Positions 1 to 64,000 of a stretch of DNA of 64,000 nt are shown in pieces. The first letter of the stretch is position 1. Each line of letters begins with the position of its first letter. Source of the DNA: Alphaproteobacteria bacterium (lineage in GTDB: Bacteria; Pseudomonadota; Alphaproteobacteria; Micavibrionales; Micavibrionaceae); the NCBI GenBank assembly GCA_017999645.1, contig JAGNLJ010000005.1, forward strand, positions 62,001 through 126,000. The letters run 5' to 3'. The translations under genes were made by a program, and so were the position numbers. The notes beneath the pieces are model-generated. The model saw only the letters and a list, made by a program, of their open reading frames with translations, was not told the origin of the DNA and did no database searches.

Positions 1-807
1 CTGAATGACGCCCAGCCCGTCGGCAGCCCGTTCACACAGGCGCTCACCGGTGAGTACCGCGAATTCTCGAACGCAGAAAAAGACAACTTTGATTACCCGG
101 ATGCGCTGCACTTCGCGCGCAAGGGCCTTGCCACAGCTTCTGGCGAAACCGTTCTGCCTGAACCGGTTGCCGACTGGAACCTCAGCGAGAAACACATCCA
201 GGAACTCGGCGCAGCCCGCGGCCGCCTGATCGTTGCTTACGATCTCGGCGCGCGTGAAACCGCTCCCGCTCTTTCGGCCCGCGCTCAAGCCAAATTTGAC
301 TGCTGGATTGAATCGCAGGAAGAGCACTGGAACGACACAGACGTTCCTTGCAAAAAGGACTTCATGGATGCGTTAGCGCAGCTTGAAGGCCAGCTCCAGC
401 CGCAGGCTCCCGCTCAGGAAGTCGTCGAGCCGATGAACAACTACGGCGTTGACCCGAATGCACCGATGGCCGCTGAGAACGCGATGTACCTCGTGTTCTT
501 CGACTGGGACCGCTCGAACATCGGCTCCGGCGCACAAAGCGTTCTTGACGCAGTCGCCGCCGAAGTCGCGAAAAACCCGCCCGCTTCCATCAGCGTCGTC
601 GGCCACGCTGACACCTCGGGTCCGACCGACTACAACGAACGTCTGGCTCTGAAACGCGCCAACAATGTGAAGGACGCCCTCGTCCAGCGCGGTGTTGATG
701 CCTCGATCATCATGGTCGATGCAAAAGGCGAGACCGAGCCTCTGGTTGCTACGCCGGACAACGTCCGCGAGCCGGCCAACCGCCGCGTGAACATCTCGTT
801 CCAGTAA
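1..807 (+). CDS. OmpA-family outer membrane protein, 5' truncated by window edge
   Basis: The reading frame is open from base 1 to the stop at 805-807, so the gene starts outside the window; the ATG at 364 is internal. The last ~110 residues form an OmpA-like peptidoglycan-binding domain: a VFFDWDRS strand, a GHADTSG turn, the helix starting TDYNERLALKRA, and the ending NRRVNISF. This domain in Gram-negative envelopes binds diaminopimelate in peptidoglycan and ties the outer membrane to the wall. The part before it contains Cys residues and a linker rich in Pro and Gln. Whether the missing N-terminus is a beta-barrel, a lipoprotein or a soluble periplasmic domain cannot be seen. A strong terminator follows. 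Confidence 0.9.
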   Translation: MNDAQPVGSPFTQALTGEYREFSNAEKDNFDYPDALHFARKGLATASGETVLPEPVADWNLSEKHIQELGAARGRLIVAYDLGARETAPALSARAQAKFDCWIESQEEHWNDTDVPCKKDFMDALAQLEGQLQPQAPAQEVVEPMNNYGVDPNAPMAAENAMYLVFFDWDRSNIGSGAQSVLDAVAAEVAKNPPASISVVGHADTSGPTDYNERLALKRANNVKDALVQRGVDASIIMVDAKGETEPLVATPDNVREPANRRVNISFQ

Positions 808-823
808 GCGGAATTACGAATTT

Positions 824-856
824 AAAAAGGCCGGGAGCGATCCCGGCCTTTTTTAT
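824..856 (+). terminator. Rho-independent terminator after the ompA-family gene
   Basis: A perfect 10-bp stem (827-836 with 841-850) closes a GCGA tetraloop and is followed by a T tract. It lies 20 bases after the stop codon. Confidence 0.9.
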
Positions 857-862
857 TGCTTC

Positions 863-944
863 CGTCATTGCGAGGAGCGAATGCGACGAATCAATCCATT
901 TTTCTGTCTTGGGTCTGGATTGCTTCGCTACGCTCGCAATGACG
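863..944. repeat. Palindromic intergenic repeat, family 1, copy 1
   Basis: The element begins CGTCATTGCGAGGAGCG and ends with the inverse CGCTCGCAATGACG, with inner arms CAATCCA and TGGATTG, so the whole unit can fold into one long hairpin. Related copies lie at 25368-25438 and 59794-59910. It fills the space between the ompA-family terminator and the stop codon of the convergent lipoprotein gene. Confidence 0.85.
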
Positions 945-945
945 A

Positions 946-1506
946 TTACTGAGTATTTAACCGCATATCCGTCAGCACCACCCGCACCACCTGGCGATCT
1001 AAATCGGCATAGAGCTGCTCGATCCCCTCAAGCTGGTGCTGCTCGCGCTCGGCGACCGAAGCATGCTCGGTGATATTCATCGTGCGCTGCGCCTTCAGCG
1101 TATTGCCGTACAAAACCACACCGCTCTCGCTGATATGCTCCAAGCGCAGGATCAGTTTCACGTCATAAACATCATGCCCGGCCACGTTCAGGTAACCGGT
1201 CATCCGGCCCTTGGAGGGCGAGTAAACATGGCGCACGGTCGCCTCTTCCATCACGGCGCGAAGCGTCCCGTTGCCGCCCACGGCATTAAACCGCGTGGAG
1301 AGATAACGCTCCGCCGCTTCTGACGGCGAAACCGCGAAACCATCGGCCTCGCTGCCGCCCAGCACTTCCGTCTCCACCTGCGCGACACTGACCGGCATCG
1401 GCTGCAGATGATCGAACGTGATATCAGGGTGCGGCAGTCCCGCTCCCGATGCGCACGCCGCAAGAACACCAATCGACGCAAAACTCAAAAATCTGTACCT
1501 GGCCAT
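946..1506 (-). CDS. Putative lipoprotein of unknown function (186 aa)
   Basis: The start at 1506 was chosen because an AAGGAG ribosome binding site precedes it and a lipoprotein signal peptide follows; the frame is open further upstream but that part only overlaps hslO. The signal sequence ends in a lipobox LAAC with Cys at residue 18, so the mature protein should be lipid-anchored in the envelope. The rest is a mixed alpha/beta domain with no motif I recognise. It follows hslO by ten bases on the same strand, so the two are probably co-transcribed, but no functional link is evident. Function unknown. Confidence 0.75.
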   Translation of the reverse strand: MARYRFLSFASIGVLAACASGAGLPHPDITFDHLQPMPVSVAQVETEVLGGSEADGFAVSPSEAAERYLSTRFNAVGGNGTLRAVMEEATVRHVYSPSKGRMTGYLNVAGHDVYDVKLILRLEHISESGVVLYGNTLKAQRTMNITEHASVAEREQHQLEGIEQLYADLDRQVVRVVLTDMRLNTQ

Positions 1507-1516
1507 AAAAATCTCC

Positions 1517-2482
1517 TTACTTCTTTTTGGGTTTCTTTTTCTTGGTACGGTTTTTAACCGTATCAGGATCAAGCGTAAAATTGCGGCTGCAGAATTCGCA
1601 ATGCATCTGGATGGTTCCGCTTTCCGAGAGATATTCGATGTCGTCGTCCGCAAGGCTCGCCAGCACCTTCTCGATTTTTTCTGAATCGCAGCGGCATCCT
1701 TTCGTGACATGCAGGGGTTTATAAACCCGCACGCCTTCTTCGTGGAACAGACGCAGCAGCAATTCCCGCGAATGCAGGGCGGGGTCAAGAATTTCGCTGT
1801 CTTTCATGGTCCCGAGCAGGGTCATCGAACGGCTCCAGTCCTCTTTACGTACCGACAGGCTGTCTTCCTTCGCCTCTTCCGGCATAAGCTGGAGCATCAC
1901 GCCCCCGGCCCGCCATTTACCGTCATGCCGCCCCACGGCAATCTTGATCCCGGTATCGATCTGCTCCGACTGGTTGAAATAGTGCTGAACACATTCCACC
2001 AGCGATTTGCCCTTAAGTTCTACAATGCCTTGATAGCGGTCGGTCTTGCCCATCTGGTCGACGGTGAAGGCGATATAGCCCTTGCCCAGGAAAAGCGGCA
2101 GCAGGTCGGTATCATTGCCGAATTTCGCGACGCGTTCCTTGTCAAAACTCGCGCAGCCACGCACTTCGCCCTTCGAGGTCATGTCGGCCACCAGCATCCC
2201 CACCGGCCCGTCACCCTTGGTCTGCAGGGTAAAAATCCCCTCATATTTAAGCATCGAGGATAAAAGCGCGGCCAGCGTTATCGTCTCGGCCACCAGATGC
2301 GCCACGGGTAGCGGGTAATCATGCGGACCCAGGATCTCGTCCAGCACACCGCCCAGCCTCACAGCCCGCCCCCGGAGCTGCGTCTTTTCAAGCTGAAAGG
2401 GCTGGACGATATTATCGTCCGCCTTGTCGAAACCGTCTGCGTTATCGTTGATCGCCCCTTCCGGGACCTTCCGCCGTGCCAT
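1517..2482 (-). CDS. hslO: Hsp33 redox-regulated chaperone
   Basis: Hsp33 is a cytosolic holdase activated by oxidation and unfolding of its C-terminal zinc switch. The 321-residue product has the usual N-terminal substrate-binding domain and a C-terminal CxC (Cys263, Cys265) plus CxxC (Cys295, Cys298) zinc centre, with the 29-residue spacing expected of the family, followed by a lysine-rich tail. The start at 2482 is chosen because the family fold begins soon after it; the frame is open upstream but that would run into divergent recX. The region between them is 36 bases, so promoters must overlap. Confidence 0.93.
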   Translation of the reverse strand: MARRKVPEGAINDNADGFDKADDNIVQPFQLEKTQLRGRAVRLGGVLDEILGPHDYPLPVAHLVAETITLAALLSSMLKYEGIFTLQTKGDGPVGMLVADMTSKGEVRGCASFDKERVAKFGNDTDLLPLFLGKGYIAFTVDQMGKTDRYQGIVELKGKSLVECVQHYFNQSEQIDTGIKIAVGRHDGKWRAGGVMLQLMPEEAKEDSLSVRKEDWSRSMTLLGTMKDSEILDPALHSRELLLRLFHEEGVRVYKPLHVTKGCRCDSEKIEKVLASLADDDIEYLSESGTIQMHCEFCSRNFTLDPDTVKNRTKKKKPKKK

Positions 2483-2518
2483 GTGTCCATTATACCGAAA
2501 GTTTGCTAGCCTTCCAGA

Positions 2519-3088
2519 ATGGATTCTGCCCAAAATAAAAAATCTGAGAAAAAAGCCGGTCGTAAGAAGCCGAAAAAAATCACCGCCCAGTATCTCCACA
2601 ATGCCGGGCTCTATTATTTGCAACGTTTCGCCGCCAGCAGGGGCCAGTTCCGCGCCGTCATGCTCCGCAAGATCAAGCGCTCCTGCATGGAACACCGGGA
2701 TCAGAATTACGAAACCTGCGCCGCCATGGTCGAGGAAACCGTCGAAAAATTCGAACGCGCAGGCCTGCTGAATGACGAACTCTATACACGCGGCGCCGTC
2801 ATCTCGCTCCGTCGGCAGGGTAAATCCAAAAACGCAATAATGTCGAAACTGAAAACGCGCGGCGTTGCCGCCACGCTTGTTACCGAGACGCTTGGTGCGC
2901 AGGATACGGAAAATTCAGAACTCCGCGCGGCCTTAACAGTCCTTCGCCGTAAAAAAGCCGGGCCGTTCGGAGAAAAGGACAGCGAAAAGATATTGGCCGC
3001 CCTCGCCCGTGCCGGCTTTTCATACGATACCGCTGGCCGCGCCATGAAAATGGATCGCGCCGAAGCCGAAGAAATTCTGGAGAATTAG
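2519..3088 (+). CDS. recX: RecX-family regulatory protein
   Basis: RecX proteins bind RecA filaments and modulate recombination and SOS induction. The 189-residue product has a basic Lys-rich N-terminus followed by the all-helical three-helix repeats of RecX: LHNAGLYYLQRFAASRGQFR, then the segment ending LLNDELYTRGAVISLRRQGKS with a KLKTRGV motif, and a third repeat ending FSYDTAGRAM. It is divergent from hslO and convergent with the sensor kinase, its last four bases overlapping that gene's stop. recA is not in this window, which is usual for this group. Confidence 0.85.
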   Translation: MDSAQNKKSEKKAGRKKPKKITAQYLHNAGLYYLQRFAASRGQFRAVMLRKIKRSCMEHRDQNYETCAAMVEETVEKFERAGLLNDELYTRGAVISLRRQGKSKNAIMSKLKTRGVAATLVTETLGAQDTENSELRAALTVLRRKKAGPFGEKDSEKILAALARAGFSYDTAGRAMKMDRAEAEEILEN

Positions 3089-5700
3089 GATACTTTTTCG
3101 CCGTCTTTGGCGGTGTTCGCAGGTGCAGTGGGCGTCGCAGATGTATTCGACCACGGTCTTTTCTGCTGCTGCGGCACGCGCTCCGGTGGGAAAATAATCG
3201 TCGCCGTCGTACCGATACCCTTTTTCGAGAACAATTCCAGCTTGCCGTCATGCAGCTTGATCAGCGCATCGACCAGCGTTAAACCAAGACCCGTACCCGC
3301 CGTGTTCCGGCTGAGCGCGTTGTCGACCTGCCCGAACGGCGAAAGCGCCTTCTCGATTTCATGCTCGTCAAGACCGACACCCGTGTCGGTAAAGGACAGG
3401 CGCAGCGAACCCTGACGGTCCACCTCGCCGCTGATCGTGACGCGCCCGCCTGGCGGCGTAAACTTGATGGCGTTCGACAACAGGTTCAGCACGATCTGCT
3501 TGATCGCAAGCTCTTCGCCCACTACCTGCGGCAAATTGCCCAACGTATTCGTAATTGTCAGCTTGTTGGCTTCCGATTTGCTTTCCAGCAGTCTCAAGGC
3601 GGCCTTCACGACGTCCGGCACCGCCACGAGGCTTTCATTCAGGCGGCGCTCGTTCGCCTCGATACGCGAAATATCCAGAATTTCATTGATGACTTTCAGC
3701 AATCTCTTACCGCTATCATAAATCTCGCGCGAATATTCCTTATACGGATCCTGAGCGATCGGCCCGAACGTCTCTTTATGAATGATCTCCGAGAAGCCGA
3801 TAATCGAGTTCAAAGGCGTACGGAGTTCGTGGCTCATATTCGCCAGGAATTCCGACTTCGCGCGGTTGGCAAGGTCGGACCTGATCTTCGCTTCGCGCAG
3901 GGCGATTTCGCCTTCCTTACGTTGCGTAATATCTTCCATACTGCCTTCGTAATAGAGCGTGTTGCTCGATTCATCACGCACGACGCGCAGGTTTTCGTTG
4001 ACCCAGATCGATTCCCCACTCAGTTTTTTGACCTGTGTTTCGTGGTTGTACACCGCACCTTTCGCTTCAAGCTCCTTCAGGAAGGCTTGTCTCTCGCGGA
4101 TGCCACCGTAAACCGTTTCGTTGGCGTTCTTGATCTGGCGTAGCAACTGCTCCGGCCCGTCATAACCGAGAATGCGTGCCAGCGCCGGGTTGGCGCTCAA
4201 ATACATACCCTCGGGCGTAAGCTGGAAAATTCCTCCGGCGGCGTTTTCAACGATGGCGCGGAATTTCTTTTCCGCTTCGCCAAGCGCGCGTTCGGCGCGG
4301 CGGCGCTCTTCAACGTCCGTAAACGTACCCACAACGCGTTGCGCACGTGATTCATCCTGCCGCAACATCGATATCGCCAGCTCGACGGCGCGGAACGTTC
4401 CATCGACGGTACGCAGGCGCGTAAATGAACGGTAAGGCTGCTTCTGGCTACGCACCATCAGCTGAAAATCCTTGGCCTGTTTTTCCTGGTCCTGCGGGTG
4501 CAGCATCTTGAAAATTTCCTGCCCCTTCGATTGCTCGATCTCGAAGCCGGTGATTTTCTGCCATGTCTTGTTCAGGAACAATATTTTCCCGTTAATATCT
4601 GTTTCAAAAATCACGTCACTGACCGAGTCGATAACCGCGCGATTTTCGCTTTCGGATTTGATAAGCGTCGATGTCAGGTTTTCACGCTTGACCATTTCTT
4701 CGTGCAGTTCAATGTTTTTACCCTCGAGCACGCGGTTTAGACTCATCATCCTCTGGTTCTGTAGTTTGTGGGTTCGTAAATATCCCGCGCCGATCAAGGT
4801 CAGCACAAAACCGAACAGAACCGTCATGCCAGGAATAGCCTCAAGGAACGCCGTGCCGTCCTTCTTCATGTATTCCGTGCGCACTTCCCACAAACGGTCG
4901 CCGAATGAAAATTCATAAACCCGGTCATAGGTCCACGGCTTCCCGCCTTCTTCATAACGGCTCAGAAGATAAACATCATGGTTCTTTTCCGGATCGCGGA
5001 TACTGATATGCGCCAGCGTCGGGTTATCCTGCCAGCTCTGATATAAAACACCGTCCGCCTGCGCAATACCCACCAGCAACCCCGCGCTCTGATCATACTG
5101 CTTTATCGGGCGTATCAACAGGAAAGGAATTGAACCTGTCGCGGCCTGACCATCTTTAGAGGGCTTAAATAATTCCGGATCACTGAGAATCTGCGGACTT
5201 AAAATTTCAAAATGGGACGGCTTCAGAATACGCGACAACATGATCTTGTCGGGATTGAGACCGTAAACCGGCCTGGGGTTGTCCTGTGTGTCGGTTTTAT
5301 ACAATGTCTTGAACGACCATGCACCGTTGGGCTTTTTGTAAGCCAGGAAAATCTGGTCGAACTTCTCGACCGGAATTTTTGACTCGCGGATTCTGCTGGC
5401 GACCTCGTCCTTATCCATCTGGCCGGAAATTGAGAAAATCGTCCCGAGCGTATTCATGGTGTTTTCGAACTGGCTGAATTTTTCAGCGATCGTCTTCGCG
5501 CCGGAGTCCGAAATACCTTCGTATTCTGTCCCGGTAATGTTCTTGACGAAGAAATTCATGGTCAAAAATGCAGCGAGCGTCAGAGCAACACCGGTTAGAA
5601 CGGATGCGAATTCGGCAAAGCTCGCCTTCGTCAGCGTTTTTCGCGACGTTGGTCTCTCTGCTGCCGGCCTACGGCTTTTCATTTTATTTTTTGGTGTCAT
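3085..5700 (-). CDS. Membrane-bound CHASE/PAS sensor histidine kinase
   Basis: A large sensor kinase (871 aa from ATG 5700). In order: TM1 at about residues 31-50; a periplasmic CHASE-like sensor domain to about 285; TM2 at about 295-315; a short coiled stretch; two PAS domains with PAC tails; a HisKA domain with phospho-acceptor motif SHELRTPLNS; and a HATPase with NLLSNAIKF, DTGVGLDE and GTGLGL boxes. There is no receiver domain and no response regulator next door, so it is an orphan kinase. Start uncertain: GTG 5754, ATG 5700 and ATG 5682 all lack a clear ribosome binding site; 5700 puts TM1 in a normal place. CHASE domains bind small extracellular ligands; this ligand is unknown. Confidence 0.88.
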   Translation of the reverse strand: MTPKNKMKSRRPAAERPTSRKTLTKASFAEFASVLTGVALTLAAFLTMNFFVKNITGTEYEGISDSGAKTIAEKFSQFENTMNTLGTIFSISGQMDKDEVASRIRESKIPVEKFDQIFLAYKKPNGAWSFKTLYKTDTQDNPRPVYGLNPDKIMLSRILKPSHFEILSPQILSDPELFKPSKDGQAATGSIPFLLIRPIKQYDQSAGLLVGIAQADGVLYQSWQDNPTLAHISIRDPEKNHDVYLLSRYEEGGKPWTYDRVYEFSFGDRLWEVRTEYMKKDGTAFLEAIPGMTVLFGFVLTLIGAGYLRTHKLQNQRMMSLNRVLEGKNIELHEEMVKRENLTSTLIKSESENRAVIDSVSDVIFETDINGKILFLNKTWQKITGFEIEQSKGQEIFKMLHPQDQEKQAKDFQLMVRSQKQPYRSFTRLRTVDGTFRAVELAISMLRQDESRAQRVVGTFTDVEERRRAERALGEAEKKFRAIVENAAGGIFQLTPEGMYLSANPALARILGYDGPEQLLRQIKNANETVYGGIRERQAFLKELEAKGAVYNHETQVKKLSGESIWVNENLRVVRDESSNTLYYEGSMEDITQRKEGEIALREAKIRSDLANRAKSEFLANMSHELRTPLNSIIGFSEIIHKETFGPIAQDPYKEYSREIYDSGKRLLKVINEILDISRIEANERRLNESLVAVPDVVKAALRLLESKSEANKLTITNTLGNLPQVVGEELAIKQIVLNLLSNAIKFTPPGGRVTISGEVDRQGSLRLSFTDTGVGLDEHEIEKALSPFGQVDNALSRNTAGTGLGLTLVDALIKLHDGKLELFSKKGIGTTATIIFPPERVPQQQKRPWSNTSATPTAPANTAKDGEKVS

Positions 5701-5950
5701 GCGCGTACAAAAAACGATAAAGCGGTGCAGAATCAAAAAGATACTGCCCCACACTAAAATGCCCTAAAGCCATTAAAAACTTGCTAATTTTGCCCAAAAA
5801 CGGCCATTTTTTGGCCTTTTTAATGCAATGCGGAATATTAAGGATGACAGGCAAAACCGTTTGCGCGGGGCTGGAAAATGCTGTATTCATTACACTTTCC
5901 TGAGTTGCTGCAGCGTATTAACCTGATTTATTAACACGAGGACAGTACCC

Positions 5951-6403
5951 ATGGCCCAGAAGAACCCCTTCGCTGATTTTTTCGCTCAAAACGACTTCGC
6001 GAAACTATTTGAAAACTATCAAACCAGCGCATTCGATTTGAAAGCGCTTCTCGAAACGCAGCGCAAAAATGTGCAGGCCATCACCGAAGCCAACCAGGTT
6101 TCCATGGGCAATCTGCAGACCATCGCGCAGCGGCAGACTGAAATCCTCTCGCAAATCGTCGAGGACAATTCATCGCTCGCGAAAGAGCTGATGACCGAAG
6201 GCACGCCTGAAGAAAAAATCGCCAAGAACGCGAAATTGTTCAAGAACATATACGAGCGCACGGTCGGCAACATGAAAGACCTGTCCGAGATGATCAACAA
6301 ATCGAACCAGGAAGCATCGGCAATCATCAACAAGCGCGTTGCCGCGACGATGAACGAAATCCAGTCTTCCATCGAGAAAACCAAGAAAAAAGAAGCGGCC
6401 TGA
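5951..6403 (+). CDS. Phasin family protein
   Basis: The 150-residue product is highly helical and amphipathic, starting with the phasin-like region NPFADFFAQNDFAKLFE and continuing with heptad-rich helices (QRKNVQAITEANQ, RQTEILSQIVE). Phasins coat polyhydroxyalkanoate granules and control their number and size, so the host probably stores PHA, although no PHA synthase is in the window. A GAGG ribosome binding site precedes the ATG by about nine bases. The Lys/Glu-rich C-terminus is common in the family. It sits directly upstream of the csaA-like gene with no gap. Confidence 0.85.
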   Translation: MAQKNPFADFFAQNDFAKLFENYQTSAFDLKALLETQRKNVQAITEANQVSMGNLQTIAQRQTEILSQIVEDNSSLAKELMTEGTPEEKIAKNAKLFKNIYERTVGNMKDLSEMINKSNQEASAIINKRVAATMNEIQSSIEKTKKKEAA

Positions 6404-6739
6404 TTGACCGCTTCTTTCGACGATTTTCTTAAAATCGACATTCGTGCTGGAACAATTACCGATGTGCAGCCCTTCCCCGAGGCGCGCAAACCGGCCTATA
6501 AGCTTGCCATCGATTTCGGCCCCGAAATAGGCACGAAGAAAAGCTCGGCCCAGATCACGGAAAACCACACGCCGGAACAATTAATCGGCAAACAGGTGGC
6601 GGCGGTGGTGAATTTCGCGCCACGCCAGATCGGCCCCTTCATGTCGGAAGTTCTGACGCTCGGCTTTCCGGACGAAAACGGCAAGGTGGTCCTGATTACA
6701 CCTTCAAAAAACGTGCCGAACGGCGGGCGACTTTTTTAA
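6404..6739 (+). CDS. csaA: CsaA-like tRNA-binding domain protein
   Basis: A 111-residue OB-fold protein matching the stand-alone EMAP/CsaA tRNA-binding domain. It begins FDDFLKIDIRAGTI, has the core AYKLAIDFG and ends with the family's PNGGRLF. CsaA proteins are homodimers reported to bind tRNA and to have chaperone-like activity. The start is a TTG immediately after the TGA of the phasin gene; it gives the standard family length and no ATG is available. Translational coupling to the phasin gene is likely. Confidence 0.88.
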   Translation: MTASFDDFLKIDIRAGTITDVQPFPEARKPAYKLAIDFGPEIGTKKSSAQITENHTPEQLIGKQVAAVVNFAPRQIGPFMSEVLTLGFPDENGKVVLITPSKNVPNGGRLF

Positions 6740-6748
6740 GTTATAGCT

Positions 6749-8074
6749 TTAAACCGGCAGGCGGATCATCACCTTCAATCCCCCGTGGTTGCTCTCCTCA
6801 AGCCATATCTTCCCGCCATGGCCATGCACGATCTCCATCGCGATAGGCAAGCCCAGCCCTACGCCGCCCGTCGCCGCGTTGCGAGATGAATCGACGCGGT
6901 AGAATGGCCTGAAAACATCATCGTATTGATCCTGCGGAATGCCCGGCCCGTCATCCTCGATAATGATGTTCAGATATTTTCCATCCAGCTGCGTCGACAG
7001 CCAGATATGCTTCCCGTACTGCCCGGCATTCGTAATGATATTCATCAGGCAACGCTCGAACGCTACCGGGCGCAGCATCAATTGCGCGTCACGCCCTACG
7101 TTGGATTCAATATTCAGCCCATGACGCCGCCCCGCATCCGTCACTTTATCAATCGTCGCGCTCAGACCCACCGGCTGCGCTTCCTCATCGCCCTCGCCGC
7201 GCACGAAATCGAGATACCCCTCGATCATTTTCTCCATCTGCTGGATGTCGCCCTTCATCTCCTTGATGTCTTTATTATCCGGCAACATCGCAAGCTGCAA
7301 TTTTAACCGCGTCAAAGGCGTGCGCAGATCGTGTGAAACCCCTGCCAGCATCGTCGTGCGCTGCTCGATCTGGCGCTTGATGCGCTTGTGCATGTCGAGG
7401 AAAGATTCTCCCGCCTGCCGCACTTCCTTCGCGCCTTCCGGCTTGAAATAGGCAACGTCGCGCCCCTTGCCGAAACGCTCCGCCGCCGCTGCTAATTTAC
7501 GGATCGGCCTGATCTGGTTGCGCATGAACAGGATAGCGATGGCAAGCAAAACAATGGACGAACCGATCATCCACAGCAGGAAAATATAACCCGACGATGA
7601 AAACAGCCGCCGCTGCGGTAACATAACGCTGAGCACGCCTTCACTAAGCTGTACATCGATGATGATCCACTTTTCATCGTCATCGATGGAAAGAAAAAAC
7701 GGGCGCTGCAGGCTCATCTCCAGTTGCCCCCTCAGCGTATCAGCCATGTGCGATTTCCATGCATCCGGCTGGAAATTGCTGGATTTCTGCTCGATCTCCG
7801 CGCCAGGCTTAAAACCGACAAGCAGATCAAGATGCTGGCTGGCGTAACCGATAATATCCCGCATCTCCTGCGGCGATGAATTATTTTCGATGGCGCTGGC
7901 GATCAACGCTGTCTCACCCGCGACAGAATAGGCAAGCCGCATCGTCATCTTGCCCCAGTGCCTATCAAAGAAAACAAATGTCGCGATAACCTGGATCAAC
8001 AGGATCGGCGTAATCAGGATCATCAACGAACGGCCAAGCAGCGTGCGCGGCAGGAATGATTTAATTGAAAACAT
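6749..8074 (-). CDS. EnvZ-like sensor histidine kinase
   Basis: An inner-membrane two-component kinase of 441 residues. It has TM1 near residues 12-33, a periplasmic sensor segment, TM2 at about 165-187, a HAMP linker, a HisKA domain with SHDLRTPLTRLK (acceptor His in AGVSH), and a HATPase with IITNAGQYG, EDDGPGIP, VFRPFYR and GVGLGL. The HisKA sequence and the RPFYRVD box are those of the EnvZ/PhoR-like group paired with OmpR-type regulators. The start is ATG 8074, with a GAGGAGGA site at good spacing (GTG 8077 is in frame just before), and it overlaps the stop of the response regulator gene, so the two are coupled. The signal is unknown. Confidence 0.92.
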   Translation of the reverse strand: MFSIKSFLPRTLLGRSLMILITPILLIQVIATFVFFDRHWGKMTMRLAYSVAGETALIASAIENNSSPQEMRDIIGYASQHLDLLVGFKPGAEIEQKSSNFQPDAWKSHMADTLRGQLEMSLQRPFFLSIDDDEKWIIIDVQLSEGVLSVMLPQRRLFSSSGYIFLLWMIGSSIVLLAIAILFMRNQIRPIRKLAAAAERFGKGRDVAYFKPEGAKEVRQAGESFLDMHKRIKRQIEQRTTMLAGVSHDLRTPLTRLKLQLAMLPDNKDIKEMKGDIQQMEKMIEGYLDFVRGEGDEEAQPVGLSATIDKVTDAGRRHGLNIESNVGRDAQLMLRPVAFERCLMNIITNAGQYGKHIWLSTQLDGKYLNIIIEDDGPGIPQDQYDDVFRPFYRVDSSRNAATGGVGLGLPIAMEIVHGHGGKIWLEESNHGGLKVMIRLPV

Positions 8075-8790
8075 CACTCCTCCTCGATCCGCAGCAGATA
8101 TCCTTTGCCCCGCACAGTCTGCAGATAGCGCGGCACCTTAGTGTCCTTCTCGATTTTGCGGCGAAGTCGCGTCACCTGCACGTCAATCGTGCGCTCGCCC
8201 GCATCAAGCCCGCATTTCTGCGCTAGTTCTTCACGTGAAACCGGCTCGCCCGACCGTCCCGCCAACGCACGGATCAACAATGCCTCCGCCGCAGTCAAAG
8301 GTAAAATCTCCGCGCCATCCTGTAATTCATTGCGTTCCGGGTCAAAACGCCACGCGCCAATCCTGAAAGGCTTCAGCGTTTCGCTTTTCTGAACCGTGCG
8401 GCGCAAAATCGCATTCAACCTTAAAACCAACTCACGCGGCTCAAACGGCTTGGGCAGATAATCGTCCGCACCCGCCTCGAACCCTGTAATCCTGTCCTGC
8501 GCCTCGCCGAGCGCCGTCAGCAGCAGCACGGGAATTTTATGACTTTTCTGCAAATCGCGCGTCAGCTCGATCCCGCTTTCGCCCGGCATCATCACATCAA
8601 CCACCATCGCATCGAATGCAAAGTTCTTCAGCATCGAACGCGCCTCTTTCGCATCACCCGCCGACATAACCACAAAGCCATGCTCATGCAGATAACGCGA
8701 AACCAGGTCGGAAATGCGCTCGTCATCATCCACCACCAGCACATGCGGCCGGGCGGCGAGGTCAAGCGTTGTATTGGCTGGAGAATTCAT
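8074..8790 (-). CDS. ompR: OmpR-family response regulator
   Basis: A 238-residue DNA-binding response regulator. The receiver carries the acidic pair in VVDDDE, the phospho-acceptor Asp in VVDVMMPG, the LTA switch Thr/Ala and KPF Lys. The C-terminal winged helix ends with the OmpR signature RRKIEKDTKVPRYLQTVRG. It is the first gene of the operon with the downstream kinase. It is divergent from the aminotransferase gene across a 107-base region that must hold both promoters. The pairing with an EnvZ-like kinase suggests osmotic or envelope control, but target genes cannot be read from here. Confidence 0.93.
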   Translation of the reverse strand: MNSPANTTLDLAARPHVLVVDDDERISDLVSRYLHEHGFVVMSAGDAKEARSMLKNFAFDAMVVDVMMPGESGIELTRDLQKSHKIPVLLLTALGEAQDRITGFEAGADDYLPKPFEPRELVLRLNAILRRTVQKSETLKPFRIGAWRFDPERNELQDGAEILPLTAAEALLIRALAGRSGEPVSREELAQKCGLDAGERTIDVQVTRLRRKIEKDTKVPRYLQTVRGKGYLLRIEEE

Positions 8791-8897
8791 GAAAATGTTT
8801 ACAAACCCTATGTTTTTCCTGTATTAACCTAGACGGAATTAACGCAAGCGTAAACAGCGAAAAACCCTGTAAATACAGGGAAACCCAAGGATTTTAA

Positions 8898-9806
8898 ATG
8901 GCCCAGCCTCCTCTGAAACCCCTGCACGACCGCGACGGCTATATCTGGGTCGACGGCAAAATGGTGCCCTGGCGCGAGGCAAAGGTTCACATCCTCACCC
9001 ACTCGCTCCATTACGCAACGCAGGTCTTCGAGGGCGAGCGCGCCTATAACGGCAACATCTTCAAATCAAGGGAGCACGCCGAGCGCCTGCATAAATCCGC
9101 CGAACTCATTCACATGCAGATCCCCATTTCGATCGATGTCATCGAACAGGCCAAACGCGAAATTCTCGAAGCCAACAAGCTGAGCGGCGCCTACATCCGC
9201 CCCATGGCCTGGCGCGGCAGTGAATCCCTCGGCGTCGGCTTCAACGGCACATCCGTCCACGTCATGGTCGCCGCGTGGGATTGGGGCAGTTACTTCTCGC
9301 CTGAAATTCTTGAAAAAGGCATAGCGCTGAAAACTTCGCGCTGGAAAAAACCCGCGCCCGACGCCGCGCCCATCCACAGCAAGACAAGCTGCCATTACAA
9401 TCTCAGCACCATGGTGCGCGAGGAATCGATTTCCGCCGGTTACACCGATGGCCTGATGCATGATTTCGAAGGCTACATCGCCGAATGCACCGGCGCGAAT
9501 TTCTTTGCGATCAAGGATGGTGCGCTCATCACCCCGATCGCGGACCGTTTCCTGAACGGCCTCACAAGACAAACAGTTCTGCAAATCGCCCGCGACCTCG
9601 GCATCAAAACCGAAGAGCGCCGCATACGGCCCGAAGAACTCGGCAGCTTCGAGGAAATTTTTGTAACTGGCAGCGCCGCTGAAGTCACGGCTGTCGGCAA
9701 AATCGACACGCTTGAATACAAAGTCGGCCCCGTCACCCGCCGCCTGCGCGACGCCTACCGCGATCTCGTGAACTCCGCCGCGCCCAAGGCAAAAACAGCA
9801 GCGTAA
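8898..9806 (+). CDS. ilvE: Branched-chain amino acid aminotransferase
   Basis: A PLP-dependent fold-type IV transaminase of 302 residues that interconverts Leu/Ile/Val and their keto acids. Recognisable parts are SLHYATQVFEGERAY, the PLP-Lys region HSKTSCHY, the loop GYIAECTGANFFAIKDG, the LNGLTRQTV phosphate-site helix and VTGSAAEVTAVGKI near the end. The residues after the Lys differ from the enteric KAGGNY form, as in the alphaproteobacterial branch. It ends five bases before the direct repeat marking the left edge of the metal island. Before the insertion its stop was three bases from the stop of the convergent ychF. Confidence 0.92.
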   Translation: MAQPPLKPLHDRDGYIWVDGKMVPWREAKVHILTHSLHYATQVFEGERAYNGNIFKSREHAERLHKSAELIHMQIPISIDVIEQAKREILEANKLSGAYIRPMAWRGSESLGVGFNGTSVHVMVAAWDWGSYFSPEILEKGIALKTSRWKKPAPDAAPIHSKTSCHYNLSTMVREESISAGYTDGLMHDFEGYIAECTGANFFAIKDGALITPIADRFLNGLTRQTVLQIARDLGIKTEERRIRPEELGSFEEIFVTGSAAEVTAVGKIDTLEYKVGPVTRRLRDAYRDLVNSAAPKAKTAA

Positions 9807-9811
9807 TTCTT

Positions 9812-9827
9812 AGACGTTAAACCGGAA
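9812..9827. repeat. Left direct repeat (attL-like) of the metal-resistance island
   Basis: The 16-bp sequence AGACGTTAAACCGGAA is identical to 17155-17170. Read on the minus strand it encodes the ychF ending Phe-Arg-Phe-Asn-Val, and the bases at 9810-9812 then give a TAA stop. This copy therefore looks like the original 3' tip of ychF, displaced by an insertion. Bases after the repeat (9828 onward) belong to the island. Confidence 0.85.
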
Positions 9828-9923
9828 GTTGGAATCTAAGTAATTGATATTGAATAAATTATTTTAGACCTTGCCCCTTTTGTACCCGGTTTTGTGGTTG
9901 TTGGCCTCGACATGCTGGAAACG

Positions 9924-12254
9924 CTAAAGCGTCTTGGTTTTTAATCTTAAAGCATTGGCAATGACGCTAAAAGAACTTAACGCCATGGCGGCAGCGGCGA
10001 TGATCGGGCTTAAAAGCAATCCGAAAGCTGGATAGAGAACCCCGGCTGCGACAGGAACTCCGGCAGCATTGTAGATAAAGGCGAAGAACAGATTTTGCCG
10101 GATGTTGCTCATTACGGCTTGCGACAATCGGCGGGCTTTAACAATACCCATAAGGTCACCTTTTAGCAGCGTCACACCCGCACTCTCCATCGCTACGTCT
10201 GTACCTGTCCCCATCGCAATGCCTATTTCCGCAGCAGCTAAGGCAGGCGCGTCATTGGTGCCATCCCCGGCCATTGCCACGATGCGGCCTTCGCCTTGCA
10301 GCTTCTTTACGATCCTGCTTTTGTCTTCGGGCAAGATTTCGGCCTCGACTTCTGTAATGCCGAGTTTGCGGGCGACAGCTTCCGCCGTTATACGGTTATC
10401 GCCTGTGAGCATGACGATACGGATATTCATGGCTTTAAGTGCCTTAATGGCGTCCGGTGTAGTTTCTTTTATGGGATCGGCTATCGCCAGCAGACCCGCC
10501 GCTTTTCCGCTAATGGCAACAAAAATGACGGTTGCACCATCGCCGCGCAATTCATCGGCTTGCGCCGATAAAGGTTTAATATCAATTTTCAGATCATCCA
10601 TCAGTTTGATATTGCCGAGCGCAACAGGCTGACCGTCAACGGTGCCTACAACGCCTTTGCCTGTAGGTGAGTCAAAGTCCTGAGCCTTCGGGAATTTAAG
10701 ATTTTTCTCCTGCGCCGCCTTAACTATGGCATGAGCCAGCGGATGCTCACTGCCTTGTTCCAGCGCAGCAGCGAGAGTCAGAATTTGATCTTCGTTAAAT
10801 CCGTGCGCGGCGACTATTTGGACAACCTTTGGCTTGCCCTCGGTCAGCGTTCCCGTTTTATCAATGACCAGCGTATCGATCTTCTCCATGCGCTCCAGGG
10901 ATTCAGCATTTTTGATCAGAACTCCCGCTTGCGCCCCGCGTCCGACGCCGACCATAATCGACATGGGCGTGGCAAGGCCAAGGGCGCAAGGACAGGCGAT
11001 GATAAGAACACTAACCGCTGCGATAAGCGCATAGCTGAAGGCTGGCGAAGGGCCAAAGATCATCCATGCGACAAAAGCAATGACAGCGACAAGAATAACC
11101 GCAGGCACAAACCAGCCAGAAACCGTATCGGCAAGTCTTTGAATGGGGGCGCGGCTCCGTTGCGCTTCGGCAACCATGTGTACGATGCGGGACAGCATAG
11201 AGTCCTTACCGACAAGCCGTGCCTCCATGATAAAGCTGCCCGTCTGGTTCATCGTGCCGCCGATGACCTTACTGCCCGTTTCTTTGGTCACAGGCATGGA
11301 CTCACCTGTAATCATCGACTCATCAACCGCGCTGCGGCCTTCAGTGACAACGCCATCCACAGGCACCGTTTCGCCTGGACGGACGCGCAGGCGATCTCCG
11401 GCCTGTATATGCTCCAGTGAAACATCTTCTTCAGTTCCGTCCTCTTTAATGCGTCTTGCCGTTTTAGGAGAAAGATTTAAGAGCGCACGTATCGCACCGC
11501 CCGTCTTTTCCCGTGCCCTCAATTCAAGAACCTGCCCGAGCAGCACCAGCACCGTAATGACAGAAGCGGCCTCGAAATAAACAGGAACAGAGCCATCGCC
11601 TTGGCGGAAAACGGCAGGAAATAAGGAAGGCGCGGATGTCGCGATAACGCTGTAAAGCCACGCAACGCCCGTACCCAAGGCAATCAGCGTGAACATATTA
11701 AGGTTGCGGGTGACAAATGAGAACCATGCCCGCTGAAAGAACGGCCATCCTGCCCACAGGACAACAGGTGTTCCCAGCGCGAATTGCAGCCAGTTTGATG
11801 TTTGCGGCATAACAACGTGAAAATTGAGTACATGCGCTCCCATCTCCAGAAACAGGATTGGCAATGTCAGCAAAACCCCAATCCAGAACCGCCGAGTCAT
11901 ATCGATCAGCTCGTGATTTGTTGTTTCTTCAGCACTTGGCATTTCCGGCTCCAGGGCCATGCCGCAAATAGGGCATGACCCCGGCCCTTCCTGCCGGATT
12001 TGCGCATGCATGGGGCAGGTGTAAATTGTTCCCTTCACGACTGCCTCCTGTTCTTGCGGAGAAAGATATTTTTCCGGATCAGCCTTGAATTTTTTCAAGC
12101 AGTTCTCAGCACAAAAATAATAATCCTCTTTTTTGTAGTTGGTCGTATGTTTTACGGTTTCAGGATTGACCTTCATACCGCAGACAGGATCAGTCTGCAT
12201 ATCAGACGATATATGTCCGTTATGATAGTCAGCGTGATGTTCCTGTGTGCTCAT
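9924..12254 (-). CDS. copA: Copper-translocating P1B-type ATPase with YHS and metal-binding N-terminus
   Basis: A 776-residue heavy-metal exporter of the inner membrane. The N-terminus is His-rich, then has a YHS domain (about residues 19-65, DPVCGMKV and FCAENC) and a CPMH...CPICGM metal-binding domain (about 79-102), in place of the usual CxxC ferredoxin-like HMA domains. The core shows TGES (317-320), the intramembrane CPC (421-423), DKTGT with the phosphorylated Asp465, and a C-terminal pair of membrane segments with YNAAGVP and [12 protein letters not shown], typical of Cu(I) pumps. It is the last gene of the island operon. It should export Cu(I), or possibly Ag(I), to the periplasm where the multicopper oxidase acts. 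The same symbol is used for that unrelated oxidase. Confidence 0.95.
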
Positions 12255-12263
12255 AATGCCTCT

Positions 12264-12605
12264 TTAAACGAATGTTTTGTATAGCCACACACTGCCCGCA
12301 TACAAACCAGCCATAGTGACGACCGAAACCGTCATGGCCAACGGAAATGCCAAGCCATGTTTCAGGAGCAAGGGCAATATCAGGAAAAATGCGAGCGATG
12401 GGAAAACCAGCCAGAATACGGAGTAAGACATTTCAATGATTTTGGCGCTGTCTTTGCTTTCGGCGTATATCCAAATGAAAGCCAAAATTGAAGTCAAAGG
12501 CAGCGATACCAGCAGCGATGCCCATAGGGGAAATCGCTGTGATACTTCCGAGACAGCAGCAACGATCAACGCCGTAAGAAGCGTTTTTAGAACGAAATGT
12601 CCCAT
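12264..12605 (-). CDS. DUF3147-type small membrane protein
   Basis: A 113-residue protein with four predicted membrane helices: 5-22, 27-46, 60-82 and 88-108 approximately. The sequence SEVSQRFPLWASLLVSLPLTS followed by IWIYAESKD fits the DUF3147 family, known from many proteobacteria but without an assigned role. It lies between the P-type ATPase gene (nine bases downstream) and the DUF2933 gene, and so probably belongs to the same metal-resistance transcript. It may assist transport, but nothing in the sequence shows this. Confidence 0.75.
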   Translation of the reverse strand: MGHFVLKTLLTALIVAAVSEVSQRFPLWASLLVSLPLTSILAFIWIYAESKDSAKIIEMSYSVFWLVFPSLAFFLILPLLLKHGLAFPLAMTVSVVTMAGLYAGSVWLYKTFV

Positions 12606-12646
12606 ACCAAGCCTCCATATTGCTTTATATTGGTACTGATTTAGAC

Positions 12647-12874
12647 CTAATTTTCTTTATCTCCATGATTACCATGCCTGTGCCCAAAAATATGCATCAG
12701 GGGGCAGGCCAGCAAAAATAGATATGGCAAGGCGACCGCTAAATGCTCAAGATGAACAGTCAGAAGGTAGTAGCTGACCCCGGCCAAAGCCAGGATCAGC
12801 GCAACGCCCTTCCATGAAAGTACGCAGGCCAGAAGACCCTTGTGTTCATGGGAACAGTTTTTATCGTGATGCAT
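12647..12874 (-). CDS. DUF2933-type small His-rich membrane protein
   Basis: A 75-residue protein. The start at 12874 follows a strong AAGGAGGA site. A His/Cys-rich N-terminus (MHHDKNCSHEHK) leads into two hydrophobic helices separated by HLEHLA, and the end is again His-rich (HIFGHRHGNHGD). The pattern YLFLLACPLMHIFGHR is that of DUF2933, small proteins often found with copper and silver resistance genes. The His clusters on both ends suggest metal contact, which is an inference. The frame extends further upstream but only through the end of the preceding gene. Confidence 0.72.
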   Translation of the reverse strand: MHHDKNCSHEHKGLLACVLSWKGVALILALAGVSYYLLTVHLEHLAVALPYLFLLACPLMHIFGHRHGNHGDKEN

Positions 12875-12884
12875 TATTTCCTCC

Positions 12885-13367
12885 TTAATGATGTTCTTCG
12901 TGATTCTCTGGTGGTTTAACTGGTGCGTTAGATTCTCCAGTCTTACCATCCATCATGTGATCCATGTTCATACCATCCATGTGCTCATGCTTCATTTCGG
13001 GCATAGGACCGCTGGCGTATTTGTGGAAATTTTCCTCGTTCTCGAAATAATACGTCATACCGTGCGGGTCTGCGCCGATAATGGCACTGGATTTATCAAC
13101 GGAGTTACCACTGACAGGATCAACGGCTGATCTTAGTGACGGATCGCCTTTCAATTTATCAGCACACATTGGGCAGCACCCGTAATACGTCTTGCCTTCG
13201 ACCTCTATAGAAATTTGCGGTTTATCGAAAACCTTGTTGTTCATCATGCAGACATATTGCGCTTCGACAGGCTTGAGCCAGCTATCAGCGTGCTCATGCC
13301 CGTTCTCGGCGGCCATTACGGGTACCGCGATAAACAACATCAATAAGGTCAGTAAAAGTTTTTTCAT
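12885..13367 (-). CDS. Periplasmic TRASH/YHS-like metal-binding protein
   Basis: A 160-residue secreted protein: a Sec signal peptide (residues 1-19, ending VMA-AE), then a domain with two Cys clusters, CMMNNKVF and YYGCCPMCADKLK, resembling the TRASH/YHS metal-binding fold. Next comes a stretch with DPHGMTYYFENEENFHKY, and last a Met/His-rich tail (MKHEHMDGMNMDHMM) of the kind that binds Cu(I)/Ag(I). A good AAAGGAGAAG site precedes the ATG. By content and location it is probably a periplasmic copper-binding or chaperone protein working with CopA/CopB. No enzyme motif is visible. Confidence 0.72.
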   Translation of the reverse strand: MKKLLLTLLMLFIAVPVMAAENGHEHADSWLKPVEAQYVCMMNNKVFDKPQISIEVEGKTYYGCCPMCADKLKGDPSLRSAVDPVSGNSVDKSSAIIGADPHGMTYYFENEENFHKYASGPMPEMKHEHMDGMNMDHMMDGKTGESNAPVKPPENHEEHH

Positions 13368-13437
13368 GGGTCTTCTCCTTTGTTAAGTTGTTTAATACTC
13401 AGATATTTTTGCAAAACACGGCTTGATATTAGTCAAA

Positions 13438-13980
13438 TTAGTGACCATGGGCACCGTGGTCATGGTGGTGTCCTCCTTGTTCTGGGTTGGGTACAATAAT
13501 CTCCGGTTCATGCGAATGTTGGATCAGTGCGTGCTTTCGCATATCCGGGGTTGATACAACTCCGATGCCATAACGGTAAACAACATCGCCGCCTTTATAG
13601 CCTGTTGTAAAAAGCAGTCCGGTTGCCATCAGCATGGTAAGAACAAAGAACGGGCTGACTGTCTTGGCCCCGCGCTGCTTCCAGAACGCGTACAGAGCCA
13701 GCATGACGAAAACGCTTGCCGTTCCGAAAGCCCAGTTGCGGTGATTGGTCATGGCAACGTGCGATACATCGTCATGAATGACCGTGTTATATGCGTATAG
13801 CCCAGCAAGCAGAGTACCAACGGTGATCGTCACACCAATCCAGAGATTCCATCGGGCGGCAGTCAAAAGGGCTTCCCTTTTTAAGAAAAAACCCATCACG
13901 TACAGCAACGTCGATATAGTGAGCAGCCCTATCGTGAAATGCACAAATAGAGGGTGCCAGTTGGGAATAATTTCAATCAT
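13438..13980 (-). CDS. DUF2231 family membrane protein
   Basis: A 180-residue integral membrane protein with about four helices. It opens with the DUF2231 hallmark PNWHPLFVHFTIGLL, in which the two His are conserved, and has TNHRNWAFGTASVF in the middle. The C-terminal 40 residues are hydrophilic and His-rich (HHHDHGAHGH), unusual for the family and similar to the tails of its neighbours. An AGGAGA site precedes the start. DUF2231 proteins are often found beside haem or metal proteins; the role here is unknown but probably tied to copper handling. Confidence 0.78.
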   Translation of the reverse strand: MIEIIPNWHPLFVHFTIGLLTISTLLYVMGFFLKREALLTAARWNLWIGVTITVGTLLAGLYAYNTVIHDDVSHVAMTNHRNWAFGTASVFVMLALYAFWKQRGAKTVSPFFVLTMLMATGLLFTTGYKGGDVVYRYGIGVVSTPDMRKHALIQHSHEPEIIVPNPEQGGHHHDHGAHGH

Positions 13981-13989
13981 GGTTTTCTC

Positions 13990-14715
13990 CTAAAACATAA
14001 AGCGGATGCCGACAGCGGCAATAAAATCGTCATTGTCTTCACCATTATCTTTGGCAATGGATGACGTTTCCCCGAATTTGCGCTCATAGCGTAGATCGAC
14101 ATAGGGCGCGAATTTACGGGTGATTTCATACCGGGTTTGCAGACCGATTTCGCCTTGCGTAAACCCTGCGCCGATTTCCTGTTCCTCCACATCCTGCGCG
14201 GATAAATTGATTTCCACATAGGGCTGAAAGATCAGACGCTGGGTTAGCAGGAGATCGTGTTCGCGTCGCAGCCTTGCGGTCACATCACCTTCATTACTGA
14301 GAAATAAATGCGCTTCGGTTTCAACGAAAAATGGCGCAAGCCCTTCAATGCCAAATACGGCATAGGATGTGGAATGAGGCTGCGTGTCGTGACGGATACC
14401 GGCCTGCAAGTCCCAGAACTCGGCAACATTCCGGCTGTATAAAGCCCAAAACTCGGCCTGTTCAGTTGTGCCATCCGAATTTTCACCCTCACTCTTAATC
14501 CAGAGTTTGTTTTCATCAGTGCCGATCCAGCCATCTAAGTCCCAGCTTGCGACCGGGCCGTCCTGTCCTGCACCATAATCGGTTTCCAGCCTGAAGGCAT
14601 GCCAGATTTCCGATCCGTGCTGGTGGTCCGCGGGATGTTGATTTTTATCCTGCGCGTATGCCGGGGATGAAACCGCTAGCAATAAAACTGCCGATGCGAA
14701 TGCTTTAATGTCCAT
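13990..14715 (-). CDS. copB: Copper resistance protein CopB (outer membrane)
   Basis: CopB/PcoB is an outer-membrane protein that binds copper and works with CopA. This 241-residue version has a signal peptide ending in AYA-Q, a short His-rich segment instead of the long Met-rich region of PcoB, and then beta-barrel strands: IWHAFRLETDYG, ASWDLDGWIGTDENKLW, WDLQAGIRHD, and the ending AAVGIRFMF with a C-terminal Phe. The start at 14715 follows an AAGGAG site and lies within the last codons of copA (11-base overlap), so the two are translationally coupled. Confidence 0.9.
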   Translation of the reverse strand: MDIKAFASAVLLLAVSSPAYAQDKNQHPADHQHGSEIWHAFRLETDYGAGQDGPVASWDLDGWIGTDENKLWIKSEGENSDGTTEQAEFWALYSRNVAEFWDLQAGIRHDTQPHSTSYAVFGIEGLAPFFVETEAHLFLSNEGDVTARLRREHDLLLTQRLIFQPYVEINLSAQDVEEQEIGAGFTQGEIGLQTRYEITRKFAPYVDLRYERKFGETSSIAKDNGEDNDDFIAAVGIRFMF

Positions 14716-16483
14716 GATGCTGTTCTCCTTCATTCGCGGGCTTGTCACCCGAATGATCCATTTTCGAGTGATCCATGGCAGGCATATCGTGGCCCATCTT
14801 GGAGTGATCCATTGTTGAATGATCGACAACTGGTTTTTCCTGTTTTGCGGGCATCTTGTGTCCTGCATGGGGATCAGATTTTTTGACAGGCGGCACGGCG
14901 GAAGGATCGAGTTTTGCCACAATCACCTTGTTCATCATGCCCGCCATCATGTGATACAGCAGGTGACAATGAAACGCCCATTCTCCCGCTTCATCGGCGG
15001 TCAGCAGCACGGAATAGGATTGCCCCGGTGGCACGATAACCGTGTGCTTGTTCGGCAGCTTTTCGGCGGGCTGGCCGTTGTCTAGCTGGACGAACATACC
15101 GTGCAGGTGCATCGGGTGCGCCATCATCGTGTCGTTGACGAATTTCAGGCGCACACGCTCCCCGTAATTGAGATTAATCGGCCCGGAGTCAGCATATTTC
15201 TTGCCGTTGATCGTCCAGATATAACGCTCCATGTTACCGCCGAGCCGTACCAGAATTTCTCTCTCTGGCTGGCGCGTGTCTTTCTGGATGCCGAGATACC
15301 GAAGATCGGCGTAAGACAATGCCTTGTCGCCGGGCAGCGTCCCCGCTTTCGCCCAGCCGCTTCGCATGTCCTCCATCATCTGTTCCATTTCCTCCGGGCT
15401 CATCTTGCTGTGATCCATGCCGCTCATATCATGCGCCATGCCCATGTCGGCCATCGTCAGCAGAGCGCGTGGTCTGGCCTCTGGTATATCGCCCTTCATG
15501 CCTTCACGCGGAGCCAGCGTCCCCAGCGCAAAGCCCGTGCGGTCAATCGGCTCGGCGGCAATCGTGTAAGCCTTATCGTCTTTGGGTGTGACAATCACAT
15601 CATAGGTTTCGGCAACGCCGAAGCGGAACTCATCCACCGGCACAGGCTCGACATACTGCCCGTCTGCAGAAACAACCTGCATTTTCAGGCCCGGTATCCG
15701 CACATCATAAAACGACATGGCCGAGGCGTTAATAAAGCGCAGGCGCACCCGTTCACCGGGTTTGAAAATCCCCGTCCAGTTTTGCTCCGGCGTTTTACCG
15801 TTCGTCAGGAAGGTATAGCCCGTAACATCCGACAAATCCGTGGGCAGCATCCGCATCTCACCCCACATCTTCGCGTTCTTCCACGCCTTGCCAAAACCAT
15901 CTTCCTTTGCATCGGCAAAGAAATCGCCAACCGTGCGGCGAGCATACTGGTAATAATCCGATGACATTTTGAGGTTGGCCATGATGCTGCCGGATTCTTC
16001 GTCCGTGAAATCCGAAAGCAGCACAACGTAATCGCGGTCAGCCTGTACCGGGTCTTTGCCCTTGGGCGCAATCACGATGGAGCCATAATGCCCGTCCTGC
16101 TCTTGTCCCATGCTGTGTGCATGATACCAGTAGGTTCCCGCCTGCCTGATTTTGAAATGGTAGGCAAAGGTTTCACCGGGCCTGATGCCGGGGAAGCCGT
16201 TAAATCCCGGAACACCGTCCATTTCGCCTGGGAGCAGCAAGCCATGCCAGTGAACAGACGTATCCTCGTGCATTTTATTCGTGACATGGATCGTAACTTC
16301 TTCGCCTTCCTGAAAGCGTAGTGTCGGGCCGGGTATCGTACCGTTGACGGTGATTTTTTTGACGCTGTTGCCCGTGATATTCACGGGTTCGCGGGCAATA
16401 GTCAGGCTATATTCTTCGGCCTGTGCCTGAAATGGCATGAACAGGAGCCAAAGCCCGGAAAGAATAAGAATGGTGTATTTCAT
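14705..16483 (-). CDS. copA: Copper resistance multicopper oxidase CopA
   Basis: A 592-residue periplasmic multicopper oxidase that should oxidise Cu(I) to Cu(II). All four copper-binding blocks are visible: HWHG (78-81), YHAHS (about 120-124), HPMHLHGM, and HCHLLYHMMAGM near the C-terminus. Between them lie Met-rich stretches (DMSGMDHSKM and repeated MDHSKM in the tail) typical of CopA/PcoA. The signal peptide looks like a Sec type, with no twin-arginine motif, whereas most CopA proteins carry a Tat signal. It is the second gene of the operon, overlapping copB. It shares a symbol, not homology, with the P-type ATPase downstream. Confidence 0.94.
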   Translation of the reverse strand: MKYTILILSGLWLLFMPFQAQAEEYSLTIAREPVNITGNSVKKITVNGTIPGPTLRFQEGEEVTIHVTNKMHEDTSVHWHGLLLPGEMDGVPGFNGFPGIRPGETFAYHFKIRQAGTYWYHAHSMGQEQDGHYGSIVIAPKGKDPVQADRDYVVLLSDFTDEESGSIMANLKMSSDYYQYARRTVGDFFADAKEDGFGKAWKNAKMWGEMRMLPTDLSDVTGYTFLTNGKTPEQNWTGIFKPGERVRLRFINASAMSFYDVRIPGLKMQVVSADGQYVEPVPVDEFRFGVAETYDVIVTPKDDKAYTIAAEPIDRTGFALGTLAPREGMKGDIPEARPRALLTMADMGMAHDMSGMDHSKMSPEEMEQMMEDMRSGWAKAGTLPGDKALSYADLRYLGIQKDTRQPEREILVRLGGNMERYIWTINGKKYADSGPINLNYGERVRLKFVNDTMMAHPMHLHGMFVQLDNGQPAEKLPNKHTVIVPPGQSYSVLLTADEAGEWAFHCHLLYHMMAGMMNKVIVAKLDPSAVPPVKKSDPHAGHKMPAKQEKPVVDHSTMDHSKMGHDMPAMDHSKMDHSGDKPANEGEQHHGH

Positions 16484-16537
16484 AGATCAGAGTCCTCATA
16501 TAAAAATTTCTGCGCAGAACAAGCCTGTGCAGAAATC

Positions 16538-16933
16538 CTATATGCGGAGTCTCTGGGTGGTAAGGAGGATGGAAGGTTGTGCTTGCGATAGCGCGGGCCA
16601 GTCAGGAGGCGGGCCGCGAATACTGCCTGCATCTGTATGGAAAAGATTATTTAAAGCGGATGCATCAGTGAGAACATAAACAAGTGGATTGCTTTTCAGG
16701 TCAGGCTTTTCAAAGCTGGCTGTATCGGCCTTCTGCATATCCACGCCCGCACAGTCAGACATAAAGGTAGGTTCATTAGACTTGCCTTCTTTCTTCTCAC
16801 CATGGTGATTGGCACAGGGTACTTCCGCTTTGGCGGCCAAGGCTTCATCCGTGCATATCGGCATGGCGCACACCAGCGAGGGCGTGAGTATTACAACCAT
16901 CAGGAAACCGAGAAGAAGCTGTCTCATAATCAT
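16538..16933 (-). CDS. Small secreted protein of unknown function, first gene of the metal operon
   Basis: A 131-residue product with a clear signal peptide (hydrophobic core LLLGFLMVVILTPSLVCA, likely cleaved after Ala). The mature part has four Cys (MPICTD, VPCANHHG, SDCAGVD) and a His pair, which could bind metal. No domain is recognised. Two in-frame ATGs (16933 and 16927) lie at the start; the first is used here. It stands 54 bases upstream of copA on the same strand and is probably the first gene of the island transcript. The region upstream (16934-17018) should contain the promoter. Confidence 0.6.
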   Translation of the reverse strand: MIMRQLLLGFLMVVILTPSLVCAMPICTDEALAAKAEVPCANHHGEKKEGKSNEPTFMSDCAGVDMQKADTASFEKPDLKSNPLVYVLTDASALNNLFHTDAGSIRGPPPDWPALSQAQPSILLTTQRLRI

Positions 16934-16946
16934 CTATATAGCACCA

Positions 16947-16960
16947 TACAGGGCATTGTA
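16947..16960. promoter_or_regulatory. Possible operator: TACA-N6-TGTA inverted repeat upstream of the metal operon
   Basis: TACAGGGCATTGTA lies 14 bases upstream of the first start codon of the metal operon and has 4-bp inverted ends. It is in the right place for a regulator site, but the arms are short and it could be chance. No regulator gene is present on the island. Confidence 0.25.
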
Positions 16961-17018
16961 CCCAGCGTTCAATCTCAATCTAGCAACTGCATGAAAATGA
17001 AGTAAAAACTGTCAGCGC

Positions 17019-17035
17019 ACGTTAAACCGGGAGTT
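17019..17035. repeat. Internal third copy of the island repeat
   Basis: ACGTTAAACCGGGAGTT matches 9814-9830 (ACGTTAAACCGGAAGTT) at 16 of 17 positions. The following bases of both copies are also alike (an AT-rich stretch ending ATTATTTTAGACC versus ATTTATTTAGAAACC). This suggests it was the right end of one element, with the 120 bases to 17155 being the remnant of another. The gene-free stretch 16934-17149 holds this repeat and nothing else I can identify. Confidence 0.6.
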
Positions 17036-17149
17036 ATAAACAACTAACTACCTAACTAACTAATTTATTTAGAAACCGCTTACTTCACAGCAGCGAGCCC
17101 TGCGCTATAAAGTCATTCTACATTAAGGATGCCGTCTCAACGCTTTTGG

Positions 17150-18253
17150 CTAGGAGACGTTAAACCGGAACAGGATCACATCGCCATCGGCGACGGTGTA
17201 ATCCTTGCCTTCCTGCCGCATTTTCCCGGCTTCCTTGGCGGCGACCTCGCCCTTCAGCGCGACAAAATCTGCGAACGAAATCACTTCCGCGCGGATGAAT
17301 CCTTTTTGGAAGTCGGTATGAATGACGCCCGCTGCTTCCGGCGCCTTCGCGCCCACACGCACGGTCCACGCGCGCGACTCTTTCGGCCCCGCCGTAAAAT
17401 AAGTCTGCAGACCCAGAATTTTATAACCGGCGCGGATGATTTTATTCAGCCCCGGCTCTTTCAGATCTAACGAGTCCAAAAACTCTTTTCTTTCCGCCGC
17501 CTCGGTCAACTGCGCAATTTCCGATTCAATTGCCGCGCAGATGACAACCGCCTCGGTGCCCTGCGCCTTCGCCATCGCTTCGACTTTTTTCGTCCATTCA
17601 TTACCCGTCGCCGCGTCGCCCTCTTTCACGTTCGCTACAAACAACAAAGGTTTAGATGTCAGCAACATGAATGTTTTCATCCACGCCGCTTCATCTTCAT
17701 TGGCCGGCTTCACGGTGCGCGCCGACTTCCCGCTTTCAAGCGCGGCTTTAATCTTTATCATGAAATCGAATTGCGGCTGCAGGGCCTTGTCGCCCTTCGC
17801 CTTGCGCTCCATGTTCTGAACCTGCTTGTCGATGCTCTCTAAATCCGCGAGCATCAATTCCGTCTCGATAATGTCGGCATCGCGTAGCGGATCGACAGAA
17901 TTCTCGACGTGAACGATATCCGCGTCTTCAAAACAGCGCAGCACGTGGATAATCGCGTCCGTCTCGCGGATATTCGCCAAAAATTGGTTTCCAAGCCCCT
18001 CGCCCTTGCTCGCGCCCTTCACGAGGCCCGCGATATCAACGAACTCAAGCTGCGTTGGCACGATCTTCGCCGAACCCGCAATGGTGGCAATCTGGTCGAT
18101 GCGCTCATCCGGCACCGCGACGCGTCCCACATTCGGCTCGATCGTGCAGAACGGAAAATTCGCCGCCTGCGCCGCTGCCGTCGCCGTCAAGGCGTTGAAC
18201 AGCGTCGATTTCCCGACATTCGGCAGACCCACAATCCCGCAATTAAAACCCAT
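17150..18253 (-). CDS. ychF: Redox-regulated ATPase/GTPase YchF (Obg family)
   Basis: A 367-residue P-loop protein of the OBG-HflX group that binds the ribosome and prefers ATP. It has the G1 loop GLPNVGKST at residues 8-16, DIAGLVKGASKGEGLGNQFL (G3 and switch region), a coiled-coil helical hairpin insert, and the C-terminal TGS domain ending GDVILFRFNVS. The last codons coincide with the right repeat of the metal island, which replaced the natural stop with Ser-stop, leaving the protein intact. It is the last of the rplY-pth-ychF series on this strand. Confidence 0.95.
   Translation of the reverse strand: MGFNCGIVGLPNVGKSTLFNALTATAAAQAANFPFCTIEPNVGRVAVPDERIDQIATIAGSAKIVPTQLEFVDIAGLVKGASKGEGLGNQFLANIRETDAIIHVLRCFEDADIVHVENSVDPLRDADIIETELMLADLESIDKQVQNMERKAKGDKALQPQFDFMIKIKAALESGKSARTVKPANEDEAAWMKTFMLLTSKPLLFVANVKEGDAATGNEWTKKVEAMAKAQGTEAVVICAAIESEIAQLTEAAERKEFLDSLDLKEPGLNKIIRAGYKILGLQTYFTAGPKESRAWTVRVGAKAPEAAGVIHTDFQKGFIRAEVISFADFVALKGEVAAKEAGKMRQEGKDYTVADGDVILFRFNVS
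17155..17170. repeat. Right direct repeat (attR-like) of the metal-resistance island, within the ychF 3' end
   Basis: The sequence is identical to 9812-9827. It covers the last codons of ychF (Phe-Arg-Phe-Asn-Val). Past the repeat the island supplies a new Ser codon and TAG stop, so ychF is one residue longer than the version that the left repeat would give. Confidence 0.85.
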
Positions 18254-18282
18254 AATAAATCCTCTTTAATGAAATATTTTTT

Positions 18283-18345
18283 ACCACGAAGTCACGAAGA
18301 TCACGAAATATTATATTTTCTTCGTGCCTTTGCGTCTTCGTGGCT
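18283..18345. repeat. Palindromic intergenic repeat of the CACGAAG type
   Basis: ACCACGAAGTCACGAAGATCACGAA at one side is mirrored by TTCGTGCCTTTGCGTCTTCGTGGCT at the other, forming a long imperfect hairpin between pth and ychF; it reaches into the pth stop codon. Confidence 0.75.
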
Positions 18346-18955
18346 AATCTTTTTTCGTATCTAAAGTTACCTTGTTCATGAATTCAGAATCTTTTCCCTC
18401 CAGCAATTGCGGAATATGCTCCGCCACCGCCTTCAGAAAACCATCCAGCCACTTGTCATCTTCACTCGTAAAATTCCCGAGCACATAATCCGCGACATCC
18501 ATCTCTTTATGCGGCGGGCGGCCAACACCCAGCCGAACACGCCAGTAATCCGTCCCCGGCAAATGCTCGTCTAACGACTTCAAGCCATTATGCCCGGCAT
18601 TGCCGCCACCTTTTTTCACGCGCATCTTGCCGGGCGGCAGTTCGATCTCGTCATACAGCGCGATAATCCGTCCCGGCGGGATTTTATAAAACTTCGCAAC
18701 AGGCTGCACGCTTTCGCCCGATACGTTCATATATGTCTGCGGCAACAGCAGGACGATCTTCTGCCCCTTGATATTTCCCTCGCTCAGCAAACCCTTGTTC
18801 TTGGTCTTGAACGGACCAAATCCGTAAACCTCGGAAATTTTTTCCGCTGCCATGAACCCTATATTGTGACGGTTGTGCGCATATTTAGCGCCCGGATTGC
18901 CAAGCCCGGCAATCAGCCACATATCGTTCGGTGTTTTCTTTTTAAATCCCAGCAT
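18344..18955 (-). CDS. pth: Peptidyl-tRNA hydrolase
   Basis: Pth releases tRNA from peptidyl-tRNAs that drop off the ribosome. The 203-residue product has WLIAGLGNPGAKYAHNRHNIGF with catalytic His in RHN, the YMNVSG motif, DEIELPPGKMRVKKGGGNAGHNGLKS and the YVLGNF signature. The start is uncertain: ATG 18955 gives a short KKK-rich leader, while a TTG at 18970 is in frame upstream and ATG 18922 would begin right at the fold; none has a good ribosome binding site. It lies downstream of rplY, separated by a strong hairpin. Confidence 0.93.
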   Translation of the reverse strand: MLGFKKKTPNDMWLIAGLGNPGAKYAHNRHNIGFMAAEKISEVYGFGPFKTKNKGLLSEGNIKGQKIVLLLPQTYMNVSGESVQPVAKFYKIPPGRIIALYDEIELPPGKMRVKKGGGNAGHNGLKSLDEHLPGTDYWRVRLGVGRPPHKEMDVADYVLGNFTSEDDKWLDGFLKAVAEHIPQLLEGKDSEFMNKVTLDTKKD

Positions 18956-18984
18956 ATCAGTCGCTACCAAGGGGTCATAAATAA

Positions 18985-19024
18985 ATTAAGCGGCAAGACG
19001 CTTTTAGCATACTTGCCGCTTAAT
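18985..19024 (-). terminator. Hairpin between rplY and pth
   Basis: A perfect 13-bp inverted repeat (18985-18997 with 19012-19024) with a 14-base loop lies 18 bases past the rplY stop. On the minus strand it is followed by AATTTATTTA rather than a clean T run, so it may terminate or only attenuate transcription into pth. Confidence 0.6.
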
Positions 19025-19042
19025 ATTAATCCATTAAAAGCC

Positions 19043-19768
19043 TTACTTCTTCGCTTCTTCCTTCTTGGGAGCAGCAGCCTTGGCATCGCCAGCCGGAGCG
19101 GCTTTCGCGTCACCGGCAGGAGCAGCACCACCTTCTGCCGCAGCGGCAGCAGCGGCAGCTTCTTCGTCAGAGACAGGCGCAACAATGACTTCCTCAACGA
19201 ACTGTTTCGGAGCCTGCAGGGTCGCAATAACGTAATTGCGGCTGCGGTCGGCCGGAACGGCATCGCCGAGATTACCGTCGTTAATACGAACAGCTTCGCC
19301 GATTTTCGTGCCGGAAAGATCGAACACAATCTCTTCAGGAATGTTCGTCGCGGTGCAGAGCAGTTCCGCTTCGTGACGCACGACGTTCAGAACGCCTTTG
19401 TCGGCTGTGAGGCCGGGCGACTTGTCTTCGTTGATGAAATGCACCGGAACTTTAACGGCGATTTTTGTCTTCGCAGTCACGCGCAGGAAATCAATATGCT
19501 CGACGCGGTCCGTGACAGGGTGAACCTGCACGTCACGGGCCAGCACCAGGTGCTTCTGACCGTCAACTTCGAGGTCGCAAAGGTTCGTAAACATATGACC
19601 TTTGTTGAACTCGATATTCGTTTCTTTCGAGGTCAGGGAGATTTTTACAGGGGCCTTGGCGTCGCCATAGACGACGGCAGGAACTTTGTTCTCGCGGCGA
19701 AGACTGCGTGCAACCCCTTTACCGGCACGGTCCCGTGATTCCGCTTTCAAAGCGTAGTTCTTGGACAT
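19043..19768 (-). CDS. rplY: 50S ribosomal protein L25, Ctc form
   Basis: A 241-residue L25/TL5/Ctc protein that binds 5S rRNA. The N-terminal L25 domain has the region RDRAGKGVARSLRRENKVPAVVYG; the beta domain (TL5 C-terminal part) spans about residues 95-185. The last 45 residues are a low-complexity Ala/Lys-rich tail with a duplicated PAGDAKAA unit, common in alphaproteobacterial Ctc proteins. It is placed between prs and pth in the usual order for the class. A 267-base region separates it from prs, with no feature that I can identify. Confidence 0.94.
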   Translation of the reverse strand: MSKNYALKAESRDRAGKGVARSLRRENKVPAVVYGDAKAPVKISLTSKETNIEFNKGHMFTNLCDLEVDGQKHLVLARDVQVHPVTDRVEHIDFLRVTAKTKIAVKVPVHFINEDKSPGLTADKGVLNVVRHEAELLCTATNIPEEIVFDLSGTKIGEAVRINDGNLGDAVPADRSRNYVIATLQAPKQFVEEVIVAPVSDEEAAAAAAAAEGGAAPAGDAKAAPAGDAKAAAPKKEEAKK

Positions 19769-20035
19769 GGTATTTTCCTTTAAGTTATGCCGCCAGCCTC
19801 CAGGGGTGCCGCACGGCGTTTCAGATGCGGCTTTATAGACAAATTACCCTTATTTTGGAAGGAAATATTCCATCCCCGAAACAAATTTAATTATGTAAAA
19901 TAATATTCCTATTTAAAACTCGCTTTGGCGAGGCAGATATTGGTGCGTTTCGAGAACCGCATCGCAGATTACGTTGTGGTATTTGAGAAGCGGAAGCGCA
20001 GAAACGCGCGAAAAGATGCCCGCCAAAGTTAGAGT

Positions 20036-20968
20036 TTACCGAAAAAGCTCCGAAATAGACTGCTCCTCGCACGTCCGGCGAATAGCCTCGCCCATCAGAT
20101 GCGCAACGCTGAGCTGCTCGATGTTATGAGCATTGCGCACAGCCTCGGTCGCCTGGATCGTATCGGCAATTACCATGCTCTGCAGCGGCGAGGACGTAAT
20201 CCGTGCCACCGCCCCGCCCGACAAAACGCCGTGCACTACATAGGCATGAACTTCCTTGGCGCCATGCTCTTTCAGCGCAACCGCCGCATTACACAGCGTG
20301 CCGCCTGAATCCACGATATCGTCCACGAGAATACAAACGCGCCCGTCGACTTCCCCGATCACGTGCATGACATCCGACACGCCCGCTTTTTCACGGCGCT
20401 TATCGATGATCGCAAGGTCAGCATTCAGGCGCTTGGCAAACGCCCGCGCACGTACAACGCCGCCGACATCGGGCGAAACAATGCAAAGCCGCTCGCCGGT
20501 GAATTTTTTCTCGATCTGCGGCACGAACACCGGCGCGATAATCAAATTGTCGACCGGCATATCAAAGAAACCCTGGATCTGCCCGGCATGCAACTCCATC
20601 GCCAGCACGCGGTCGGCCCCGGCGGCGGTAATCAAATCGGCGACCAGCTTGGCCGTAATCGGCGTACGTCCGCCCGTTTTGCGGTCCTGCCTTGCATAAC
20701 CGAAATAAGGTATAACGGCGGTAATCCTCCGCGCCGATCCGCGCTTTAGCGCGTCGATCGCAATCAGGAGTTCCATGAGATTGTCGTTGGCCGGGTATGA
20801 CGTCGACTGGATGAAGAACACATCCTCGCCACGCACATTGTCCATGATCTCGACGAACACTTCCATGTCCGAGAAACGCTTGAGGCTGGCTTGTGTCAGG
20901 GGAACGTTCAGATAGGCGGAAATCGCTTCAGCGAGAGGTTTATTCGAATTTCCGGCGATCAGCTTCAT
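20036..20968 (-). CDS. prs: Ribose-phosphate pyrophosphokinase (PRPP synthetase)
   Basis: Makes PRPP from ribose 5-phosphate and ATP for nucleotide, His and Trp synthesis. The 310-residue product shows the class I features: [15 protein letters not shown] at the start, [20 protein letters not shown], the [14 protein letters not shown]-site loop, the [12 protein letters not shown] segment, and the PRPP-binding loop DDIVDSGGT. Length is normal. It heads the prs-rplY-pth-ychF series. Confidence 0.96.
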
Positions 20969-21017
20969 GCCGCTTTTTTAGAAGAAACCGGGGCAAAAAT
21001 CAATGGGAATTAAGGGC

Positions 21018-21812
21018 TTATGCGATGACAATCACCGAAATCTGCCGCCCGTAATCAGGCTCTTTCCTGTGGGTGGCCCGGCGAAAGCTGAAATAATCCC
21101 GCTCATTGGCATAGGTATCGATCCCGGTAATGGCGACATTGGTAAGGCCGCAATTATAAAGCCTTGAGGCACAATAACCCGGCAAATCGAACATCAGCTT
21201 TCCGGCCTCCCCGTTCATGAAGAACCGCTCGTTTTCCGGATCCTCGTTCAGGAACGGCGCGGCGAAATCCTGCGCTACCTCGTACGACCGCTTGGATATA
21301 CATGGACCGATGGCCGCCCTGATATCTTTCGCATTCACGCCGTATTCTTCCATCGCGTAGACAGTAGAATCTAATACACCGCCCAGCGCACCCTTCCAGC
21401 CCGCATGCGCCGCGCCGATCACTGGACCCTTTTCATTACGTCCGTAAAACAAAACCGGCGCGCAGTCGGCCGTCAGAATTGAAATCGCGAGGCCGGGAAC
21501 ATCCGTCACCTGCGCGTCAGCCTGCGGCCTGTCCTTAGGCGGCTCTTTGACTTTCAGGCAAATATCACCGTGAACCTGGTAGAGTGACAAAATATTCCCC
21601 GCCTCGACACCCATCAAGGTCGCGACCGCCTCCCTGTTTGCTTTGACATCCGCGGGATTATCCGACGAACCGACACCACAATTCAGACCGCCGTAAATCC
21701 CGCCGCTCGCACCACCCGCGCGACCGAAAAATCCGTGCCGCACGCCCTCGCCGGAAAAACCGGGTACCTGCAGAAAAATATTAGAATCCGGGGAGGCTGA
21801 GATTTTGGCCAT
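21018..21812 (-). CDS. pgeF: Peptidoglycan editing factor / purine nucleoside phosphorylase family (YfiH)
   Basis: A 264-residue protein of the DUF152 / multicopper oxidase-like family (YfiH, LACC1). Members cleave purine nucleosides or remove misplaced Ser from peptidoglycan precursors. The zinc/active-site motifs are seen in LYQVHGD, LTADCAPVLFYG, AAHAGWKGALGG and AIGPCISKRSYEV. Its first 32 bases overlap the 3' end of midA, and lgt lies just above, so lgt-midA-pgeF form a tightly packed operon, the usual alphaproteobacterial order. Confidence 0.9.
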   Translation of the reverse strand: MAKISASPDSNIFLQVPGFSGEGVRHGFFGRAGGASGGIYGGLNCGVGSSDNPADVKANREAVATLMGVEAGNILSLYQVHGDICLKVKEPPKDRPQADAQVTDVPGLAISILTADCAPVLFYGRNEKGPVIGAAHAGWKGALGGVLDSTVYAMEEYGVNAKDIRAAIGPCISKRSYEVAQDFAAPFLNEDPENERFFMNGEAGKLMFDLPGYCASRLYNCGLTNVAITGIDTYANERDYFSFRRATHRKEPDYGRQISVIVIA

Positions 21813-22812
21813 TGGTCAGTCCCATCACTTTGAACAACGACCCCATTTGACTGGGATCCGTAAGCCGTTGCAACGCTTTTTCAATATCGAATTTCTGTGC
21901 GGGCGTCGCGCGCAGCGTCAGAATTTCCGCGCGCTGCGCAATGCCGAGATCTTTCAGAAACGCACCCTGCTCGACTGGTCCGGAAACTTCCGCGCCCGCA
22001 GCTTCCGCCGCCAATTTAACTGCATGAAAATCCACATGCGTCGTCAGGTCGGCATTCCCGATTTCTTCCAGCGGTGAAATATATTTATGGCTCTTGAGCG
22101 CCTGCAGCGTATCGCCGATGCCGCTCTCACTGTGCCCGTAATCGATGATCAAGGCCGCGCCGTTCAGTTTTTTGACGAGGTCCGTAACAAACTGGCTCCG
22201 CACCGGGCTGATCTCGAAAATCGCGCCCTCCGCCGCATCGACCGGCAGATTGAACGGAAGCTCTTTCGTATCGAACGCAAAATTTCCATTCGCAATACCG
22301 ACCACGCGCTCTTTCCACCCATCCGCCGTATGGATCAACTGCCGCACCGGCAGCGCATCGAGGAATTCATTCGCGATCACGATCATCGGTCGGTCGGGTA
22401 ATGTTTCTAAATTGACATGCCACTCCGGCGCATAATTCTCCAGCGCCGCCGCCTGCATCGCGCGCAGGGCCGGGCTGATTTCCAGCAGATGCACCTTCGC
22501 GGAATCATGAAACCCCGGCACATTCTTCGTCGCCCGCATGATATCGGCCATCAGCGTCCCGCGCCCCGGCCCGCATTCCATCAGCGTGAAGACAGGCGAG
22601 CCCATCTGCTGCCACACATCCATGATCCACGCCGCGACCATCTCGCCGAACATCTGGGAAATTTCCGGTGCCGTTGTAAAATCGCCGCGCGCGCCGAACG
22701 GGTCGCCCTTCATGTAATAGCCGTGCGCCGGATGCCCGAGCGCGAGCCCCATGAACTCCGCGATATCGATCGGACCCTTTTCGCGGATCAGGTTTTTAAG
22801 GATTTCGTCCAT
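21781..22812 (-). CDS. SAM-dependent methyltransferase, MidA family
   Basis: A 343-residue member of the MidA/NDUFAF7 family (COG1565), SAM-dependent methyltransferases which in mitochondria methylate an Arg on a complex I subunit. Visible motifs are DIAEFMGLALGHPAHGYYM, GDFTTAPEISQMFGE, LMECGPGRGTLMADIMR (SAM-binding loop), ANEFLDALPVRQL and IIDYGHSESG. The start overlaps the end of lgt by 17 bases, and the end overlaps pgeF by 32 bases. The bacterial substrate is not known. Confidence 0.9.
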   Translation of the reverse strand: MDEILKNLIREKGPIDIAEFMGLALGHPAHGYYMKGDPFGARGDFTTAPEISQMFGEMVAAWIMDVWQQMGSPVFTLMECGPGRGTLMADIMRATKNVPGFHDSAKVHLLEISPALRAMQAAALENYAPEWHVNLETLPDRPMIVIANEFLDALPVRQLIHTADGWKERVVGIANGNFAFDTKELPFNLPVDAAEGAIFEISPVRSQFVTDLVKKLNGAALIIDYGHSESGIGDTLQALKSHKYISPLEEIGNADLTTHVDFHAVKLAAEAAGAEVSGPVEQGAFLKDLGIAQRAEILTLRATPAQKFDIEKALQRLTDPSQMGSLFKVMGLTNGQNLSLPGF

Positions 22813-23599
22813 GAGCCTTCAACGCATAAATAAAAATCGAAACGCCCGCGACAATCACCGGCAGACTTAATAATTGCCCCATCGAGACATGCTCAAAAAT
22901 AAATCCGATCTGCTCGTCAGGCTCGCGCCACAACTCACCAACACTCCGGAAGATGCCGTAACCCGCGAGAAACACGCCTGACAAAATGCCCGGCCTCTCG
23001 CGCACCCATCTCACATGCAGCAACGCCAGCAAAATCAAAAACAGCGCCAGCCCTTCCAGCCCCGCCTGGTAAATCTGGCTCGGGTGGCGTGGTAATTCAC
23101 CGCCATTCGGAAACACAACGCCCCACGGCACATCGCTCACGCGTCCATAAAGCTCGCCATTGATGAAATTCGTGACCCGCCCGAGGAAAATCCCGAGCGG
23201 CGCCGCGCATCCGAAAATATCCGCCAGCCTGAAGAACGGAATTTTCTTCAGCCGCGTATAAAGAATAAGAACGGTGATAACGCCCGCAATCCCGCCATGG
23301 AACGACATGCCGCCATGCCAGACTTTAAGAATTTCCATCGGGTGGCTGAAATAATAGCCCGACTGGTAAAACAGGATATAACCCAGCCGCCCGCCTAAAA
23401 TAACACCCGCAATCGCCCACGGAATGAAATCGTCGATATCATCGCGGTTCGGCCTGTGGCCTGAATTCAGCTTGCTAATATAAAGCCCGTACCACCATCC
23501 AAACAGGAACGCGCTCAAATACGCCAGCGCGTACCAGCGGATTTCGAGCGGCCCGAGCGCAATCGCTACCGGGTCAATATCAGGGAACTTCAAAGCCAT
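22796..23599 (-). CDS. lgt: Prolipoprotein diacylglyceryl transferase
   Basis: Lgt attaches diacylglycerol from phosphatidylglycerol to the lipobox Cys of prelipoproteins in the inner membrane. The 267-residue product has seven hydrophobic segments, begins with GPLEIRWYALAYLSAF and has the Lgt signature GRVTNFINGELYGRVSDVPW, plus HGGMSFHGGIAG with the essential His and RHPSQIYQAGLEG. It serves the several predicted lipoproteins in this window. First gene of lgt-midA-pgeF, divergent from the ubiK-like gene across about 150 bases. Confidence 0.96.
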   Translation of the reverse strand: MALKFPDIDPVAIALGPLEIRWYALAYLSAFLFGWWYGLYISKLNSGHRPNRDDIDDFIPWAIAGVILGGRLGYILFYQSGYYFSHPMEILKVWHGGMSFHGGIAGVITVLILYTRLKKIPFFRLADIFGCAAPLGIFLGRVTNFINGELYGRVSDVPWGVVFPNGGELPRHPSQIYQAGLEGLALFLILLALLHVRWVRERPGILSGVFLAGYGIFRSVGELWREPDEQIGFIFEHVSMGQLLSLPVIVAGVSIFIYALKAHGRNP

Positions 23600-23751
23600 A
23601 AGGACGTTTACCGCTATAGAGGATGAATGCTTGTAAACTGCATTAAATATCCACAGCTATCTTTTGTAAAGAACTGTTGAAATAAACCAAGAATCCAGCT
23701 AAAAAATCGCCCAATTACCTAAAAGATTAACCGCACATATGGGCAGGGGTA

Positions 23752-24051
23752 ATGCAAACCAGGGAAAAGATACTTGATGATGTGGCCCGCGTCGCGGGAG
23801 GTGCCGTCAGCGCCTTCGGAACGCTTCGCCGTCAGGTCAAGGATGAAGTCCGCACCCGCATCGACGAACTCGCCCAGAGGCTCGACCTCGTCCCCCGTGA
23901 AGATTTCGAACGCGTCGAACTGATGATGTACAAGGCACGCGAAGAGCAAACGAATTTGATCAAGCGCATCGAAGCGCTTGAAGCGCAACTGGGTAAAGCA
24001 AAATCGTCATCGCAAACAACTAAGAAACCTGCGAAACGATCCAAAAAGTAA
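23752..24051 (+). CDS. ubiK: UbiK/BMFP accessory-factor family protein
   Basis: A 99-residue protein matching the BMFP (UbiK) family: an amphipathic N-terminal helix (DDVARVAGGAVSAFGTLRR), then a coiled coil with DLVPREDFERVELMMYKAREE and IKRIEALEAQL, the family's conserved trimeric coiled-coil region, and a basic tail. UbiK assists the Ubi complex in ubiquinone synthesis in enterobacteria. It is followed by the ybjN-like gene and proC in the order common in alphaproteobacteria. Confidence 0.82.
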   Translation: MQTREKILDDVARVAGGAVSAFGTLRRQVKDEVRTRIDELAQRLDLVPREDFERVELMMYKAREEQTNLIKRIEALEAQLGKAKSSSQTTKKPAKRSKK

Positions 24052-24063
24052 GTTGGGAAAATA

Positions 24064-24570
24064 ATGAGCACCGAAATCGATACGCATGACGAATTAGTCA
24101 TCAACCCGCTCGACAGCGTCGAGGAATTCCTTGCGTCCAACAACTGGGCTTTCAACCGCATGACCTCGGACGAACTCACCGTCCAGGTCGCAGGCAAAAC
24201 CGGCACCTACCGCCTCTTTTTCCTGTGGCAGGAAGACATGAGCGCACTGCAATTCTGCTGCCAGTACGATCTCATTATCCCGGCCGCTAATCGCGACGCC
24301 GCCTGCACCGCCCTCATCAATCTGAACGAGGGCCTCTGGATGGGCCATTTCGACATCCCACGCCAGACCAACATCCCGAGCTTCCGCCAGACCTGCCTGT
24401 TTCGGGGCGCGACCAAGGCCGACTCCGCCGAACATATCGAAGACCTGGTTGATATTTCACTCGCCCAGTGCGAACGCTACTACCCGCTCTTCCACTTCCT
24501 GACCAACACCGCCAGACTTGACGAGCAGAACCTCTCTCTCGCCGTCATGGAAACAGTCGGGGAATCGTAA
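24064..24570 (+). CDS. YbjN domain protein
   Basis: A 168-residue soluble protein with the YbjN fold, related to type III secretion chaperone-like proteins. Features are VEEFLASNNWAFNR, then DELTVQVAGKTGTYRLFFLWQEDMSALQFCCQYD, and INLNEGLWMGHFDI. YbjN in enterobacteria influences motility and stress responses; in alphaproteobacteria it usually sits beside proC, as here (five bases between stop and start). The exact role is unknown. Confidence 0.82.
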   Translation: MSTEIDTHDELVINPLDSVEEFLASNNWAFNRMTSDELTVQVAGKTGTYRLFFLWQEDMSALQFCCQYDLIIPAANRDAACTALINLNEGLWMGHFDIPRQTNIPSFRQTCLFRGATKADSAEHIEDLVDISLAQCERYYPLFHFLTNTARLDEQNLSLAVMETVGES

Positions 24571-24575
24571 AGCAC

Positions 24576-25364
24576 ATGGGCAGCCGGATCGCCCTGATTG
24601 GCTGCGGTAAAATGGGACACGCCCTGCTGGATGGCTGGGTTAAGTCAGACATAAAATCAATTATCGTTATCGAACCTTCCGGCATTAAAGGCGCGCCGAA
24701 ATCCGTGCGCGTTTTAAAAAAACCCGGCAAAGAACTGAAAAATTGCGACGTCGTCGTTCTGGCTGTGAAACCGCAGGTCATGAACGAAGTCTGCAAATCG
24801 CTGAAACCTTTTGTGGCAAAGGACGCGCTCATCCTCTCTATCGCCGCCGGACGTTCTATCAATGGATTTAAAAAACTCTTCAGCGCATCTCAACCCGTCA
24901 TCCGCGCCATGCCGAACTTGCCCGCCTCCATCGGCAAGGGCATCAGTGTCGCGGTCGCCGATTCAAACGTAAAACCCGCGCAGAAAAAAATCGGCGCGCA
25001 ACTTCTCGCCGCCGCCGGGCACGTCGAATGGGTGAAAAACGAAAAACTGATGGACGCCGTCACTGCAATTTCCGGCTCCGGCCCCGCCTATGTCTTCCAT
25101 TTAATTGAAACACTCGCGAAATCAGGCGAAAAAGCAGGCCTCGGCAAAGCCCTTTCCATGACCCTCGCAAGGCAAACAATCATCGGCAGCGCCGCGCTGG
25201 CAGACGCCGACAAAACCGACGCCGCCATCTTGCGCAAAAACGTGACATCACCCGGCGGCACAACAGCCGCCGCGCTGGAAATCCTTATGAACGGGGAAAT
25301 GCAGAAAATTTTCGACCGCGCAATTCAGGCGGCAAAAAAACGCTCGAAGCAATTGAGTTCCTGA
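24576..25364 (+). CDS. proC: Pyrroline-5-carboxylate reductase
   Basis: Catalyses the last step of proline synthesis using NAD(P)H. The 262-residue product has the Rossmann loop IGCGKMGHALLDGW, AVKPQVMNEV, the RAMPNLPASIGKG segment, SGSGPAYVFHLIE and the ProC signature region ILRKNVTSPGGTTAAALEIL. Third gene of the ubiK-ybjN-proC set; the stop is followed at once by a family 1 repeat. Confidence 0.95.
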   Translation: MGSRIALIGCGKMGHALLDGWVKSDIKSIIVIEPSGIKGAPKSVRVLKKPGKELKNCDVVVLAVKPQVMNEVCKSLKPFVAKDALILSIAAGRSINGFKKLFSASQPVIRAMPNLPASIGKGISVAVADSNVKPAQKKIGAQLLAAAGHVEWVKNEKLMDAVTAISGSGPAYVFHLIETLAKSGEKAGLGKALSMTLARQTIIGSAALADADKTDAAILRKNVTSPGGTTAAALEILMNGEMQKIFDRAIQAAKKRSKQLSS

Positions 25365-25367
25365 ACC

Positions 25368-25438
25368 GTCATTGCGAGGAACGTAGTGACGAAGCAATCC
25401 ATTCTTTTCTGGATTGCTTCGCTATCGCTCGCAATGAC
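25368..25438. repeat. Palindromic intergenic repeat, family 1, copy 2
   Basis: CGTCATTGCGAGGAACG ... CGAAGCAATCCA, then TGGATTGCTTCG ... CGCTCGCAATGAC. The arms are inverted copies, so the 71 bases form one hairpin between convergent proC and mucR and may serve as a terminator for both. Confidence 0.88.
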
Positions 25439-25444
25439 AGGTGA

Positions 25445-25849
25445 TTACCGGCTTCTTGTCCCGAGGCCGATATCTTTCGCCAGCTTCGAACGCTGACGCG
25501 CGTAATTGGGCGCGACCATCGGGTAATCCGAAGGCAGGCCCCAACGCTCACGGTATTGTTCTGGCGTCATGTTGTACGCCGTCTTCAGATAACGCTTCAG
25601 CATCTTGAGCTTCTTGCCGTCTTCGAGGCAGACAATGTAATCCGGGTTCACCGATTTCTTGATCGGCACCGCCGGTTGCGGACGGTCGGCCAAAGCGCCG
25701 CCCTCCGCATTCACGTTCGACAGCGTCTTGAAAACCTGTTCGATAAGGCCGGGAATATCGTTCGCGGTCGTGGCATTGTTCGAGAGATAGGCGGACACGA
25801 TTTCCGTCGTCAGGGCGAGCACGTCGTCGCGGCTGGGCTGATCTGTCAT
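25445..25849 (-). CDS. mucR: MucR/Ros-family transcriptional regulator lacking most zinc ligands
   Basis: A 134-residue alphaproteobacterial MucR-type regulator. The DNA-binding region reads IVCLEDGKKLKMLKRYLKTA and is followed by YNMTPEQYRERWGLPSDYPMVAPNYA, clearly the Ros/MucR fold. Of the usual C-C-H-H zinc ligands only the first Cys is kept: the second is Asp, and the His positions appear as Tyr or Ala. Zinc-free MucR relatives are known to fold and bind DNA, so it may still work. A strong GGAGAGAAGGAGAG site precedes the ATG. MucR proteins act as global regulators of envelope, motility and cell-cycle genes. Confidence 0.9.
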   Translation of the reverse strand: MTDQPSRDDVLALTTEIVSAYLSNNATTANDIPGLIEQVFKTLSNVNAEGGALADRPQPAVPIKKSVNPDYIVCLEDGKKLKMLKRYLKTAYNMTPEQYRERWGLPSDYPMVAPNYARQRSKLAKDIGLGTRSR

Positions 25850-25958
25850 GATTACTCTCCTTCTCTCCTGTTTATTTCACGGCGGACAGTAATAAAGGAT
25901 GATTACAGGTAAAACAAGGGGAAAAGGCCAGTATTCGCAATAAAAGAAAGTTTATGTC

Positions 25959-26621
25959 TTATTTCAGTCCCTGCGCGCCTTCAAATATCCGGTTCGTGCG
26001 CTTGGATTCCGTAATATCGGCCCCGCGCAGGTAAACCGGCTCGGCCCCGAGGCTGAACAGCTCGGGCCTTGTGGCCAGCAATTCCCCCATCAGCGCCGCA
26101 TCAATTGCGGTGATTTCAGGCTTCTCACCCGTCAAGCGCTCGACTCCGTCACCAACAAGAACAAATCCATCGCCCTTGATCGCCTCCCCGCTCACAACAG
26201 CAGGCGCACTCAACGGGTTTCCTTCCGCATCGAAAGTCTGGAAATAAAAATCCGAACGCTTGGTGTCCAGAACGATAGCAAGCTGCTCCGCATTTTCACG
26301 CACCGCCTGCAGCGCCAGAACCTGCATCGTCGTAATGCCGTAAACCGGAACGCCTAAAGCTAAACCAATCGCTCGCGCCGCCGACAACCCGATCCGCAAT
26401 CCGGTGAACGCGCCCGGCCCCGTCGTCACCGCGACCGCTTCTAAATCCGCATAGGCCACGCCAGATTTTTTCAGCACACGCTCCGCCATCGGCAGCAAAT
26501 GCTCGGCATGACCCTGCATCATCGCGCTCGACTCGGAAAAAACTTTTCCCCGGTCATAAATCGCCGCGCCGCAATTATTCAGCGCGGTATCGAGTGCCAA
26601 AATTTTCTGAAAGCCGGTCAT
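25959..26621 (-). CDS. tsaB: tRNA threonylcarbamoyladenosine biosynthesis protein TsaB
   Basis: TsaB is the inactive ASKHA-fold partner that activates TsaD in making t6A37 of tRNAs. The 220-residue product starts ILALDTALNNCGAAIYD, has QGHAEHLLPMAERVL and VTTGPGAFTGLRIGLSAARAIGLAL, the typical TsaB core. Its start codon overlaps the stop of the upstream nitroreductase gene by one base (TAATG). The rimI gene that often follows tsaB is not present here. Confidence 0.92.
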   Translation of the reverse strand: MTGFQKILALDTALNNCGAAIYDRGKVFSESSAMMQGHAEHLLPMAERVLKKSGVAYADLEAVAVTTGPGAFTGLRIGLSAARAIGLALGVPVYGITTMQVLALQAVRENAEQLAIVLDTKRSDFYFQTFDAEGNPLSAPAVVSGEAIKGDGFVLVGDGVERLTGEKPEITAIDAALMGELLATRPELFSLGAEPVYLRGADITESKRTNRIFEGAQGLK

Positions 26622-27232
26622 TAAATAATTTTCGATGTCTCGTCGAATGTTAAACGCGGGCTGCGCGGGTGAAGCTTCGATTCATCGCCGTACCCGAGAT
26701 TGCAGAGAAAATTCGGCACATAATCATTATCCGCGAAGAATTCCTTCTTGATCCCGTCCGCATCGAACCCCGACATCGGCCCGCAATCCAGACCCAGCGC
26801 CCGCGCCGCGATAATCAGGTAAGCCCCCTGCAATGTCCCGTTCAGGAAAGCCGTGTCCCTGATCTTTTCGGGCTTGGCCGTAAACATTGCCCTGCCATCC
26901 TTCATGTGCGGCGCCAGCTTCGGCATCTGTTCATAAAATTTCAAATCGTAAGCAATAATCGCCGTCACCGGCGCGGTCATCGTCTTCTCTTTATTGCCTT
27001 CATCAAGATGCGGCCTCAATCTTTCCTTCGCGTCTTTCGACTTCACAAAAACAAAACGCGCCGGGCAGCAATTCGCACTCGTCGGTCCGAATTTCAGAAG
27101 TTCGTACATCTGGTCGATCAGCGCATCCGGAACCTCGCGCTGCTGCCACGCGCGGTGCGTGCGCGCTTCCCGGAAAATGACATCAAGCGCTTCCGCTCCA
27201 AGATTACGAGACCTTAATTTTTCGGCGGCCAT
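26621..27232 (-). CDS. Nitroreductase family protein (RutE/malonic semialdehyde reductase type)
   Basis: A 203-residue FMN-dependent oxidoreductase. The sequence TSANCCPARFVFVKS matches the RutE/HadB group of nitroreductases, and further typical parts are FLNGTLQGAYLIIAARALGLDCGPMSGFD and the FMN-site RTHRAWQQREV near the start. RutE reduces 3-hydroxypropionate semialdehyde-type products in pyrimidine degradation, but no rut genes are nearby. The start at 27232 is preferred over 27253 because an AAGGA site precedes it at eight bases. It is co-transcribed with tsaB. Confidence 0.86.
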   Translation of the reverse strand: MAAEKLRSRNLGAEALDVIFREARTHRAWQQREVPDALIDQMYELLKFGPTSANCCPARFVFVKSKDAKERLRPHLDEGNKEKTMTAPVTAIIAYDLKFYEQMPKLAPHMKDGRAMFTAKPEKIRDTAFLNGTLQGAYLIIAARALGLDCGPMSGFDADGIKKEFFADNDYVPNFLCNLGYGDESKLHPRSPRLTFDETSKII

Positions 27233-27375
27233 GCGGTTTGTCCTTTCAGGCATAAGGGCACCATCAATCTAGTCCCGGCCCGCTAAACATCAACCCTTAA
27301 TTTAAGGGGTTTTTGGGGGGCTATTTTTCAGACCCGTTATCTGGTTTAATCCCGGTCTTGTGAAAGACCTGAGCC

Positions 27376-28476
27376 ATGCAGCGTTTCCTGACATTCCTTG
27401 CCCTTCTCGCCGCGACCGCCGGTGCCGGGAATCCCGTGTCCGCAGCCACCGCCATCCCCGAGGATAAATATTCCGCCGTCGTTCTGGTCTATCACCGCAT
27501 CGGCGAGGACGCCTACCCCGACAGCAATCTCCGCACCGAACAATTCATGGATCACCTTCAGGAAATCGCCAGCGCTGATTACACCGTCCTTTCTTTAGCT
27601 GAAATCATCGACGCCGTGAAAAATCACCGCGAACTGCCGCCGCGTGCGCTCGCCATCACATTCGAAAACGCCTACCGCTCCGCGCTCGATAACGCTATCC
27701 CGGCCCTGCTTGAAAAAAACATCCCTTTCACCGTTTTCTATTCCAGCGGCCAGCTCGATGTCAAAACCGCGGAAAATATGAACTGGCAGGAGCTCAAAAA
27801 GCTCGCCCAGAACCAGAATGTCAGTATCGGCGTGCTGCCCGCCGCCTACTCCAACCTCGCCCGCGAACCAGAAGATGAAATCCGCCGCCAGGTGAACAAG
27901 GCCCTGCTCCGTCACCGCGAGGAATTCGGCAGCGAGCCCGCATTCTTCTCCTATCCCTTCGGCGAATATTCCCTGCCCTACAAAAAAATCATCGCCGACT
28001 CCGGTTTTACCGCTGCCTTCGGCCTGCATTCCGGCACGGTCTATGAAGGCGCCGACTTTTTCGCGCTGCCCCGCTTCACGATGACCGAACGCTTCGGCGA
28101 CACGGAACGCTTCCGCCTCGTCGTCAACGCGTTGCCGCTGCCCGCCGTCGATATCGAGCCGCGCGATCCGCAGATCGGCGCCGCCGCGCCCACGATCGGT
28201 TTTTCGCTACCGCCATCCCTTGAAAAGGAAAGCGCCGATCTATCCTGCTTCGTTTCCGGACGCGGCCAGCCTGAGATTGAAAGACTTGGAAATCGTATTG
28301 AGCTGCGCCTGGCCGATATTCCAGGCGACGAACGCGTGCGCTTGAACTGCACCATGCCGGGCCCGATGGACACACAGACTGATGTCGAGCAATGGCGTTG
28401 GCTGGGAATGGTATTAGCGGGGCAAAGCGTGCCCGCACCAGAAGAGACTAATCCGCCACCTGACGGACCTCAGTAA
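27376..28476 (+). CDS. Secreted polysaccharide deacetylase-like protein with degenerate active site
   Basis: A 366-residue protein: signal peptide 1-24, a NodB-like domain to about 230, and a C-terminal beta-rich domain. The NodB fold is recognised by VVLVYHRIGED, MNWQELKKLA and AFFSYPFGEYS. However, the catalytic TFDDG motif is TFENA (95-99) and the metal-binding SHxxxH segment is GVLPAAY (152-158), so the metal-binding Asp and both His are missing. The protein is therefore probably not a deacetylase and may bind polysaccharide only. It converges on nfu, overlapping it by 29 bases. Confidence 0.82.
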   Translation: MQRFLTFLALLAATAGAGNPVSAATAIPEDKYSAVVLVYHRIGEDAYPDSNLRTEQFMDHLQEIASADYTVLSLAEIIDAVKNHRELPPRALAITFENAYRSALDNAIPALLEKNIPFTVFYSSGQLDVKTAENMNWQELKKLAQNQNVSIGVLPAAYSNLAREPEDEIRRQVNKALLRHREEFGSEPAFFSYPFGEYSLPYKKIIADSGFTAAFGLHSGTVYEGADFFALPRFTMTERFGDTERFRLVVNALPLPAVDIEPRDPQIGAAAPTIGFSLPPSLEKESADLSCFVSGRGQPEIERLGNRIELRLADIPGDERVRLNCTMPGPMDTQTDVEQWRWLGMVLAGQSVPAPEETNPPPDGPQ

Positions 28477-28993
28477 CCTCCGGCACATAGTGCCGCAGCA
28501 TATTTTCAATGCCGGATTTAAGCGTCATGGTCGAGCTCGGGCACCCCGCACAGGCACCGCGCAGCCGTAAATAAACCACGCCCTCATCAAAACTGTCGAA
28601 CACGATATCGCCGCCATCCATCATCACCGCCGGGCGCACGCGCGTCTCGATCAGTTCCTTGATCTGCACAACAAGCGGATCATCGTCACCCGTACTCTCA
28701 TTCGTATCGGCATTTAGAACAACCGGATGCCCCAGCGAAAAATGCTCCATCAACGCCGCCAAAATCATCGGCTTCAGCATCGACCAGTCCGTGTCGCCCC
28801 CCTTGCTGACCGAAACAAAATCGCGGCCGAGCATCACGTTCTCGACGCCCGTAATGCCGAACAGCCGCTGCGCCAGCGGTGAATTGCTAGATTGCTCGCG
28901 GCTTTTGAATTCGAAAACCGAGGGTGCCACATCCTGCCCTGGCAGGAATTTGAGCGTCGCGGGATTGGGCGTTGTCTGTGTCTGTATGAACAT
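28448..28993 (-). CDS. nfu: NifU-type Fe-S cluster carrier (Nfu)
   Basis: A 181-residue Fe-S scaffold/carrier of the mitochondrial NFU1 type. The N-terminal Nfu_N domain begins QTTPNPATLKFLPG; the C-terminal NifU domain has RPAVMMDGGDIVF and the cluster-binding CxxC in GACAGCPSS. It should deliver [4Fe-4S] clusters to targets such as lipoyl synthase or aconitase. It overlaps the end of the convergent polysaccharide deacetylase-like gene and lies downstream of the uspA-like gene on the same strand. Confidence 0.93.
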   Translation of the reverse strand: MFIQTQTTPNPATLKFLPGQDVAPSVFEFKSREQSSNSPLAQRLFGITGVENVMLGRDFVSVSKGGDTDWSMLKPMILAALMEHFSLGHPVVLNADTNESTGDDDPLVVQIKELIETRVRPAVMMDGGDIVFDSFDEGVVYLRLRGACAGCPSSTMTLKSGIENMLRHYVPEVTEVRQVAD

Positions 28994-29024
28994 GGCTATC
29001 AGATAGTCCAGTTAAAGGAATAAA

Positions 29025-29489
29025 TCAACTTTCGTCCGCTTTTTCTTCGAGGACGATGTGATCGGGAATGACGGTCAAGGGCACCGGCAGCTTCGAAAGC
29101 CCCTTGCCGCAGAAATGGCTCACAAGCGGCCCCGGCCCGCCGCCCTTGGTGCTGCCGCCCAGGAACAGGTTGGAAATATTCGGGTTTTCCGTGATCGTCT
29201 TGATCACCGCGTCCGGTGCCGGGCCATCGCCGATATACAATGTCGGCGTCAGGCCGCTCATGCTCTTGATCTTCTTTGCGATAGTGTCCAGCAGTTTCTC
29301 CGCTTCGCGGCGGCGGTCTTCCTTGATGCGCTCTTCAATATTCCCCCAGTTCACGAAATCGCTGTCGGGGATAATGTTCAGAACACCGATATGCGTGTTG
29401 TTCGCGCGTGCCGCCTTGCACGCATAGCGCAGGGCATTGCCGAATTCCTCGGTATCGTCCGCGACAATCAAATAAATACGATTTGGCAT
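29025..29489 (-). CDS. Universal stress protein family
   Basis: A 154-residue UspA-like protein: strand YLIVADDTEEFGNALRYACKAAR, LNIIPDSDF, and a central region ending FLGGSTKGGGPGPLVSH, which corresponds to the G-x2-G-x9-G(S/T) nucleotide loop. ATP binding is likely but not certain. A TAGGAGCT site precedes the start. It is placed between nfu and the TIGR02186 gene on the same strand. Confidence 0.85.
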   Translation of the reverse strand: MPNRIYLIVADDTEEFGNALRYACKAARANNTHIGVLNIIPDSDFVNWGNIEERIKEDRRREAEKLLDTIAKKIKSMSGLTPTLYIGDGPAPDAVIKTITENPNISNLFLGGSTKGGGPGPLVSHFCGKGLSKLPVPLTVIPDHIVLEEKADES

Positions 29490-29501
29490 GTCTGTTAGCT
29501 C

Positions 29502-30230
29502 CTATCCACGTCGAACCCTGTTTGAAAACCATCCGGCAAACACCGCCAGAAAAACGCACATCACGCCGTACACGAACGAATTGCCGTGCGCGAATTGGTT
29601 GATCCGCGCGCTGCCGCCCACCTGTGCAACGCGCACCGTACTCATCTTGCTGTCACGCAGGACGCCACCCGAAAAATAAAGCGTCTGGATTTCATACTCG
29701 CCCACCGGCACATTGGCGGGAATATAAAAATCCGCGCGGAAGAAATTCGGCCCGATGAATTTGATCGTGCCCGGCTCAGCCGGATAAAGCCCCTGCATTT
29801 TCTTGTTTCTCAGCAATGCATCGCGAAAAGTAATCCGCTGCTCATCCGTCGTGTCCGGCTTGTTGAACCTTAAATTCTCCGGCCCGATACCCTGCTCCAT
29901 CAGCGTCTGCAGCGGGGCTAGGTCTTCAATCGGCCTGCTCAGCGCGTAATTATAATAAGAAGGCACCGCCTTGAACGTCTCGAAACTGCGGTTGATCCAC
30001 GCGCCCATGACGCTTTCCTTGCGCCGCACCGACATCGTCCGCAACGGCCCCTTCACGATCACCGCAACATCGCCCTTGTTTGCGCGCACACCGAACAGAC
30101 CCAGCGTCGTACCGTTAAAGCCCGTCGTGATATCGACATGGTCGCTCACCAGCTCAACCGTCACATTTTCGGCCCGCGCCGCGTCCGCGCTCATAAAAAT
30201 TAAAACCGCGATCAAAAGAAATTTTTTCAT
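29502..30230 (-). CDS. TIGR02186 family membrane-anchored protein
   Basis: A 242-residue protein with a signal peptide (ending ARA-EN), a periplasmic beta-rich domain with TVELVSDHVDITTGFNG and VIVKGPLRTMSVRRKESVMGAWINR, and a C-terminal TM helix (about 217-236) followed by RVRRG. It fits the alphaproteobacterial TIGR02186 family, which is almost always next to a TauE/SafE permease, as here. The start overlaps the TauE stop by four bases (ATGA). A joint role in sulfur-compound export is inferred from context. Confidence 0.85.
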   Translation of the reverse strand: MKKFLLIAVLIFMSADAARAENVTVELVSDHVDITTGFNGTTLGLFGVRANKGDVAVIVKGPLRTMSVRRKESVMGAWINRSFETFKAVPSYYNYALSRPIEDLAPLQTLMEQGIGPENLRFNKPDTTDEQRITFRDALLRNKKMQGLYPAEPGTIKFIGPNFFRADFYIPANVPVGEYEIQTLYFSGGVLRDSKMSTVRVAQVGGSARINQFAHGNSFVYGVMCVFLAVFAGWFSNRVRRG

Positions 30231-31141
30231 GACAGAGCCACCGTCGAGAAAATTTCTTCCGGCTGGATGAACAAATTGCCTATCATCTGCAGACAGACCG
30301 CGAGAACGATCAGGGCCAGCGTTACCCTTGCGTAAATACCTTTAACATGCCGCGCGAAGGTAATGCCGATCTGCGCGCCAGCCACGCCGCCGATGATCAG
30401 AATAATCGCCAGCACCACATCCACTGTCTGATTGACCAGCGCATGCATGATCGTGGCGAACGCCGTCGTGAAAATCATCTGGAACAAAACCGTCCCCGCC
30501 ACCAGCAGCGACGGAATACCGAGAATATAAATCATTGCCGGAACCATAATGAATGAACCGCCGACACCCAGGATCGACGCCAGCACCCCGCCGAGAAAAC
30601 CGATACCGCCCGGCACCAGCGCACTGATGTAAAGTTTCGAGCGCGGGAAACGCATCTTGTAAGGCAACCCCGCGATAAACGAATTCACATTCAGCGTGTT
30701 GAATTCCTTGCGCATGTTTTTTGGCTTAAGCAGGTGCGTAAAACTCTCCGCCAGCATCAGAACGCCGATGAAGCCGAGCAAAATGATATAAAGAATGGAA
30801 ATCGCGAAATCGATCTGGCCGAGTTTTTCAAGAATGCCGAAGATCAAAATCCCCACGACCGAGCCGCCCAATCCCCCCACCAGCATCACGCACGCGATTT
30901 TGACATCGACATTGCCCTTGTCCCAGTGACCAAGCACACCGGCGACGCTCGACGCGACAAGCTGCGAGGCCTGCGTCCCCACCGCGATCACGGGCGGAAT
31001 ACCGGTAAAAATCAGGAACGGTGTCGTCAGGAATCCGCCGCCGATGCCGAAAATGCCCGACAAAAAACCCACGAAGGCGCTGACGAGGAATATCGATTCC
31101 GCCGGCACGCTCATTTCAGCGATGGGAAGGTAAACCTGCAT
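30227..31141 (-). CDS. TauE/SafE family permease
   Basis: A 304-residue membrane protein of the TSUP family (sulfite/organosulfonate export), with about eight helices in two inverted halves. The typical GIFGIGGGFLTTPFLIFTGIPP and, in the second half, SILGVGGSFIMVPAMIYILGIP motifs are seen. A possible ribosome binding site (AGGGA) for ATG 31141 lies inside a small hairpin at 31148-31167. Translationally coupled to the TIGR02186 gene. Substrate unknown. Confidence 0.9.
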   Translation of the reverse strand: MQVYLPIAEMSVPAESIFLVSAFVGFLSGIFGIGGGFLTTPFLIFTGIPPVIAVGTQASQLVASSVAGVLGHWDKGNVDVKIACVMLVGGLGGSVVGILIFGILEKLGQIDFAISILYIILLGFIGVLMLAESFTHLLKPKNMRKEFNTLNVNSFIAGLPYKMRFPRSKLYISALVPGGIGFLGGVLASILGVGGSFIMVPAMIYILGIPSLLVAGTVLFQMIFTTAFATIMHALVNQTVDVVLAIILIIGGVAGAQIGITFARHVKGIYARVTLALIVLAVCLQMIGNLFIQPEEIFSTVALS

Positions 31142-31147
31142 GAATGC

Positions 31148-31167
31148 ATCCCTGCTCTGACAGGGAT
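31148..31167. repeat. Short hairpin covering the tauE ribosome binding site
   Basis: ATCCCTG and CAGGGAT (7-bp arms, 6-base loop) flank the start of the tauE-like gene. On the minus strand the AGGGA in the downstream arm is the likely ribosome binding site, so folding could hide it. It resembles the CCCTG-type intergenic repeats elsewhere in the window. Confidence 0.5.
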
Positions 31168-31184
31168 GACATTACTGGATATGT

Positions 31185-31841
31185 TTAATTGGTGTAAAGG
31201 TCGATATCCTTGCGGCCCATAATGCGCAGGGGGCCGTCGGTCGTGAAATCACGGTACCAGCCATTGCCGTGGATGTGATACTCGTTGCGGAAATCCACCG
31301 ATTTCACGAAGCTCAGGAAAGGCTTGTACCAGTCGACGAATACGCTCGTCTCCGACGCGCATTCCGCGATATAGGCCTTGTCGTTGTAAACCGTCGCGAA
31401 CATCAACCCGCGTTTCTGGACCTTAGGCCCAACCGAGGTAATGAACGAAATATCGGCAAAGCTGGCGAAACCGTCGCCAAGCCCTGCATTGTCCCACACA
31501 CCGTTGATCACGGCGCCGTCGAATTCACCGACATAAGCATCCCAGAACTCACGGCTGTAATTTTGTCTCTGGATGGCGGCGGCATTGCGGCGCGGGTAAA
31601 TCACGAAACGGCGGTCTTCGCGCACACGGACGCGGCAGGCTGCATATTGATTGTCACCGGGCGCAAGCACCGTAAAAATATCGTCAGGCTTCTGGTTGCT
31701 GGTCTGGCGCCACGTATCGGCATAGGTCACGGAAAGATTGGTCTCGGCATCGCGCCAGAAGAATATGTCGGCCTTGGCCGGAGAACCCGCCACAGATGCC
31801 AAAACTACTGCCAATGCTAGCGTTTTAAGCGGAAATTTCAT
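31185..31841 (-). CDS. Secreted protein of unknown function
   Basis: A 218-residue protein with a signal peptide (residues 1-24, ending AKA-D). The mature part begins IFFWRDAETNLSVTYADTWRQ, resembling proteins with a beta-sandwich core that binds unknown ligands, and includes FVDWYKPFLSFVKSVDF near the end. No family is recognised with certainty. It lies between the tauE-like gene and trpS on the same strand, with gaps on both sides; the gap to trpS is about 105 bases on the other side. Confidence 0.65.
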   Translation of the reverse strand: MKFPLKTLALAVVLASVAGSPAKADIFFWRDAETNLSVTYADTWRQTSNQKPDDIFTVLAPGDNQYAACRVRVREDRRFVIYPRRNAAAIQRQNYSREFWDAYVGEFDGAVINGVWDNAGLGDGFASFADISFITSVGPKVQKRGLMFATVYNDKAYIAECASETSVFVDWYKPFLSFVKSVDFRNEYHIHGNGWYRDFTTDGPLRIMGRKDIDLYTN

Positions 31842-31946
31842 GAAAACACACCGTATTACCTGGATTTATTATGACGTACCAAGCCATATAATGCCAGAAA
31901 AATGCCTAACAACAGGTTAACGCATCAATACGGTAATTAGTTCAGA

Positions 31947-32942
31947 TTATTTCCAGAATCCCATCCGGTCCCGGACCTGCTGGACGACTGGCTCGGCGAT
32001 GCTCCTTGCCTTGTCGTTCCCGGCCTTCAGGGTGCGGTCGATTTCACCCGGGTCGGCCATCAGCGCGCTCATACGCTTCGTGATCGGCGACAGCTTCTCA
32101 ACCGCCAAGTCCGCCAGCGCGGGCTTGAACACCGAGAATTGCTTCCCTGCAAATTCCGCAATCACATCTTCACGCGGCCTGTCCGCCAGCGCCGCGTAAA
32201 TGGTCACAAGATTCAGCGCCTCCGCGCGCCCCTCATAACCATCGAGCGTTTCCGGCAGCGGATGCGGGTCGGTCGTCGCTTTCTTGATTTTCTTGGCGAT
32301 AGCATCCGCGTCATCCGTCAGGTTGATCCGTGAGTAATCGGACTCATCCGATTTGCTCATCTTCTTCGATCCATCGCGCAAACTCATCACGCGCGGCGCA
32401 GGCCCCGCGATCATTGGCTCCGGCACAATAAACAACTCACCGAAATTCGTATTGAACGTCGACGCGATATCGCGCGCCAACTCCAGGTGCTGCTTCTGGT
32501 CTTCGCCGACCGGCACATGCGTCGCCTTGTACAAAAGGATATCCGCCGCCATCAGAACCGGGTACGCGAACAACCCAAGACCGACGCGTTCGGAATTTTT
32601 CCCCGCCTTGTCCTTGAACTGCGTCATGCGCTCCAGCTTGCCCATCTGCGCGATGGTCGAGAGCAGCCACATCAATTGCGAATGCCCCGGCACAGCAGAC
32701 TGCACGAAAATATGCGACTTCTTCGGGTTGATGCCGCTCGCGATGAACGCCGCCGCGATCTCGCGCGTCGATTTCGCCAGCGCTGCCGGATCCTGCGGCA
32801 ACGTGACGGCATGAAGGTCGGCGACCATATACAGGCACTCCGCGCCCTCATCCTGCAGCCTGATCCAGTTCTTCAGCGCCCCGAGATAATTCCCGAGGTG
32901 CAAATTATTGGTCGGCTGCATGCCTGAAAGAATGCGTTTCAT
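31947..32942 (-). CDS. trpS: Tryptophanyl-tRNA synthetase
   Basis: Charges tRNA-Trp. The 331-residue class I synthetase has [17 protein letters not shown] (HIGH-type box HLGN), VADLHAVT, the [11 protein letters not shown] core, [16 protein letters not shown], and the KMSKS loop at [13 protein letters not shown]. The start codon overlaps the stop of murJ (TAATG), so the two are coupled. Confidence 0.97.
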
Positions 32943-34492
32943 TATTTACTCTTTCCTAAAAATCCGCGGATATCCTGCATTTTAAGCGCGCCGGTGGCAA
33001 GCACTGAAATACCGTAAGCCGCACCGCCTGCCACTACAAAAATCGCCAGCGCGATATCCTTGTGGAACGTGTCGCCCGCCATCCAGCCCGCCAGCGGGAT
33101 TTTCAGCGCAAACAACACGAGCGCCATCAAACCTGTCGAAAGCAGGATACGCGGGAACGCACGGCGGAAACGCTCATCGAGTTTCAACGCCTCGTTGCCA
33201 CGCAGCAGCCATGCCAGCAGCCCGATCTGCATCCACCCGACAATCCCCGTCGCCAGCGCAATCCCCGCCACACCTATATATTGGATCAGGATTAACGCGA
33301 GGACGATGTTCGACGTCGCCACCGCAATCGAAACCTTCACCGGCGTCATCGTGTCCTGCTGCGAGAAGAACGCCGTCGAGTAAACCTTCACCGCGATGTA
33401 GGCAGGCAATCCGATCGCATAGCCTTGCAGAACGAACGCCGTCACGCTCGCATCCGCCATATCGAACTTCCCGCGCACGAACAGGACCTCAATAATAATG
33501 TCGGCCAGAATAAGCAGCGCCAGCGCCGCAGGCAAACCCAGGAACAAAACCGTCTCCAGCGCCCGGTTGAACAAACCCTTCGCCTCGTCGGTTCTTCCCG
33601 CGCCAATCGCCCGGCTTAACATCGGCAGCAGCGCCGTACCCACCGCAATCCCCACCGTGCTCAGCGGCAATTGATTTAAACGGTCCGCATAATAAAGATA
33701 CGAAATCGATCCCGTCGGCAGGAACGAACCCATGATCATGTCGGCGAAAAGATTGATCTGCATCACGCCCGCGCCGAGAACGCCCGGCCCCATCAGTTGA
33801 AACAACCTCTTGATCCGCCCGTCGAATTTCGGACGCGCCAGCGGCAATTTAATTTTCTCGCGGCGTATATAAATGTACAGCAGCACAAACTGCAGCACAC
33901 CCGCGATCATCACGCCCCACGCCAGCGCATGCGCCGCCGTCTGGAATTTCCATGCGACCAGCAACACACCGATCAGGGCGAGGTTGAATAAAATCGGCGC
34001 GGCGGCAAACGGCGCGAACCGCCCGTGCGCCGTCAGCACACCGCCCATCAGCGCCGCAATCGACATCATGAGCAGATAAGGAAACGTAATCCGCGACAAC
34101 GTCACCGCGAGATCGAAACGCTCCGTCGTCGGGTCGTCCGTAAATCCTGGCGCCAGCAGCATGATGACGGCAGGCATCGCGATCATCATAAGAATTGTAA
34201 AGACGAGCAGAATCCAGAACATGATAACCATCGCGTTACCCGCGAAATTATCCGCGCTCTCGCGCCCTTCTTTTTCAAGCGCCTCGGAATAAAGCGGCAC
34301 GAAGGAAACGCTGAACGCGCCCTCGGCGGTCACACGGCGGAAAAAATTCGGCAGCTTCAGCGCCACGAAAAACGCATCGGCAATCGGCCCCGCACCCAAA
34401 ACCGCAGCCGTCAGGATATCGCGCACGAAACCGGCCACCCGGCTCACTGCCGTCAACCCGCCTACCGTCGCCATGGCTTTGACTAACTTCAT
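32942..34492 (-). CDS. murJ: Lipid II flippase MurJ
   Basis: A 516-residue MOP-family flippase that moves lipid II across the inner membrane. It has about 14 hydrophobic segments, starts [21 protein letters not shown], and contains [31 protein letters not shown], the MurJ/MviN signature with its conserved Arg and Glu. The start at 34492 is chosen to fit the family; an in-frame codon at 34522 is upstream. Coupled to trpS. Confidence 0.95.
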
Positions 34493-34602
34493 GGCTTCAA
34501 TATGTAACGGGCAAGCCCGCACAGGTCACGGGGTATTTATTAGTGATGGAATTTGCCGCACCGCTTGCTTTAAGATGCCTCCATACAACCGGAGAATATC
34601 TT

Positions 34603-35034
34603 ATGAAAACTTTTCTCGCCTTGATGCTTCTGGCCCTCACCTTCACAGCGCCCGCTTATGCAGAAGAAATCCGCAATCTCAACGGCGGCTATCTCAAAAA
34701 AAGCTGCACTGTGTTTAACAAGGCCGACGCCAACGAACTTGTCATGAACGGCACCGAAGACGGCTACGACAAGGGCATCGACGCGGGCTTCTGCTCCGGC
34801 TTCCTGCTTGCACTCCTGAATTCGAATTTCGCCAGAAGCCAGGCGAACGATGCAAATCGTCAGGCTGATTTCTGCCCGCCGCTGAATCTCCCGGTGCTTG
34901 AGGCATCAAAACTTCTCGTGCGCGAACTTGAAAAATTGTCCAAGGAAGAACGCATAAAGGAACGCGGCCTTGATCTCACGCTGAAAATTTTCGCAACAGC
35001 CTATCCCTGCGGAGAAACGAAACCCGCGCAATGA
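34603..35034 (+). CDS. Rap1a/Tai-like small secreted protein
   Basis: A 143-residue product with a signal peptide (1-19, ending AYA-EE) and a helical mature domain with four Cys: [29 protein letters not shown] and TAYPCGE. The C-x-G-F and FCPP...YPC layout resembles the Rap1a/Tai fold, known from type VI immunity proteins and many secreted relatives of unknown role. No T6SS effector is nearby, so immunity should not be assumed. A GGAGA site precedes ATG 34603. The stop overlaps ubiE by four bases. Confidence 0.68.
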
Positions 35035-35792
35035 CCCCCCAGGAAAAAAACAATCCGGAAAAAGAATGGTTTGGTGAAAAGCACGTCACGCCCGATGAAA
35101 AAACGGGCCTCGTGCGGGATGTATTCGACAGCGTCGCCCCCAAATACGATTTGATGAATGACCTGATGTCCGGCGGCCTGCACCGTCTGTGGAAGGACCG
35201 CCTTGTCCGTCAAATCCGCCCCCGCCCCGGCCAGAAATTCCTCGACGTCGCGGGCGGTACAGGCGATGTCGCCTTCCGCATTCTTAAAAAAGCGCCAGGC
35301 GCGGAAGTCACGGTTCTAGACATCAACCCGCACATGCTTGAGGTCGGACGCGACCGCGCAACCGATCGCGGCTGGCTGAATAATTTTGAATGGGTGACAG
35401 GCAACGCGGAATCGTTGCCCTTCCCGGATAATTCTTTCGACGTCTACACAATCGCCTTCGGCCTGCGCAACGTCACGCATATCGACAACGCATTGAAGGA
35501 AGCCGCACGCGTTCTGAAACCCGGCGGGCGTTTTTTCTGCATGGAATTCAGCCGCGTTGAATCCGCCATGCTCTCGAAAGCCTACGACGCATGGTCGTTC
35601 CACGTCATCCCGAAGCTAGGCAAATCCATCACGGGAGACCAGGAAAGCTACCAGTACCTCGTCGAGAGCATCCGCAAATTCCCCAGCCCCCGCAAACTCG
35701 TCCGCCGCATGCAGGACGCCGGATTCGCAGGCGTGAAGTACTCGGCCCTGACCGCCGGGGTTGTTGCCATCCATAGCGGCGTAAAGCCTTAA
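35031..35792 (+). CDS. ubiE: Ubiquinone/menaquinone biosynthesis C-methyltransferase
   Basis: A 253-residue SAM-dependent C-methyltransferase of quinone synthesis. It shows [26 protein letters not shown] (UbiE signature 1 region), the SAM loop [13 protein letters not shown], and the [21 protein letters not shown] motif (signature 2 region). Length is normal. Starts within the stop of the Rap1a-like gene (ATGA overlap). Two hairpin terminators follow. Confidence 0.96.
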
Positions 35793-35803
35793 TATTAGGC
35801 TTT
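35783..35803 (+). terminator. Hairpin at the end of ubiE
   Basis: AAAGCCT (35783-35789) pairs with AGGCTTT (35797-35803); the ubiE stop codon lies in the loop and a T-rich stretch follows. Confidence 0.6.
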
Positions 35804-35833
35804 TCTATTTTCTATAACAATTACAGCTCTTTA

Positions 35834-35862
35834 TAAGCCCTTTTAACTCAAGGGCTTTTTTT
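35834..35862 (+). terminator. Rho-independent terminator after ubiE
   Basis: AAGCCCT pairs with AGGGCTT, followed by a T run ending at about 35862. Confidence 0.75.
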
Positions 35863-35940
35863 GATTGACTTTTCAGGCCCCAGAGGCAAATCTAGCGTCA
35901 TTAGACACACACATTACATAATCATGAGAGGATGCTCTAT

Positions 35941-36381
35941 ATGAGTAATTTCACTAAATCGATCGTTTATTCGGGCGTCGTACTCGCCGCCGGTCTCGTC
36001 GCTATTTTCGCGATTTACAACAACATGTCCGGCCAGGAACCGATGAACTACATCGAGCCCGCCGCTGGTGAAGAAGCCATCATCGACCCGACGCTGGAAG
36101 GTCAGCCTGCTGACGCCGCCGCTACGGACGCTGCTGAACAGGCAAGCGACGCTGCCGCTGCTGCAAGCGATGCGTCTGAAGGCGCCGCTGAAGCTGCTGC
36201 TGCTGCCGAACAGGCATCCGACAGCGCAACCGAAGCCGCTTCGAACGCTGAAGCCGCTGCTGAAGAAGCAACCGATGCAGCTAAACAAGCTGAGCAGGCT
36301 TCTGACGAAGCTGCCGAAGCTGACAAAACCGAACCTTCGGCTGGCGAAACAGCTCCTGCTGAACAGCCCGCTGCTCAGTAA
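35941..36381 (+). CDS. Membrane-anchored Ala/Glu-rich low-complexity protein
   Basis: A 146-residue protein. It has one N-terminal TM helix (about residues 9-27, IVYSGVVLAAGLVAIFAIY) and then a tail of about 110 residues built almost only from Ala, Glu, Asp, Ser, Thr and Gln, with repeated AAEQASD/EAAEEAT-like units predicted to form an extended helix, and a Pro-rich end. The start at 35941 follows an AGAGGA site at eight bases; ATG 35932 is nine bases upstream. The shape recalls periplasm-spanning or histone-like tails, but no function is assigned. A strong terminator follows. Confidence 0.7.
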   Translation: MSNFTKSIVYSGVVLAAGLVAIFAIYNNMSGQEPMNYIEPAAGEEAIIDPTLEGQPADAAATDAAEQASDAAAAASDASEGAAEAAAAAEQASDSATEAASNAEAAAEEATDAAKQAEQASDEAAEADKTEPSAGETAPAEQPAAQ

Positions 36382-36401
36382 GGTTCTGTGATTTAAGTTT
36401 A

Positions 36402-36434
36402 AAAAGCCCCGCTTTTGAAAGGCGGGGCTTTTGC
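36402..36434 (+). terminator. Rho-independent terminator after the Ala-rich gene
   Basis: AAAAGCCCCGC (36402-36412) pairs with GCGGGGCTTTT (36422-36432). Confidence 0.88.
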
Positions 36435-36447
36435 TTTATATGATTAT

Positions 36448-36558
36448 CGTCATCCCCGGCAGTGAGCCGAAGGCGAGCGTGAACGGGGAACCAGTACTTA
36501 AATGCCGCGAAGCGGCCTGCCGTACAAAAACCGGATCCCCGCACAAGGCGGGGATGAC
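36448..36558. repeat. Palindromic intergenic repeat, family 2 (CGTCATCCCC type), copy 1
   Basis: CGTCATCCCCGGC at the left is mirrored by GCGGGGATGAC at the right, with inner parts CGCGAAGCGGCCT and AAAACCGGATCCCCGC. It ends ten bases before coaBC and so sits in its leader. Confidence 0.8.
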
Positions 36559-36567
36559 AAAGTGAAG

Positions 36568-37791
36568 ATGGAAAGAACTTTAGAAAACAAAAACATTCTC
36601 CTCGTGATCTCGGGCGGTATCGCCGCCTATAAATCGCTGGAACTCATCCGCCTCATCCGTAAATCGGGCGGCACTGTCCGCTGCATCCTCACTTCCGGCG
36701 GCGCGCAGTTCATCACACCGCTCTCCGTCTCGTCACTTAGCGAAAACGAAACCTATACCGATCTTTTCTCGCTCAAGGACGAAACCGAGATGGGCCACAT
36801 CCGCCTCTCGCGCGAGGCCGATCTCATCGTCGTCGCACCCGCCAGCGCCAACATGATCGCGAAACTTTCAAACGGCATCGCCGACGATCTCGCAAGCACC
36901 GCGTTACTTGCGGCGAACAAGCAAATCCTCCTCGCGCCCGCCATGAATCATAAAATGTGGAACAACGCGGCGACGCAGGACAATCTCGAAAAACTCAAAT
37001 CGCGCGGCTTCAAATTCGTCGGCCCCGTCGAAGGCGACATGGCCTGCAATGAATTCGGCATGGGCCGCATGGCCGAGCCCGAAGAAATTCTCCGCTCCAT
37101 CTTCTCGTTTTTTTTTGAACAGCCGTTGATCGGCAAAACCGCCATCGTCACCTCCGGCCCGACCTTCGAGCCCATCGATCCTGTCCGCTTCATCGGCAAC
37201 CGCTCCAGCGGCAAACAGGGCCACGCGATCGCGCAAGCCCTTCTTGAATCCGGCGCATCCGTTACACTCATCTCCGGACCTGTGAATGAAAAACCGCCCG
37301 CCGGAGTCAAACTCATCGAAATCGAAACCGCGAATGAAATGCTCGCCGCTGTCGAGAAATCCTTGCCCGCAGATATCTTCATCGGCGCAGCCGCGGTAAG
37401 CGACTGGTCGCCCGCCCCGTCCGCGCAAAAAATAAAAAAGCAGCCCGGCAAACCCGCGCCCGCGATTAATCTCCGCGAAAACCCCGACATCCTCAAAACC
37501 ATGGCGAACCACCAAAAGCGCCCCGCCCTCGTCGTCGGCTTCGCGGCGGAAACTGAAAACCTCCTCGAAAATGCGAAATCCAAGCTGAAATCCAAGGACT
37601 GCGACTGGATTATCGCGAATAACGTCTCCGAAAACCTGTTCGGCAGCGATGAGAATCAGGTATATCTGGTTACATCCACATCGACTGACGAATGGAAAAA
37701 ACAGGGCAAGCGCGCCGTCGCGCAAAAACTTGCCGCAAAAATCGGGGAGCACTTCACCAATGTTCGCAAATTCAAGGAAGCGGCAGAATAA
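36568..37791 (+). CDS. coaBC: Bifunctional PPC decarboxylase / phosphopantothenate-cysteine ligase
   Basis: A 407-residue CoA-synthesis enzyme. The N-terminal CoaC flavoprotein part has [19 protein letters not shown], the [20 protein letters not shown] region, the PAMN motif, and [12 protein letters not shown] with the catalytic Cys. The C-terminal CoaB part has [22 protein letters not shown] and a C-terminal substrate loop. ATG 36568 is used; an in-frame ATG at 36502 lies inside the repeat. The dut gene overlaps its 3' end. Confidence 0.95.
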
Positions 37792-38236
37792 TCTGAATAT
37801 CGGCATGCAGATTCTGCCGAACGCGCAAAATCTTTCCCTGCCCTCTTACGCCACCGAACAATCCGCCGGCATGGATCTCTCCGCCGCCATCGACGGCCAG
37901 ATACAGCTCGCGCCCGGCCAGCGCGCTCTCGTTCCTACCGGCATCGCCATTGCTTTACCGCCCGGATACGAAGCGCAAATCCGCCCGCGCTCCGGTTTAG
38001 CTGCAAAAAACGGCGTCACCGTTCTCAACACGCCGGGCACCATCGACGCCGATTACCGCGGCGAAATCAAAGTCATTTTAATCAATCTCGGGCAGGAAAC
38101 ATTCGCAATCGAACGCGGCATGCGCATCGCGCAAATGGTCGTCGCGCGGCATGAACGCGCGACATGGGACGTGATCGATTTTCTGGATGAAACCAAGCGC
38201 GGCAGCGGGGGTTTCGGTTCCACGGGGACGGGATAA
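37760..38236 (+). CDS. dut: dUTP diphosphatase
   Basis: A trimeric dUTPase of 158 residues that hydrolyses dUTP to dUMP. All five motifs are seen: [33 protein letters not shown], and the C-terminal arm [10 protein letters not shown]. Start uncertain: ATG 37760 has a GGGGAG site ten bases upstream and overlaps the end of coaBC by 32 bases; ATG 37805 would give a minimal 143-residue enzyme. The coaBC-dut order is common in alphaproteobacteria. Confidence 0.95.
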
Positions 38237-38241
38237 TCAAA

Positions 38242-38796
38242 TCAGGGCTTTAATCCAAACAAATTTGTTGAATGACCAACATTAATTCCGGCCTTTTCAA
38301 AGTTACCGGCGTCAGGATCATTCGGATCTGTGAGATCATTCTGGTCGGCGCTGAGATCGGCAAGAACCGAAACCGGCAATCCAGCACGCGTGGCTGAATT
38401 TGCGGTATCGAAAACACAAAATCCCTCCATAAAGCCGGCAATGTAAATATTATCCTTGGTCTTCAGAAATTCCAGCAGGTACGGATTGGTAAATGCATCA
38501 GTCTGGAATGGCCCTTTGCCAACCACGAAATCCTGCGGGGCTGGCGGCATTGCCGGGTCGTATTCAAAACGCGCATGTCCGTTGAAAATTTCTTCAAGTC
38601 TTCGATTTGCCATCTCCATCGGCGGCAGCGGCTTGAATGCACGCGTGCTATCCGGATCTCCTTGCGCGAACACCCATAAGATTTCAGTGCCATTCGCACG
38701 GATCTGATCAATATTGTCGCGGATACGTTGAGCTGTTTCGGGGTTCTGCTCGGCCCAGTAACTCTGAAAATCAACGAGGACGAGAAGATCAGGCAT
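38242..38796 (-). CDS. Isochorismatase-like cysteine hydrolase
   Basis: A 184-residue protein of the isochorismatase-like hydrolase fold. The triad is in place: Asp9 in VLVDFQ, Lys94 in VGKGPFQTDAF, and Cys127 in GFMEGFCVFDTA, followed by the RAGLPVSVLAD strand. Family members hydrolyse amides or isochorismate; the substrate here cannot be told. The sequence DQNDLTDPNDPD near the end is unusual and acidic. It is convergent with dut and divergent from mutS. Confidence 0.8.
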   Translation of the reverse strand: MPDLLVLVDFQSYWAEQNPETAQRIRDNIDQIRANGTEILWVFAQGDPDSTRAFKPLPPMEMANRRLEEIFNGHARFEYDPAMPPAPQDFVVGKGPFQTDAFTNPYLLEFLKTKDNIYIAGFMEGFCVFDTANSATRAGLPVSVLADLSADQNDLTDPNDPDAGNFEKAGINVGHSTNLFGLKP

Positions 38797-38875
38797 TGTA
38801 TTATGTTAAACAAAGCCCGTTTATAAGTCAAATTCCAATCTTCAATTTTAAGGCCCATCGTCGTATACCGTTAGT

Positions 38876-41581
38876 ATGCGTAAAACAGCGCTGCAAACGG
38901 CGCCCCGAACGGGATTAAAGACTGCTGAAGACTTCGTTGCCGACGGCCACACGCCGGTCATGGCACAGTACCACGCGCTGAAGGAACGCCACCCGGGTGC
39001 CCTGCTCTTCTACCGCATGGGCGATTTCTACGAACTCTTTTACGACGACGCCATTAAGGCCTCCGCTGCACTCGACATCACGCTGACCAAACGCGGCAAG
39101 GCGAACGGCGACGACATCCCTATGTGCGGCGTGCCGTTCCATTCCTGCGATCCGTACATTGCAAAATTGATCCGCGCCGGGTTCAAGGTCGCGATCTGCG
39201 AACAGACCGAAACACCGGAAGAGGCCAAGGAACGCGCCAAGCGTGAAGGCCGCCCCGCATCGAAGGCAATGTTGAATCGCGAGGTCGTGCGCATCATCAC
39301 GCAGGGCACACTCACCGAAGACACGTTACTTGAGGCACGCGAGAATAACTACCTCGCCGCCCTCGCCGAAACCGGCGGCCAGTTCGGCCTCTCATGGCTG
39401 GACCTATCCACCGGCGCGTTCAACGTGCAGGCGGTAAAGAAAAATGAAGCCCTGACCGCACTCGAAAGAATAAATCCGAGCGAAGTTATTGTCTCTGACA
39501 AACTCCCTCTCCCTCCGGGAGAGGGTCGGGGTGAGGGACTTTTTACAATCCAGCCACATTCACTCTTCGACTCCGAAAACGCACGTATCCGCCTTGAAAA
39601 ACTCTTCGGCGTCGGCACGCTTGAATCCTTCGGCGGTTTCTCCCGCGCTGAAATCGCCGCTGCCGGCGTGCTCATTGATTACGTCGAGCGCACGCAGGTC
39701 GGTAAAATGCCGTACCTGCAAAAACCGCAGCAGGTCGCGTCAGGATCAAATCTCGAAATCGACGCCGCCACGCGCCGTAACCTTGAACTCACCCGCACGC
39801 TTGTAGGCGAACGCCGCGGCTCGCTATTGGATATAATCGACCGCACACTCACCGGCCCCGGCGCGAGGCTATTACAATCCTGCATTTCCGCGCCTCTCGC
39901 TGACGCCAACGAAATCAACGCCCGCCTCGACCGCGTCACAATATTCGTAAACAATTCAAATCTGCGCGACGATATCCGCGCCGAACTCAGGCAACTCCCC
40001 GACATGGAACGCGCCCTCGCGCGGCTAAATCTTGGACGCGGCGGCCCGCGCGATCTCGTCATGATCCGGGACAGCCTCAAACAAACCGCCATGATCCGCA
40101 GCCTCCTGCAAACAAATCCGCAGGAACCGCTGGGTGCCATCACCAAAACACTCTCTGCCACACCGGAAATTTCCCGCCTGCAGGATATTTTAAAGCAAGC
40201 CTTGGTCGAGGAACCGCCCGCTCTCGCCCGCGACGGAGGCTTCATCGCCCCCGGTTATCACGCGCGGCTCGACGAACTCAAAACATTGCGCGACGACGCC
40301 CGCCGCCTTATCGCCACGCTCCAGACCAAATACCAGGACCACACCGGCATCGCGGGCCTGAAAATAAAATTCAACAACATGCTGGGTTACTTCATCGAGG
40401 TCTCCGCCAAAAACGCCGATTCCATGATGGTGAAGGCGTCCGACGGCTCCAACCCGTATATCCATCGCCAGACCATGGCCGGGGCCGTCCGCTTCACCAC
40501 CCCGGAACTGGCAGAACTCGAACGTGACATAACATCCGCCGCCGAAAAGGCTCTCGCTCTCGAGCTTGAGATGCTTGCGCAACTCACGGACGAAACGCGG
40601 AGCTGCTCCGAGGAGATTATTTCCCGTGCTAGCGCCCTCGCCGCCCTCGATATGGCCGCCGCTCTCGCCGATCTCGCGGTTGATCGTAATTACACACGGC
40701 CCATTCTCGATAATTATCTCACTTTTGAAATCAAGGGCGCGCGCCATCCCGTTGTAGAAGCTGCACTAAAACAAAACAGCCAAACCTTCGTCCCGAACGA
40801 TTGCGACCTTAACGACACGCAGCGTCTCTGGCTGCTCACCGGCCCGAATATGGCTGGTAAATCAACTTACTTACGTCAAAATGCTCTAATCGTGGTTCTG
40901 GCGCAGGCCGGGTCATATGTTCCCGCCGAATCCGCTCATATCGGCATCGTCGACCGCCTCTTTTCCCGCGTCGGCGCGTCTGACGATCTCGCCCGGGGCC
41001 GCTCGACATTCATGGTTGAAATGGTTGAAACCGCCGCCATTCTGAATCAGGCCACAAACCGCTCCCTCGTCATCCTTGACGAAATCGGCCGCGGCACCGC
41101 CACCTTCGACGGCCTCTCCATCGCCTGGGCCTGCGTCGAGCACCTGCACGAAATTAATAAATGCCGGGGCCTCTTCGCCACCCATTACCACGAACTCGCC
41201 TCGCTCACGTCCAAACTCCCCTCCCTCTCCCCACACTCGATGCAGGTCAGGGAATGGAAAGGCGACATCATCTTCCTCCATTCCGTCACCCCCGGCAGCG
41301 CCGACCGCTCCTACGGCATCCATGTCGGCAAACTCGCAGGCCTGCCCGAATCCGTCATTGCTAGAGCACAGGAAGTCCTCACCCTGCTCCAATCCGGCGA
41401 GCAATCCGGCGCGCTCTCGAAACTGGCCGACGATCTGCCGCTCTTCAACGCCAGCGCGAAGGCCCCGCCAAAATCCTCCCCGCTCGAGGAAAAAATAAAT
41501 TCCATCGACGTTGACGCGCTTTCCCCGAAAGAAGCGTTGGATATCCTGTATGAACTCAAAACCCTCGGCCAGAATGATTAA
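38876..41581 (+). CDS. mutS: DNA mismatch repair protein MutS
   Basis: A 901-residue MutS. The mismatch-binding domain I has MGDFYELFYDDA (Phe-x-Glu motif in FYE); domains II-IV follow; the ATPase has the Walker A loop GPNMAGKST (about 656-664), the signature stretch DDLARGRSTFMVEM and the Walker B LDEIGRG. Within domain II, after VSDK, residues 210-222 read LPLPPGEGRGEGL, encoded by a palindromic repeat of the kind otherwise found between genes; the frame is kept. The start at 38876 is an ATG. The stop overlaps the next gene by eight bases. Confidence 0.96.
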   Translation: MRKTALQTAPRTGLKTAEDFVADGHTPVMAQYHALKERHPGALLFYRMGDFYELFYDDAIKASAALDITLTKRGKANGDDIPMCGVPFHSCDPYIAKLIRAGFKVAICEQTETPEEAKERAKREGRPASKAMLNREVVRIITQGTLTEDTLLEARENNYLAALAETGGQFGLSWLDLSTGAFNVQAVKKNEALTALERINPSEVIVSDKLPLPPGEGRGEGLFTIQPHSLFDSENARIRLEKLFGVGTLESFGGFSRAEIAAAGVLIDYVERTQVGKMPYLQKPQQVASGSNLEIDAATRRNLELTRTLVGERRGSLLDIIDRTLTGPGARLLQSCISAPLADANEINARLDRVTIFVNNSNLRDDIRAELRQLPDMERALARLNLGRGGPRDLVMIRDSLKQTAMIRSLLQTNPQEPLGAITKTLSATPEISRLQDILKQALVEEPPALARDGGFIAPGYHARLDELKTLRDDARRLIATLQTKYQDHTGIAGLKIKFNNMLGYFIEVSAKNADSMMVKASDGSNPYIHRQTMAGAVRFTTPELAELERDITSAAEKALALELEMLAQLTDETRSCSEEIISRASALAALDMAAALADLAVDRNYTRPILDNYLTFEIKGARHPVVEAALKQNSQTFVPNDCDLNDTQRLWLLTGPNMAGKSTYLRQNALIVVLAQAGSYVPAESAHIGIVDRLFSRVGASDDLARGRSTFMVEMVETAAILNQATNRSLVILDEIGRGTATFDGLSIAWACVEHLHEINKCRGLFATHYHELASLTSKLPSLSPHSMQVREWKGDIIFLHSVTPGSADRSYGIHVGKLAGLPESVIARAQEVLTLLQSGEQSGALSKLADDLPLFNASAKAPPKSSPLEEKINSIDVDALSPKEALDILYELKTLGQND
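39503..39538. repeat. Palindromic repeat inserted in frame within mutS
   Basis: The 36 bases contain a core CTCTCCCTCCGGGAGAG, a hairpin of the type CTCTCCCT/AGGGAGAG, followed by GGTCGGGGTGAGGG. Such elements are common between genes in many bacteria. Here it lies within codons 210-221 of mutS and keeps the frame. Confidence 0.85.
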
Positions 41582-42470
41582 ATCCATCCTCGAAAATATC
41601 GGCAACACGCCGCTCATCGAACTCGAGCCCGGCATTTACGCCAAGTGCGAACAGTTCAATCCCTCCGGCAGCATCAAGGCGCGCATGGCGCTTTACATGG
41701 TCGAGCGCGCGGAGAAAGAGGGCCTGCTCAAGCCCGGCTACACGATTGTTGAATCCACTTCGGGTAATACAGGCAACGCGCTTTCCATGATCGCCGCCGT
41801 GCGCGGCTACAAAATGGTCGTTGTAATTCCAAACGGCTACAGCACCGAGCGCACGCGCATCTCGCGCGGCTTCGGCGCCGAAGTCCGCTTCGTCGGTGAT
41901 TTTCAGGTCAACGAAGCCCGCGAGGAAGCCATCCGCCTCGGGCGCCAGGACGGCTGGTGGTGCCCCCAGCAATTCGACAATGAATGGAACGTTGAGGAAA
42001 ATCGCGAATGGCTCGCCAAGGAAATCATCGATCAACTCCCGAAAGGCCTCAAACTCGACGCCATCGTCCAGGGCGTCGGCACCGCCGGCACGCTCATCGG
42101 CCTTGCGCAGGGCCTGCGCCGCGATCACAATCCAGACCTCAAAGTCTTCGCGATGGAACCCTCCGAATCCGAAACGCTGCAATGCTGCATCGTCTGCAAA
42201 CATAAGATCGAGGGCATCTCCGATGGCTTCATCCCCACCATCTACGAACGCCACCGCCACGAAGTCACCGAAATCGTCTCCGTCGACAGCACCATCGCAA
42301 TAGAGGAAGCCAAAAAAATGGCGCGGGAAAAAGGATTGTTCGTGGGCCCATCCTCCGGCGCCAATTACTGGGCCGCGCGCGAAGTAAAGAAAAAATATCC
42401 TGAAATAAAAAATATCCTCACCCTGCTCTGCGACACCGGCGAGAAATATCTTTCAATGATGTATGCATGA
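41574..42470 (+). CDS. PLP-dependent cysteine synthase family protein
   Basis: A 298-residue fold-type II PLP enzyme of the CysK/CBS family. The PLP Lys lies in NPSGSIKAR, the substrate loop in STSGNTGNALS, and the glycine-rich phosphate loop in GVGTAGTLIG; SSGANYWAA follows. It is one of three paralogues in the window (with 55325-56344 and 61324-62265). ATG 41574 overlaps the mutS stop. An unusual Cys cluster (CCIVC) lies at about residues 203-207. It could make Cys from O-acetylserine or use another amino acid; the substrate is not settled. Confidence 0.85.
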   Translation: MIKSILENIGNTPLIELEPGIYAKCEQFNPSGSIKARMALYMVERAEKEGLLKPGYTIVESTSGNTGNALSMIAAVRGYKMVVVIPNGYSTERTRISRGFGAEVRFVGDFQVNEAREEAIRLGRQDGWWCPQQFDNEWNVEENREWLAKEIIDQLPKGLKLDAIVQGVGTAGTLIGLAQGLRRDHNPDLKVFAMEPSESETLQCCIVCKHKIEGISDGFIPTIYERHRHEVTEIVSVDSTIAIEEAKKMAREKGLFVGPSSGANYWAAREVKKKYPEIKNILTLLCDTGEKYLSMMYA

Positions 42471-43237
42471 CTGAAAGATATATATTTCATGGTTTAATTT
42501 TACCTGAACGGGCGCGGATGGGACTCAGCATCAATGCTCCTGAAGGAATATTCTTGGGACCAAACAATGAGATTAAAATAATCTCCCTCAATTGCGACTT
42601 ATCAAAATTTTTAATCGAGTGCGAAAATAAAAATCCACAAGCCATAAATTTAAAAGGTTTAAAAACCATAATAGAAGGATTTATGAGATTAGTTGCTGAT
42701 ATGTACGGGTTTACTGTTGCATGCGGCTACGATGTAGAAGTAACTGAAGCTTATAATTTAGATAGCAAAAAATATTACATCCTCGGCGTTCATGAAAATA
42801 TTTTCGATGACCCAACTATAAATAGCTTAACCAATGACGGTACGCCGCACCCGGATGCGCCAAGTCATTCAGATATAATAAACGTCGCTCGCACTCACCA
42901 AGAACTAATCGTTGCTTTATCCGACTTCCGTAAAGCAATCAAAGACCCTGATTTTTCAATTTTCCACTGTTATCGGGCATTAGACAGCCTCAAATATGCT
43001 GCTCCCATAAAAAAAGAAACAAAACAATGGGAATGGCTTTATTCAAATATAAACCTTTCGAAGAAAACTAAAGATAAACTTTCAGCCTTAGGTGGCGGCG
43101 AACAAAGGCATGGAAAAGTTAATCCTACCAGTTGGGAAGATAGAAAATTTGCCATGCTAATTGCATGGGAGGCAATTCGACGCTTTGTCTTCCTTTATAC
43201 TGATCCTGAAAAAATTAAAGATTTAAAAGAAATATAA
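42467..43237 (+). CDS. AT-rich ORF of unknown function
   Basis: A 256-residue soluble protein that I do not recognise. Codon and base use are strikingly AT-rich compared with both neighbours (many AAA, ATA, TTA), suggesting recent acquisition. It starts in the stop of the previous gene (ATGA overlap). Visible elements include NLKGLKTIIEGFMRL, THQELIVALSDFRKAI, a possible RHGKV motif, and a Trp-rich C-terminal helix (EWLYSN, LIAWEAIRRFVF). It ends nine bases before the convergent PIG-L-like gene. No signal peptide or membrane helix. No mobile-element gene is next to it. Confidence 0.6.
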   Translation: MTERYIFHGLILPERARMGLSINAPEGIFLGPNNEIKIISLNCDLSKFLIECENKNPQAINLKGLKTIIEGFMRLVADMYGFTVACGYDVEVTEAYNLDSKKYYILGVHENIFDDPTINSLTNDGTPHPDAPSHSDIINVARTHQELIVALSDFRKAIKDPDFSIFHCYRALDSLKYAAPIKKETKQWEWLYSNINLSKKTKDKLSALGGGEQRHGKVNPTSWEDRKFAMLIAWEAIRRFVFLYTDPEKIKDLKEI

Positions 43238-43246
43238 ATCATACAC

Positions 43247-44122
43247 CTAAGGCGTCAGGCGCAGATTCTCGCTGAGCAGGGCCAGGCATTCAACATTAAA
43301 TTCATCCATAATTTCGTTCGCAAAATCACCGATGCTCAGCTCCGGGTTATGCAGCAATGGCATAAGATCGACGGCCAGCACACCCGCCTTTACTTTGGGG
43401 TCGCGCGGGCGCGCCCATGCCACATTGGAAAATTCACGCCATAACGTTGCGTCGTTAGGCTTCCTCTCCTCGTCAATCTGTGACGCATGACAACTAATGA
43501 GATTATGTTGTATCTCCGTAAATCCCGTAACATCCAGGAATTTTTTCCGCCCTTTCGGCAACCAGCCCAGATCGCCCCAAACTTCACATCCATATAATTC
43601 CCGCGGCTGTTCTACACAGGGAAGACTGCGAAGCGCTTCAATTGTCGCACGCATAACGGCCACATTCGTTGTATATTCATCAAACGAGCTATGCATGTAT
43701 ATGACTTGCGGCTGCACTTTAGACACAATTCCAGAAATTTCCTTCACGAGCGCCCTGCTCGGCTCCGTATTCGGGTCTTGAATGTCAGCGCCTCTATAAA
43801 GCAAATTATGTTGGAGGGCATATTTACCGACTGCCGCCGCGATATTCTGTTCCCTGAGACGCTCCTCGATTATTTGTTCATCGCTCAAATCTTTGTCGCG
43901 CTCTCTTCTTGCAATATCCAATCCATCCGTCACCGTCACGCCGGTAAATCTTCGCTTCAAAAAATTCAAACTGATCCCGATACCCCGGATCGCAATAATC
44001 TCGAGATCACCCGGGTGCGCGCCGATACCGAGGCTGCCGTTGCGCGCAGATTCGATTGCCGCGTCCAGGCTCATCCCGTTGGGTATAAACTTCCGGCTTG
44101 TTATATCTTCCATATCGATCAT
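43247..44122 (-). CDS. PIG-L deacetylase-like protein with altered catalytic residues
   Basis: A 291-residue protein of the PIG-L/LmbE fold. The family's AHPDDxE motif is AHPGDLE (residues 35-41), so the first, catalytic Asp is Gly. The second metal/His region, commonly KHDTHVA, is EYTTNVA here. Other parts (LYGCEVWGDLGWL, VTVTDG, QVIYMHSS) match the family well. It may be an inactive relative or use a different mechanism. No ribosome binding site stands out; ATG 44122 or the fourth codon could be the start. Confidence 0.78.
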   Translation of the reverse strand: MIDMEDITSRKFIPNGMSLDAAIESARNGSLGIGAHPGDLEIIAIRGIGISLNFLKRRFTGVTVTDGLDIARRERDKDLSDEQIIEERLREQNIAAAVGKYALQHNLLYRGADIQDPNTEPSRALVKEISGIVSKVQPQVIYMHSSFDEYTTNVAVMRATIEALRSLPCVEQPRELYGCEVWGDLGWLPKGRKKFLDVTGFTEIQHNLISCHASQIDEERKPNDATLWREFSNVAWARPRDPKVKAGVLAVDLMPLLHNPELSIGDFANEIMDEFNVECLALLSENLRLTP

Positions 44123-44298
44123 GAGCCTATCACTATAGACATATTTTTATTATGTCAATCACGTGAACCTCTTATGACTTCCAAGATTAAAGTCCTAACG
44201 CACATCCCGCGCGGAACTATGCAGCCCAGCCGCCGTTCTTTCTTCAACGGGCAACCTTCGCGCACGCCCTCAACACTGAAAATTTTCGGAGTCCTCTC

Positions 44299-44925
44299 AT
44301 GCAAACAAAAACAATCCTCGCCGTCTCTGCGGCCCTCATCGCTCTCGCGCTTCCCTTCAATCCCGCCCACGCAGGCCCCTCGCACCATAACAGCGACACA
44401 CTCACAGACCAGACCGGCCTTTATGTCGGCGGCTTCGGCGGCTATTCATGGACCGACGCCGACGTCGGCGCATCCGATGCCGACATCAACGGTGCCGATC
44501 TCGGCGTCTTCATCGGCTACACGCTCGACGCCTTCCTCGACCGCACCATCGGCATGGGCATCAACGGCGCGATCGAAGCGCACTACGCCTGGTCGAACGC
44601 CGATGATTCAAACAGCACCGGCAGCACCGAGAAAGACGATGAATGGGGCGTCAGCTTCCGTCCCGGCATGTCCTTCTTCAATTACGAACCGCTCGGCATC
44701 AAGCCTTACGCCATCCTCGGCTACCGCAATGCTGAATTCGACAGCACCGTCGCCGGTGCAGGCCAGGAAAATCTCGACGGCTTCGAACTCGGGATCGGTA
44801 CTGAACTCATTGCCTACGGCGATTACGGCGTCCGCCTCGATTACAGCCACGTCTTCTACGGCGAGGAAAACGGCATCGATGCCGACGAAAACGACCTCCG
44901 CCTCGGCGTCGCGTACCACTTCTAG
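44299..44925 (+). CDS. Outer-membrane beta-barrel protein
   Basis: A 208-residue protein with a signal peptide (1-25, ending AHA-G) and alternating beta strands: [45 protein letters not shown], and the end LRLGVAYHF with a C-terminal Phe for BAM recognition. It resembles the small eight-stranded barrels of the OmpA/OMP_b-brl group. Loops are acidic. Preceded by 175 bases with no other feature, and followed by a strong terminator. Confidence 0.82.
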
Positions 44926-44935
44926 CGAAAATATA

Positions 44936-44968
44936 AAAACAGGGCCCCGCTCGGGCCCTGTTTTTTTA
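44936..44968. terminator. Terminator between convergent genes
   Basis: AAAACAGGGCCC (44936-44947) pairs with GGGCCCTGTTTT (44953-44964), loop CGCTC, followed by Ts on the plus strand and preceded by As, so it can act in both directions. Confidence 0.9.
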
Positions 44969-44985
44969 TGCTTCAATGATAATGA

Positions 44986-45192
44986 CTACTCGGAAAGCAT
45001 TCCGAGCGCCGCCATACGCTCGCTTGATTTCAATCTCAAAAACGCTGCCCTTGCATCCTTCACATCTTTCTCCGCGCCGCTCTCCGCTGCCTTTTTCAGG
45101 GCCAGCACAGTCGGGTGGTCGGGCTTGGTGATAAAAGCCAGGGCGCCAGCCAGCCTGCCCATCGTCTCGCGGTCTATTTTCAATTCAGACAT
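44986..45192 (-). CDS. Small protein of unknown function (68 aa)
   Basis: A short, charged, helical protein (start MSELKIDRETMGRLAGALAF) with an AAGGGGG ribosome binding site before ATG 45192. The sequence is Ala/Lys-rich with a central heptad-like pattern (LALKKAAESG, KDARAAFLRLKSSE). No family is recognised. It is divergent from the flavoprotein gene. Confidence 0.6.
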   Translation of the reverse strand: MSELKIDRETMGRLAGALAFITKPDHPTVLALKKAAESGAEKDVKDARAAFLRLKSSERMAALGMLSE

Positions 45193-45258
45193 GAAACCCC
45201 CTTCATAATATGCCGGCAACAATTATAATGGCTTCGCGCAACCGAAAGAAATTCAAAT

Positions 45259-46449
45259 ATGGCCTCCCCGCACATCATTATCATCGGCGCCGGCCCGGCA
45301 GGGCTCTTTGCGGCTGAAACGCTGGCCAAGGCGGGCCATAAAGTTGCAGTTTATGACCGCAAGCCCTCCGCAGGGCGCAAATTCCTGATGGCCGGACGCG
45401 GCGGGCTTAACCTCACCCACTCCGAGCCCATAGAAAAATTCATCACGCGTTATGGCACGGCCGGGCCGCATCTTGAACCGCTAATCCGCGCCTTCACGCC
45501 GGACGATCTCAGAAAATGGGCCGATGAACTCGGCCAGGAAACCTTTATTGGCTCGTCTAGCCGTGTCTTCCCGAAATCAATGAAGGCGTCGCCCCTGCTC
45601 CGCGCCTGGCTCGCCCGCCTTGAATCCCTCGGCGTTGAATTTCACCTCCGCGAAGAATGGCAGGGATGGGATCATAACGGCGATTTGATTTTCACCTCCG
45701 GCAAGGTCAAACCGGCCACCACGCTGCTTGCTTTGGGCGGCGCGTCATGGCCGTCGCTGGGGTCCGATGGCGGCTGGTACGAAATCCTTAAGGATAAAAA
45801 AGTCCCGCTCTCGGATTTCCAGCCCGCCAATTGTGGTTTCAATATTGAATGGTCTGGCATTTTCTCTGATAAATTTGCTGGCACACCACTCAAAAGCATT
45901 TCCATCACTCACAACGGAAAAACCGTTCCGGGCGAAATCATGATCGTAAAAAAAGGCGTCGAGGGCGGCTTGATTTATTCTTTCTCCCGCGACCTGCGCG
46001 ATTCCAGTGACAAAATAATATCCATCGACCTTCGCCCCGGCCTTACACAAAACCAGATTCTCGAGAAATTCAAAACGCCGCGCGCGCGCAATTCTTTTTC
46101 CACCTATATGCAAAAAGCCCTCTCGCTCCCGCCTGTTGCTATCTCGCTACTGCGCGAAGTCTGTCGGGACGTTCACAATCTAGACAACTACGAACTCGCC
46201 GCGCTCATCAAAAATATTCCTTTAACGATTGGCGAACCGTTTCCTCTCGCCCGTGCCATTTCGACTGCGGGCGGCATACAATTTTCTGCACTCGACGAAA
46301 ATTTTATGCTGAAACACCTGCCCGGCGTGTTCGCCGCCGGAGAAATGCTCGACTGGGAAGCACCCACAGGTGGCTACCTGCTTCAAGCCTGCTTCGCTAC
46401 CGGCTTCCATGCCGCGCAAAGTATATTGAATCAAAAACAGGGCCTTTGA
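45259..46449 (+). CDS. HI0933/YhiN-like flavoprotein (TIGR03862 type)
   Basis: A 396-residue FAD-binding protein. It has the dinucleotide loop IIIGAGPAGLFAAETLAKAG, GRKFLMAGRGGLNLTHSE, the SSSRVFPKSMKASPLLRAWL segment and the C-terminal FAD loop GVFAAGEMLDWEAPTGGYLLQACFATG. These mark the HI0933 group, probably NAD(P)/FAD-dependent oxidoreductases of unknown substrate. The terminator is built around its stop codon. Confidence 0.88.
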   Translation: MASPHIIIIGAGPAGLFAAETLAKAGHKVAVYDRKPSAGRKFLMAGRGGLNLTHSEPIEKFITRYGTAGPHLEPLIRAFTPDDLRKWADELGQETFIGSSSRVFPKSMKASPLLRAWLARLESLGVEFHLREEWQGWDHNGDLIFTSGKVKPATTLLALGGASWPSLGSDGGWYEILKDKKVPLSDFQPANCGFNIEWSGIFSDKFAGTPLKSISITHNGKTVPGEIMIVKKGVEGGLIYSFSRDLRDSSDKIISIDLRPGLTQNQILEKFKTPRARNSFSTYMQKALSLPPVAISLLREVCRDVHNLDNYELAALIKNIPLTIGEPFPLARAISTAGGIQFSALDENFMLKHLPGVFAAGEMLDWEAPTGGYLLQACFATGFHAAQSILNQKQGL

Positions 46450-46463
46450 GGCCCTGTTTTTTT
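46434..46463 (+). terminator. Terminator overlapping the flavoprotein stop codon
   Basis: AAAACAGGGCC (46434-46444) pairs with GGCCCTGTTTT (46450-46460); the loop TTTGA contains the TGA stop. Confidence 0.88.
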
Positions 46464-46480
46464 AAGCTCTTAAATTAAAC

Positions 46481-46840
46481 TTACGTCGCAGCGTTGTTCA
46501 CGAAATATTCGCGGCCCAGCGGCATGGCGACCGGGTTGATATTCGCAACCATGCGGTTCAACAAATCTTCGCTGACACCGAACTCAACACCGTGCTTGGA
46601 CAGCAGGAAATCGAGCGTTGCCTGCGTTGGCTCTTTACCCCATCCGCGCAGCAACTCGAAACCGTATCCCGAAAAATTCGAGGACTCGCCCGCCACATAA
46701 CGCTTCTTGAAATGACGGTAATTATACGGCTCGATCGCTATGAACGCATGAAAATCGCGCCCTTGGTCTCTGCCGTGGCATAACGCCACAATTGAAAAAC
46801 CGTTAGACGAAAATTTGAAACAACCTAAACCCTTTAACAT
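46481..46840 (-). CDS. Small protein of unknown function (119 aa)
   Basis: The start at 46840 is supported by a GGAGAGAG site. The product opens LKGLGCFKFSSNGFSIVALCHG, contains FHAFIAIEPYNYRHFKKRYVAGE, and has no signal peptide or TM helix. The C-terminal half is helical (TQATLDFLLSKHGV). I do not recognise a family. It converges on the terminator of the flavoprotein gene and is divergent from the methyltransferase gene. Confidence 0.6.
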   Translation of the reverse strand: MLKGLGCFKFSSNGFSIVALCHGRDQGRDFHAFIAIEPYNYRHFKKRYVAGESSNFSGYGFELLRGWGKEPTQATLDFLLSKHGVEFGVSEDLLNRMVANINPVAMPLGREYFVNNAAT

Positions 46841-46998
46841 TATACTCTCTCCGTTGGTTAGTGTGGTACCCATGGGTATTATTTTGCATAATACATGCCA
46901 AGATTAACTAGACTAAACCATTGTAAATACAAGAATAATCTGCAATTCTAATGCAGGCCAAAGGCTGTTTTTGCCTACCCCCTCACTGGAGTTTAAGA

Positions 46999-48150
46999 AT
47001 GAGCGTCAAAGATTTCCTACCTGCCCTGGAGGCCAGTCTCAACGACAACAGTTTCGTGAAACTCTCACTCGGTAACTACAAGGGCGCTGAACCCTCCCTG
47101 AAAAACATCTACGTCCGCAAGATTTCGGTTAAGGGCACCGAAAAACTCAGCTTCACCTACAATTACAAAACCCGCGACATCGTCAAAAACCACGACGCCG
47201 AAAAAGCATTAGCGGAAATTCAGAAGCAGCTCAGCCATGGCTTCAACGCCGCCACGCTGCTTACGACCAAATTCGACCTCCAGCTTGAAAAAGGCAAAAT
47301 CACCAAAAAGGCACCGAGCCAGACCGAACTCCCCTCCCTCGATCATGACCGCAAGAAAAAACGCCTCGTCGAAACCGAAGGGAAATTCTATCTCTACGCG
47401 CTGAACGTGACCGACGACAAAGGCAACATCCTCAAGAACGCGCAGGATAAATACCGCCAGATCGACAAATATGTTGAAATTCTCGGCGGCTTGATTGAAA
47501 AAATCCCGAAAGGCACGCTACATAACGTTGTCGATATGGGTGCGGGCAAGGGCTACCTCACCTTCGCGCTGCATGATTATTTAACGAACACACTTCAACT
47601 AAAAATCAAGGTCACCGGCGTCGAAATGCGCCCCGATCTCGTCCGCCTCTGCAACGGTATCGCGCGTGATTCAAACCTCGCCAACCTCGAATTCGTCGAT
47701 GGTACGATTCAAAAATACGACGCCACCGGCGCCAGCATTCTCATCGCCCTCCACGCCTGCGACACCGCCACCGATGACGCAATTCTTAAGGGCATCTCGG
47801 CAGGCGCCTCGCTCATCGTCGTCGCGCCGTGCTGTCACAAACAGATCCGCCGCGAAATGGAATCCGGCAAAAAGCAAAACGAGCTTGAAATCCTCACCCG
47901 CCACGGCATCTTCATGGAACGCCAGGCGGAAATGGTCACCGATGCCCTGCGCGCCCTCATCCTCGAATATTTCGGCTACTCCGTGAAAGTGTTCGAATTC
48001 GTCGGCGGCGAACACACACCCAAGAACGTCATGATCGCCGCCACCAAATCCGGCAAAGGCCGAAGCCCCGAAATCCTCAAAAAAATCCGCGAAACGAAGG
48101 AATTCTTCGGCATTTCATCCCATTACCTGGAAAAGCTGGCCAAAATCTAG
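46999..48150 (+). CDS. SAM-dependent methyltransferase (class I)
   Basis: A 383-residue protein with an N-terminal RNA-binding-like or accessory half (SLKNIYVRKISVKGTEKLSFTYNYK) and a C-terminal Rossmann methyltransferase: VVDMGAGKGYLTFALHDYL, KVTGVEMRPDLVRLCNG, and the ILIALHACDTATDDAI plus VVAPCCHKQIRREM motifs. The last two are typical of Methyltransf_32-type enzymes. A GGAG site precedes ATG 46999. The target is unknown; RNA is possible. Confidence 0.83.
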   Translation: MSVKDFLPALEASLNDNSFVKLSLGNYKGAEPSLKNIYVRKISVKGTEKLSFTYNYKTRDIVKNHDAEKALAEIQKQLSHGFNAATLLTTKFDLQLEKGKITKKAPSQTELPSLDHDRKKKRLVETEGKFYLYALNVTDDKGNILKNAQDKYRQIDKYVEILGGLIEKIPKGTLHNVVDMGAGKGYLTFALHDYLTNTLQLKIKVTGVEMRPDLVRLCNGIARDSNLANLEFVDGTIQKYDATGASILIALHACDTATDDAILKGISAGASLIVVAPCCHKQIRREMESGKKQNELEILTRHGIFMERQAEMVTDALRALILEYFGYSVKVFEFVGGEHTPKNVMIAATKSGKGRSPEILKKIRETKEFFGISSHYLEKLAKI

Positions 48151-48196
48151 AAATTTGCTTTTGGTTTAGGAAAACAATCCGTGCTAGAAATGCAGC

Positions 48197-49177
48197 ATGA
48201 ACCCGGCCCTTCAGCATAAAATCACAGTCGTCATTCCCTGCTACAGGGTTAAAAACCACATCAAAAATGTTGTTGCCGCCATTCCCGATTACGTCGAGCG
48301 TATTTACTGTGTCGATGATGCCTGCCCGGATGGCAGCGGTAATTTCATCCGCGCTGAAATTAAAGACCCCCGCCTCACCCTTCTTAAACATGACATCAAC
48401 CAGGGCGTCGGCGGCGCCATGATCACAGGATATAAGCAGGCTTTAACAGACGGCGCGCAAGTAATCGTAAAAATCGACGGCGACGGCCAGATGAATCCTG
48501 CTCTCATCGAATCCTTCGTGCGGCCCATCCTGACTGGTGCCTGCGACTACACCAAGGGCAACCGCTTTTACAAAGTGGAAGACGTCCGCGCCATGCCGGG
48601 CGCAAGGCTGCTCGGCAATGCCGTCCTCAGCTTCATGACCAAGCTCTCCAGCGGCTACTGGAATCTCTTCGATCCCAACAACGGCTACACGGCCATTCAC
48701 GCCAATGTCCTGCGCGAAATGCCGTTAGAGAAAATCAGCAAACGTTATTTCTTCGAAAGCGATTTCCTGTTCCGCCTGAACACACTCCGCGCCTCGGTGC
48801 AGGACATCCCCATGAGCGCCGTTTACGGCAACGAAGAAAGCAATCTTGTTATTTCAAAAATATTCTTCCCGTTCCTGGCCGGGCACTTCCGCAACCTGTT
48901 CAAACGGATTTTTTACAATTATTTCCTGCGCGATTTTAACATCGCCTCGCTGGAATTGCTCCTCGCGCTGGCGTTCCTGCCCTTCGGTATCATCTTCGGC
49001 CTGTCCCACTGGCATCATTCCAGCGTCATGGGTATCGAGGCCAGCCCCGGCACCGTCATGTTCTCCGCCCTGCCGATCATTCTCGGCGTCCAGTTCCTGC
49101 TCTCATTCCTGCAATACGACATCGAATCTGTACCGAGAGCCTCCCTGCACCCCCGCCTCCAGGCGCAACAACTGTAG
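48197..49177 (+). CDS. Family 2 glycosyltransferase with C-terminal membrane helices
   Basis: A 326-residue GT-A enzyme resembling polyprenol-phosphate sugar transferases (DPM1/GtrB). It has ITVVIPCYRVKNHI, YCVDDACPDGSG (with the DDA metal motif), NQGVGGAMITGYKQAL and KIDGDGQMNP. Two membrane helices follow at about 247-268 and 285-304. It could load a sugar on a lipid carrier for envelope glycans. The next gene starts nine bases later. Confidence 0.88.
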   Translation: MNPALQHKITVVIPCYRVKNHIKNVVAAIPDYVERIYCVDDACPDGSGNFIRAEIKDPRLTLLKHDINQGVGGAMITGYKQALTDGAQVIVKIDGDGQMNPALIESFVRPILTGACDYTKGNRFYKVEDVRAMPGARLLGNAVLSFMTKLSSGYWNLFDPNNGYTAIHANVLREMPLEKISKRYFFESDFLFRLNTLRASVQDIPMSAVYGNEESNLVISKIFFPFLAGHFRNLFKRIFYNYFLRDFNIASLELLLALAFLPFGIIFGLSHWHHSSVMGIEASPGTVMFSALPIILGVQFLLSFLQYDIESVPRASLHPRLQAQQL

Positions 49178-49186
49178 CGACTTAGA

Positions 49187-50509
49187 ATGAAACAGCAGGA
49201 AAAACAACAATATCGCTTCGACCCCGCCCTTTATCCCCGCACCTACAGGTTCAACCGGACTTCGATGATCCTGAGCCTGACCGCCACGTTTCTTTGTCTT
49301 CTTGCGGCTGTCATTGCGTATATTTATATGATTTCGGATTTTCCCGAAACCATTCTGCAGAAACAAAACGCTCCCCTTTTAATCGGGACATTCTTATTTG
49401 TCGGCGCATTCGTACTTCTTCATAATTTCGGAACATGGATACGTCTCCACCCGGATTCAATCCAGTACTCTTTTTTTTACTTCACAAAAACCATCCCGCG
49501 TACGGACCTGGCTTTATGCAGGTCAAAAACCGTAACAGGAAAACAAAAAAATTATATAGCCCCGTTCTCGTCCGGAAGAATGATCCTGAGAACATTGGAA
49601 AGCATGAAAAGAACGATGGGCAGCGACGATGCGCTGGAATCCTGGTGCATGACCCTCCCCGATTATGAAGAAGAACTCGAGCGAAAAAGAAGGGAATTTT
49701 CAGCGCAGCAGCATTCCTGGGGTGTCACGCCCGAAGCGCGTTACAAAACATACAAAATTCTCAAACTCGCGCTTCAGCACATTCCGTTCACGGTAATTGT
49801 TGTAATTATATTTTCAGGAGTATTAATAGATGATCTAAACCCGCAACATTTCCCGTCTTTTCTTCCAGGATATGCTCTTTGCTTGTATTTGATGCCGCTC
49901 GTTGCCGCTGTAATTTATCTCAGCAATCCCCGTGCGTTCACATTCACGCCCTCCATAACGGATAAAATAAAAATAAGCCTTGATAGCCTGTTCATTTTCC
50001 CCGGCTTCCTGGCGGGCTACTGGTTCGTGGGAATTCTTCCAAAGGAAGGCTTGTGGCTGAACGTGTTTGAGGAATACTGGTTCAAAAATCCGTTTTTTAT
50101 GGGGCCATTCCTTGCCTTGTTCCTGCTGCCCTTTCTGCTTGAGGTCAGGCATCACAGAAATTGGTACTACAATCTGCGCATCTTGTTTTTTTATCTGTTA
50201 TTTTCAGCATCCTCAGCAGTCGGAATAATGGCCAGCTATAATGTGCTGTTTGATAAATCGAAACCGATCACTCTTGAAACCCAGGTCGTACGGATCGTTC
50301 AACCTGACAGGCCTAACAAAGCGGATCAAAAACGGCGCGAGATCACGATCACACCCATCGACGGAAAAAACCGCCGCGATCCTTTCGTGAATGTGAGCTA
50401 CGAATTGTACGACCGCGTTCAGCCCGGCGAAAAAATCTGCCATTACGCCTATCCCGGCGCCGCGGGCATCCGGTGGGAAAAATACGATTATTGCCCCGGC
50501 AAAAAATAA
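49187..50509 (+). CDS. Polytopic membrane protein of unknown function
   Basis: A 440-residue protein with about seven predicted membrane helices (the first two near 28-50 and 63-80, and more between 195 and 365). Between the first pair and the rest is a soluble segment that may be PH-like (WIRLHPDSIQYSFFYFTKT, IPRTDLALCRSK). The C-terminal 85 residues are outside the membrane and carry two Cys (KICHYAYPG and YDYCPGKK). No family is recognised. It could work with the glycosyltransferase just upstream, but that is only a neighbour inference. Confidence 0.65.
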   Translation: MKQQEKQQYRFDPALYPRTYRFNRTSMILSLTATFLCLLAAVIAYIYMISDFPETILQKQNAPLLIGTFLFVGAFVLLHNFGTWIRLHPDSIQYSFFYFTKTIPRTDLALCRSKTVTGKQKNYIAPFSSGRMILRTLESMKRTMGSDDALESWCMTLPDYEEELERKRREFSAQQHSWGVTPEARYKTYKILKLALQHIPFTVIVVIIFSGVLIDDLNPQHFPSFLPGYALCLYLMPLVAAVIYLSNPRAFTFTPSITDKIKISLDSLFIFPGFLAGYWFVGILPKEGLWLNVFEEYWFKNPFFMGPFLALFLLPFLLEVRHHRNWYYNLRILFFYLLFSASSAVGIMASYNVLFDKSKPITLETQVVRIVQPDRPNKADQKRREITITPIDGKNRRDPFVNVSYELYDRVQPGEKICHYAYPGAAGIRWEKYDYCPGKK

Positions 50510-50543
50510 GGCCTGACGATGCGAACACCCCCAGACTATTCAG

Positions 50544-50561
50544 ACTATCAAACTCGATAGT
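50544..50561. promoter_or_regulatory. 18-bp palindrome upstream of the quorum-sensing module
   Basis: ACTATCAAACTCGATAGT has perfect 6-bp arms (ACTATC, GATAGT) and lies 57 bases before the start of the receiver gene. An imperfect extra half-site (AGACTAT) lies just upstream at 50533-50539. The length matches LuxR-type boxes (18-20 bp), but the sequence does not match a known lux or tra box. No T run follows, so it is less likely to be a terminator. Confidence 0.45.
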
Positions 50562-50618
50562 ATAAATTTCAGCCCAGCTGGTGTCTGTTTGTACATAACT
50601 CAAACAACCAGGTGGCAA

Positions 50619-51092
50619 ATGCCCTTCGATAAAAGGTGTGAAGCACAGCAAATCCTCGAAGATTTAAAAGCCGTAGCGCCCGAATCAAAGCACGGGAGGT
50701 CGGAAAATGCCAAATTGCTCCTGGTGGAAGATGATCCGTCAAACATCCTGATTGAATCAATTTTTCTCGACCAATGTGGCTATTTCTATGATGTAGCGAC
50801 CAATGGCCGCGAGGTTATCAATAAAGTCTCCACCACGTCTTACGCGTTGATCTTAATGAATATTAACCTGCCCGACATGAATGGTCTGGAGGTGACCCGC
50901 AAATTGCGTGAGATGGAAAAACAGGGCCTGATATCCCATGTGCCGATCATAGCCATAACGGCGCATGTCGCAAAAGGTTACCGTGAAATATGCCTGCAGG
51001 CAGGCATGAACGGATACATCTCCAAGCCGTTTACCCAAAGCCAGCTTTGCAAAAAGATCGAGCAAAGTGTAGTCCGCCAGCAGTGCAACTAA
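50619..51092 (+). CDS. Receiver-domain protein with Asn in place of the phospho-acceptor Asp
   Basis: A 157-residue stand-alone CheY-like receiver. It has the acidic triad start LLLVEDDP (37-39), the switch region IAITAH (Thr114) and the Lys in SKPF (Lys136). The acceptor segment normally LMDIQMP is LMNINLP, so position 81 is Asn. The first 30 residues are an unrelated leader. Such a pseudo-receiver cannot be phosphorylated in the usual way. ATG 50619 has an AGGTGG site. It lies 81 bases upstream of luxR and may be a partner or modulator. Confidence 0.82.
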   Translation: MPFDKRCEAQQILEDLKAVAPESKHGRSENAKLLLVEDDPSNILIESIFLDQCGYFYDVATNGREVINKVSTTSYALILMNINLPDMNGLEVTRKLREMEKQGLISHVPIIAITAHVAKGYREICLQAGMNGYISKPFTQSQLCKKIEQSVVRQQCN

Positions 51093-51173
51093 AAGTGTAG
51101 TGTGTTTTTTATTCTAATTTTTTTGCAACCCGCCTATATATAGCTCAGCAAAACATATAATAGAAAACGCATT

Positions 51174-51908
51174 ATGAAAACCTTACAGGATCAGGTCGCA
51201 CTGCTCAATGAGGCGCGATCCACTGACGAGCTCTTCATAAACCTGGCAAAAATCATGCTCTTCAACGGGTATGACAAAGTGTCATATGGCTGCGCGACCG
51301 ACTGCCCTTCTCTCGGCCTCAAGAAAAAACACGGTCACGCCAGTAATTTCTCCGAAAGTTGGCTCAAACACTACGCCGAATTTGATCTTTCAGGAATAGA
51401 TCCAGTCCACATTCACCTCGTTGAAAAAAGAACGCCCGCCTTCTGGTCGGCCTGCGAGGAAAATGCGTCTTTGGCGTCAAAGCAACTCATGCGCAACGCC
51501 GCCGATGCCGGTTTGAACGGCGGCATCATCATTCCACTTTGCGATGTCGGCGGCGAACTGTCGATGGTCAGCGTTTCAAACACTGAAATCAGCGCGCGGG
51601 AGGAAACCTATGAAACGCTCGCGGCAGTCAACCTTATAAGCACCTATTTTTATGAGAACTATAAATCCCTCATTAAAAAACCCGATCCCGTGTATCTCTC
51701 GCCCCGCGAATATGAAGTTATAAACTGGGCCGCCGAAGGCAAAACCGATTCCGAAATCGCCACCATCACGAGCATAAGCACCGCGACCGTACGCTATCAC
51801 TGGAAAAATATTTTTACAAAATTGAATGTGTTCAGCCGCGTCTCTGCGGTTTCAAAAGCAGTCCAGCTGCAGCTTGTGAAACCCCAATATTTCATGCGGA
51901 AAAAGTAA
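51174..51908 (+). CDS. luxR: LuxR-family autoinducer-responsive regulator
   Basis: A 244-residue quorum-sensing regulator. The autoinducer-binding domain (about 15-160) keeps the key aromatic/acid pattern: SWLKHYAEFDLSGIDPVHIH (Trp, Tyr, Asp) and TPAFW. The HTH domain (about 172-235) has LSPREYEVINWAAEGKTDSE and STATVRYHWKNIFTKLNVFS. It is followed directly by luxI (TAATG overlap), as in many alphaproteobacterial pairs. It should bind an acyl-homoserine lactone and control target genes, perhaps luxI itself. Confidence 0.9.
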   Translation: MKTLQDQVALLNEARSTDELFINLAKIMLFNGYDKVSYGCATDCPSLGLKKKHGHASNFSESWLKHYAEFDLSGIDPVHIHLVEKRTPAFWSACEENASLASKQLMRNAADAGLNGGIIIPLCDVGGELSMVSVSNTEISAREETYETLAAVNLISTYFYENYKSLIKKPDPVYLSPREYEVINWAAEGKTDSEIATITSISTATVRYHWKNIFTKLNVFSRVSAVSKAVQLQLVKPQYFMRKK

Positions 51909-52735
51909 TGGCGAATATTCTCAAAACGAATGAACGCCAGAAGGTTAAAGTATTCTGCTACCCGGCTGGCCATGACGAAGAATTTCCCTTAACTGAAAAA
52001 GAAGAACAGAAAAATCGCTATAAAGTCTTGCGCGGCCTCGGATGGGACGCCGACTATGATGACAAAAAAAGAATCGAGACGGATCAATATGATGTTGCAC
52101 CGACTGTTAAGTTCATCTGTGTGTCACCGTATATGGAAAAATTTCTCGGCAGCGTAAGGCTTATGCCTATGAAATATCTTTCCATGATCAGAGACGCATT
52201 CAGTGACGCTGCCAAACCATCCAGGAATCTTGTCGATCCCGGTTTTCAACTTCCCGAAGACGCTACAGCCGCTGAAATATCGCGCCTCGTCATACGAAAA
52301 GAGTTTTTGAAACCTAAACCTACATCTCACCGCCCGGACAAATTTAGAGAGGCGCGAGATGAAGTCATAGCACGCCTTTTCGTGGCCATGATGGCTTACT
52401 GTCGTTACCCGGAAGTCAGGCCTCGCACTCCTGAATTAAATCCTGAGGATGAAGTCGTCATCGAAAGAATTTTTGGAATTTCCTACGTCGAGGCGTGGGA
52501 ACCGGTCTTTGCGAAACGCGGGCTGACACCGAATTTTATTGGTCCTGCTAAATGGGTGCCGACCGTAGAAAAACAAGACCCGTTCTCTGATGAAGAAGCC
52601 CCTGTGGAACATCTACAAGCCGGCTGGATGGAGGCAAACTGGGACGTGGCAGAAGAGCTATGCACGCACTATGGCCTCACGGCACCATATTTTTACACCA
52701 AACGGGATGAGATACAGCCCTTTGTGGATATCTAA
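51908..52735 (+). CDS. luxI: LuxI-type acyl-homoserine-lactone synthase, extended form
   Basis: A 275-residue autoinducer synthase. Conserved parts are NRYKVLRGLGW (Arg37, Trp46), ETDQYD, CVSPYMEKFLGSVRLMPM and EISRLVIRKEF (Arg126). LuxI proteins are usually 190-220 residues; the extra length lies in an N-terminal extension and a C-terminal tail of about 75 residues, so a related but distinct substrate group is possible. Coupled to luxR. It uses SAM and an acyl donor; the acyl chain is unknown. Confidence 0.87.
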   Translation: MANILKTNERQKVKVFCYPAGHDEEFPLTEKEEQKNRYKVLRGLGWDADYDDKKRIETDQYDVAPTVKFICVSPYMEKFLGSVRLMPMKYLSMIRDAFSDAAKPSRNLVDPGFQLPEDATAAEISRLVIRKEFLKPKPTSHRPDKFREARDEVIARLFVAMMAYCRYPEVRPRTPELNPEDEVVIERIFGISYVEAWEPVFAKRGLTPNFIGPAKWVPTVEKQDPFSDEEAPVEHLQAGWMEANWDVAEELCTHYGLTAPYFYTKRDEIQPFVDI

Positions 52736-52746
52736 CGGGAATGCGG

Positions 52747-52836
52747 TGGCGGACAGGGAGGGATTCGAACCCTCGATAGGCTTGCGCCTATGCCAGTTTT
52801 CGAGACTGGTACCTTCAACCACTCGGTCACCTGTCC
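52747..52836 (-). tRNA. tRNA-Ser (anticodon CGA)
   Basis: A 90-base class II tRNA. The acceptor stem GGACAGG pairs with CCTGTCC, followed by discriminator G and an encoded CCA. The anticodon stem CCAGT/ACTGG holds the loop CTCGAAA, anticodon CGA, for UCG codons. The long variable arm (CATAGGCGCAAGCCTAT) and the T-arm (GAGGGTTCGAATCCCTC) are as in tRNA-Ser. Confidence 0.95.
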
Positions 52837-52901
52837 TTGAGCCTCGGAAGTGCCGGACTATAACCGTTCCGCCGGAAAAATCCATATCAAAATCCACCTA
52901 T

Positions 52902-52929
52902 AAAAAAGGCCCCGTTCAGGGGCCCTTTG
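52902..52929 (-). terminator. Terminator downstream of the 177-aa membrane protein gene
   Basis: On the minus strand GGCCCC-TGAAC-GGGGCC is followed by a run of Ts. It lies 16 bases past the stop of the gene at 52945-53478. Confidence 0.82.
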
Positions 52930-52944
52930 CTAAACATATAACTA

Positions 52945-53478
52945 TTAATGCACTTGATGCACATGCACGCGACGGCCGCCATGGCGGCGCATGATATCGG
53001 TGGCGATCGTCTGCTCTTCCTCGCCCGGCGTGCGCACCCATAAAGTCATGCGCCCCGCTTTGATCTGCTTGTGCAGCAATCCGTTGTAATAATGCCCTAA
53101 CAGCCACGCCACCAGCGCGCCCAGCGATGCGCCGAACAATCCGCCGAAAACGCCCGTCATCAACATGCTATCCATCGGCGCGCCGACGCCTGCGGTCATC
53201 ATCCCCGTCACCACCCCGGCATAAAATCCGCCGCCGATAATCACACCCACACCAATCGCCTTTTCCTCAGGCCGTATTAAAATCGTGCGCGGCGCCTCCG
53301 GGTCGTCGGCCATAGCCTTGCCGTCCATGATGATCCCTTCATTGCGAGCCGCGCGTTCGTCGAGAATACTGATATCCTGGCGCGGAAAGGCCGTAACCTC
53401 CAGCTCCGCAATCGCCTCGTTGAGACTGTGCATATTGTCGAAAACGCCAACAGTTTCATTAATGTTTTCGTGTTCCAT
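52945..53478 (-). CDS. Membrane protein with glycine-rich hydrophobic core, stress-protein-like
   Basis: A 177-residue protein. The N-terminal domain VGVFDNMHSLNEAIAELEVTAF and DISILDE resembles the general-stress 17M-like/YflT fold. A Gly/Ala-rich membrane segment with two helices follows (about residues 75-95 and 105-128, GVGVIIGGGFYAGVV, GVFGGLFGASLGALVAWLLG), and then a charged C-terminus with VRTPGEEEQ and a His-rich end. An AAGGAG site precedes the ATG. The role is not known; stress response is likely from the N-terminal domain. Confidence 0.72.
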   Translation of the reverse strand: MEHENINETVGVFDNMHSLNEAIAELEVTAFPRQDISILDERAARNEGIIMDGKAMADDPEAPRTILIRPEEKAIGVGVIIGGGFYAGVVTGMMTAGVGAPMDSMLMTGVFGGLFGASLGALVAWLLGHYYNGLLHKQIKAGRMTLWVRTPGEEEQTIATDIMRRHGGRRVHVHQVH

Positions 53479-53526
53479 GACGAACTCCTTCCCCGGACAA
53501 ACGCGGGAAGAAATCCGGAAGTTCCA

Positions 53527-54189
53527 TCAGGCCGTTTTTTTGCGCTTCTTCTTATATTGCGTGAGCTTATCGGCCTTCATCTCGACCATATCGCGCAATC
53601 TTAACTTTTTCGCCTGTGCCGTCGTCAAAAGGGAATAATGCCGCCCCTCATCCAGCGCCCCTGCGATGTCCCAGCAATCTTCCTTGCTGTTCACCCACTC
53701 ATTATTTTTGTAACGCCGCAGATCGAACGGCACGGAATAATTCCGCAACGTTTTTTTCCGGCCCTTCGTATATTCATGAAAGTAAGACAACGCCAGTTCG
53801 CGCGGCGTTTTATAAATCGGATCGCGCCAGCGCAGCCACACATGATTGCTTTTTGAAATCGCGCCGAAGTAGCCCCGTTCCCGGAAAATACAGATCACAT
53901 GATCGTGATCGCCCTTCGCCTGCATATCCATTAACAAAGGCGGATACCCCATCATCCACAGCGCCGCCGCCGCGACAAACGCCGCCTCGATGCAATGCGC
54001 CTCGCCGCGCTTTAAAACTTCCGCCGCCGACCGGCACGTATCGCCGCCGGGCTCGTGGTTCATCTTGAGGGAAGAAACAAAATCCTGAACATCCGCCGGA
54101 CTCTCCAGCCGCGCCAGCGTCCGCGCTGCAGAAGCCGGGAGCCCCATCTTCCGGCCCATTTCAATGCGCTGTTTCAGGCTCCGTTTCAT
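53527..54189 (-). CDS. Transglutaminase-like cysteine protein
   Basis: A 220-residue soluble protein with a papain/transglutaminase-type layout: Cys66 in GEAHCIEAAFVAAAALWMMG, His97 in GDHDHVICIFRE, and Asp123 in WRDPIY. The last 30 residues are Lys-rich (KADKLTQYKKKRKKTA). The remaining parts, such as HEYTKGRKKTLRNYSVPFDL, are not recognised. It could be a peptidase or amide transfer enzyme. No ribosome binding site is evident. Confidence 0.65.
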   Translation of the reverse strand: MKRSLKQRIEMGRKMGLPASAARTLARLESPADVQDFVSSLKMNHEPGGDTCRSAAEVLKRGEAHCIEAAFVAAAALWMMGYPPLLMDMQAKGDHDHVICIFRERGYFGAISKSNHVWLRWRDPIYKTPRELALSYFHEYTKGRKKTLRNYSVPFDLRRYKNNEWVNSKEDCWDIAGALDEGRHYSLLTTAQAKKLRLRDMVEMKADKLTQYKKKRKKTA

Positions 54190-54229
54190 GCCTTAAAATA
54201 CCATATATTTTACCGGAATCCTGTGCTAA

Positions 54230-55291
<1,062 letters not shown>

Positions 55292-55297
55292 ATGTAT

Positions 55298-55315
55298 TCC
55301 CCGCGAAAGCGGGGA
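55298..55315. repeat. Short family 2-type hairpin
   Basis: TCCCCGC-GAAA-GCGGGGA lies between the FNR-like gene and the convergent cysteine synthase gene. No T run follows, so it is more like a repeat than a terminator. Confidence 0.6.
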
Positions 55316-55324
55316 TCCCATAGA

Positions 55325-56344
55325 TTAATTCTCGATTTTTTTGAACAAATCGCTCGCGATATAACGCTCGGCGAACGAAGGCACCATAACAATAATGGTC
55401 TTGCCCTTGCTATCCGGCATCTGCGCAACTTCCACCGCCGCCGCAAAATTCGCGCCGCCGGAAATGCCGCAAGGAAATCCCTCAAGGCGGGAAATTTCCT
55501 GCGCCGTCTCCAGCGCATGGTCGCTCGGCACCTGGATGATGCTGTCAATCGCCGACTTGCTGAGCAGCGGCGGCTTGAAACCGACGCCGATACCCTGAAT
55601 TTTGTGCTGCGCCGGATTGCCGCCCGAGAGAACCGGGCTTTCCGCCGGCTCGACCGCAAAAACCTTGAAACCTTTTTTCTTTTCTTTAAGAACCTGCGCA
55701 AGGCCCGTCACCGTCGCGCCCGTGCCGACGCCGCAGATTAAAATATCCGCCTTGCCGCCCGTATCGGCCCAGATTTCTTCCGCCGTGCCCTCGGCATGCG
55801 CCATCGGCCCTGCCTCGTTATTGAATTGGTCCGGCGTCCACGCATCATGCGTCTGTTTCATCAGGCCCGCCGCAACTTCGGTTGCGCCCTTCATGCCGCG
55901 CTCCGCCGCAGTCAGCACCAACTCCGCGCCGTAAAAAAGCAACAGTTTCCGCCGCTCCAGCGGCGCGCTTTCCGGTAGCACGATAACCAGCTTGTATCCC
56001 TTCATCGCCGCGACGAATGCCAGCGAAATCGCCATGTTGCCGGATGATGCCTCGATGATCGTCGTTTTGCCCGGCGTGATCGCCTTCGCGTTTTCCGCCG
56101 ACTCCACCATCGCCAGCGCCGTACGGTCCTTGATGGAACCTAGCGGATTGAAAAATTCCAGCTTCGCAAGGATGTCGGCCTGCAAACCATACTTCGCCAT
56201 AAATTTCGACGCCCGCACCAGCGGCGTGCCGCCGATCGTCTCGAACACATCGTTATAGATCTTGCCGCGCGGCGTAACCGCCCGGTTCGAGGATATGGCG
56301 GTGTTGGTTTTCTGGGTGCCGCTGACGGTTGCTTTGACGACCAT
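55325..56344 (-). CDS. cysK: Cysteine synthase (O-acetylserine sulfhydrylase) family
   Basis: A 339-residue PLP enzyme. The Lys is in NPLGSIKDR and the substrate loop is EASSGNMAISLAF (usually TSGNTG), with the Gly-rich GVGTGATVTGL loop and SGGANFAAAVE near the end. The N-terminal 25 residues are an extra Thr/Ser/Asn-rich leader. A GGGAGA site precedes ATG 56344. The change from TSGNTG to SSGNMA may alter substrate choice. This is the second of the three paralogues in the window. Confidence 0.88.
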   Translation of the reverse strand: MVVKATVSGTQKTNTAISSNRAVTPRGKIYNDVFETIGGTPLVRASKFMAKYGLQADILAKLEFFNPLGSIKDRTALAMVESAENAKAITPGKTTIIEASSGNMAISLAFVAAMKGYKLVIVLPESAPLERRKLLLFYGAELVLTAAERGMKGATEVAAGLMKQTHDAWTPDQFNNEAGPMAHAEGTAEEIWADTGGKADILICGVGTGATVTGLAQVLKEKKKGFKVFAVEPAESPVLSGGNPAQHKIQGIGVGFKPPLLSKSAIDSIIQVPSDHALETAQEISRLEGFPCGISGGANFAAAVEVAQMPDSKGKTIIVMVPSFAERYIASDLFKKIEN

Positions 56345-56497
56345 AGATGTCTCCCGGGGGGTGAAAAACGCGATTCTGGATATTCAGAATAAGGCTTTTG
56401 AGGGCCTTTGGGAACCTGCCGCTTAAAAAGCTTGCACCGACCCCTTTTTTCTATTAGCTATTATGGCAATATAATATTAGAAAATTAGAGAAAACTA

Positions 56498-56881
56498 GTG
56501 CTGCTTAAAATTATATATCAAAACACTGTGAATTCAGACGCTCAATCTTACCGGGAAGGTATCGATAAAAGAGTCGACCGGATTTTTGGCGATGCCGAAG
56601 AGAACTGTTTAATCAAATTTGAGGGCAAAAAAGACGAACTGCGTGCCAGCCTGACAATCGACCAGATTTGCGAACTCAGGGAATTCCTGGGAGAGAAATT
56701 CAATAAATTGAACCGACAATTGATAAAGGAAACTCCAAAATTTTCCCAGACACGCACAGCAGTCAAAATGACTGCCAATTTAGGAAACATGGAATTAACA
56801 GAAACGGCGTTCAGCGTGGAAATCGCCACGACTGAAAATGAATATGCAGAACCGCTGCAAATCCCGTATCAGAATTCATAG
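56498..56881 (+). CDS. Unknown protein, cluster member 1 of 5
   Basis: A 127-residue protein that I do not recognise, with a GTG start (56498). Predicted layout: strand MLLKIIYQN, helix with YREGIDKRVDRIF, strand pair CLIKFEGKKDELRASLTI, helix CELREFLGEKFNKLNRQLI, and a final strand pair RTAVKMTANLG and TAFSVEIAT. Its opening is almost the same as that of the next gene (MLLKI). Soluble, no signal peptide. The 150 bases upstream are AT-rich and hold its likely promoter. Confidence 0.6.
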   Translation: MLLKIIYQNTVNSDAQSYREGIDKRVDRIFGDAEENCLIKFEGKKDELRASLTIDQICELREFLGEKFNKLNRQLIKETPKFSQTRTAVKMTANLGNMELTETAFSVEIATTENEYAEPLQIPYQNS

Positions 56882-56900
56882 AGAGTAACAGAGAGTAACT

Positions 56901-57344
56901 ATGCTGCTTAAAATTTTATTCATAAACGCCGCCGAACCCGGCTCGCTGCCCCCCGAAATTGAATCGGGCCTTGATGACATCATCACCACGTACCTGAAGA
57001 ATGTTGCAAAAGAACATCGCGACGCGCGCGTCATCGTCATCGATGAAAAACGGCACGAGTTGACAATCGACGTTCCCATGCAGGAAGGCTCGCGCCGGAT
57101 TAATAATCTGCAACACATGATCCATGAAATGAACAGAAGATATATAGATAGCGCAGTACCATCATCACAAATCAGGCTTACAGCCAAGATGAAGGTTGAT
57201 GAGCCCACGGAGATATTCGCCGACAGCGCTACATGCACAATCCAGCTTTCCAGCACACCCACCAGTAAAGATGACATGCTGTGGATGGGATTACTTCAAC
57301 CGGAAAGCGTCGAACAAGATAATTTCGAAATAGCCCGCTGGTAA
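56901..57344 (+). CDS. Unknown protein, cluster member 2 of 5
   Basis: A 147-residue protein starting MLLKILFINA, with a helix containing EIESGLDDIITTYLKN, a strand-rich section ARVIVIDEKRHELTIDVPM, a helix RINNLQHMIHEMNRRYI, and the ending strands IRLTAKMKVDEPTEIF and TCTIQLSST. The order of elements is the same as in member 1, so the two look like diverged duplicates. It starts 19 bases after the stop of member 1. Function unknown. Confidence 0.62.
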   Translation: MLLKILFINAAEPGSLPPEIESGLDDIITTYLKNVAKEHRDARVIVIDEKRHELTIDVPMQEGSRRINNLQHMIHEMNRRYIDSAVPSSQIRLTAKMKVDEPTEIFADSATCTIQLSSTPTSKDDMLWMGLLQPESVEQDNFEIARW

Positions 57345-57362
57345 AGCCCACAGGAAACAATC

Positions 57363-57767
57363 ATGTTCGTCACATTGGCTTTTAGAAACATCGTCGCCGT
57401 CCCTGAAACATTCGATCCGCTAAATCCGCCGGAAACAAGGGAGCATGTCCAGGGTGCAATAGAAAGACTCGTCGAGTCTTTCGAGGAAAAAGGCTTCCTG
57501 CCTTATCGCAACGATCACGAAGGCATCCAGTACGGCTTCATGGCCGAAGACTGGGCAAAAGCCAACAAACTTGCCGAAGATTTCAGGCGTCAATTCAATC
57601 GCCACAATCAGACATGGATGAAATCACCTTCGAATTCTATTCTTGTCCCGGCAACTATTTTTAAAATCTACCGCTTCGAACACCAGATCGCCTGCGTGGC
57701 AAATATGTATGCGGTGCTGGCGGTAGAACCCAGAAGGGTTGCAGCCGCTCTTGAATGCAGTAACTGA
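57363..57767 (+). CDS. Unknown protein, cluster member 3 of 5
   Basis: A 134-residue protein with an AGGAAA site before ATG 57363. It opens with strand MFVTLAFRNIVAV, then a helix VQGAIERLVESFEEKG, a short loop YRNDHEGIQYGF, helix AEDWAKANKLAEDFRRQFNRH and final strands ATIFKIYRF and NMYAVLAVE. The same order of elements as in members 1 and 2 is seen, although the residues differ more. Function unknown. Confidence 0.6.
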   Translation: MFVTLAFRNIVAVPETFDPLNPPETREHVQGAIERLVESFEEKGFLPYRNDHEGIQYGFMAEDWAKANKLAEDFRRQFNRHNQTWMKSPSNSILVPATIFKIYRFEHQIACVANMYAVLAVEPRRVAAALECSN

Positions 57768-57779
57768 TCAGGGGCCGCA

Positions 57780-58133
57780 ATGACAATAATAAAAATTTTC
57801 TTCAAAGACTCCACCGAGTTCCACGACCTGGTTTCACCGGAAGATCGAGCACGCATCACCGAAACAGTCGACACTTACATCAAATTTTTCAACGGCCTCT
57901 TCGGCACCCTGCACAGCAACAATAATAATGACGACGATGGAATTAACATTGCCGAGGGCCCCGTTGATGGCTGCATCAGGAGCTTCGACGAAATGGCGCG
58001 TAATTTCTCGCACGTCGGCACCCAGTTGAGTCAGGAAATTTTTTTGTCGGCCAGCATGGACGTTAATCGTCAAAAAGAACCGGTTATTCTCACGATAAAT
58101 ATTTCCGGAACGCCGAATACGTCGCTTAACTGA
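57780..58133 (+). CDS. Unknown protein, cluster member 4 of 5
   Basis: A 117-residue protein with an AGGGG site before ATG 57780. It begins MTIIKIFFKDSTEF, followed by a helix (RARITETVDTYIKFFNGLF), an Asn/Asp-rich loop (HSNNNNDDDG), another helix with SFDEMARNFSHVGTQL, and two strands EIFLSASMDVN and PVILTINIS. It follows the same layout as the others. Function unknown. Confidence 0.6.
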   Translation: MTIIKIFFKDSTEFHDLVSPEDRARITETVDTYIKFFNGLFGTLHSNNNNDDDGINIAEGPVDGCIRSFDEMARNFSHVGTQLSQEIFLSASMDVNRQKEPVILTINISGTPNTSLN

Positions 58134-58202
58134 CAATATTTGCAGGCTTTTTATTATTGCTTTAATAGTTAAGGTAACAAAAAAATTAAGGGAGATGATT
58201 TC

Positions 58203-58664
58203 ATGCGTAAGAGTTTTTTAGAGCGCGGGCTTTCTATTTGGAAACAATTCAAATTCAGCGGACAAAAACCTCCCGAACCGGAAATAGATCTCGACGAACT
58301 CGACCGGGCTTTCGGTCTTCAAAATCTCACTCTTACCTTTAAAAACACCATCACCGCCGGCTCTCTGAAATCTCCCGAAGCAGAAACCACGATCACTCAG
58401 ACCATGAATGGATTCATGGAACGCACAGCAAAAACGCACGCGGTTGAAATTGCCAATGAAGACGGAATACAAAAAATCTCTATCGGCAATCTGACAAGAA
58501 AAAAACTTGACGCTATAGATCATGACCTGGCGATGGCGCTTCACTCCCTGATACCGCGATATGAAGAACTTTGGAAAATGCAGATTGCCCGGCCGGGAAG
58601 CTCTTTTTGCAAATCTGGCGAAAAAGAAATTACCTGGGCTATAGAAGTATCGCCCTATTCGTGA
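58203..58664 (+). CDS. Unknown protein, cluster member 5 of 5
   Basis: A 153-residue protein with a strong AAGGGAGA site. It has an N-terminal addition of about 35 residues (SIWKQFKFSGQKPPEPEIDL), then strand NLTLTFKNTIT, helix with TQTMNGFMERTAK, strand AVEIANEDGIQKISIGN, helix LDAIDHDLAMALHSLIPRYEEL and final strand EITWAIEVS. It looks like an extended version of the same fold and is separated from member 4 by 69 bases. Function unknown. Confidence 0.6.
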   Translation: MRKSFLERGLSIWKQFKFSGQKPPEPEIDLDELDRAFGLQNLTLTFKNTITAGSLKSPEAETTITQTMNGFMERTAKTHAVEIANEDGIQKISIGNLTRKKLDAIDHDLAMALHSLIPRYEELWKMQIARPGSSFCKSGEKEITWAIEVSPYS

Positions 58665-58680
58665 GCGTAGATAATCGAGC

Positions 58681-59019
58681 CTAATCCCCGCTCCCGGGAT
58701 TTTCACTGAAATATTTGTCGAACTTTTCTTTTTCGTCCTTCACCGCGTCGGCTTCAGGCAGCGGATCTTTCGTCTTCGTGATATTCGGCCATTTCTCAGA
58801 ATATTCGCGGTTCATATCCAGCCACTTGTCCGCGCGCGGATCTGAATCCGGGATGATCGCCTCGATCGGGCATTCCGGTTCGCACACGCCGCAATCGATA
58901 CATTCATCCGGGTTGATCACGAGCATATTCTCACCCTCGTAGAAACAATCCACCGGGCAGACCTCGACGCAATCCGTATATTTGCACTTGATGCAGACTT
59001 CGGTGACCACGAAGGTCAT
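58681..59019 (-). CDS. fdxA: FdxA-type 7Fe ferredoxin
   Basis: A 112-residue ferredoxin with one [3Fe-4S] and one [4Fe-4S] cluster: [21 protein letters not shown] and [16 protein letters not shown]. The C-terminal extension (about 50 residues, [15 protein letters not shown]) is as usual for alphaproteobacterial FdxA. A CAGGAGA site precedes the ATG. It probably takes electrons from an NADPH reductase such as the one at 54.2 kb and supplies metabolic enzymes; the partner is not known. Confidence 0.95.
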
Positions 59020-59196
59020 CTTTTATTCTCCTGAAAGGAACGGGACTTGAACCACCGGAAGGGACAATAATATCCTCATTATGCCAAGGCAAGACGCCCA
59101 GGGGAAAATTTTATGCTGCGCCGCCCGCAACCAAAACTGTGGGCAGAATACCGATATTCATTCCGTGCCACGGAACTCTCTTTTAGTTTGGACGCT

Positions 59197-59739
59197 ATGA
59201 ACTCTTCGTGGCTGGGCAACTTACTTATTCTGACAACTACCCTCCTCCTCGCGGCCTGCGGCCACGGCGGCTGCTGTCAGCGCGAAGCCTCCCTCACACC
59301 CATGGAAACCGCCGACCTTGATGATTCCGTCATGCGCGGCTCGGTCACCGCCTTCCTGCAGGAAACCGGCGCGCCCGTTTCCTCGCTCTATGAATTCAAA
59401 CGGATCGACCTCGACCGCGACGGCCGCCGCGATGCCCTCGTCCTCTTCAAAAACCCTTACGGTTACTGGTGCGATACGCACGGCTGCACAATGCTCGTAA
59501 TGCGCGCAGGCAGTGACAAGTTCGAGCTCGTCAACGCCATCCAGCCCGTCCGCGCCCCGCTCTATGTCAGCAACACCGAAAGCAACGGCTGGAAGGACAT
59601 CATAGTCCGCGTCACAGGCCGCTGGGACGAATCGAAAGACGTCGCCATGACGTATAACGGCGCGCAATACGCGGATAACCCCTCCACCATGCCGCCCTAC
59701 CTTCTCGCCTCCAATACGGCACAGCCCGTTTTTTATTAA
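59197..59739 (+). CDS. Putative lipoprotein of unknown function (180 aa)
   Basis: The signal peptide has a long hydrophobic stretch and a lipobox LAAC (Cys at residue 20). The mature protein has Cys pairs GHGGCCQRE and YWCDTHGCTM, and a DLDRDGRRDALVLF segment resembling an EF-hand/FG-GAP-like calcium loop. The start at 59197 puts the signal peptide at the N-terminus; the frame is open upstream to 59113. Function unknown; a periplasmic-facing anchor is likely. Confidence 0.68.
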   Translation: MNSSWLGNLLILTTTLLLAACGHGGCCQREASLTPMETADLDDSVMRGSVTAFLQETGAPVSSLYEFKRIDLDRDGRRDALVLFKNPYGYWCDTHGCTMLVMRAGSDKFELVNAIQPVRAPLYVSNTESNGWKDIIVRVTGRWDESKDVAMTYNGAQYADNPSTMPPYLLASNTAQPVFY

Positions 59740-59793
59740 ACACCTGAATCCCCCAAAATGTTCTTGATTTGTTCTCTATCGGTGGCGTAGAAT

Positions 59794-59910
59794 CGTCATT
59801 GCGAGGAGCGCTAGCGACGAAGCAATCCATTTTTTTGTCTTCCACGCAAAAGCGGGATCTGGATTGCTTCGCGCAGTTTACCCCTGCGGAGGCGGGGGCT
59901 CGCAATGACG
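59794..59910. repeat. Palindromic intergenic repeat, family 1, composite copy 3
   Basis: CGTCATTGCGAGGAGCG at the left and CTCGCAATGACG at the right match copies 1 and 2. The right half is interrupted by CGCAAAAGCGGGATC and by CCCCTGCGGAGGCGGGGG, both resembling family 2 repeats, so one element appears to have been inserted in or merged with another. The right end overlaps the region just upstream of the polymerase gene. Confidence 0.82.
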
Positions 59911-59928
59911 GTAAATTCAAGGATACCC

Positions 59929-61203
59929 ATGCATCAGGAACCCGGCCTGAAATGGCTGTTTATGGACCTCAACAGCTATTTCGCCAGCGTCGAACAACAG
60001 GAACGGCCCGAGCTGCGCGGTAAACCCGTCGCGGTCGTGCCGATGATGACCGATTCCACCTGTGCCATCGCCGCGTCTTACGAGGCCAAGGCTTACGGCG
60101 TCAAAACCGGCACGCCGATTTACGAAGCCAGGCAGATGTGCCCCGGCCTACGCTGCGTTCTCGCGCGCCATGATCTCTACGTCGATTACCATCACCGGAT
60201 TTTGGAAGAGGTCGTCAAACACACCCCCATCAACAAGGTCTGGTCGATCGACGAACTCTCCTCCCGTCTCCCGCCCGGTCGCCGCACACCCGAACGCGCC
60301 GCCGAGGTCGCGCGCAAAATAAAAGAGGGCCTCTGGAAAAATGTCGGCGAAGCGATCAATTGCTCCATCGGCGTCGCGCCCAATTCCCTGCTCGCAAAAA
60401 TCGCCGCCGACATGCAAAAACCCGACGGCCTCGTCATGCTCCGTCAGGAAGAACTCCCGGGCCGCCTGCTGGGTCTCAAACTCACCGACATGCCCGGCAT
60501 CGGCTACAACATGGAGAAACGCCTCCGCCGCGCCGGAATTACCGACATGCGCGGCCTCTGGAACACTTCGCCCAAACACGCCCGCAAAATCTGGGGCGGC
60601 GTGCAGGGTGAACGCTTCTGGTACTGGCTGCACGGCTACGATTTTGAAAATCCTGAAACCGGCAATGTCATGATCGGCCACTCGCGCGTGTTAGATCCGG
60701 ATCTGCGCCGCCCGGATAAAGCCCGCCTCATGGCGCGCCGCCTTCTTGTAAAAGCCACATACCGCCTCCGCCGCAAGGGATTTTTCGCGAGCCACCTTTC
60801 ATTAAGCGTCCGCACCACCGACGATTTCCGCTGGGCGAACGAAGCAAAAATTCCCCACGCGCGCGATCCCTTCACCTTTCTCCAGCTCCTGGATAGCATG
60901 TGGGCTTCGCTTTCGCATGAATTCCCCGTCGCCAGCGGCGTGAAATTCAAAAAAATATCCGTTATCCTCTCCGGCCTCAAAACCGCCGACCAGATCACGG
61001 GCAACCTCTTCGAAACCGCCTCGCCCGAAGCCATCAAGCAAACACACCGCCGCGAGGCCCTCGCCGGGGCGCTCGATAAACTCCAGAACAAGTACCAGAA
61101 GGAAACCGTCTGGCTCGGCGTCATCCCGAAGACCTCGGCAGGCCATGTCGGCACCAAGATCGCCTTTTCCCGCGTCCCCGACCGCGAGGAGTTTTGGAAT
61201 TAA
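59929..61203 (+). CDS. dinB: Y-family DNA polymerase (DinB/Pol IV type)
   Basis: A 424-residue translesion polymerase. The catalytic acidic residues are in LFMDLNSYFASVEQ (usually DMDAFFASVE) and SIDELSS (SIDE conserved). The fingers/palm section ACAIAASYEAKAYGVKTG-like (CAIAASYEAKAYGVKTGTP) and the HhH helix DMPGIGYNMEKRLRRAGI follow; the little-finger domain is in the last third. Start at 59929 (AAGGA site) rather than the in-frame ATG 59905 inside the repeat. The second acidic motif and DLNS differ from E. coli Pol IV and are nearer a subgroup of alphaproteobacterial homologues. Confidence 0.9.
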   Translation: MHQEPGLKWLFMDLNSYFASVEQQERPELRGKPVAVVPMMTDSTCAIAASYEAKAYGVKTGTPIYEARQMCPGLRCVLARHDLYVDYHHRILEEVVKHTPINKVWSIDELSSRLPPGRRTPERAAEVARKIKEGLWKNVGEAINCSIGVAPNSLLAKIAADMQKPDGLVMLRQEELPGRLLGLKLTDMPGIGYNMEKRLRRAGITDMRGLWNTSPKHARKIWGGVQGERFWYWLHGYDFENPETGNVMIGHSRVLDPDLRRPDKARLMARRLLVKATYRLRRKGFFASHLSLSVRTTDDFRWANEAKIPHARDPFTFLQLLDSMWASLSHEFPVASGVKFKKISVILSGLKTADQITGNLFETASPEAIKQTHRREALAGALDKLQNKYQKETVWLGVIPKTSAGHVGTKIAFSRVPDREEFWN

Positions 61204-61209
61204 AAAAAT

Positions 61210-61280
61210 AAACACGGAGAACACAGAGAACACGGAGTTTTTATTGCTTTTCTCCGTGCACTCCGTGCCCTCCGTGTTTA
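61210..61280. repeat. Palindromic intergenic repeat of the ACACGGAG type
   Basis: AAACACGGAGAACACAGAGAACACGGAG on the left is mirrored by CTCCGTGCACTCCGTGCCCTCCGTGTTT on the right, a long hairpin in the 120-base gap after the polymerase gene. Confidence 0.75.
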
Positions 61281-61323
61281 ATAAACGATTGATTTTATAA
61301 GAAAAACTGCGTAAAAAGCGTCC

Positions 61324-62265
61324 ATGAGCCCGGCCTCCACGATATTAGACCTGATCGGCAACACCCCAATGGTCGAATTGACAAAATTCGACACGGGGCC
61401 CTGCCGTTTATTCATGAAACTGGAAGGCTGGAACCCCAGCGGCTCGATCAAGGACCGCACCGCCAAAAGCATGATCGACGCCGCCGAAAAAAGTGGAAAG
61501 CTAAAACCCGGCGGCACAATCATCGAAGCCACCGCCGGAAACACCGGCCTCGGCCTCTCCCTCGTCGCCGCCGTCAGGGGGTATAAGGTCATCCTCGTCG
61601 TGCCCGATAAATTCTCGGAAATGAAAATCACGCACTGCGAAGGCCTCGGCGCAAAAGTCATCCGCACCCGCGCCGATGTGTCCGCTGGCCACCCCGAATA
61701 TTACGTCGACATGGCAAAACGCATCGCCGCCGAAACCGGCGCGTTCCACACCAACCAGTTCGACAACCCGGCGAACGTCCTCGTCCACGAAACCACCACC
61801 GGCCCCGAAATCTGGGAACAGATGGACAAAAAAATCGACGCAATCGTCTGCGGCGTCGGCTCGGGCGGCACGCTGTCAGGCCTCGGAAAATTTTTCGCGA
61901 AAGTTTCGCCGGAAACCGAGCTCATCCTCTCCGATCCCAAGGGCGCACTCCTCGCTGCCAAGGTAAACGGCGAAAAAGCCACACCCCACGCCTTCCGCGT
62001 CGAAGGCATCGGCCAGGAATGCGCTCCCGGCAATCTCGACTTGGGTATCGTCGACAAGGGCTATGTCATCGACGACGACGAAAGCTTTTCTACCGTGCGT
62101 GAGTTATTAAAGCGCGAAGGCATCCTCGCCGGAACGCCGACAGGCACGGTCCTCGCGGGCGCTCTGCGCTATTGCCGCGAACAGACCAAACCCAAACGCG
62201 TCGTCACCTTCATGTCCGACCGCGGCGACAAATATCTTCCGAAAATTTATGGAGAACAGAAATGA
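61324..62265 (+). CDS. Cystathionine beta-synthase-like PLP enzyme
   Basis: A 313-residue member of the CysK/CBS family without a C-terminal CBS domain. The PLP Lys is in NPSGSIKDR, and the substrate loop in EATAGNTGLGLS; the ending has FMSDRGDKYLPKIYG. The AT-A-GNTGLGL form and the overlap (ATGA) with a gamma-lyase gene downstream suggest it condenses homocysteine with serine in reverse transsulfuration, but it could also be a cysteine synthase. Third paralogue in the window. Confidence 0.87.
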   Translation: MSPASTILDLIGNTPMVELTKFDTGPCRLFMKLEGWNPSGSIKDRTAKSMIDAAEKSGKLKPGGTIIEATAGNTGLGLSLVAAVRGYKVILVVPDKFSEMKITHCEGLGAKVIRTRADVSAGHPEYYVDMAKRIAAETGAFHTNQFDNPANVLVHETTTGPEIWEQMDKKIDAIVCGVGSGGTLSGLGKFFAKVSPETELILSDPKGALLAAKVNGEKATPHAFRVEGIGQECAPGNLDLGIVDKGYVIDDDESFSTVRELLKREGILAGTPTGTVLAGALRYCREQTKPKRVVTFMSDRGDKYLPKIYGEQK

Positions 62266-63434
62266 CTAAGAAGAAGAAAAGTAAAAAACAGGATTTCTCA
62301 ACCCGCTGCATCCATGGCGGCCAGAGCGTCGATGCCGAAACCGGCGCCGTCTCCGTTCCCATTTATGCGACCTCGACATATGCCCAATCCGCTCCCGGCG
62401 AACACAAGGGCTTCGTCTACGCCCGCGGTCACAACCCCACACGCTTCGCCTTCGAACGCTGCATCGCCAATCTTGAAGACGGCAGCAACGGTTTCGCCTT
62501 CGCCTCCGGCCTCGCCGCCTCCTGCGCGGTTCTAGACCTGATCCCGCATGGCGCACATATTGTCTGCTGTGACGACGTCTATGGCGGCACTTACCGCCTG
62601 TTCGAACGCGTGAAAAAAGACTCCGCGAAACTCGACGTTACCTATATCGACATGACAATCCCCGGTGCGCTGGAAAAGGCAATCCGGCCCAACACCGAAA
62701 TGATCTGGGTGGAAACGCCGACCAACCCGCTGCTCAAAATCATCGACCTTGCCGCTGTCACCGCCGTAGCGAAAAAGAAAAAAATCCTCTCCGTCTGCGA
62801 CAACACTTTCGCGACCCCGCGCCTGCAGAAACCGCTGAATTTCGGCTTCGACATCGCGCTGCATTCCATCACAAAATATATCGGCGGCCATTCCGATATC
62901 ATCGGCGGCGCAGTTGTGGTCAATGATTCCGCTCTTGCCGACAAAATCAAATTCATCCAGAACGCGACCGGCGGCATTCTCTCGCCCTTCGACTCCTTCC
63001 TCGCCTTGCGCGGCATCAAAACACTGGACGTCCGCATGGAACGCGCCTGCGCCAGCGCGGTGAAAATCGCCGAGTTCCTGCACGGCCACAAAAAAATCGC
63101 CAAGGTTCATTACCCCGGCCTCACCACCCACCCGCAATATAAAATCGCCGCCAAGCAGATGAACGCGTTCGGCGCCATGATCTCGGCCAGCGTCAAAGGC
63201 GACCTCAAAGCCTCGAAAAAAATGCTCTCCGCCTGCAAAATTTTCACCCTCGCCGAAAGCCTTGGCGGCGTCGAAAGCCTGATCGAACACCCGGCCATCA
63301 TGACCCACGCCTCGATCCCAAAGGCCGAACGCGAAAAACTCGGCATCGATGACGGCTTCATCCGCCTCTCGGTCGGCATTGAATCGGCCGATGATTTGAT
63401 TGATGATTTGGAACAGGCTTTAAATAAAATCTAA
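62262..63434 (+). CDS. Cystathionine gamma-lyase / trans-sulfuration enzyme
   Basis: A 390-residue PLP fold-type I enzyme of the Cys/Met metabolism family. It has TRCIHGGQSVDAETGAVSVPIY, the Tyr-PLP segment YARGHNPTRFAFE, and the PLP Lys in HSITKYIGGHSD, and ends DGFIRLSVGIESADDLIDDL. It overlaps the CBS-like gene by four bases (ATGA) after a GGAGAA site. The pair would convert homocysteine plus serine to cysteine via cystathionine. Gamma-lyase, gamma-synthase or methionine gamma-lyase activity cannot be separated with certainty; the position favours gamma-lyase. Confidence 0.92.
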   Translation: MTKKKKSKKQDFSTRCIHGGQSVDAETGAVSVPIYATSTYAQSAPGEHKGFVYARGHNPTRFAFERCIANLEDGSNGFAFASGLAASCAVLDLIPHGAHIVCCDDVYGGTYRLFERVKKDSAKLDVTYIDMTIPGALEKAIRPNTEMIWVETPTNPLLKIIDLAAVTAVAKKKKILSVCDNTFATPRLQKPLNFGFDIALHSITKYIGGHSDIIGGAVVVNDSALADKIKFIQNATGGILSPFDSFLALRGIKTLDVRMERACASAVKIAEFLHGHKKIAKVHYPGLTTHPQYKIAAKQMNAFGAMISASVKGDLKASKKMLSACKIFTLAESLGGVESLIEHPAIMTHASIPKAEREKLGIDDGFIRLSVGIESADDLIDDLEQALNKI

Positions 63435-63501
63435 TGTCACCCCCGCGAAGGCGGGGGTCCGGCAACCAAAAACCGGATGCCCGCCCAAGGCGGGCATGAC
63501 A
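63435..63501. repeat. Palindromic intergenic repeat, family 2, copy 2
   Basis: TGTCACCCCCGCGAAGGCGGGGG is followed by CCGGCAACCAAAAACCGG and then GCCCGCCCAAGGCGGGC ATGACA. It forms three hairpins in the 83-base gap after the gamma-lyase gene. Confidence 0.82.
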
Positions 63502-63517
63502 ATAACTAAGGAAAATT

Positions 63518-63949
63518 ATGCGCCTCTGGACTCTCCACCCCTCCTACCTCGACGCCAAAGGCATCGTCGCGCTCTGGCGTGAAACGCTCCTCGCGCAGGC
63601 CGTCCTGCATGGAAAAACCAAGGGCTACAAAAACCATCCGCAGCTCACCCGCTTCCGCGAGCACAAGGATTTACTGGAATCCTATCTTCACCTCATCTGC
63701 GACGAGGCCGACAATCGCGGTTATAAATTCGACCGCTCAAAAATCATTCGCGTCCGCGCGAAAACCAAAAAATCCCTGCCCGTCACCAGCGGTCAGGTTG
63801 ATTACGAATGGCAACATCTCCTGAAAAAACTCGAAACCCGCGATCCCGCCCGCCACAAACAGCATCGGGGTTTGAAAACCGCGCCCGGCCTCTTTAAAAT
63901 CTTCCGCGCAACCAAAAGCAAGGACATAGAACCATGGGAAATAGTGTGA
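63518..63949 (+). CDS. Pyrimidine dimer DNA glycosylase/endonuclease V family protein
   Basis: A 143-residue protein of the Pyr_excise family (T4 endonuclease V-like). It starts MRLWTLHPSYLDAKGIVALWRE, has LLAQAVLHGKTKGYKNHPQL and REHKDLLESYLHLICDEADNRGY. Such proteins cleave at thymine dimers; the T4 catalytic N-terminal Thr is not at residue 2 here, so activity is not certain. The ATG has an AAGGA site. The stop overlaps the next gene. Confidence 0.88.
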   Translation: MRLWTLHPSYLDAKGIVALWRETLLAQAVLHGKTKGYKNHPQLTRFREHKDLLESYLHLICDEADNRGYKFDRSKIIRVRAKTKKSLPVTSGQVDYEWQHLLKKLETRDPARHKQHRGLKTAPGLFKIFRATKSKDIEPWEIV

Positions 63950-64000
63950 ACGCCATCCACATCATCGGCGCCGGTCTCGCCGGCTCCGAAGCCGCCTGGC
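63934..64000 (+). CDS. trmFO: Methylenetetrahydrofolate-tRNA-(uracil-5-)-methyltransferase TrmFO, 3' truncated by window edge
   Basis: Only the first 22 residues are seen; they include HIIGAGLAGSEAAW, the FAD-binding start typical of TrmFO (GidA-like). The ATG at 63934 overlaps the upstream gene by 16 bases; a GTG at 63946 is an alternative start. TrmFO makes the m5U54 of tRNA with folate and FADH2. The match is short, so some other GidA-like flavoprotein is possible. Confidence 0.72.
   Translation, partial: MGNSVNAIHIIGAGLAGSEAAW

Follow-up and report, generated by a model that had tools for sequence, protein, structure and literature searches.

Introduction

BoxC repeats were found in the 1990s and were later described as the PIT triplex motif (PMC4666352). 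As set out by Holder et al. (2015, PMC4666352), a class II triplex requires a third, purine strand running antiparallel to the purine arm of the stem, and single-stranded DNA of the E. coli motif, TM_ECO, folds into a triplex in vitro. That paper locates the E. coli copies relative to neighbouring ORFs and spacers, and the sections of it on which we draw name neither a partner gene nor a source for BoxC. Enterobacter sp. 638 has been reported to carry 100 palindromes with the BoxC core (PMC2869309). In the REP/RAYT system (GTAG and CGTC families), short palindromes flank the gene of a DNA enzyme (GTAG class), form inverted pairs and occur in frame in repair genes (PMC3733652). Rickettsia palindromic elements (RPEs) likewise lie in frame in protein genes, and RPE-4 and RPE-6 have been placed among R. 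conorii repeats of the CGTC class (PMC3733652).

Here we analyse a palindromic repeat in the mutS gene of an alphaproteobacterium, contained in a window of 64 kb (the whole stretch of DNA under study). With BoxC/PIT/TM_ECO as described by Holder et al. (PMC4666352), the repeat has in common its stem, loop size, linker and third strand, its multicopy occurrence and its inverted pairs, but the mutS copy lies in a reading frame; with RPEs it has in common that a palindromic repeat is in frame inside a protein gene. BoxC is furthermore associated with DUF559 genes, in an arrangement reminiscent of REP/RAYT that nevertheless lacks a GTAG/CGTC tag, involves a PD-(D/E)XK nuclease instead of a tyrosine transposase and has a third purine strand in its ends. 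The DUF559 genes also resemble I-Bth0305I (Vsr-like) homing endonucleases in their predicted nuclease fold and in their insertion into conserved genes, one of them with empty sites in close relatives. Unlike intron or intein homing endonucleases, they appear as direct in-frame domain insertions bounded by triplex hairpins, with no intron or intein seen. Our literature searches, which covered mainly open-access journal articles, returned no paper linking DUF559/YcjD with BoxC.

A BoxC-type repeat in the mutS reading frame

The mutS gene (positions 38876–41581, forward strand) encodes a protein of 901 amino acids with MutS domains I–V, as judged from the ORF and Pfam matches. A first-pass annotation had placed a palindromic repeat, of a kind usual between genes, in frame within domain II, and this description is confirmed. 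Positions 39503–39538 (forward strand) are exactly codons 210–221, which read LPLPPGEGRGEG and are followed by a leucine; they fall inside the Pfam MutS_II match (residues 158–281), and the ORF and its five domains are intact.

The 36 bp consist of CT, the pyrimidine arm CCCTCTCCC (39505–39513), the loop TCC, the purine arm GGGAGAGGG (39517–39525), TC and the third strand GGGGTGAGGGA (39528–39538), all on the forward strand. The 9-bp stem (hairpin 39505–39525) is paired at 9/9 positions, and nine bases of the third purine strand, compared antiparallel to the purine arm (G*G, A/T*A), give 9/9 triplex matches. Differences from E. coli TM_ECO copy 12 (CCCTCTCCCTTCCAGGGAGAGGGTCGGGGTGAGGGT) are limited to the loop and the last base. 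By its sequence, the mutS palindrome belongs to the BoxC/PIT elements, which are known mostly from spacers and were described as an intrastrand-triplex motif by Holder et al. (2015, PMC4666352). A REP of the GTAG or CGTC class is ruled out, as neither tetramer occurs on either strand at 39490–39545.

We scanned the 2.06-Mb genome of the window (G000; 23 contigs) for repeat patterns. A longer pattern, allowing up to 3 mismatches, gave 3 copies, and the core CCCTCTCCC-N(0–10)-GGGAGAGGG gave 9, while the same two patterns read backwards gave 0 matches. All nine core copies are accompanied within 45 nt by a third strand with at least 8/9 triplex matches (9/9 in eight). A chance palindrome is thereby ruled out, and the occurrence of the repeat elsewhere in the genome, on which the first-pass reading depended, is borne out. 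A listing of repeats within the 64-kb window contained other repeat families and no second copy of the mutS repeat. The folding energy of the repeat is unremarkable relative to dinucleotide shuffles (RNA z 0.02, DNA z −1.15); the evidence is therefore recurrence of the sequence, not stability.

The same loop in related MutS proteins

The most similar MutS proteins among named records are nearly all alphaproteobacterial, the best being 61% identical. We compared the window's genome with two genomes of the same genus. One of them, G002 (MutS 93% identical), has SEIRTEK in place of the repeat. The other, G001 (90% identical), reads SSLILPLPDGERAGVRG and carries a BoxC copy at the same place and in the same orientation, with a core 2 nt longer, so that its second half is read in another frame. 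In G088, from another genus, the mutS loop holds a slightly degenerate BoxC (8/9 stem pairs, third strand 8/9) in the opposite orientation; judging from this orientation, the copy is most likely independent of those in G000 and G001. In G004, a BoxC-like sequence was noticed upstream of MutS domain I.

In total, 106 loops were read, 98 from the family (104 genomes, 100 with a MutS match) and 8 from other families of the order; L252, which gave no hit, was left out. BoxC is present in 3/98 family loops (G000, G001, G088) and in 0/8 of the others. The 80 MutS ORFs from the comparison with named records were also scanned for the pattern, with no match, although the scan would not pick up a repeat that has decayed as far as the G088 one; inspection by eye of the loops of these ORFs, except L109, likewise found none. 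The compared stretch ranges from 43 to 56 residues (43 being a cut piece), with 50 in G000, 44 in G002 and 54 as the commonest length. Given this natural variation in length, the repeat takes the place of residues native to the loop, and a clean insertion of 12 codons into a frame of constant length is ruled out. The first-pass expectation that 12–13 residues would be absent from relatives between continuous flanks stands in that G002 lacks the repeat, but is modified by the variability of the loop. Segments of similar length in related genera, named there as an observation that would speak against an inserted repeat, do in part occur. Nor is the repeat unique to the window, as three of the family loops carry one.

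Whether one ancestral insertion in the genus was later lost or overwritten in G002, or G000 and G001 acquired their copies separately, appears to us evenly balanced. The shared place and orientation of the two copies speak for a single event, as does the somewhat closer match around the loop between G000 and G001 (0.71) than between G000 and G002 (0.61), even though G000 and G002 form the closest pair when the full gene is compared. On the other hand, stem and loop are of different length in the two copies, and each copy follows the pattern of its own genome, 23-nt cores making up 9/18 of the copies in G001 and 0/9 in G000. The question concerns history only, and either answer is compatible with the origin proposed below.

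BoxC inside other reading frames

We examined 62 distinct core sites, comprising 9/9 from G000, 3/3 from G002, 17/18 from G001 and 33 from 30 other genomes. At 20 of the 62, the core lies in one open frame with Pfam matches on both sides, or within a domain; this is a lower bound because only selected frames were scanned. The genes, whose identities we take from Pfam names and in part presume, include prmC, dxs, mnmA, mutS, yfiH, coaBC, a LysM-M23 peptidase and an EF-G-like GTPase with single sites, and mfd (two genomes), priA (two genomes, three sites), the 2-oxoacid dehydrogenase E2 (two) and dus (two) with several. In-frame sites were also found in DUF559 fusions of SufD and RimM (two). In G001 coaBC, an HTH domain lies in frame between two inverted BoxC copies; comparison by eye places the corresponding empty site in the window's coaBC at 37096–37134 (forward strand).

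Association of BoxC with DUF559 genes

At several in-frame sites, a DUF559 domain (PF04480) was noticed adjoining BoxC or between BoxC copies. Among the 104 genomes of the family, matches of at least 80 bits identified 46 DUF559 copies in 36 genomes (nine matches below 40 bits were dropped), and the BoxC core was present in 45 genomes with 355 copies. The core occurs in 31/36 DUF559-positive and 14/68 DUF559-negative genomes (Fisher p 8e-11), and 0/20000 within-genus shuffles reached 31 co-occurrences. Mean copy numbers are 8.7 and 0.63, respectively. With two further end types included, the counts become 33/36 and 16/68.

We then asked whether a strict triplex hairpin lies within 260 bp of the DUF559 domain. 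The test started from 46 loci; L301 (no seed match) and L300 (weak) were dropped, and L272 and L298, at contig ends, are not among the 44 copies scored. Hairpins in the expected orientation were present upstream at 37, downstream and inverted at 34, on both sides at 30 and on at least one side at 41; the three copies with neither are L263, L267 and L277. Hairpins in the unexpected orientation (upstream 12/44, downstream 17/44) stood beside one in the expected orientation in 11/12 and 15/17 cases. Control windows 900–1160 bp away at the same loci, on both strands, gave 0/170, mutS flanks 0/37 on each side and background windows 3/1534.

Outside the family, we analysed 35 loci, of which 29 were best matches, one per genome, from a 398-genome sample of the phylum and 6 were hand-picked from 30 listed matches in a plasmid collection (including Deinococcus and cyanobacteria). 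Hairpins were found upstream at 19, downstream at 20, on either side at 27 and on both at 12, with 2/138 in the control. The layout thus recurs across lineages with differing stem sequences, and third strands vary in step with their stems. In a set of 81 unique flanks (of 100), third strands matched their own stems with a mean of 7.28/8, as compared to a mean of 6.61 and a maximum of 6.86 in 5000 shuffles, and 53 matches were perfect versus at most 28 in shuffles; read in the parallel orientation, the third strand scored a mean of 6.77 with 27 perfect matches. Such three-strand covariation across lineages provides natural evidence for selection on the triplex layout.

Beforehand, we had expected other end types to be dispersed in genomes whose resident DUF559 has those ends, naming G110, G066, G003 and G001 for type one and G080, G081 and possibly G018 and G087 for type two. 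Type one was present in 4/4 named genomes versus 15/100 others, and type two in 4/4 (two of them named as possible only) versus 8/100, its pattern having been searched one base pair longer than noted. Dispersal was only partly borne out, as G066, G110, G080 and G081 hold just the element's own ends, and type two is commonest (16 copies) in G003, which had been named only for type one.

In-frame DUF559 insertions, an empty site and E. coli ycjD

In 25/46 DUF559 copies, a Pfam domain of a host protein lies in frame with DUF559. The partners are PriA (10), RimM (6), a SufS-type aminotransferase (4) and SufD, Mfd, TrpF, AroA and an IleS-type synthetase (1 each). Where a PriA frame shows both the 3' DNA-binding domain and the helicase, the insert separates the two. 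Pfam reveals no intein domain in the fused frames, which read straight through. Residence of a nuclease gene in frame in PriA, RimM and Mfd without splicing would be an unusual mode of persistence for a selfish gene.

One such site can be compared in its occupied and empty states. PriA of G001 has 902 residues and contains BoxC-DUF559-BoxC', whereas PriA of G000 and G002 has 745 and no insert; identity between G001 and the other two is 94–95% after the site and 85–87% before it. By eye, about 24 nt of the empty site have apparently been replaced, and no target-site duplication is visible at this one site in the three genomes.

E. coli K-12 ycjD is itself annotated as DUF559. By eye, a degraded BoxC lies at its stop codon, and copy number 9 of Holder lies about 170–205 bp from the stop, with 0.004 BoxC copies expected by chance within 260 bp of the gene; BoxC is found on the 3' side only. 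A nuclease gene bounded by BoxC, E. coli K-12 ycjD included, makes the origin of BoxC testable in a laboratory strain.

The DUF559/YcjD nuclease

YcjD had earlier been assigned to the PD-(D/E)XK group (PMC1189080), and the Caulobacter DUF559 protein VsrA has been linked to DNA damage signalling (PMC12907096). We aligned 58 DUF559 sequences (15 of 73 references having been dropped) and used them to model the domain of the window's genome with AlphaFold2 (pLDDT 88). Foldseek matched the model to NGO0050 (3hrl) and to the homing endonuclease I-Bth0305I (3r3p, E 6e-5); a match to Vsr (1vsr, E 0.03) was weaker. Residues invariant in the 58 sequences include E15, D44, E55, D57 and H61. A DUF559 tree of 44 rows (L298 and L299 dropped) groups by insertion site, with 12 changes versus a shuffled mean of 25.5; as its forks are weakly supported, it does not tell vertical inheritance in place from homing or from recurrent insertion.

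Origin of the repeat

Based on these results, we suggest, with a probability of roughly 0.6, that the mutS repeat is a BoxC copy in a tolerated, variable loop and that BoxC represents the ends of a mobile DUF559 element or short forms derived from them. In mutS, BoxC would have inserted where the connector domain (domain II) forms a variable surface loop, at the expense of native residues, and would have been kept because the frame was preserved, no stop arose in that frame and MutS tolerates change there. The proposed mobile element would measure about 0.45 kb; BoxC would either form its terminal inverted repeats or derive from it as a short, non-autonomous form, and the gene of the element would encode the DUF559/YcjD nuclease (PD-(D/E)XK, Vsr/homing-endonuclease type). 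By analogy to the REP/RAYT pair, the nuclease may recognize its own ends through their hairpin or triplex, perhaps on single-stranded DNA at replication forks, and may move both full elements and short copies in trans. The association of DUF559 with BoxC and the empty PriA site are directly observed; from them we infer that DUF559 might drive such movement, possibly by a single-strand route.

Several observations count against a mobile DUF559 element. BoxC is present in 14/68 family genomes without a DUF559 match of at least 80 bits, no target-site duplication was seen, and 3/44 copies are without an expected flank. Hairpins of the unexpected orientation, the incomplete dispersal of the other end types and the confinement of BoxC to the 3' side of E. 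coli ycjD weigh on the same side. The clustering of the DUF559 tree by site also fits vertical descent, and Holder et al. (PMC4666352) saw no stable triplex in vivo.

The same 14 DUF559-negative genomes would be accounted for if BoxC were passive, spreading by replication slippage or strand switching at triplex-induced breaks, with DUF559 a persisting cargo or repair gene. Instability of the motif without a dedicated enzyme is discussed by Holder et al. (PMC4666352), and the HTH domain of G001 coaBC shows that other cargo can also be carried between inverted BoxC copies. We nevertheless consider a passive BoxC doubtful, since the expected inverted hairpins flank 30/44 DUF559 copies on both sides and the same layout recurs with other stem sequences in other lineages. 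Some insertion sequences insert into REP units, and DUF559 genes could similarly have inserted into pre-existing BoxC dimers. Gene-free inverted BoxC pairs, several of them in the E. coli table of Holder (PMC4666352), would offer such targets. However, G080, G081, G066 and G110 hold their end type only at the DUF559 gene, which suggests that gene and ends move as a unit in these genomes, and in G001 PriA, DUF559 with its ends occupies a locus whose empty site is without BoxC; a role of BoxC pairs as targets is thus improbable.

A wider proposal is more tentative than the one above, and we would put it just short of even: triplex-ended DUF559/YcjD nucleases may be widespread homing-type mobile elements that lack inteins and occupy, in frame, linkers of essential proteins, and BoxC/PIT of E. 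coli, Neisseria, cyanobacteria and others, the mutS repeat included, may be their ends and short forms.

Consequences for MutS

In an AlphaFold2 model of the window's MutS, built from a 46-sequence alignment, residues 210–221 lie between strands 203–207 and 223–226, and mean pLDDT is 54 for residues 211–220 versus 83 overall. The suggestion that the repeat falls in a loop is thus supported, as a low-confidence loop of a predicted model. In an alignment, the site of the repeat is occupied by a segment of comparable length in solved MutS structures, E. coli MutS among them.

Residues invariant among 46 MutS sequences (L007, with an internal stop, and L177 were dropped from the alignment) include the nucleotide-binding stretch around 655–664. 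With the loop excluded, lineage-only codon changes (synonymous/non-synonymous) number 83/9 for the window, 121/45 for G001 and 77/17 for G002. The window's mutS is under purifying selection; together with the intact frame and domains, this rules out a pseudogene, and in an intact gene under such selection we see no sign of a mutator. The Pro/Gly/Glu-rich loop encoded by the repeat probably has little effect on repair, and the repeat is most simply read as a neutral, tolerated loop, neutrality for MutS being suggested by the features above. In-frame repeats can in this way become a source of new loops in proteins, in this case in a mismatch repair protein.

A mutator role of REPs in repair genes has been raised as speculation by Di Nocera et al. 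(2013, PMC3733652), the main text of which contains no match to mutS. An adaptive insertion that altered MutS activity and produced a mild mutator would fit with the in-frame BoxC copies in mfd and priA of relatives and with REPs reported in uvrA, uvrB, dnaE2 and recBCD (PMC3733652), but is very unlikely given 9 non-synonymous versus 83 synonymous changes on the window's lineage, the predicted loop position of the repeat and its presence in the non-repair genes mnmA, dus, E2, rimM, sufD and dxs.

BoxC cassettes and their cargo

In E. coli K-12, the DUF559 gene ycjD (L337 2540-3340) adjoins the BoxC copy that bears number 9 in Holder et al. (2015; PMC4666352). DUF559 is also found in frame within PriA in 10 family genomes (L285, L254, L255, L258, L272-L274, L277, L278 and L298), and in most of these, as judged by eye, it is inserted at almost the same linker.

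DUF559-BoxC units recur in the spacer 5′ of rimM (L265, L268, L281, L284, L287, L290, L291 and L296), with DUF559 being fused to RimM in six of these eight loci. Other repeatedly used junctions are sufC/sufD, sufD/sufS and rimM/trmD; the gene names at the rimM, suf and trmD sites were in part assigned from peptide ends. In many upstream BoxC copies (L265 and other DUF559 flanks scanned), the linker between the stem and the third strand itself forms a small hairpin, e.g. GATCGAGCAACGCGAGATC.

The coaBC gene of the window contains an empty site (37096-37134), as opposed to the filled site in the sister genome G001 (L160 1548-3020), where the in-frame insert is an HTH domain flanked by two inverted BoxC copies. 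BoxC can carry cargo other than DUF559.

In another genome compared, G004 (L033), a BoxC-like sequence is located 5′ of MutS domain I. It occupies roughly codons 71-130 in the open reading frame and perhaps belongs to the N-terminal coding region.

Additional repeat families

A second repeat family, CCGGAT-CCCCGC..GCGGGGATGACAA, is represented in the window at 36525-36560 and 63467-63502, one copy lying 5′ of the probable coaBC start (36568). The dus gene of G001 (L191) bears an in-frame repeat, encoding the peptide RRKPGSGNLMPQTQPDSGLRRNDN, that resembles this family by eye. A third family, CGTCATTGCGAGGAGCG...GCAATCCATTTTT, has three copies in the window (863-910, 25363-25408 and 59790-59841).

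Follow-up and report, generated by a model that had tools for sequence, protein, structure and literature searches.

The closest described systems to the locus reported here are LuxI/LuxR pairs, the luxI loci and AHL-controlled phosphorelays of roseobacters, and receivers that lack the phosphorylated aspartate. A survey of luxR/luxI topologies mentions no receiver, response regulator, or two-component system in its main text (PMC3386692). For roseobacters (KLH11), a 2014 review described the regulator joining LuxR to CckA-ChpT-CtrA as unidentified (PMC3907830). M. aeruginosavorus has a single luxI along with two luxR genes and one named luxO; its genome paper described their role as not clear (PMC3189940). 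Of the residues that replace Asp in aspartate-less receivers, Asn ranks second in frequency (16%; PMC4395418), and a 2025 review called the switching of such pseudo-receivers a mystery (PMC12632262). The rec-luxR-luxI module described below bears on the purpose of quorum sensing in Micavibrio-type bacteria.

Gene content of the rec-luxR-luxI locus

The window, i.e., the whole 64,000-nucleotide stretch analyzed, comes from a Micavibrionaceae genome (G000; 2.06 Mb in 23 contigs). Three genes on its forward strand encode a stand-alone, aspartate-less receiver (REC) of 157 amino acids (positions 50619 to 51092), a LuxR protein of 244 amino acids (51174 to 51908), and a divergent LuxI-type AHL synthase of 275 amino acids (51908 to 52735), and these coordinates and strands were the same upon reexamination as in the original prediction. 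The first base of luxI is also the final base of the luxR stop codon. An in-frame TTG (50589) lies upstream of the receiver ATG (50619); the ATG was preferred because a sister Micavibrio species (G001) also has an ATG at this point of its locus, preceded by a similar CAGGTG. The spacer between the receiver gene and luxR (51093 to 51173) contains T-rich and CCCGCCTATATATA stretches. A simple promoter scan detected no consensus promoter in this spacer, which may hold a luxR promoter; the region at 51101 to 51200 was 83% identical to the sister locus, versus 69 to 77% for the receiver coding region.

The receiver open reading frame matched PF00072 (Response_reg) with 91.1 bits (E value, 6.5e-26; cutoff, 30.2). 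An asparagine had been proposed to occupy its phospho-acceptor position, and the translation confirmed this residue as Asn81 (codon AAT, 50859 to 50861). The accompanying claim that all other receiver residues are kept was likewise borne out by alignment: the remainder of the active site (the acidic pair E37/D38, T114, and K136) is present, as are Y133 (K-3), P85 (D+4), G89 (D+8), and the Ala after T114 (T+1), with landmark positions defined as in PMC12632262. Given that the DD2 position is non-acidic in approximately 80% of pseudo-receivers and that only 47% of them retain both the T residue and an aromatic residue at K-3 (PMC12632262), the window protein is, judged by its sequence, an unusually intact aspartate-less pseudo-receiver in the terms of that review. 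Like other aspartate-less receivers, it combines a PF00072 match and a predicted (beta-alpha)5 fold with the lack of a phospho-acceptor Asp; the Asp that marks DivK- and CheY-kind receivers was found only in its orthologue from another genus (G033). An AlphaFold2 model (mean pLDDT, 82) had the (beta-alpha)5 order, and residue 81 was the last of strand 3. The nearest folds identified by Foldseek were the receivers of AHK5 (4euk, histidine kinase 5) and PA1611, GacS D1, and DivK, and sequence profile matches agreed with this result in pointing to hybrid-kinase-type receivers. Among 80 aligned receiver domains from the loci examined, 77 had Asp at the phospho-acceptor position, 2 had Asn (the window receiver and its sister), and 1 had another residue, which came from a shifted alignment.

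LuxR contains autoinducer-binding (PF03472, 76.9 bits) and GerE (PF00196, 59.9 bits) domains, both above the cutoff, and matched RhlR, LasR, and TraR chains in the PDB. LuxI passed the PF00765 cutoff narrowly (26.6 versus 24 bits). Residues E57, D59, D62, R84, E123, and R126 were invariant in seven family homologues, and a profile of LuxI homologues matched solved AHL synthases (3p2f, E value of 3.7e-22; LasI, E value of 2.7e-16), with which the conserved acidic/Arg stretch aligned. On the strength of these invariant residues and matches, LuxI is a plausible AHL synthase enzyme despite its low PF00765 score.

Just upstream of the module, a 440-amino-acid membrane-like protein without a Pfam match is encoded at 49187 to 50509 and is absent from the sister locus. 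Farther downstream, a row of small open reading frames at 56498 to 58133 (127, 147, 134, and 117 amino acids) has similar-looking N termini and possibly represents a tandem family.

Distribution and co-inheritance of the module

The rec-luxR-luxI arrangement is a real, conserved, and rare module. Of the 142 genomes examined from the order, 3 have a receiver orthologue, namely, the window genome, its sister G001, and G033 of another genus (280 to 296 bits; next match, 137 bits). The original prediction required that the receiver gene be linked to luxR and luxI in other genomes. In all three receiver-bearing genomes the receiver gene was directly upstream of luxR and the three genes had the same order and strand, a linkage that rules out a chance gene neighborhood. 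The three receivers formed one clade (support of 92/92; 93% of bootstrap trees). The nearest relatives of the window LuxR were those of the two other module genomes (92.6 and 61.6% identity; next, 40.7%), which also gave the highest LuxI scores (505 and 107 bits; next, 36 bits). Relatives of this LuxI occurred in 4 of 104 family genomes (E value, 0.001), i.e., the three module genomes and, weakly, G011. G002, which belongs to the same genus as the window genome, is without the module. In G002, the slot from a glycosyltransferase gene to a tRNA-Ser gene holds a CRISPR-like array with 37-nucleotide repeats at 66- to 67-nucleotide spacing (L112:4621-4901) as well as an unrelated 111-amino-acid open reading frame.

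In 39 family stretches covering all 40 PF03472 matches, a lone receiver directly 5' of luxR was found only in the three module genomes; two other family loci (L073 and L074) have an Asp-type lone receiver nearby in a different arrangement. Among 385 evenly drawn genomes of the class, a draw apparently without G001 and G033, only the window genome had a receiver orthologue. These class genomes contained 77 PF00765 matches, of which 75 were covered by 74 stretches; the window's own match and a sub-cutoff match (G286:C73) were left out. In none of the 74 class stretches did a lone receiver immediately precede luxR-luxI, and a general alphaproteobacterial arrangement was thus unsupported; luxI was detected by the profiles in 72 of these stretches and luxR in 58, so that a few loci may have been missed. 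A receiver match of any kind was present in four: L238, where a 441-amino-acid receiver-bearing frame adjoins luxI and a 127-amino-acid Asp-type lone receiver lies 2.8 kb off; L201 and L228, where long receiver-bearing frames adjoin luxR-luxI; and L177, where a 275-amino-acid DNA-binding regulator with a receiver lies approximately 2.5 kb away. An alignment of LuxR found no relative on viral contigs, and plasmid matches to LuxR were all below 60% identity (28 to 32% for the eight listed).

A tRNA-Ser (cga) gene predicted by ARAGORN occupies positions 52747 to 52836 on the reverse strand, its 3' end being 11 bp past the luxI stop codon, and in G033 a distance of 20 bp separates the module from the 3' end of an opposite-strand tRNA-Gln (ttg) gene. 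The module-tRNA junctions (window, 52735-52747; L067:4581-4602; L068:8442-8460) span 11 to 20 bp. That the module abuts a tRNA 3' end in both genera suggests that it was inserted at such ends. Direct repeats gave no support for integration at the tRNA, as none of at least 16 bp was found in positions 49100 to 52760 of the window.

History of residue 81

Residue 81 is encoded by AAT (Asn) in the window, AAC (Asn) in G001, and GAT (Asp) in G033. Asp in relatives had been expected if the Asn was a recent mutation. Asp did occur at genus distance, in G033, but the sister has Asn, so Asn81 is conserved between the two Micavibrio species and not in the other genus. Because the sister encodes Asn by a different codon, a recent private mutation or error at this residue was ruled out.

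The window and G001 receivers share 69% amino acid identity, with a dN/dS of 0.085 and a dS of 2.1, which is near saturation and therefore imprecise; the neighbors of the receiver gene have dS values of 0.24 to 0.69 and amino acid identities of 87 to 99%. At the DNA level, positions 50600 to 51280 (the receiver gene and the 5' part of luxR) are 69 to 77% identical to the sister locus (L068), versus approximately 90% for the flanks. Since this segment is far more divergent than its flanks, one of the two sister species probably carries a diverged allele at the receiver/luxR start, as if replaced. Asn is thus maintained in two alleles that differ strongly. The presence of Asp in the outgroup G033 and in nearly all other receivers makes Asp the likely ancestral state, and the sequences describe the change from Asp to Asn as an old one retained in one genus. 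The pseudo-receiver state is consequently a feature of one genus and not of the module as such, which does not require phospho-deadness.

A lux-box-like palindrome in front of the receiver gene

A 20-bp lux-box-like palindrome lies 5' of the receiver gene (forward strand, 50543 to 50562), with a 16-bp core, CTATCAAACTCGATAG, at 50545 to 50560. Its counterparts are CTATCAAAGTCGATAG in G001 and CTATCAACATTGATAG in G033, and the distance from the palindrome center to the receiver start is 66.5 bp in G000 and G001 and 60.5 bp in G033. The published lux box has the form NNCT-N12-AGNN (PMC7432010), and the window site, CT-ATCAAACTCGAT-AG, fits this form as a candidate. It was the single site in the window at up to two mismatches. 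When the 180-bp upstream regions of the three modules were shuffled with dinucleotides preserved, none of 20,000 sets shared such a palindrome. Of 104 family genomes, 8 contained the exact core, which was present in every module genome (3 of 3) and in 5 of the 101 without a module; the backwards-core control was found in 1 of the 104. The single occurrences in the five non-module genomes were taken as background. Two 1-mismatch palindromes on contig C12 of the window genome were dropped as candidates, being inside transporter and outer-membrane genes; as both of these further boxes are in coding sequence, the palindrome search found no wider LuxR regulon in this genome.

Of 27 family luxI genes, 10 had the form CTA-N10-TAG in the 150 bp before the gene, mostly at -51 to -84 (0.29 expected from mononucleotide shuffles), and none of 41 family luxR genes did; this form was picked after the window site and a first scan had been seen, and the family count therefore serves as a check with that form and does not represent an unbiased search for motifs. 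Counted among the 27 are the luxI genes of the three modules, none of which has an upstream CTA-N10-TAG. At six loci (L075, L089, L090, L094, L096, and L097), a CTAC-N8-GTAG palindrome lies 59 to 84 bp upstream of luxI and is likely the lux box of the family. Since the palindrome precedes luxI elsewhere and the receiver gene here, the receiver appears to occupy the autoinduced slot. The site makes the receiver a probable target of LuxR, and AHL control of the receiver is likewise probable. The original prediction had considered the receiver solely as a possible binding partner of LuxR or of a kinase.

Proposed mechanism and alternatives

We propose a three-gene, autoinduced module with a receiver that acts by dose as a decoy, a model whose chances of being right or wrong as a whole we judge to be even. 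It builds on gene content, co-inheritance, Asn retention, and the position and conservation of the box, all of which were observed. LuxI would make an AHL, and LuxR with bound AHL would bind the palindrome at 50543 to 50562 and activate transcription of the receiver gene. Read-through from the receiver gene would carry transcription into luxR and luxI and close a positive loop, so that the amount of receiver would be proportional to cell density. With Asn in place of the phospho-Asp, the receiver would bind an Hpt or kinase domain stoichiometrically, as a phosphate-free decoy or dominant-negative protein and not as a phosphate carrier. In the other genus, where Asp is kept, the protein in the same slot would accept phosphate and serve as a sink or relay. 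The inferred steps of this model are AHL control, read-through, and the binding of a partner.

The receivers of AHK5, PA1611, and DivK interact with Hpt or kinase domains. Competition within a phosphorelay was our first choice of function because the nearest relatives of the window receiver meet such domains and because it has retained its binding fold but can no longer accept phosphate. Hpt matches, as potential partners, were few in these genomes: there were three each in G000, G001, and G002 and six in G033, and 11 of the 15 were in open frames of more than 700 amino acids. We tentatively suggest that LuxR acts directly to increase the amount of a phospho-dead receiver, which in turn blocks a His-Asp phosphorelay, and that density thereby gates a kinase pathway without phosphate transfer. 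If this is true, the Asp version in the other genus would be a phosphate sink, and one residue would set the sign of the link. The receiver is a candidate through which density sensing may be linked to other signaling chains, and this link can be tested.

The receiver could instead bind LuxR directly and tune it, as an anti-activator or coactivator from the same operon. Tight linkage and co-inheritance with luxR favor this explanation, as does the existence of regulators adjacent to luxI/luxR in the RsaM and RsaL topologies (PMC3386692), and co-induction would provide a feedback brake. We nevertheless consider it unlikely, in view of the differing identities between the sister species (93% for LuxR versus 69% for REC), which give no sign of matched change, and of the resemblance of the receiver to those that bind kinases or Hpt domains. 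The fast divergence of the receiver (69% amino acid identity versus 87 to 99% for its neighbors) and the loss of the phospho-site in one genus would also fit a passenger with no specific function, situated between the lux box and luxR-luxI and retained by linkage. Such a passenger is quite improbable given the low dN/dS, the retention of the fold and of all pocket residues at saturated synonymous divergence, and the position of the gene upstream of luxR-luxI in two genera.

A very unlikely explanation is that Asn81 is a pro-residue that deamidates to Asp, with the receiver maturing over time to a phosphorylatable form. The retention of the catalytic residues and of the T+1 Ala, D+4 Pro, and D+8 Gly, unlike in typical pseudo-receivers, is in its favor. 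However, Asn81 is followed by Ile in both species, and Asn-Ile is a context of slow deamidation in peptides. Reversion of an Asn receiver to Asp has been reported, in a paper that calls the functional consequences unexplored (PMC4395418).

Comparison with described systems

The original prediction held the arrangement to be unfamiliar, and our literature search similarly found no description of receiver-luxR-luxI in titles or the beginnings of abstracts. New here is that all three modules have a lux-box-like, putatively LuxR-bound palindrome ahead of the receiver start. A receiver under such a site, occurring naturally in Asp and Asn forms in one slot, makes three questions testable: the role of quorum sensing in Micavibrio, the connector between LuxR and a phosphorelay, and the switching of pseudo-receivers.

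With LuxI/LuxR pairs, the locus shares the luxR-luxI tandem, the autoinducer-binding and GerE domains, the AHL synthase family, and a lux-box-like site, but the box here precedes a receiver gene that is first in a presumed operon, and LuxI is divergent. DivK-kind and hybrid-kinase receivers (PA1611 REC and AHK5 REC) are the nearest in fold and sequence. DivK carries a phospho-Asp. The two best sequence matches of the window protein likewise show an aligned phospho-Asp, whereas the window protein is not phosphorylatable at that position.

Aspartate-less receivers such as RitR have the PF00072 fold with the phospho-Asp replaced (PMC4395418, PMC12632262), as in the window. Unlike them, the window receiver is stand-alone and linked to luxR-luxI, keeps all other catalytic residues, and has an Asp-bearing orthologue in the same slot in another genus. 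Roseobacter luxI loci of topologies H, I, and J similarly place a phosphorelay gene beside an AHL synthase gene; there, a histidine kinase or HK/REC gene is upstream of an orphan luxI (PMC3824088), whereas here a lone receiver gene comes before luxR-luxI. In Ruegeria KLH11 and Dinoroseobacter, CckA-ChpT-CtrA is under AHL control (PMC3907830, PMC4046655), which resembles the present case as an alphaproteobacterial path from quorum sensing to a phosphorelay; in contrast to those systems, the receiver here is itself a candidate direct target of LuxR.

Follow-up and report, generated by a model that had tools for sequence, protein, structure and literature searches.

A genus-specific tandem array of small alpha/beta protein paralogues with fast turnover between species of Micavibrio-like bacteria

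Within the window analysed here, 64,000 nucleotides of contig JAGNLJ010000005.1 from a Micavibrionaceae genome (Alphaproteobacteria bacterium; hereafter G000), the five plus-strand open reading frames at 56498-58664 form an array of tandem paralogues of one undescribed small alpha/beta protein family. The array is a genus-level insertion between a ferredoxin gene and a cysteine-synthase-like gene, and its set of members changes from species to species, by gain, loss and swapping, far more rapidly than the neighbouring genes do. Neither the genus-specific insertion nor the slot swaps between species are visible from one genome, which is what the earlier sequence-only reading of this DNA had. 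Arrays of small paralogues that turn over fast are often a sign of conflict with toxins, phages or competitors, and the behaviour of this one suggests a possible arms-race role. The lineage, moreover, is close to bacterial predators, and little is known of their conflict systems; the array has no member in any described family, and its swapped slots are ready allele pairs for probing partner specificity.

The array is known from three genomes only: G000; G002, a genome of the same genus (DLHX01000008.1, a contig of Micavibrio sp. UBA7657); and G001 (CAADGI010000010.1, an uncultured alphaproteobacterium). Its five gene positions are called slots 1 to 5. In the list that follows, pS is the number of synonymous differences per site between G000 and G002, with its 95% codon-bootstrap range in brackets, and single identities refer to the same pair of genomes.

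55325..56344, minus strand: left flank, a cysteine-synthase-like PLP enzyme; next to the ferredoxin gene at the empty site of six other genera; 96% identity; pS 0.24 (0.19-0.30)
56345..56497, strand not applicable: conserved intergenic stretch separating slot 1 from the divergent cysteine-synthase-like gene, with an imperfect palindrome at 56364-56399
56498..56881, plus strand: slot 1, 127 aa, GTG start; the constant member, in all three genomes (76 and 49% identity); pS 0.21 (0.12-0.30)
56880..56926, plus strand: left edge of the variable part: the leader and opening codons of slot 2, both conserved, 24 bases of which match the slot 1 start (56493-56516)
56901..57344, plus strand: slot 2, 147 aa; probably replaced between species; 26% identity, DNA alike over the first 14-26 bases only; pS 0.74 (0.62-0.87)
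57363..57767, plus strand: slot 3, 134 aa; probably the second replaced allele; 51% identity; pS 0.55 (0.42-0.67); low-confidence model with the same element order
57780..58133, plus strand: slot 4, 117 aa; 85% identity to G002, missing from G001; pS 0.23 (0.14-0.34)
58203..58664, plus strand: slot 5, 153 aa; 79% identity to G002, missing from G001; pS 0.31 (0.22-0.41)
58681..59019, minus strand: right flank, a ferredoxin; next to the cysteine-synthase-like gene at the empty site of six other genera; 99% identity; pS 0.23 (0.13-0.35)

Five paralogous genes in tandem

The sequence-only reading had described five successive plus-strand ORFs of 117-153 residues with short gaps, and this description is correct, the gaps along slots 1-5 being 19, 18, 12 and 69 bases. 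The ORFs are real genes, since all five occur at the same site in G002, a second genome of the genus, in the same order and reading frames; the GTG start of slot 1 is common to all three genomes. Purine-rich, ribosome-binding-like stretches lie upstream of the slot starts, as the sequence-only reading had stated; that of slot 1 is weak.

Identity between slots is very low (13-23%), and slots 1 and 2 are the only pair whose homology is clear when two slots are compared directly (phmmer E 5e-7 for a nominal 1000 sequences; hhalign E 2.8e-10 over 121 columns). These two, whose nearly identical starts had already been noticed, also have a common 5′ leader. HMM-HMM comparison had been proposed as a check on the five. 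In it, slot 5 (E 2.4e-4) and slot 4 (E 0.0024) align with a joint profile of slots 1 and 2 in register and over almost the full length, 107-108 columns, and slot 3 (E 0.011) aligns only partially, each of these E-values referring to one single comparison. For a hold-out test, every slot was scored in turn with a profile built from the remaining slots, alongside 1000 shuffles of its own sequence, and in each of the five slots none of the 1000 shuffles reached the real score (18-42 bits for slot 1, 27-29 for slot 2, 16-23 for slot 4 and 28-30 for slot 5). Slot 3 scored 6.4 and 12.6 bits, against best shuffles of 5.8 and 5.2; slot 3 of G000, which clears its shuffles only narrowly, is the weakest case by sequence. 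Because the other-slot profile recognises each held-out slot, the slots are paralogues; the earlier suggestion of a tandem family arising by repeated duplication is thus supported by the hold-out profiles, by phmmer and by the hhalign and profile-profile comparisons. The family domain of slot 5 begins at about residue 40, after a basic N-terminal extension. The family alignment has 13 members at low identity, its fine detail is unreliable, and no stretch of it is conserved enough for a contig scan. It includes the third gene of G001, which was considered as a family member and whose kinship is unsupported (94 of 1000 shuffles reach its score).

That none of the five proteins is recognised was likewise borne out. 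Matches in Pfam, NCBIfam, PHROGs and PADLOC were at chance level, apart from one stray cyclase match (E 0.0013) for one member in the PADLOC/PHROGs comparison, and a profile search of PDB sequences gave no match. Searches with the family profile covered 142 genomes from the order, 385 from the class and 398 from the phylum (partly overlapping sets, about 900 genomes overall) and yielded no member outside the genus. Weak single-protein matches in other genera (E 0.002-0.4) were dropped, as the profile did not confirm them at E 0.003, and a search of plasmids found no relatives of slot 2. Among the genomes searched, therefore, the family is present only in this genus. The proposed look for the same set in related genomes thus gave all five slots in G002, three genes in G001 and none beyond the genus.

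Insertion in the genus and turnover between species

The ferredoxin and PLP-enzyme genes adjoin each other directly, in the same orientation and 83-163 bases apart, in six further genera of the family, and hence the array, which lies on the strand opposite to both, is an insertion in the genus. The alternative, that the array was lost in all six other genera, is less economical. The scanned neighbours (the ferredoxin, the PLP enzyme, a pyridine nucleotide reductase, a Y-family polymerase and two proteins without a match) include no integrase or transposase. Genus-level insertion and fast turnover would suit a phage defence or counter-defence array in which each copy binds a phage protein, or else the leftovers of a mobile element, and so would the lower G+C of the array (0.42-0.49, against 0.59 in the PLP-enzyme gene and 0.52 in the ferredoxin gene). 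We consider this unlikely, however, given that nothing in PADLOC or PHROGs matches above chance, the stray cyclase aside, and that no relatives were found of slot 1 in phage records or of slots 1 and 5 in viral contigs.

The site holds five genes in G000, five in G002 and three in G001, the last of which retains slot 1 and a slot-2 gene beside a third gene that looks unrelated. The DNA of G000 and G002 is alike up to base 26 of slot 2, after which no likeness is detectable until 57352, eleven bases before slot 3; between G000 and G001, likeness ends at 56914 (base 14 of slot 2) and returns at 58661, at the end of slot 5. All comparisons put the left boundary of the variable part at the slot 2 start.

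Synonymous divergence is where the slots part company. The 95% ranges of pS for slots 2 and 3 do not overlap those of slots 1, 4 and 5 or of either flank, and since protein-level selection alone would not raise pS in two slots only, these two have most likely been replaced by diverged copies, not merely selected. The G000 genome has no family members beyond the five slots. Slot 2 of G002 is at least as similar to slot 1 of its own genome as to slot 2 of G000, and therefore genes in the same place need not share descent. Positive selection is unsupported, dN/dS (NG86) being below 1 in every slot: 0.64, 0.26, 0.40, 0.26 and 0.29 for slots 1-5, with slot 2 saturated and slot 1 the highest (0.64-0.9). 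The high value for slot 1 and the restriction to one genus among the genomes searched could also reflect lineage-specific genes under weak constraint, that is, a duplicated orphan domain drifting outside any arms race. This too is improbable, as protein drift does not lift synonymous divergence in two slots only, and slots 4 and 5 are clearly constrained (0.26-0.29). More doubtful again is a hetero-oligomer, in which the five paralogues would be fixed subunits derived by duplication and slots 2 and 3 would each have been replaced once by chance import: the shared fold, short gaps, single direction and identical five-gene order in two species all agree with it, but one would expect fixed subunits to stay together and to diverge at comparable rates, whereas pS differs between slots and G001 keeps only slot 1, a slot-2 gene and its unrelated-looking third gene.

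Predicted fold and possible role of the array

Structure prediction, also among the checks proposed earlier, covers slots 1 and 3. The AlphaFold2 model of slot 1, made from six sequences of slots 1 and 2, has a mean pLDDT of 83 and a pTM of 0.77, with strands at 2-10, 42-44, 47-51, 85-94 and 102-113 and helices at 16-36 and 54-78. That of slot 3, made from its two sequences alone, is of low confidence (mean pLDDT 51, pTM 0.46), but it has the element order of slot 1 plus a short end helix, an agreement reached with no sequences of other slots in its alignment. The idea of a shared layout is thus upheld, by the models of these two slots together with the hold-out profiles and the in-register profile alignments; the order is beta-alpha-beta-beta-alpha-beta-beta. 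The best PDB match of both models is 9ukw, the designed protein A339 (Z 8.7 over 100 residues for slot 1, Z 9.1 over 93 for slot 3), which, being man-made, informs on the arrangement of elements and not on function. The slot 1 model resembles palm-like alpha/beta folds, those of class III nucleotidyl cyclase domains among them, at Z 6-7 across some 90-100 residues, a level that by the search tool's own note denotes a common arrangement and that ribosomal protein chains likewise reach. A class III cyclase identity was rejected: the array proteins are smaller than those domains, the conserved metal-binding aspartates are missing, and none of the columns of the 13-member alignment is invariant, acidic ones included. 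Foldseek gave no match at E <= 0.001 among solved and viral structures.

Because no residue is invariant across the family, which speaks against a common active site, we infer binding proteins rather than enzymes. By analogy with strings of immunity genes, the array most likely encodes small binding proteins of the cytosol that keep pace with partners as these change. Slot 1 has remained in place, and behind it, from a recurrent edge at the slot 2 start, members have been gained, lost or exchanged; whole alleles could be replaced through recombination with diverged relatives of the array. Each copy would then recognise one changing partner, and the array would amount to a stock of specificities, in the way that immunity-gene strings answer the variants of a toxin family. 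That these are binding proteins engaged in an arms race, in the broad sense, is the explanation we put forward, tentatively. The fuller statement is more tentative: that this is a diversifying array of genus-specific small alpha/beta binding proteins, one constant and the others replaceable, shaped by an arms race (toxin immunity, phage or prey recognition) in Micavibrio-like bacteria. Toxin immunity in particular is less likely than the broad arms-race reading.

The closest described parallel in behaviour is given by the type VII secretion immunity genes esaG of Staphylococcus and tipC of Streptococcus, which occur as tandem, non-identical strings of variable copy number and recombine through conserved blocks (PMC9484751). 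Our array, too, consists of tandem non-identical small paralogues (in all five slots by the hold-out profiles), differs in copy number between genomes (5, 5 and 3), and has a conserved block at the 5′ end and members that appear altered by recombination. Unlike those strings, its common DNA block is short (24-38 bases) and confined to slots 1 and 2, its paralogues are far more diverged, it has no adjacent toxin or secretion system, and it resides in an alphaproteobacterial host with no sequence match to described families; the comparison is one of likeness in behaviour, not of membership. Weighing against our explanation, no toxin gene was found among the scanned neighbours, though a distant toxin is possible, and a type VI sheath gene is absent from all three genomes. 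Of the three, only G002 encodes a large two-partner-secretion protein, whose domain lies in a 3312-aa open frame (L042, G002:C15:324446-325099).

Quorum-sensing genes and other neighbours

A link of the array to quorum sensing had been raised, and this has been weakened and is unsupported. The luxR gene (with autoinducer-binding and GerE domains) and luxI lie at least 3.7 kb upstream of the array, and the pair is absent at this site in G001, where the array persists, so that the conserved luxR/luxI linkage of a quorum-regulated operon is not seen among the three genomes. A second LuxI-like gene is found elsewhere in all three genomes, and Micavibrio aeruginosavorus has been reported to have LuxI and LuxR genes (PMC3189940). 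A response regulator, luxR and luxI make up a block at 50589-52735 that G000 and G002 share and that is missing from this site in G001; it adjoins a tRNA-Ser gene (52747-52836, minus strand) and may be an island of its own. Its LuxI homologue (51908-52735) is long (275 aa) and has no more than a weak Pfam match (E 5e-6), and hence its signal may be unusual.

The RNA element search had a tRNA gene as its single outcome, and promoter- and terminator-like matches did not stand out clearly from those in shuffled sequence. The imperfect palindrome at 56364-56399, between the divergent PLP-enzyme gene and slot 1, is conserved in all three genomes and is perhaps an operator. Two minus-strand proteins, at 52945-53478 and 53527-54189, are conserved in the genus and have no Pfam match at E 0.001. 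Two cysteine-synthase-like genes lie within 6 kb of each other, at 55325-56344 and 61324-62265; the second of these and the gene after it, which resembles a PLP enzyme of sulphur amino-acid metabolism, are identified by reading only.
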